Below are positions 1 to 64,000 of a DNA stretch of 64,000 nucleotides, in pieces. Numbering within the stretch: the stretch's first letter is position 1; each line of letters opens with the position of its first letter. The notes under the pieces were generated by a model. It was not told where the DNA came from, did no database searches, and saw only the letters and a program-made list of their open reading frames with translations. The translations under genes and the position numbers were made by a program. Source of the stretch: Otis tarda. Taxonomy: Eukaryota; Chordata; Aves; Otidiformes; Otididae. The stretch is from assembly GCA_026413225.1 (NCBI GenBank), contig CM048575.1, forward strand, positions 6,290,001 through 6,354,000. Direction: 5' to 3'.

Positions 1-3000
1 GTGCCTGTTCTGACGTGAAAAGCTGGCCTGTCTGTGGTAATTGGCTGGGCTAGGAGACCCCCTCCTGCAGCAAGCTCCTGCTGGGTACCAGAGCCGGGAG
101 GGGATCCCGCCTTTGGTACCTGTGTTTAACATCTGGCTTAATTCCAAAGCTGTGAGATGTTGTTCAGTGGCCCCAGCACCTTCTGTTGGTCGCCAAGCCG
201 TCCGTGAGTCTGGACATTAACCATATCTGTTATGAAACGCCATATACTGGGGGTTTGGGCTTGTTTTTTATTTTCTTTTTTTCTCCTTAAAATTTGCACA
301 AGCCTGGCAAACAGGGGTTGATATCTTCAGTCCTCAGCAGCTGGCAGCTCCCTCTGGCTGGCAGCTTCGTGGCCTCATGTTGTTACGGCTGAAGAGTCCT
401 GCGTGTTCCTAACGCAGTGCGAAGTACGCGCCTGGTGTCCTTTAATCGATGGAAAAGGGAACTCTGGGTACCTGAGGGCATCGCGTGGTGGGTGCCAGCA
501 GCAAGTGGCGTCCGTCTCTGCCGCCCGGGCTGTGCGAGGCAGGTCCTTTCCCGTACCTGCTGCGTTATCTCACTGTGCTGCTTTCGTGAGTTGCACCCCT
601 GTCCTCGGGCAGAAATCAGCCTCTTGCTGGCGTGAAGGATGCCACTGCTCCTCTGTGGATGGGTGGGCAGTTTATTGCCTTTCTCTGTGTTTAATTTAAA
701 AACTGGAAACTTGTTTAATTGGCTTTTTTTGAGCTATGAAAGCCAGAAGGCTTTAACTTCCTCGGTTCTATTTATATTGCTGCACTACTGATTTGTGTTG
801 AGCTAGATGAAGATTAAACACTATTGAATGCGAGGGAATGTTCCGTCGCTGAATGTGGTCGTGGCTGCTGCTGAGTTTATTTTTCTGGGCAATCAGCTGC
901 CTTCCTCGGGCACCAGCGCCGGAGCCTGCTGCTCTCCCGAGTCCCGAGGCATCCGCCTCCTGCCCTCCCGCCTCTGCCAGGCGCAGGGCTTGCCTCTCGC
1001 TCGCCTGCGTCACCGGGCGGGCCACCCTCCGGCTTCTCCGTCACCAGGCAGGCTTCCCCTTCCCGGGCTGCTCCTGCACCCGCTCTCCCAACGGCTCCTT
1101 CGCTCCCAGGCGCCTGGGACCACACACGCGAGCTGCGCGATGGCCGGACACTTAACTCTTGGGTGACACCACACTCGGATGCGTTTCCCTTCGTTGGGAT
1201 GTAACATGAACAGACTACGAGAAAATGAGGTTTTGGAGCTGCAGGGATGGATCAGGTGTGGTCCTGGGACCGTGCCTGGGAGCATTTTCTGCTCTCACAG
1301 CAGAGCTGTTGGGCTCTTGCTGGTTCTGGCCCCGGGGACTCGTGCTTTTTGAGCCTCTCGCTCCCGCCCGTCCCAGCGAAGTCCCCCCTGCAGCAGGTCG
1401 GGGCTGGGTGCGGTGGTTCAGCCATCAGGCGTTTGTTGCTGCAGAGATCAGCTCCCCTCACGGGAGACGCGGCACGTGCTTTCAAGCAAGCCTGGCTGCT
1501 TGGTGCAGAACCAGGAAGAATTAAAATCCTGGTGCAGCTGTTGCCGCCAGCACCTTTGTTTAGCTGAGGTTATTGTCTTCGGCCTCACATTTCACTGTGG
1601 GGTAACGAGCGTTTGGGTTGGGGTGCTGTGGTGAGCTGGCAGCACCGCCCGCCAAGGCTGGATTTTGCGGTGGGCTGTGGCGTTCCCTCCACGCCGAGTT
1701 AGTCGTTTGTCATCGCCGGCGCAGGTTTGTACTGGGAGCTCCTGCTGTCAGACTCCCAGCTCCTGTTAGTATTCCCGGCTGTGCAGCCTCCTCCTCGCTC
1801 CGCGTGTTAACCCTCCGCGCCGCTGAGCCCTCACCTTCACCGGGCTGCAGGAAACAGGGACGCGCAGCAGCCGCACCCCGGCCGCATGGGAGCACGAGGG
1901 CCTGGGAAGCGGCCGGAGGCGCGGGGACCCTCCCAGGTGAAGGGGGTAACTTTTGGCCCAGCACGGGAAGCCCCTGACACGGGGAACGGTGCGGGCTGTC
2001 TGCTTTGGCGTGCCGTTAGTGCCGGCCTCTCCCCAGGTGTTATTTTGAAATCCCTCGCCGCCCTCTCCTCCTGCCCCGTGGCGTCGCGAAGATCGGGGCA
2101 GGTCCGTTCCCCAAGCGCAGGGAGCGGGGCGAGGTTTCTGCATTGCTATGCAGTGTGATTGCACAATTAGGGACGCTGGTGACGAGCTACCCGTGAGTGG
2201 AAGTTAAAAGCTGAGACATCTGTCGGATGAACCACCGGCTTCACTTGGCTTTCTTTTCTTCTTTAACATGTTCAAGCACTGGTGAAGATGTGTGGGGCAA
2301 ATGTTGTGATCTAAGTTTAAATAGTTTGCTCTTAAATCTTTTCTTCGTTCTTGTGTTTAGCGGGGGCTGCTCAACCTGTCTGAACTTTGGTTTAACGGTG
2401 TTTGTTGATTGCAGTGTCACTTGGATCCAAGTGATTTTTCTAAAACACAGGATTTCTTGCAAATAAACAGGGAACATGTTTTGCTGCTGCTCAGCTTGCT
2501 TCTTTTCTTTCTCCGGTCTCAGCTGGGAGATGGTTCCCAATAACACCACCATGCTCTTTGGGCAAGAATGGGAAGTCCTCTCGCATTCCTCGCGCCCAGC
2601 GCCTGGCAGCAGGGTCTGGGCGGGCGCTGCTGGCCGAGGGCCGGCCCTTGCCCCTGTCCTGTGGCGTGCAGCGGGGCTGTGGTGCCAGCACAGCTAAGAG
2701 AGCTGCTAAGAGAGGGCCAAGTCCGCTCCTCACTCTGCGTGCTGGTCGCTGTGCCTTGCGTAGGGCGCAGGAGAGGCCGAGCCTCACGTTACGGGCCCTG
2801 TGTTTGTGTTTTGACCCCTGGTTTGCTTATCTGCCCCCGCTTTAGCGGGACCAAAACTCGCTTCTGCTACTCAAAGCTGCCTTTCAGCCTAAGCCCTGAC
2901 CCGGTTCGGCGTCCCTGGCCCGCCCAGGGCTCTTCCCTGGCAGCCGAGGCAGGACAACTCTTGATTTCACTGGAAAGCGAAACAGCAGCAGCGTCGGGGC

Positions 3001-4836
3001 TCAGGCTGCACCCCACAGGGATAACTGTTCCTCCTAACGGAGCAGAGGAACGCTTATTAATTAGTGGAGTCCTTGAAGGCGATGACGAAGGCTGCCCAGC
3101 TGTCGCTGTGGCTGGCTGCTGTGGGGAGCGCTCCTTCGCGCCGCGACGGCCAGAAGGGACCCGACGGCACCGCAGGGCGCGGGTTTTCCGGAGAGAGGAG
3201 GAGGCTCACCCTCAGAGCTGCCCTTCTGTCTGTGGGCGTCTCGCTGGGGCCCTTGGAGTTCACGCTGCTCAATGTCACCCAAGGACCTGAGAGACCAACT
3301 GTGCTGGGCTCCCCAGCCCACTGCCTCTGCCCACCCGCGCGGCAGCAGCTGCCTTTGAAGTAAAGCCCCCCCGTCCCTCCCCAGGCACCCACATCCCGAT
3401 GCTGCAACGCAGCTGTGCCTGGCAGCAGCCAGCCCTTGCTGCTGGAGATCCGAGGCAGCTGGAGGCTCCTGCCTGCCACCCCTGTGCCATGGGTGCCCAG
3501 CTGGGTCCCTTCCCCTTGTGTCACCCAGCTCTGCTATTTTTTTTTTTCCTTCTCCTCGCTCGCTGTCCCTGCATAAGCTCTCCGAAGGGCTGCCCTTTCC
3601 CGGCTGCTCCCAGCCGCCTCCCTTTGCTGGCTGCTCAGCATCGCTCCACATCTGCTGGCTCCTTGCGGGAGGAGACCCAGCAGGCGCTCGCTCACTGCAA
3701 GGGAGCCCCCGTGTCCCCCAGCTGCGGGCTCTCGGGGCTCGGCTTCTGGGGGGGAAGCTTGCCGCAGCCCCGGGGCAGCGCGGGTAAGAGCCGGGATTGC
3801 TCGCTGCCCCGCGGGCAAACGCTGCTCCTGCCTCAGAGCCACCCCAGCTTCGTTAGCGGAGAGAAATCTCGGAGAAACAGATTTTGTTGCAGGAATTTCA
3901 CAGCTCAAGAAACTGAGGCAGCAGCTCAAGGGCTCTGCGCACCTCTGCGGAGGCCGTCCCGGCGTTTTGGTGGTTCAGCGGCACGGGGAAGCCCCGGGGT
4001 CCCGTGGGGAAGGGGGTGCGTGGATGAGGCCCCTGGCACGGCGATGCTGCAGCCGACTGAGCCCGAGACCAGAGTGCCTGCGGGGCTGCAACGTACGGAG
4101 CCGCAAATTCAACCCCGAGCTCCCCAGCTCTGCCTGGCCCTCCCTGAGCGGCGCCCGTGCCTGGAGGAGTTAAACAAGAAAAAAGCTCTTTCTGGAGCCT
4201 CGAGGGAGAGCGTGTTTTTATTCTCAGCCCTCTGCCTGCGCTGTCCTTGCTCCGAGCATGCGGATTTGGCCCTGCTCCCCAGTGCCTCCCCGTCGCTGGG
4301 ATTCCCTGGATGGCTGCTGCTTCGCCTCTTCCAGGCGGGCTCTCCCCGGCCTCGGCGCCTGCGCTACCAGGAGCTCCCACGCCTCACCCGGGGTCTCCGG
4401 GAGAGGCCGGGGTCCACAGGGTGCTCAGCTGGAGGAGCCACCCCGGCCGCTCTGGCTGTGCCCCAGCCCTGGGCCGCAGCACCCCGTGCGTCCCTCCTGC
4501 CCGGGCACGGACCCGCTGTTGGTCCCTGGGTCGCTGCTGGCCTGGTGGGTCGGTTCCCGGCATTTTGGGGAGAGCGCGGGCTGGCTCGGGACGGGGGCTT
4601 TGCCCAGCATTGCCTCCCCTCTCCGCGCCCTCGCCTACCGGAGCGGGGCCCCGAGGGGCGTCGGGGTGCGATGCGGGTGCTGCCGTGCAGGCCCACGGGC
4701 ACCGTCACCCTCCGTCCGTCCCTCCGTCCGTCCGTGCGGGGCCCCGCGTGCCAAGTGAGTCCATCTTTCCATTGTTCAAACAATCTCTTTTCCACACGCG
4801 GTGCCAAAGCCTCCCCGCTCGCTCCCGCGCGCGCCA
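1..4836. other. GC-rich flank without a recognisable gene
   Basis: No reading frame here resembles a known protein, and the long open frames (for example on the plus strand at 3399-4856) look like products of high GC and few stop codons. Composition shifts from mixed (1-900) to strongly GC-rich. It could contain 5' exons or promoter sequence of the muscle microRNA primary transcript that ends downstream, but I see no splice pair that I would defend. Confidence 0.5.
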
Positions 4837-4951
4837 GTATATTTAGCTGCCTCTAAGCCTCTACCTTTCCTTATATAGGAGAGGCCAAACGAATTTCGCA
4901 CTCTCATTATTAATAGCCTGAGAGGAGCTCTTCGGAGCCTGCCAAAAATAG
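4837..4951 (+). promoter_or_regulatory. MEF2/SRF site cluster, putative muscle enhancer or promoter of the miR-1b/133c transcript
   Basis: An AT-rich patch sits inside GC-rich DNA and carries four muscle-type elements in 115 bases. They are GTATATTTAG at 4837-4846 (MEF2-like, one mismatch), CCTTATATAGG at 4869-4879 (CArG-like, one extra base), TTATTAATAG at 4907-4916 (exact match to the MEF2 consensus YTAWWWWTAR) and CCAAAAATAG at 4942-4951 (MEF2/CArG-like). miR-1/miR-133 loci are known targets of SRF, MEF2 and MyoD. The link to the hairpins 3.6 kb downstream is inferred from this and from position. A different transcript could use the element instead. Confidence 0.5.
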
Positions 4952-7900
4952 CAGGCAAACAGAGCGCACCCGGGGCGGGGAGGGCGTCGTGGCAGGCGGG
5001 GAGCCCCGGGACCGCGGCCGCAGGGACGCCGCGCTGCTTTTTCTGGCTTTTCCCTTTGGGAACCACAATCAGGTGTCTCCCAGCATCCTGCCCCCGCCGC
5101 AACCCCGAGCTGGGGGTTCCCCTCGCCCCGCCAGCCCCTCACAGGCAGAGGTAGGACCGGCGGGAGCGCGGGGGCGGCGGGGTCCCGGGGTGGGCAGAGC
5201 AGCCCCGCACCCCCGGGCTGTGCTGCTCCGGATGCTGGAAGAGCCGTCCCATGGGTGCTGGGGCCACCCAGAGCGGGTGGCCCAGGGCAGCCTGGGGATC
5301 CCCAACCCCGTAGGATCCCCCCGGCCCAGGGGAGCCCCTATGGCTGCGGGGGTGGCAGGTTTCGCCCTCCCGAGAACCCCACGGGCTCCGCTTCGCCCTC
5401 CGACCTGCCGCGGGGCCCAGCAGCACGTGTTGGCTCTCCCCATGGTGCCGGTCCAGGACCCCAGCGGGCACCCGGGGGACGCGGGGCAGGGGTGCCTGGC
5501 TGGGTGCTGCTGGCTGCCCCGCCTGGGAGGGAGAGGATTTCCCAGCAGAGATCACCCACACGGCATCCCCGAGCCGCGTGCCGGGGCATCGAGCCCGGGA
5601 CGGGGCGTGCGAAGAGGGGGCTGCGGGGCGCCCAGCAAGCGGAGGGTCTTCACCTGCGCCCGGAGGCACCCGCGTCCCAGGCAGGGTCTGCCTTAAATCC
5701 CCCCCTCCCTGGCGAGGAACTTCTCCCGCCGAACTGGAGGATGCTGCAAGCTGAACTGGAGGATGCTGCAAGCTCCTGCGGACGAGCCGGAGGAGTCCTG
5801 TGGCAAAGTCAAGGCGAGCGGGGAAGCGGCGTGCTCGTGGCGGGTGTCACCGCAGCCCGCCGTCACCAGCCGAGCCCGCACCCCGCCGGTGTCACCTCCA
5901 GGACCGTAAGTGGCCGTGCGGGGTGAGAGGTGCGGGCTCTGGGGGTCTGCGGGAGGCAGGGGGGCTCTCCCTGCCGCCGGCGTTTAACCTTCAGCGAGGT
6001 GGGCTGGGGATGCTGCTGCCGCCTGCGCTCGGCTCCCGGCAGCGGCTCGGTGTGGGCGAGGACGGGGCGACCCCCGGGCTGGGGGTCACGGTGGCCCCGC
6101 ACTGCTCGGGGTAGCCGGGGCGGAGGAGCGGGGCGGCAGCGAATTCTCCATGGGGCTGAGGGGGGCAACGGGGCACCCCTGGCCGGTCCCGGCTGCAGGG
6201 GGGCGGTGGGTGGTGGGTGCTTGGGTGGGTGGGCAGCGCGGCAAGGCAGAGCCCGGCCCGGCCGCCTGTGGGTGCCCCCCGGGAGCTGGGATGCCCTCGG
6301 CCACCCAAAGCGGGGACACCCCACGCCGTGGGACGGGGCGGGAAGGGAAGCCCAACTCCTCGGCGCCTCGGTGTCGTGTTTTGGACAGGCGTGGTGGGGG
6401 GGAGCGCTGAGCCCCATGGCCGGGGGCACCAGGGCTCCGCAGGCCACGTGCCCGCAGCCCCAAACGGTGTGATGCCCGCAGGCGAGGGGGTTGGGGTGCT
6501 CCCCCAGGCCCCCCCCACCAGCGCTCCCCTCGCACCCACCTCCCTCCTCCTCGCTGGGCCTCTTGGCGTTTTTTAAGGCGCGCAGCGGCTGCCGCAGTGG
6601 GTTTGCTGGGGGTGGCCGGGCCAAGGAGAGCCCTTTGCGGGGGGGGGGACATCGCTGAGCAGTAAAACTTGGAAAGGCCCCTGCGAGGCAGTGACCGCAG
6701 AGCCCGGCCGGGCACGCGGCGCTGGGGGGAGCGGGGAAGAAGGATGCTTCCTTTTATAGCCAGGCTGGGGCTGCTGGGTGCCGTGCGAGGGTGCCACCAT
6801 CGCCAAGCCGGCACCCTCCGGCTCCTCTGCCCGCCCCCCCGCAAGGCCGTTCGCCCCCCGCACCCACAAACCCCTGCCCGGCGCAGGGAGCTGCTCTCGG
6901 GGTGCGTGAGGGACCTGGGGGCTGCCCGGGTTGGGGGGTCCCGGGAGGGGCGTCTGCAGCCATCAGCGTGGGGCGCGGGGCTGCCTGCGGCGGTGGGGGC
7001 ACCCCCAGGGCTGCGGGGGGGCTTGCGCTGATGCCCGGGCGCAGAGAGGGCGGTGGGGCAGAGATGGGCCATGGGGCAGTGCAGGGGGGGGTGGGAGCGG
7101 GCAGGGGCGGCCCACGCTGGGGCTTGGGGACATGGGGTCCCCTGGATGCGGGAAGCATCCTCTGGTGCCGTATGCGGCCCCCCAAGGTCACTGGGAGCGC
7201 CCGCCTGAGGGCTGTGGGGGCTGCGCTGTGGGACGGGGCCGTGTGGACCCCCGGGCTGGGGTCCCTCCAGCACCGCAGCGGGAGCCCACCCAGGGTCAGC
7301 CCAGGTGGCTGGGGCTGAACTGGGCCGGGATGCCGCAGCCCTGACCCTGCGCCCCGGCTCCGGGGGCTCGGGGTGAGCGCAGCTGCCAGCTTTCGGCTCC
7401 CGCTGGGCCCCGACGGCCCCCGGGATCCCGTGCGGCAGCACCCCGCTGCGCCGCGGGGCCGGCAGAGCCCGAAGGGTTACGTGGGTGCCTCTCTGGAGCC
7501 TCCAGCCTTGGGACACCCGCTCAGTCTGCTTTTTGGGGGACAGGGGTGCTGGTCCAACCCCACTGCTGCTGCTGGGCTGGGGACTTGGGTGCTGGGAGCT
7601 GTGGGGTGCCCAGCGGCGGGTCAGTGGGGTCCGGCCACGCGGGAGGCCGTGGGGTGCTGGCGGAGCATCCGGGGGGGACGGGGGCCGCGCTGGCAGCGCC
7701 AGGGGTCACCCAGCAGCATCGGTGCTGCCCGTGGGTGCCGCGAGCGGGGCCGGCGTGGTGAGGGGGTGCTTGGCACGCACTGGCTCCTTGCAGAGCGGCG
7801 CAGCGCGTGTGGCCGTGGCTCCCGGCGCTGAGTCACAGCTGCACCACGCACGGCCGGCCCCGCATCCCTCCTGCCCGTGGCCTGCCCCCCCCCGTGTCCC

Positions 7901-8499
7901 CCTCGTGCCCCTGTGCTGGGACTGGCAGAGCTGGGACCCCTGGGACCCTGGCACTTGCCATCACTCTGCTCCAGCCGCAAATTTAGGGGTTGGGAGGTCA
8001 CCAGGGTCAAGGCGCAGAGGGGCTGTGGTGATGGTCACCCCCTCCATCGCCCTGCCCTGGCCGAGGGGCCCCCCCACACCCCGCTATGGTCTCAAGCCCC
8101 TCAGATCTCAGCCGAAACCCCCCCTCTCGTGGGCAGAGGCATCTCCGGGCTCAGACCCCCGGGCAGGGTGGGTGGGGGCGCGGGGGTCCCTCAGCCACAC
8201 CGAGCTGCACGTGCTGCTCCGGCACAGGGGCCACAGGGACGGGGACAGGGTGGTGGGGGCAGCCACCCCCCAAAATACAAGGTGGCGAGCGCGTCCCCAG
8301 GCTGGGCACCCTCCGGCCGGCGCAGATGCCCTGCGTCCCAGGCACACGCGTTGGCCGTGGCACCGTCTCGCTCTCCGAACACACGGGTCCCCTTGCTCCG
8401 GCGTGGCCGTGGGCGCCATGGGACCATTCGGGCAGCGCCAGCGCCGGGACGCGCCCACGGCCGCCGACTCCCTCCGGGGTCCCAGCCTCTCCCTCCCAT
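4952..8499. other. GC-rich spacer, probable primary microRNA transcript or its intron
   Basis: No protein gene is supported. Open frames on both strands (for example minus 6086-7516 and plus 7485-8555) are rich in P, G, A and R, overlap each other, and show no family resemblance. The stretch lies between the MEF2/SRF cluster and the hairpins, so part of it is likely transcribed as pri-miRNA. Confidence 0.4.
5731..5774. repeat. Two-copy 22-bp tandem duplication
   Basis: The 22-base unit beginning GAACTGGAGGATGC occurs twice back to back, at 5731-5752 and 5753-5774, with no mismatch that I can see. It is not in a supported gene. Confidence 0.85.
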
Positions 8500-8572
8500 C
8501 CCTACATACTTCTTCATATGCCCATATGGAGTCGGCCGGCGTTATGGAATGTTAAGAAGTATGTATTTTTGG
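8500..8572 (+). ncRNA. miR-1b precursor hairpin
   Basis: The 3' arm holds a mature sequence at 8545-8565 starting TGGAATGTTAAGAAG. It carries the miR-1 seed GGAATGT and differs from miR-1a by a single A-to-T change at mature position 9, which is the form named miR-1b in chicken. The 5' arm at 8504-8526 (ACATACTTCTTCATATGCCC) pairs with it, and the loop is about 18 bases and GC-rich. miR-1 is a muscle microRNA that represses targets such as HDAC4 and promotes myocyte differentiation. The miR-133 hairpin 73 bases downstream confirms the bicistronic miR-1/133 arrangement. It is transcribed from the plus strand, and no host protein gene is visible. Confidence 0.95.
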
Positions 8573-8644
8573 GCTGGGACCCCCACGTCGGGACCCCCCC
8601 ATCGCCATCGCCGGCCCAGGCGGTGCCTGCGGAGAGACGGTGCG

Positions 8645-8716
8645 TCCCTGGGGCTGGTAAAAAGGAACCAGATCAACTTGCAACTGGATTTGGTCCCCTT
8701 CAACCAGCTGCAGCGG
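8645..8716 (+). ncRNA. miR-133c precursor hairpin
   Basis: The 3' arm holds the 22-base mature sequence at 8689-8710, beginning TTTGGTCCCCTTCAACC, which has the miR-133 seed. The 5' arm at about 8651-8672 (GGCTGGTAAAAAGGAACC) is the passenger strand typical of miR-133 precursors and folds onto it with a short A-rich loop. miR-133 represses SRF and related targets and balances miR-1 in proliferation versus differentiation of muscle. The partner miR-1b lies just upstream on the same strand, so one primary transcript is expected. The name miR-133c is from recalled chicken nomenclature. Confidence 0.95.
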
Positions 8717-8941
8717 CGCATGAGCTACGGCACCCGCTGCGCCCCGGCCCGAGGGGGCCGCGTCCCGTCTGAGAGGGCTCGGGGTGGGGAGTGGGCGCCG
8801 GGTGCCGGGGAAAGGGGGCTTGCAAAATGGAGCTTTGGTTTTTGAGGGTGCCAGGTGGAGGGGAGGCAGCTGGAGGGGCTGCACCTCGCCCGCCAGCCCG
8901 TGGAGGTCTCCGCGCTGTCCAGCCCACCCACGCTGCCCAGC

Positions 8942-9641
8942 AGTGCCCCATAAATAATGTGCCGTAAAGCCCCATAAGGCCCCGTAACGCCTCAAAAATG
9001 CCCCATAACACCCCATAATGCCCCATAACGCCCCACAGATGCCCCATAGGGCCCCATAAAGCCCATAAATGCCCCATAACACCCCACAGATGCCCCATAG
9101 GGCCTCATAAAGCCCAAAAATGCCCCATAACACCCCACAGATGCCCCATAGTCCCCTTAAATGCACCATAAAGCCTCATGAAAGCCCCACAGATGCCCCA
9201 TAAAGTCCCATACATGTCCCATAAAGCCCCATAAGGCCCGATAAAGTCCCATAAATTCCCCTAGATGCCCTATAAATGCCCCATAGATGCCCCATTAAGC
9301 CCCATAAAGTCCCATAAATCCCACCATTAAGCCCCATAAAGTCCCATAAATCCCCACAGATGCCCCATAAAGCTCTGTAAGTCCCCCTAATGTCCCACAG
9401 ATGCCCCATAAAGTCCCATACATGTCCCACAAAGCCCCATAAATCACCACAGACGCCCCACAAACCCCATAAATGCCCCCTAAGGCCCCCAAAAGCCCCA
9501 TAGATGCCCCATAACCCCCCACAGATGCCCCACAAAGCCCCATAAGCTCCCATAAAGCCTCATAGATGCCTCATAAAGCCCCATAACTCCCCACAGATGC
9601 CCCAGAAGGTCCCGTAAAGCCCCACAGACGCCTCATGAAGC
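8942..9641. repeat. Minisatellite of degenerate CCCCATAAA units
   Basis: About 700 bases consist of imperfect copies of a 9-12 base unit around GCCCCATAAAG or GCCCCACAGAT. Higher-order repeats of roughly 50 bases are visible at 9020-9150, where the ATAACACCCCACAGATG block recurs. Because the array lacks stops on the minus strand, it creates spurious W/G/Y-rich open frames there. It begins about 225 bases after the miR-133c hairpin and ends about 200 bases before the interferon-response element of the next gene. Confidence 0.9.
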
Positions 9642-9846
9642 CCAGCCGCCACGGCACGGGCGTGAGGAGCCTCTCTCCGTGCCCGTCGCATCCTCCCCTC
9701 CGCAGCCCCGTCCCCGTGGGGGGGTTTGGGGCGGGGGGCAAAGGGTCCCCGCGGGGAGCAGCCCCGGGGTCCCATCCCCCCCCCGCCCCCGCGCCAGCAG
9801 AGCCCGGCACAGGCGGGGTTAACCCGAGACGGACCGGGAGTTCGGG

Positions 9847-9914
9847 GAAACCGAAAACTCGACGGCACCTTTTCTCGGGAATTTGTTGTTCTGACGTCAG
9901 CCAGGCCCCGCCCA
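9847..9914 (+). promoter_or_regulatory. Interferon-response promoter of the IFI6-like gene (ISRE, CRE, GC box)
   Basis: GAAACCGAAAACT at 9847-9859 matches the ISRE consensus GAAANNGAAACT closely; one extra A lies in the second half. TTCTCGGGAA at 9871-9880 is a GAS-like STAT site with four-base spacing. TGACGTCA at 9892-9899 is a perfect CRE, and GGCCCCGCCCAC at 9904-9914 is a GC box. No TATA box is obvious. The cluster lies about 430 bases before the start codon. ISG12-family genes are classic type I interferon targets bound by ISGF3, so this fits the gene downstream. Confidence 0.8.
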
Positions 9915-10284
9915 CGGCAGCAGATCCTCGCGGGCAGCGGACGGAGAGGTTCGGGGGCCGGGGTGCTGGGACCCCCGACGGGTGTTTGGGGACAGCACCC
10001 CCTTCTCGGGGTGGACGGGCGGCAAAAGCGGGGGGGCTGCTCCCCGGGGGGCTGCTGGCCAGGGAAATCCTGGGGGGGAAACAACGCGGGGTGTGGGATG
10101 GGGGGGCTCTGTTTTTGTGGGGTGGCCGGTGGCTCGTGGCGGGGGGGGAGAGGGAGGCCGGGCAGGAGAGCGAGACCCCCACGGACCCCGCTCTCCGCCC
10201 ACGCAAGAAATTCTTCTCCTTCCCCGAAGGAGCGGCCTCCGACCGGACACCCCTCTCTCCAGCAGCCCCCTTCGCCGTCCCGCC

Positions 10285-12300
10285 ATGGGTGAGCTCGCGT
10301 GGGCCGGGCCGTACCGGTAAAGCTGCCCCTTTCCCGGCGGTTTTGGGGCAAGGACGGGCGGCTGCCCCCCGGAGGGAGGCCGGGGGGAGGGAACGGGATG
10401 GGGCTGGGGGCACCCCTGGGAGCTGACCGGCCCCGCTCTCTCCCCTGTCACAGATTTTCTCAGCTCTGCCGTCGGAGCGACCGTGGGCGTGGGTAAGGAG
10501 CCGGTGGGCGCGGGGACGCCTGACGCCGTGCAGAAATAAATCGCTTTAACGGGGCTCCCCGCTGCTGCCCTGCGCACACAGACCCCCTCCCCAAAACGCT
10601 ACCCTCCCGCAGACCCATGGGCAGGACCCCATCGATGCCCCCGGCTGGGGGGGTTGGTCCTGGGACCCCCCGCAGCACCCACCCTGCTCCGGGCTGTCCC
10701 GGGCGAGCCGGAGCTCTGCCTCTGCGCCCCACTCCCGTTTTGGGGCTGGGGGACACGGGGGGCTGAGGAGTGACCCGAGGGTGAGGGTTTTGCAGCCTGG
10801 GGACACACGCGTGGCTGTGGGAGCGTCGCCGATGCTGGACTCGCTGTGGCTGCGGTGCAGGCGGCCCTGGGTGCGGCCCAGGAATCCGTGGCCACCGGAA
10901 CGCTGCCTGTAAATCCGTGGCCACCAGAACGCTCTCTCCAAATCCGTGGCCACCAGAATGCTCTCTCTAAAAGCCACGGCCAATGGCTGCTGTAGCGCAG
11001 TCGCTCTGTGAGTGCTCCCGGCGCGGTGCCGCGGGGCGTCCGTGGCGTCACCGCGCTGCGCCCCATGTTTCAGCCTCCCCAGGTGGTGCCAGCAGCGTGA
11101 TGAGGGCCTGAGGTGGCCACGGGAGTGGGGTCCCTCAGGGTCCCCCCTGCTCTGGGGTGTCCCCACAGCTGTGGGGATGCCCGATGGCAGCAGGGAGGTG
11201 AGGTCTGGGGGGGCTTCTCCTCCTTGGGGGGCTCCCTCAAGAAGTGGGGTGCAGCAGGGGCTGTCCCTGGGCTGGTAGTGGGGGACCCGGTCAGGCTGGG
11301 GGCGCTGCAAGTGGCGGGGCTGGGGGGACTTTGGGCGCAGCTGTGTGGGAAGGGGTGGCTCTGGCCTGGAACTCTGCACCCGCTGCTGCAGCCCCTCACA
11401 CCTCTCCTCTCCTCCCCGGGGAGGGGGTGTCCCCATCCCTGCACCCCGCAGCCCTCGCTCCCCGCTCTGACGCCTCTGTCCTTTCCGGGGGGCCGGATCC
11501 GGCACACGGGTGGTAGATGTGGGTCGCAGAGACCACCCTAACGCCGCCGCGTCCTGCCTGCAGGAGTGGCACTCGTTGGCATCCCGGCAGGCATCTGCGC
11601 GCTGGGCTTTACGGGAGCCGGCATCGCCGTGGGGTCCGTGGCTGCCAAGATGATGTCGGCTGCGGCCATAGCCAACAACGGAGCCGTGGCTGCCGGCAGC
11701 ACCGTGGCCCTCCTGCAGTCCGTCGGTGAGTGGGGAGGGCGGGGGGGCTGACGGTCATCCCCGGAGGGTTGCGGGGCTTGGGGGGGATTATACACGTGGC
11801 TTGCTGGAGAGCCAAACAAAGCCTTTAGCCCACAGCTGGGCTGAACCGCCCAACTCTGTGGGGAAGGGATAAATCCACGGACCCGGTACCACGACGCGGT
11901 AGGAAAAGTCAGGACGAGCTGGTGGGTAGGGCACCAAGGCTGAGGACGTCAGGGTGCAGGTAGGTGTCTGCTCTTCTAGCAAGAACAAACCTGCGTTCGT
12001 CGGCAGCGCGGGCCAGAGCCAGAAAGGGGCCAGCAGAAACGGGCTGGCTGTGCTCGGGGGGCAGAGCCCGCTCCCAGGCAGCTCCCCGGCGCGGTTTGGA
12101 GGGGTCCCTGGCTTTCTCTGCCTGGTGCTCGGTCCCTCAGCAGGCAGCAGCGATGCTCCCAGGCCATCACGCCTCTTTCTGTCTCCGCAGGAGCTGCAGG
12201 TCTCTCTCTTGGTGCCAAAGTTGGGCTGACATCGGCCCTGGGCTCGCTCGGTGCAGTCATCGGTGGCCAGCTGTTCAACGGGGGAGACGGCTCGGAGTGA
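10285..12300 (+). CDS. ISG12-family interferon-inducible protein (IFI6/IFI27-like)
   Basis: There are four coding exons: 10285-10288, 10454-10492, 11564-11725 and 12191-12300. All introns are GT-AG and phase 1. The first coding exon supplies only ATGG before its donor, and the second starts after TGTCACAG. The product is 104 aa, small, and rich in Gly, Ala and Val. It has the family hallmark GFTGAGIA at about residues 28-35 and the motif [12 protein letters not shown], followed by [13 protein letters not shown], so most of the chain is the two-to-three-helix hydrophobic ISG12 domain. Family members sit in mitochondrial or ER membranes and modulate apoptosis and antiviral defence. The sequence core is closest to IFI27L2, while the chromosomal setting suggests IFI6, hence the tentative symbol. 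There is no clear cleavable signal peptide, unlike human IFI6. A non-coding 5' exon is possible. Confidence 0.9.
10883..10969. repeat. Three-copy 29-bp tandem repeat in IFI6-like intron 2
   Basis: The unit starting AATCCGTGGCCACC begins at 10883, 10912 and 10941, giving an exact 29-base period with a few substitutions in the tail. A partial inverted copy of its core (AGCCACGGCC) follows at about 10972-10981. It lies in the intron between coding exons 2 and 3. Confidence 0.85.
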
Positions 12301-12444
12301 TGAAGGCTGCTGAAGCCAGGAGGGTGCCTGAGCCCGAGGTCCCTGCCAGGCAGCGTGGCAGATGCTGGGAAGCCCCCCACAGACCACCCCCCCCTTTTCC
12401 CCATGACTCTGCGGATCTGCGCGAGCAGTGAGCGCGTTGAAACC

Positions 12445-12450
12445 AATAAA
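12445..12450 (+). terminator. Poly(A) signal of the IFI6-like gene
   Basis: AATAAA lies 145 bases after the stop codon and is followed by GT-rich sequence (GGTGCCGTGGTGGTCAGTG, from about 12469), the expected downstream element. Cleavage is probably at about 12465. Confidence 0.85.
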
Positions 12451-12465
12451 GTTGCTTTACGAGTG

Positions 12466-13181
12466 CGCGGTGCCGTGGTGGTCAGTGTGCGGTCGGGGCC
12501 CCGTCACCCCTCTGGATTCGCAGTGCTCCAGGAACAGACCCACCCTTGCAGTTTTTTCCAGTCCTGCGCTCTCCCCCCGTGAAAAGCTGACGCTGGCAAG
12601 GCTGTAGGTCGGGTTGTTATAAACTGCGCTCAATTCACGTTGTGCCCAGAGCTGTTTTCTCAGCAGCCTCTTGAAATCCAAAGGTTACGCCAGCTGCACA
12701 GGCACTCACCTGGCTGTGGGTGCACCAGCACAGTTCAAAACAAGTGTAAACTTACTAAAAACCCAAAATACGGGAGGTAAGCGATGGCGTTTCCGTGTCA
12801 CTGTGGCTCTTGGGCGACTCCGGCCTTCCAGGACGACAGAGCAAAAGCGACGCTGGGTCCTGAGGGGTCTCCTGCTCACTGCCGGCATCGGGCACCGCTC
12901 CAGCGGCCGCCGGTTCCCCTGCACTCGGTTTGGGGGAAGGCTGTAGCAAACTGCTGGTGATCGATCCAACTACAGCCCATCGCAGAGGCTTGGAAGGGGA
13001 GCAGAACTCGGTGTGAGCTGCCGTACGGCCACGCGGGGAAGAGCAAGGCTTGCTGTGAAGATATTAAGCTGCTGTTTTAATGCTGGCTTAAAAACAACTG
13101 AACCGTCCCCCGCTTAAAATCCGTGAGCTTCTACTTTTAAACTTAGATTCCAACATCATACAGGAAATGAGGATGTACTCT
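12466..13181. other. Intergenic spacer between convergent genes
   Basis: No coding sequence, RNA gene or clear repeat is seen. The spacer separates the 3' end of the plus-strand IFI6-like gene from the most distal candidate end of the minus-strand ZMYM4 transcript. GC content falls across it, marking the boundary between the GC-rich left part and the AT-rich ZMYM4 part of the window. Confidence 0.5.
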
Positions 13182-13369
13182 TTTATTAAGGTTAAAGGTT
13201 TTTAATCACTTTTCCAGAATACAGATACGATTCAAACAAAAACTATTTTTGGGGTCTCGATAATTCACTTATTAATACCATACATCGAACTCTATAAATT
13301 CTCATATAAGAAAAAGTCTTTTTAATATAGGTTATGATGCACTGGTGACCTATTTAAATCTTTTGAAGT

Positions 13370-13520
13370 AACACTTTGCAGTTATATAGCACCTTTCATC
13401 ACGGGGCTGCAAAGCATCCTACAGAATTTAGCCTCATAATGCCCAAACGAGGTAGGAAAGTCTGGCCAATTTACAGATGGGTACAACCGAGGTACGGACT
13501 GGCATGGGACAAAACACGAG
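13370..13520 (+). repeat. Ancient amniote SINE/LINE-tail-like fragment
   Basis: The order TATAGCACCTTTCATC, then AAAGC with ACAGAATTTA, then GAGGTAGGAAAGT, then CCAATTTACAGATGGG resembles an old, widely shared amniote interspersed repeat whose consensus contains ATTTTACAGATGGGGAAACTGAGGC. The match is by memory and diverged, so the family is not assigned. Confidence 0.4.
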
Positions 13521-16500
13521 GCTTCACCGACGCAACAGCAGTGACGTGACGCGTACGCTGGATCCTGGGCTGTGTAACGAGTCAGTGGCTCAACTGGGGA
13601 GAAAGCCAAGAGTGGCCACCCACACCCTTCTCTTAAAGAACGAAGCCTGGCTCCCAGCTGGTCGAAAAGACCTTTCCAAATCCTTCTGGCTTTTTGTGGT
13701 ATAAATACATTAAAAACTCCAAGACTCGTAGACCTAAGACCCTAGGTATGCCATTCCTTGGCATATCCAATAGTGACCATGACCCATGCCCACGTTGGCT
13801 AATTTTTCTTAACAGCATCCAGTCGAGATGCTTTGAATAGAAAAATGATGAAACCTAGACACTCAAATATTCGTACTAGTTTCCGGCCGTGCACAAACGC
13901 CCACCTGCCCAAAGCACCCTTCCCAGCACCCTGCAACGGCTCCTCTGCTACCGCTCGCTCCGTTATTGCTCGTGCTTTCTGGCACGTCCAAAATAATTTC
14001 CTCATAAAGCACAACAGAAAAGAGAAGTTATCAAATGCTTCTTGGAATGGGAAGGGCAGGAAACTGAAGATAAAAATTCAAGATCTTACGGCTCAGCCAG
14101 GTGCTCTGGACTTGACGTGGCAGCCACAGGATGAAGTTAGAAGGGATCTGCTCATGCTAGTGGTCAGATTAATTAAATTAATTTCCCCCTTAAGTTTAAA
14201 AATATCCAACTTTTAAGAAAGGGCTGGGGTCAACTTCTTAACAAATGCAATACTGTTGTGCAGAAACACCCTGTCCTCCCTCTCCAAGGCAACTGTTTCC
14301 TCCTGGGGAAGATACAAAAGCAGAGTTAGTCCTACCTGCCTGACAAACCTGCAGCCGTCATGCTGGGGAAAGAGATTTCTCACAAGCAGCTGGCCACGGT
14401 AAGAGGAGAAAGGAGGTGATGGTGTATGGACCGGTCTTGCTATTTCATCTGCCAAGGATGAGGAGAAAAGCGGTGGCTCACGCCTGCTCCACTCGTACCA
14501 GCCATCAGCAAGGCAAGACCTGCAGCTCTGAGAGGCAGAGGACGCTGCCATCCAGCTTCCTTGCTCCTAAAACTCCTTCTAGACTTCCTCCTCAGCAAGG
14601 GTCCGTGATTTTTACAGATTTTTGGTGCTCACGCTTGGTAACAAAACACCGTCCTCAAAACTGGATAGTTTCTCGTGCAAAAGAAAGGAACAATAACTGC
14701 TAGGCAAGCTCAACTGCTCAAAAGTTGTTTTTGTAACCTTGTAAGGCTGATGATGCTACTGGGGATGATGCTACAGAAGACAGCAAATCTTAATTTTGCC
14801 CCCGCTCTGTTAGGAATGTTTAAAATGGACGACTCACGAAAGAAAAAGAGGGAGGGTTGTGCTGACGGGAGCAGAACTCCAGCACAGACAGAAAGCACAG
14901 CCACGGTGGTTTGAGAAAAGGACTGTAAGGATTTTGTACTGGAGCATTTGTTCTGCTTGTTGGTTGTTTTTTTTTTTTTAAGGCAACAGTGAAACTATTG
15001 GTCAAGGGACTGCGAAGAATTACTAAGATTCTTACCAAAAACCAAAGACTTTATTGCACGTTCAGAGTCACTTCCATGACCCTGGCACTGGAACAGCACC
15101 GATGGAGCCGCGCCGCTGTGGGAGCACGCCCCGGGGAAACGCAAAATGGGTGACTGTGCTGCTGCCGTATTTCAAGTCTCTGAGGAGCCATCACTCAGCT
15201 GGAGACCACTGCCAGAGAAATCCAGGGGTTTCTTGTAGATCAGTAGTTGGCAGAATAATTCACAAGACAATTTGACTTCTTTTTGCACCTAATCCTGTGG
15301 CATTCAGCGTGTCCCCAGTTTCCTTCTTTACTCAGCCAAAGCCAGGACAGAGCAGCAGGTTTGCAGTGAGAACTACCAGGAAACCGCCAGCACCGTGGAT
15401 GTAAGTCGCACTCCAGAAGCATTTTAAACAAAATTCTCTGCAAAATCCAAAGACTTGCATTAGCAGCCAGAACTGTGAATACACTTGATAAAGAGTAACA
15501 CGACACGCTCACGTCCAAGCTCTCGAACCAGTCTCAAACAGGGATGCCACCAGCCCTGCCCTCTGAAAATGAAGGAGAGATAAATAACGTGTCTAGCAGT
15601 GGGAAGGCATATGACAGAAACCCTGTTAGCAGGAAGCATCATCTTCTGTTTTTCCTTCTCACACTCATCTTTGTCGTTTCTCTGTCCACACCGAGACTAC
15701 AGCAGGGTTTTTCTCCTTAAAAGAATATTTCAAGCAATAAACATTGGTGCATGGCCAGCAAATGACTCAGATATGTTTATTATAAACAATTTTGTCTAAG
15801 TGTTCAGAGCTTTGATCCTGGGTGCATACTCTATAAATATATTTTAATCCTTCAAGGTAATGCATTTTATAAGTCAGTGTGAACTCTGGCCAGGCTGACT
15901 AGAAATTCCTCGAGAGGCAGACAGCCCAGGCACACCCCGGACAACGCATGCCACGGCCAAAAGGCCTCCAAGCAGAACGTATCCGACCAGAGAAACTGAA
16001 ATTACGACGACTTGTTCTGTTAATTATATTATGGAAAGACACTGCACGGAACCCTTTCTCATCTCAGAGCCGTTAAGTACAAGGAGTTAGCACAATGTTC
16101 AACAACTTTGCCTTCAGCCAGTCAAGCTTAAGGCGATTTCCTTGCCGGGAGAACGTGAGGGGCAAATATCTTTCATTCCAGGTACCTGGAAATAACTAAT
16201 GTATGTGAAAGTGCTCACAGACAAGAAAGAGTGAGAGTCTTCTGAGAAAGAAAAGTCAGCAAGTTACTCATAAGATACAAATATACTACTTTATTCTATG
16301 GGAATATTTCTATTAATGTTTGTTAAAGGAAAACTCAGATGTGGTATTATTTTTTAGACAATCCCCACGCAACAGCTTGTCCTAACTGCTGCCTTGCTGA
16401 CTGCCCGGGGGCGGTCAGGGAGGGCAGGGCGCGGGCAAGGGCAGCCTGCCGCGGACAAGAACAGTGCACTCTTGCAGGGGGTGCCCAGGAAACACAGAAG

Positions 16501-17040
16501 TTCCTGGATCCTTCCCCTCTCCTACCGACATCGAGGTCTGGGCAAACCTGCGCGCGACACACGGCTCAGACTTCTTTATCCGCTACCGACCTACACACTA
16601 ATCTTCCCAGAATAATTTTATTTTCCCTGAAGTGTTCTATCGATCATCACAATCCAAAATACCGTGCCTGCTATTTCTCTGTTTTAATGTAACTCTAGGG
16701 AGGGCCAGGTGAGTGTTCACAGAAGATGAAATTAGCCTACGGGAGCATCACTGAGTCTCCAAGCGCCCGGGTCGACTACTGGCAGGGTACGTTTTATGGC
16801 CAAAACACCTCCCTCAGGAGTGCTGGGCCGGGGCATGGAGAAAGCAGTATCTTTGATCAGAAATGACAGACACAGATGGGCTTTGATCAGACAGAACCAG
16901 GGGCAGGTTTACTTTTCACATAGTTTTCTGTATTAAAAAATACATCAGTGAAATCTGTTACAGGCAGGGACAGGACTACCGAGTACACAACGTCAATAGA
17001 CTACTTTCTGATTTTATTTTTGTTAAATTACTTTCGTTAC

Positions 17041-17095
17041 TGCTAAAAAAATAATTAAAAAACAAAAACAAACAAAACAAAAAAAGGAAATATAA
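17041..17095. repeat. A-rich low-complexity tract
   Basis: The tract is almost pure A with scattered C and T, with AAACAAAA-type runs. It gives no evidence of coding function and may be the eroded tail of a retroposed copy. Confidence 0.7.
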
Positions 17096-18499
17096 TTCAA
17101 GGCTGTTGATTTTCATCTCTTGAAATTTTAGTGACAAGATCAAATATCAGACCCCTGTTACAGAAGATGGATAACTGACCAGAGCTAGATAAAAACCATA
17201 CAATTCTCTTCTTTAAAAATAGTTTGGGTTTCCAATGAATTTGTGACCACTGGTCATCAGAAACACACACATCTACAGCTTGAGAAAACGGAGATACAGA
17301 CAGTATCTGATCATGTCCTGTCCTCTAAGCACAATGAGGGAACTTTTCTCTTCAAAAAGACGCAGTAACAGCCAAGCCTTAAAAAAATCTCGTTCGATTT
17401 CCAACACTATGACTAAATCTCTTTGGGTGGGGTGGGAAAAAACACACATGGTAATTTTCTACCACAGTTCTGCTGTCAAAAGTAATACTGCATCCTTTGT
17501 ACAACACTGCACGTGTTGCAAAGGTGGAAAGAGTGCATGTATCTTCCATTTGAAATGACAAGGCCCTCCAGATTTGCCTCATAAAGTAACCAAAAACACA
17601 GGAGTAGGGAAAGAGGAGAAAGGAAAGCTGCCTTAAGGGAAAAAAAAAATTTCCGCGCACCACAGTATTTGCTAGATTATATTGACAGACTGCAGAGCTA
17701 CTGGGCTAGGTAAGGGATTTTCTGCACATACCCCAGGACAGTCACTCTCCTGTACATACCCCAGAAATGTTCGTCCCGTAACATGATCAGTCTGAAGTTT
17801 GACCTACAGCACCTCTTCCACGTCGCAGACCGAACAGAGCTAGAGTTGGTATCAGCCCGGACCGAGAGCTAGATTCTGGCGTCGTGTGACCGTTTAACAG
17901 CAGCCAGACAGTTGTCCACTTAGATAGGTTCCCTGGCAGACGCGCCAGCGGCTTCTGCCTTCCTAACATTGATCCCGGTTTCAAAAAAAATTATAAAAGC
18001 ATTTGTGTATGTGTATTTATAACGGAAGGTGTCTGTTTGTCTAAATATCACCATTTTCTCTCCTGTCCTCGTGAAGAGCTCTAGGATCTCCACGTGCTCT
18101 TTGGCAGCGAGGACTGCCAGCCATCAAGCTGAGAAGTCACGTGAGCCACAATCTAGCTCTCCATGCCCAACATTGTTATGGTAGATTTTACACAACCATT
18201 TTCCTTAAAAATATCTCACAACTTTTAAAAATCCTAAACAGATAAAGGATTTATGCACCACTCAAACAGGTTAGTTCATCTTGAATTTGTTCAGAGGATT
18301 TATCGGTGCCACAGGACGTTGTTTCTCGCAGCTTACACAGCTTGCTTCCTTCTAGTTCCAGTTTGTACATCCACTGTGGTTCAAAATATGCCTGTAAGTG
18401 ACATTATCTTGGCTTATTTGATACACATTTTCCAAAGGCTGGACGTATTCACAGATTGGTGCTTCTGATGTGTATTCAAAGGAAAACACCCCACTTCGC

Positions 18500-59443
<40,944 letters not shown>

Positions 59444-60330
59444 GTTGCGCCCCCCCTCAGCTGTCCCAGCCCGGGGCGAGGGGCCGGGGGTCACTCCCTC
59501 TCAGCCTTCCCCTCCCTTCGGGGGGCGCCGGGGGGAGGCTCCACGGGGTGCCGGGGCCGGCCCCGCGCCGTGCTGCGGCAGGAGGGGGCTGGCGCGGGGG
59601 GCCCGGCGGCTCCCTCAGGGCGGCGGGGGGGTCGGACCCGCCAGGCCGCGAGCCCTCTTAAAGCTGCAACGACAAGCCCAGCGCGGGGCCCCAGCGCGCA
59701 TGCGCCGCGCGCCTGCGCACGCCTGCGCGTCCCCGCCTCCCGTGCCCCCCCGCGCAGGCGCAGTGGGGCCACCTCAGGGCCAGGCTGGGTGGCTCCCCCG
59801 GAGCGCCCGGGGTCGGGGGGTAGGGGGGGGCCGGGGCCCGGGGAGCGGCCCAGCACGGGCACCCCCGGGCGGGCTCGGGGCTGGAGGTGCGAGAGGTGCG
59901 AGGCTTGTCCTGGGCCATGTCAGGGCCTGGCGGGCCTCGACTGGCCCCATGGTGGCCACAGGGCCTGTGACCTCGTGGCATGGCCGCCAGGCCTGGTGCG
60001 TGGTGGTGACGGGCGGCGGTGACCCGCTGCGGCACCACGGGCCGGCCGCGCCTTCGCACTCAGCCAGGCCAAGGCTCTCTGGTGCGTCTGGCCACAACAC
60101 GGCGCTCCCACCTCGGTGCCGCCAGCCGCAGCGCCCACCCCACGGCATCGCACCTCCGTAGCGCAACGCTGACGCCATGCTCCCCGGCATCCCGCCCGCC
60201 CCCGCGACACCCTGCCTCGCGCGCGGCGTCAGGGGTGAGGCTGCCCCGCGGGACAGCGCCAGTGGCGTGGGGTAGGCCAGGATTGTTGCGACTTCCCTTC
60301 AGGAACGCTCCAGAAGGTGACACATTGGAC

Positions 60331-63300
60331 TTGCGGCCTTCCTGTTGGAGAGGGTATGTATTTGTTTATTCGACAGGATACTCGACACAGTACACACCAT
60401 AATTTAACAAAGTAATTGCGTTCCAAACCCAAAGCAATGAAAAGTTTTAACGTGCCTTCCAGCCCAAGTCTGTTCACTTTTAATTTTGTACTGCCATGGA
60501 ATCTCGAAGCGCTTCCTTCCTGTGCTCAGTCTACTGCACAGTGGTTTTGAAGATGGCATGGAGCATTTGCAGGACGTTTGGTTTGTTCCCTCTGTTGGAA
60601 TCAGCCTGAGAATACAGATCAATCTGGTTTTTGTTTGTTGTGCTTCTGCTGTATCACTCATGGATGAACCATTATGTAATTTTCTAGTTAATTTAACATT
60701 TGTTGGTACGACTGTAAAACAGCCATGTTTTTCGTGTGGGAATGGATGGTTTATATTTGACCACATTTTTCCTCATCTGGTGTTGATCAAAAGTTCATAT
60801 AAGGGTTGTTTCTACAGACTCAGAGGACTTAATCCCACGAAGATTTGCATATCTGTTTAACCTGAAATACCTGAGAGGTCACATTTTGGTTGCAAAAACC
60901 AGTGTAACCTTTCAAGGTTAAAACCTAAATATTTAAAGCTTTGTAATGTTGCCTGTCGTTTTCATACTTTCCAATAATTAAGACACTCAAAACATTAGCA
61001 AGGCATAGGCCTGTTAAGAAACAATTTGAAACCATGCGTAAGATACTGATGATTGCCTTTTTTTATTGTGAACCATGTCAAACATTACCAGCAACCACAA
61101 GCAGCTGATAAGAACAATGTGTTCCCTTCTCCTTACTACTGAAATAATCTAACTGCTAATTAAAACTTTGTCTTAAAGAGAAATCTCCGCTTCCTAGCTT
61201 TATCTGATATGCACAATTAAAGGGGTTTATTAAGCAGCAGCTGCGTTTCAGTGGTGAATGAAGTGATCCTTACGTAAACGCTGTCCTTCATCTGGCCAGA
61301 AATGCTGGATACATAATATTGGGATTCAGTTAGGAAATCCTGTCAGGTCTGTCTTTAGAAATGACAGCATTCCGATGACAGTGAAATAATTAATGTAATG
61401 ATTTAATAAGTTATGAATAATGCTTTTCACTTACACATTAATCCTCATGCTCAGCTATAAAACAATTCCAGCTGATGAGTTATTTTGTGAAATTTCTTAC
61501 AGAATTTCAGATTTTTTAGTGACAATAGATGTTCTAGGTAAACTGTGAGCGTGATATGAGATTTAATAATTATTCAAAAAGGACTTTTATACTTAGATAG
61601 CCACAGATGAAACGAATGAATATTTTAGTGTTTTTAATTGGCACAAAATACAGTAACAAGAAAATATCTTAATATGACTTAATATTTATATTGGTATTGC
61701 TTTTTGAATAGCTAGAAAATCTAATATAGTCTGAATATAGGGCTGCCACATGTCACGGTTCCCTCAAACACGTCCGCTAGTGCCCTGAGCAGACGGCAGG
61801 ACATGTGGCTGTTGTGCATAAAAGGCCACTGTGCCTGCAGAGATCTCCCAAAAGCATGTGTGTAACAGCACAGATGTGCTGTACATGTGCAGATCATCTG
61901 AATTCTGAAAAGGCACGTATTTCTGAATGGGATTTTCTAGGCAGAAAATACGGAGAGAAAGAAGAGGCAGTAGCTGTCTTAGAATATAAATATTTATAAG
62001 TTACCTAAACAATTAGTAACAATGTTGAGAAATCCGTGTATTCAGAAGTCAGGAGGAAGACCTTAACAGATGAGGTTGGTTTAAGTATTAAGATTAACAA
62101 ACTTGCATTTTCTTTTTGACCTCTGGTTCCTGAGGCATTATGGTGTACTGCCCTCACATTTTCAGGCTTAAATTTAGAAAGTATGTTTGTGTAGGGGGAG
62201 TTGTTTGGTTGGTTGGTTTAATTAAACCTATATTTTCATATAATCACAACTCAGGCATTCAGAATAACCTCAAATACCATGAGAATTCCAGCGGTGTCAC
62301 AAGACTTGACAAAACTGTTATAACATCTTGGGGCTACATTGTAAATTTCCATAATATTTTATAAAGTGAAAATTTTGTATGACTTGTTCAAGCAACGTAA
62401 CGGGAACAAACATCTTTATTTCATTGCATGGTTCTCGTAAGTAAATTAGGGAGGTGATGGAAATACTCAAACTTTCAACGTGCAACTGAAAATGCTTTCA
62501 GACCACTAAACAAACGATTTTGTTAGAAATAGATCCTGTAATTGAAGTAGATCACAGAACAACCGTATGCTGTTGAAGTCTGTGCCTAATGGGAGGCGTG
62601 CTTAAGCCGATACTGTGGACAGATGCGAGGGCGACAGTAAGCGTGGAACATTTAAAACGAGATCAGTCCTGGCGTGTTCTGTACACACATCTCAGCCCGT
62701 TCTCTGGGTAGGGCATTTGAACTAATGCAGGATGTTTTCCAGCTTGTTCAGACCTAACTTACTTCTGAGTTTAAATGAACTATATGTGTACTAATGTGGA
62801 TAAAAAAGACACTGTATAATACATAGATAATGTGGTCATGGCTGGTGCAGAACAGACTGAGATAAATGCCTGGATAAGGCAGGGAAAAGAGAAGATTGTT
62901 CCAGAGTATTGTTTTTTAATTTCTTTTTAATTTACCCCTGGAGTGCCCATATTATGATCAGCTGCACAATTCTGCATGAGACTATTCATCTTTAAAACGG
63001 TGACATTTAAAAAAGAAACCATGGAACCCCTTCCACATGCGGGCTGCAGTTCAGTGAACTGGATGAATGATCTTTCCGCATACCCACGGGCGCGCACAGC
63101 TGAATACAGATCACCCGGAAAACCTGCCAGCCCTACATGCTGAGATCTAGGCACTCCTTCCTCTCTTCCAGCACAGGTTCTCTTCAGAGAACGGCAGTTG
63201 CAGGTGTTTACAGCGCCGCAGCGTGTTTTGGGCCAAACACAGATTAATAACAACGAATAATCTTGTTTCCTTTCCAGTGAGCTCAGTGAGCGTCCAAATA

Positions 63301-64000
63301 GGACAGGCTTTGTAAGGTAGGCTGAGAAACATGGGTGTTGCATACATTGTACCCACATCCGGGGCCCAAGGAGAGACTCAGAAGGACAATGTAGGATGTA
63401 GTGTATAAAAATATGGGACTTTGGAGTTAGCAAAATGTTATCTGTCCTGACTTCCGAGATACTGCATTAGGAAAGGTTGAACCAGCATCAATTAGACCAG
63501 TGTAGTTACACTGGCAAGTCACTCCTGAAGAAACATGCTTTGTGCTGGTAATAGCACAGAGGAGTTGCCTGAGTGAAAGCCAGAGATCCTTTCAGGTTGT
63601 CCTCAGTTCCTGTGCAAATTCCACCTTTTCCCAGAGCGGCATTTGGCCTCCGCTGGACACCATGACACAAGGACAAGCATCTAGTCCAGACAACAGGCAC
63701 AAGACTTGTTAAGAGCAGCGTGCCAGTTCGCTTGGCACATGACACCAAGGATGGAAGCAGCACAGTGCTGGCTGGTTGTGGGATGAGGTGGGCTGAGAGC
63801 AGGGATGGAGTGATGTGAAAACTGAGGAAACGGAACTTGGAGGTTTGAGGGAATATGAGAGCTGAAGGAAAGGAAGGCTTGAAATATAATTATGTCAGCA
63901 AAGCCAGCGGGAAAAAAAAATGTAGTGGAGTCTCCTCTTGGGGCCTGAGCAGACTGGGGCGACAGGCAGTCCCAGGGGCAGCAGCGAGGTGGGTTTGTTT
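60331..64000. other. Upstream flank, no gene recognised
   Basis: AT-rich sequence with only short unsupported open frames, the longest on the minus strand at 62927-63433 (168 codons, no family resemblance). In human the next gene on this side is SFPQ, divergent and distant, so an intergenic interval is expected. Confidence 0.5.

Follow-up and report, generated by a model that had tools for sequence, protein, structure and literature searches.

The presence of two neighbouring hairpins of the miR-1 and miR-133 families in the window (the whole 64-kb stretch of DNA analysed here) raises the question of which vertebrate miR-1/133 pair they represent, and of what this pair may contribute to muscle. 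An earlier note placed the hairpins at 8500-8716 and named them miR-1b/miR-133c. This identity is supported, and the probability that the locus is the avian mir-1b/mir-133c pair is put at about 95%. The pair is real and already catalogued in chicken, and hence is not new.

Both hairpins are recovered in an Rfam cmscan search of the 64 kb. The mir-1 family (RF00103) matches 8495-8573 on the + strand over its full-length model (59.4 bits against a curated cut-off of 45.6; E 6e-10), which marks the mir-1b precursor, and the mir-133 family (RF00446) matches 8645-8716 on the same strand, again full-length (68.9 bits against 55.5; E 7.7e-14), which marks the mir-133c precursor. A tRNA is the only other of the three Rfam matches that reach their cut-offs across the window. 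The two hairpins are separated by 71 bases, so that a miR-1 sequence with U at position 9 is followed within 1 kb by a mir-133 hairpin on the same strand. Folded alone, the mir-1 hairpin reaches -36.4 kcal/mol (z -4.56; none of 200 shuffled controls equally stable) and the mir-133 hairpin -41.1 kcal/mol (z -4.33; 1 of 200). The fold of 8480-8730 as one piece, a check that the earlier note had proposed, is also stable (z -3.51; matched by none of 200 shuffles). CNNC motifs occur 17 and 18 nt beyond the 3p ends, but are given no weight because this C-rich DNA offers four CNNC starts per hairpin within 12-25 nt. The minus strands of the hairpins are stable too (z -3.21 for mir-1 and -4.20 for mir-133), and antisense miR-1 products are known from mouse, both of which would suit processing of the hairpins from the opposite strand. 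Such processing is nevertheless extremely improbable, since the Rfam search, which covered both strands, gives matches at the cut-offs on the + strand only, and it is this strand that carries the known mature sequences.

The mature arms carry the identification. Mature miR-1b-3p (21 nt) is present as an exact string at 8545-8565 (+), in the 3p arm of the mir-1 hairpin, where it carries the seed GGAAUGU and differs from miR-1a at a single place, with U and not A at position 9 (8553). Mature miR-133c-3p is likewise exact at 8689-8710 (+), being identical to miR-133a-3p over 22 nt, with C as nucleotide 23. Both mature sequences also agree with those of chicken miR-1b and miR-133c. The seeds, the lone position-9 difference and the positions 8545 and 8689 that had been proposed from the letters are all borne out, these positions being the starts of the 3p arms, which the earlier note had called ends. 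Within the predicted fold the position-9 U faces C8515 in an unpaired 1x1 mismatch, and a 22-nt 3p arm (8545-8566) with a 5p arm from 8504 leaves a 2-nt 3' overhang when the structure is read by eye. The miR-1b 21-mer, searched for exactly, occurs in neither a viral nor a prokaryote collection, in which near records may be missing, as expected for a vertebrate gene.

Order and spacing point the same way as the mature sequences. In the available part of a 2009 survey, mir-1b-mir-133c figures among the 20 chicken clusters listed from miRBase 13, with gga-mir-1b at chr23:4663912-4663975 and gga-mir-133c at chr23:4664051-4664129 (PMC2777939). These entries start 139 nt apart and are 64 and 79 nt long; placed on the window, they would occupy 8502-8565 and 8641-8719. 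Order, printed lengths and offset therefore fit, and the likeness to the chicken pair lies in these and in the mature sequences.

The other vertebrate pairs have identical families and arrangement, and could on that ground be what the window holds. The mir-1-1/133a-2 and mir-1-2/133a-1 pairs have in common with it the bicistronic order, the miR-1 seed and the miR-133 mature sequence, and mir-206/133b has the order and the seeds. The miR-206 22-mer, however, has no match in the window at up to 4 mismatches, and the mature sequence found is that of miR-1b and neither miR-1a nor miR-206, which excludes these pairs unless the base was changed independently. The two miR-1a pairs also differ in their chicken chromosomes, chr20 and chr2 for the miR-1a copies against chr23 for mir-1b in the survey text available (PMC2777939), and in their neighbours: ZMYM4 is the sole neighbour found here, whereas GATA5, MIB1/GATA6 and the neighbours of 206/133b are those named for the other pairs in the accessible part of a fish survey (PMC4177693). 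That the window carries one of these three pairs is accordingly a very remote prospect, and the locus is best read as mir-1b/mir-133c.

ZMYM4 is the nearest identified gene, and the one gene identified in the window. Its recognised exons occupy 18503-46500 on the minus strand (the first exon may lie further upstream), and the final coding exon stops at 18503, approximately 9.8 kb downstream of the mir-133c hairpin; gene and microRNAs are thus convergent. The protein resembles human ZMYM4, and its domains and relatives are in keeping with this. Six of the nine ZMYM4-type frames have Pfam matches above the cut-off (QRICH1 in one, zf-FCS in three and DUF3504 in two); the remaining three (45880-46500, 35519-35890 and 27038-27367) have none, and the TRASH_ZMYM4 model appears below its cut-off only. 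The N-terminal exon (45880-46500) has 26 relatives. Among them are turkey zinc finger MYM-type protein 4-like, at 84% identity over 85%, and a differently named protein of the turtle Platysternon, at 83% over 86%; no hit came from a search of PDB sequences with this exon. Five other relatives are closer to the window (88-94%) than is the turkey ZMYM4-like one (75%).

In agreement with the earlier note, no host gene is visible within the scope of the tests: none of 31 reading frames chosen from 1-12500 has a Pfam family; these are the longer frames and not all of them, and exons that have no Pfam domain would be missed. The G+C-rich open frames of this region, including those that cross the hairpins, are most likely due to chance. 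G+C content is 0.59-0.72 in 1-12000, 0.50 in 12001-16000 and 0.37-0.42 in 16001-56000, the part with ZMYM4. A minisatellite at 8954-9643, with approximately 65 copies of 10-base units (ATAATGCCCC and kin; 68% match), starts about 240 bases past the mir-133c hairpin. The tRNA match (37996-38062, +; 41.0 bits) lies inside ZMYM4 on the opposite strand, with the anticodon CTT (Lys) by eye and five model positions missing between the anticodon arm and the T arm; ARAGORN, run with the bacterial code, makes no tRNA call there, and the match is perhaps a tRNA pseudogene or tRNA-derived repeat. A short repeat at 25358 resembles the 3' end of CR1 elements, which suits a bird or reptile.

Upstream of the hairpins, a candidate muscle promoter or enhancer was picked out at 4837-4951 (strand unassigned) from a motif scan and the sequence, the choice being made after the fact. 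Four A/T-rich sites fall inside these 115 bases of otherwise G+C-rich upstream DNA: a one-mismatch MEF2-like site spotted by eye at 4837 (GTATATTTAG), a CArG-like and TATA-like site at 4869 (CCTTATATAGG), which as a TATA element reads better by eye on the minus strand, a MEF2 consensus at 4907 (TTATTAATAG) and a CArG-like site at 4942 (CCAAAAATAG). A strict CArG box and a MEF3 site were sought in 1-12500 by motif scan and neither was present. In a shuffle test of 1-12500 that was devised after the sites had been seen, a MEF2 consensus and a CArG-like site within 100 bases of each other arose in 0 of 500 whole-region shuffles and in 8 of 500 local shuffles (500-base blocks). Two or more such pairs arose in 0 of 500 and 1 of 500, respectively, although hits at 4869 and 4870 overlap, so that this count in part includes a single site twice. 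The SRF- and MEF2-like sites suggest, as a possible lead only, that the pair might have a muscle promoter of its own some 3.6 kb upstream and so might have kept independent muscle control despite a small output, a proposal that we regard as doubtful.

If the pair acts as its family does, a single + strand primary transcript would carry both hairpins, and Drosha and Dicer would release miR-1b-3p and miR-133c-3p, which may repress the same classes of muscle mRNA as do the better expressed copies. The seed GGAAUGU (positions 2-8) is common to miR-1b, miR-1a and miR-206, and since it is unchanged here the targets of miR-1b should equal those of the other two. The change at position 9 should matter little, and miR-133c should act as miR-133a. 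A muscle function is thus suggested by family membership, and the likeliest role of the pair would be a small addition to the same miR-1/133 dose.

Published read counts are low. In the available part of the chicken survey, miR-1b reads occur in all four lung and trachea libraries, far fewer than those of miR-1a (mir-1b/mir-1a-1 reads: 63/471 in uninfected and 10/551 in infected lung; 11/405 in uninfected and 66/10438 in infected trachea), and the mir-1b-mir-133c cluster appears there as expressed in trachea but not lung (PMC2777939). For chicken skeletal muscle, the accessible counts are 1 miR-133c read in layer and 0 in broiler, with 126 and 67 for miR-133a (PMC3107184), a split that is uncertain in both directions because 22 nt are common to the two; this scarcity makes a main muscle role doubtful. 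Elsewhere, in the portions available of other reports, miR-1b-5p is named in turkey muscle satellite cells, miR-1b and miR-133c in turtle gonads, and miR-1b in the proximal regenerating tail of Anolis, where it is up together with miR-1a, miR-133a and miR-206. In chicken, miR-133c-3p is reported down in infected airway cells and miR-1b-3p up in infected trachea. The accessible text of a pigeon muscle paper contains no miR-1b. The pair is probably the fourth vertebrate miR-1/133 copy from the early genome duplications, weakly expressed and partly redundant.

Low counts of this kind also suit a decaying, nearly silent copy, in which the hairpins persist by ancestry and not by function. This reading is compatible with the mir-1b/mir-133c identity and competes with the functional part only. 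The pair may be a beta-subgenome copy. Peterson et al. describe, in the part available, beta-subgenome microRNA paralogs as less expressed, lost over time and changing more in mature sequence (PMC8789304), a pattern that the position-9 change would fit if the pair is indeed a beta copy. Decay is nevertheless unlikely, as both hairpins score above their family cut-offs with intact mature arms, and the name miR-1b is in use for chicken, turkey, turtle and Anolis, which implies, if these names mark one gene, that the copy has persisted from roughly the sauropsid ancestor onwards.

That the pair is missing in human, as the earlier note suggests, is plausible. In the available literature on the pair, no statement was found that human or mammals lack mir-1b/mir-133c. 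The earlier note's view that birds and other non-mammals are known to have the pair finds support in the four sauropsids above, for which the text available gives names without sequences. The fish survey, in its accessible part, describes three miR-1/133 pairs and an extra shark copy, and no 1b/133c was found there (PMC4177693). In pig, 'miR-1b' and 'miR-133c' are different sequences according to the part available of PMC2644714, so that presence or loss in mammals cannot be read from names. Dog, rabbit and sheep papers use the same names with neither sequence nor position in the text available, and bta-miR-133c also occurs in the literature; these names neither show nor exclude the locus in mammals.

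The sequence confirms an additional, already known copy of the principal pair of muscle microRNAs, located beside ZMYM4, and the pig paper illustrates a naming trap, in that 'miR-1b' and 'miR-133c' there mean other sequences. A promoter of its own, if true, would help to explain the retention of the pair in sauropsids.
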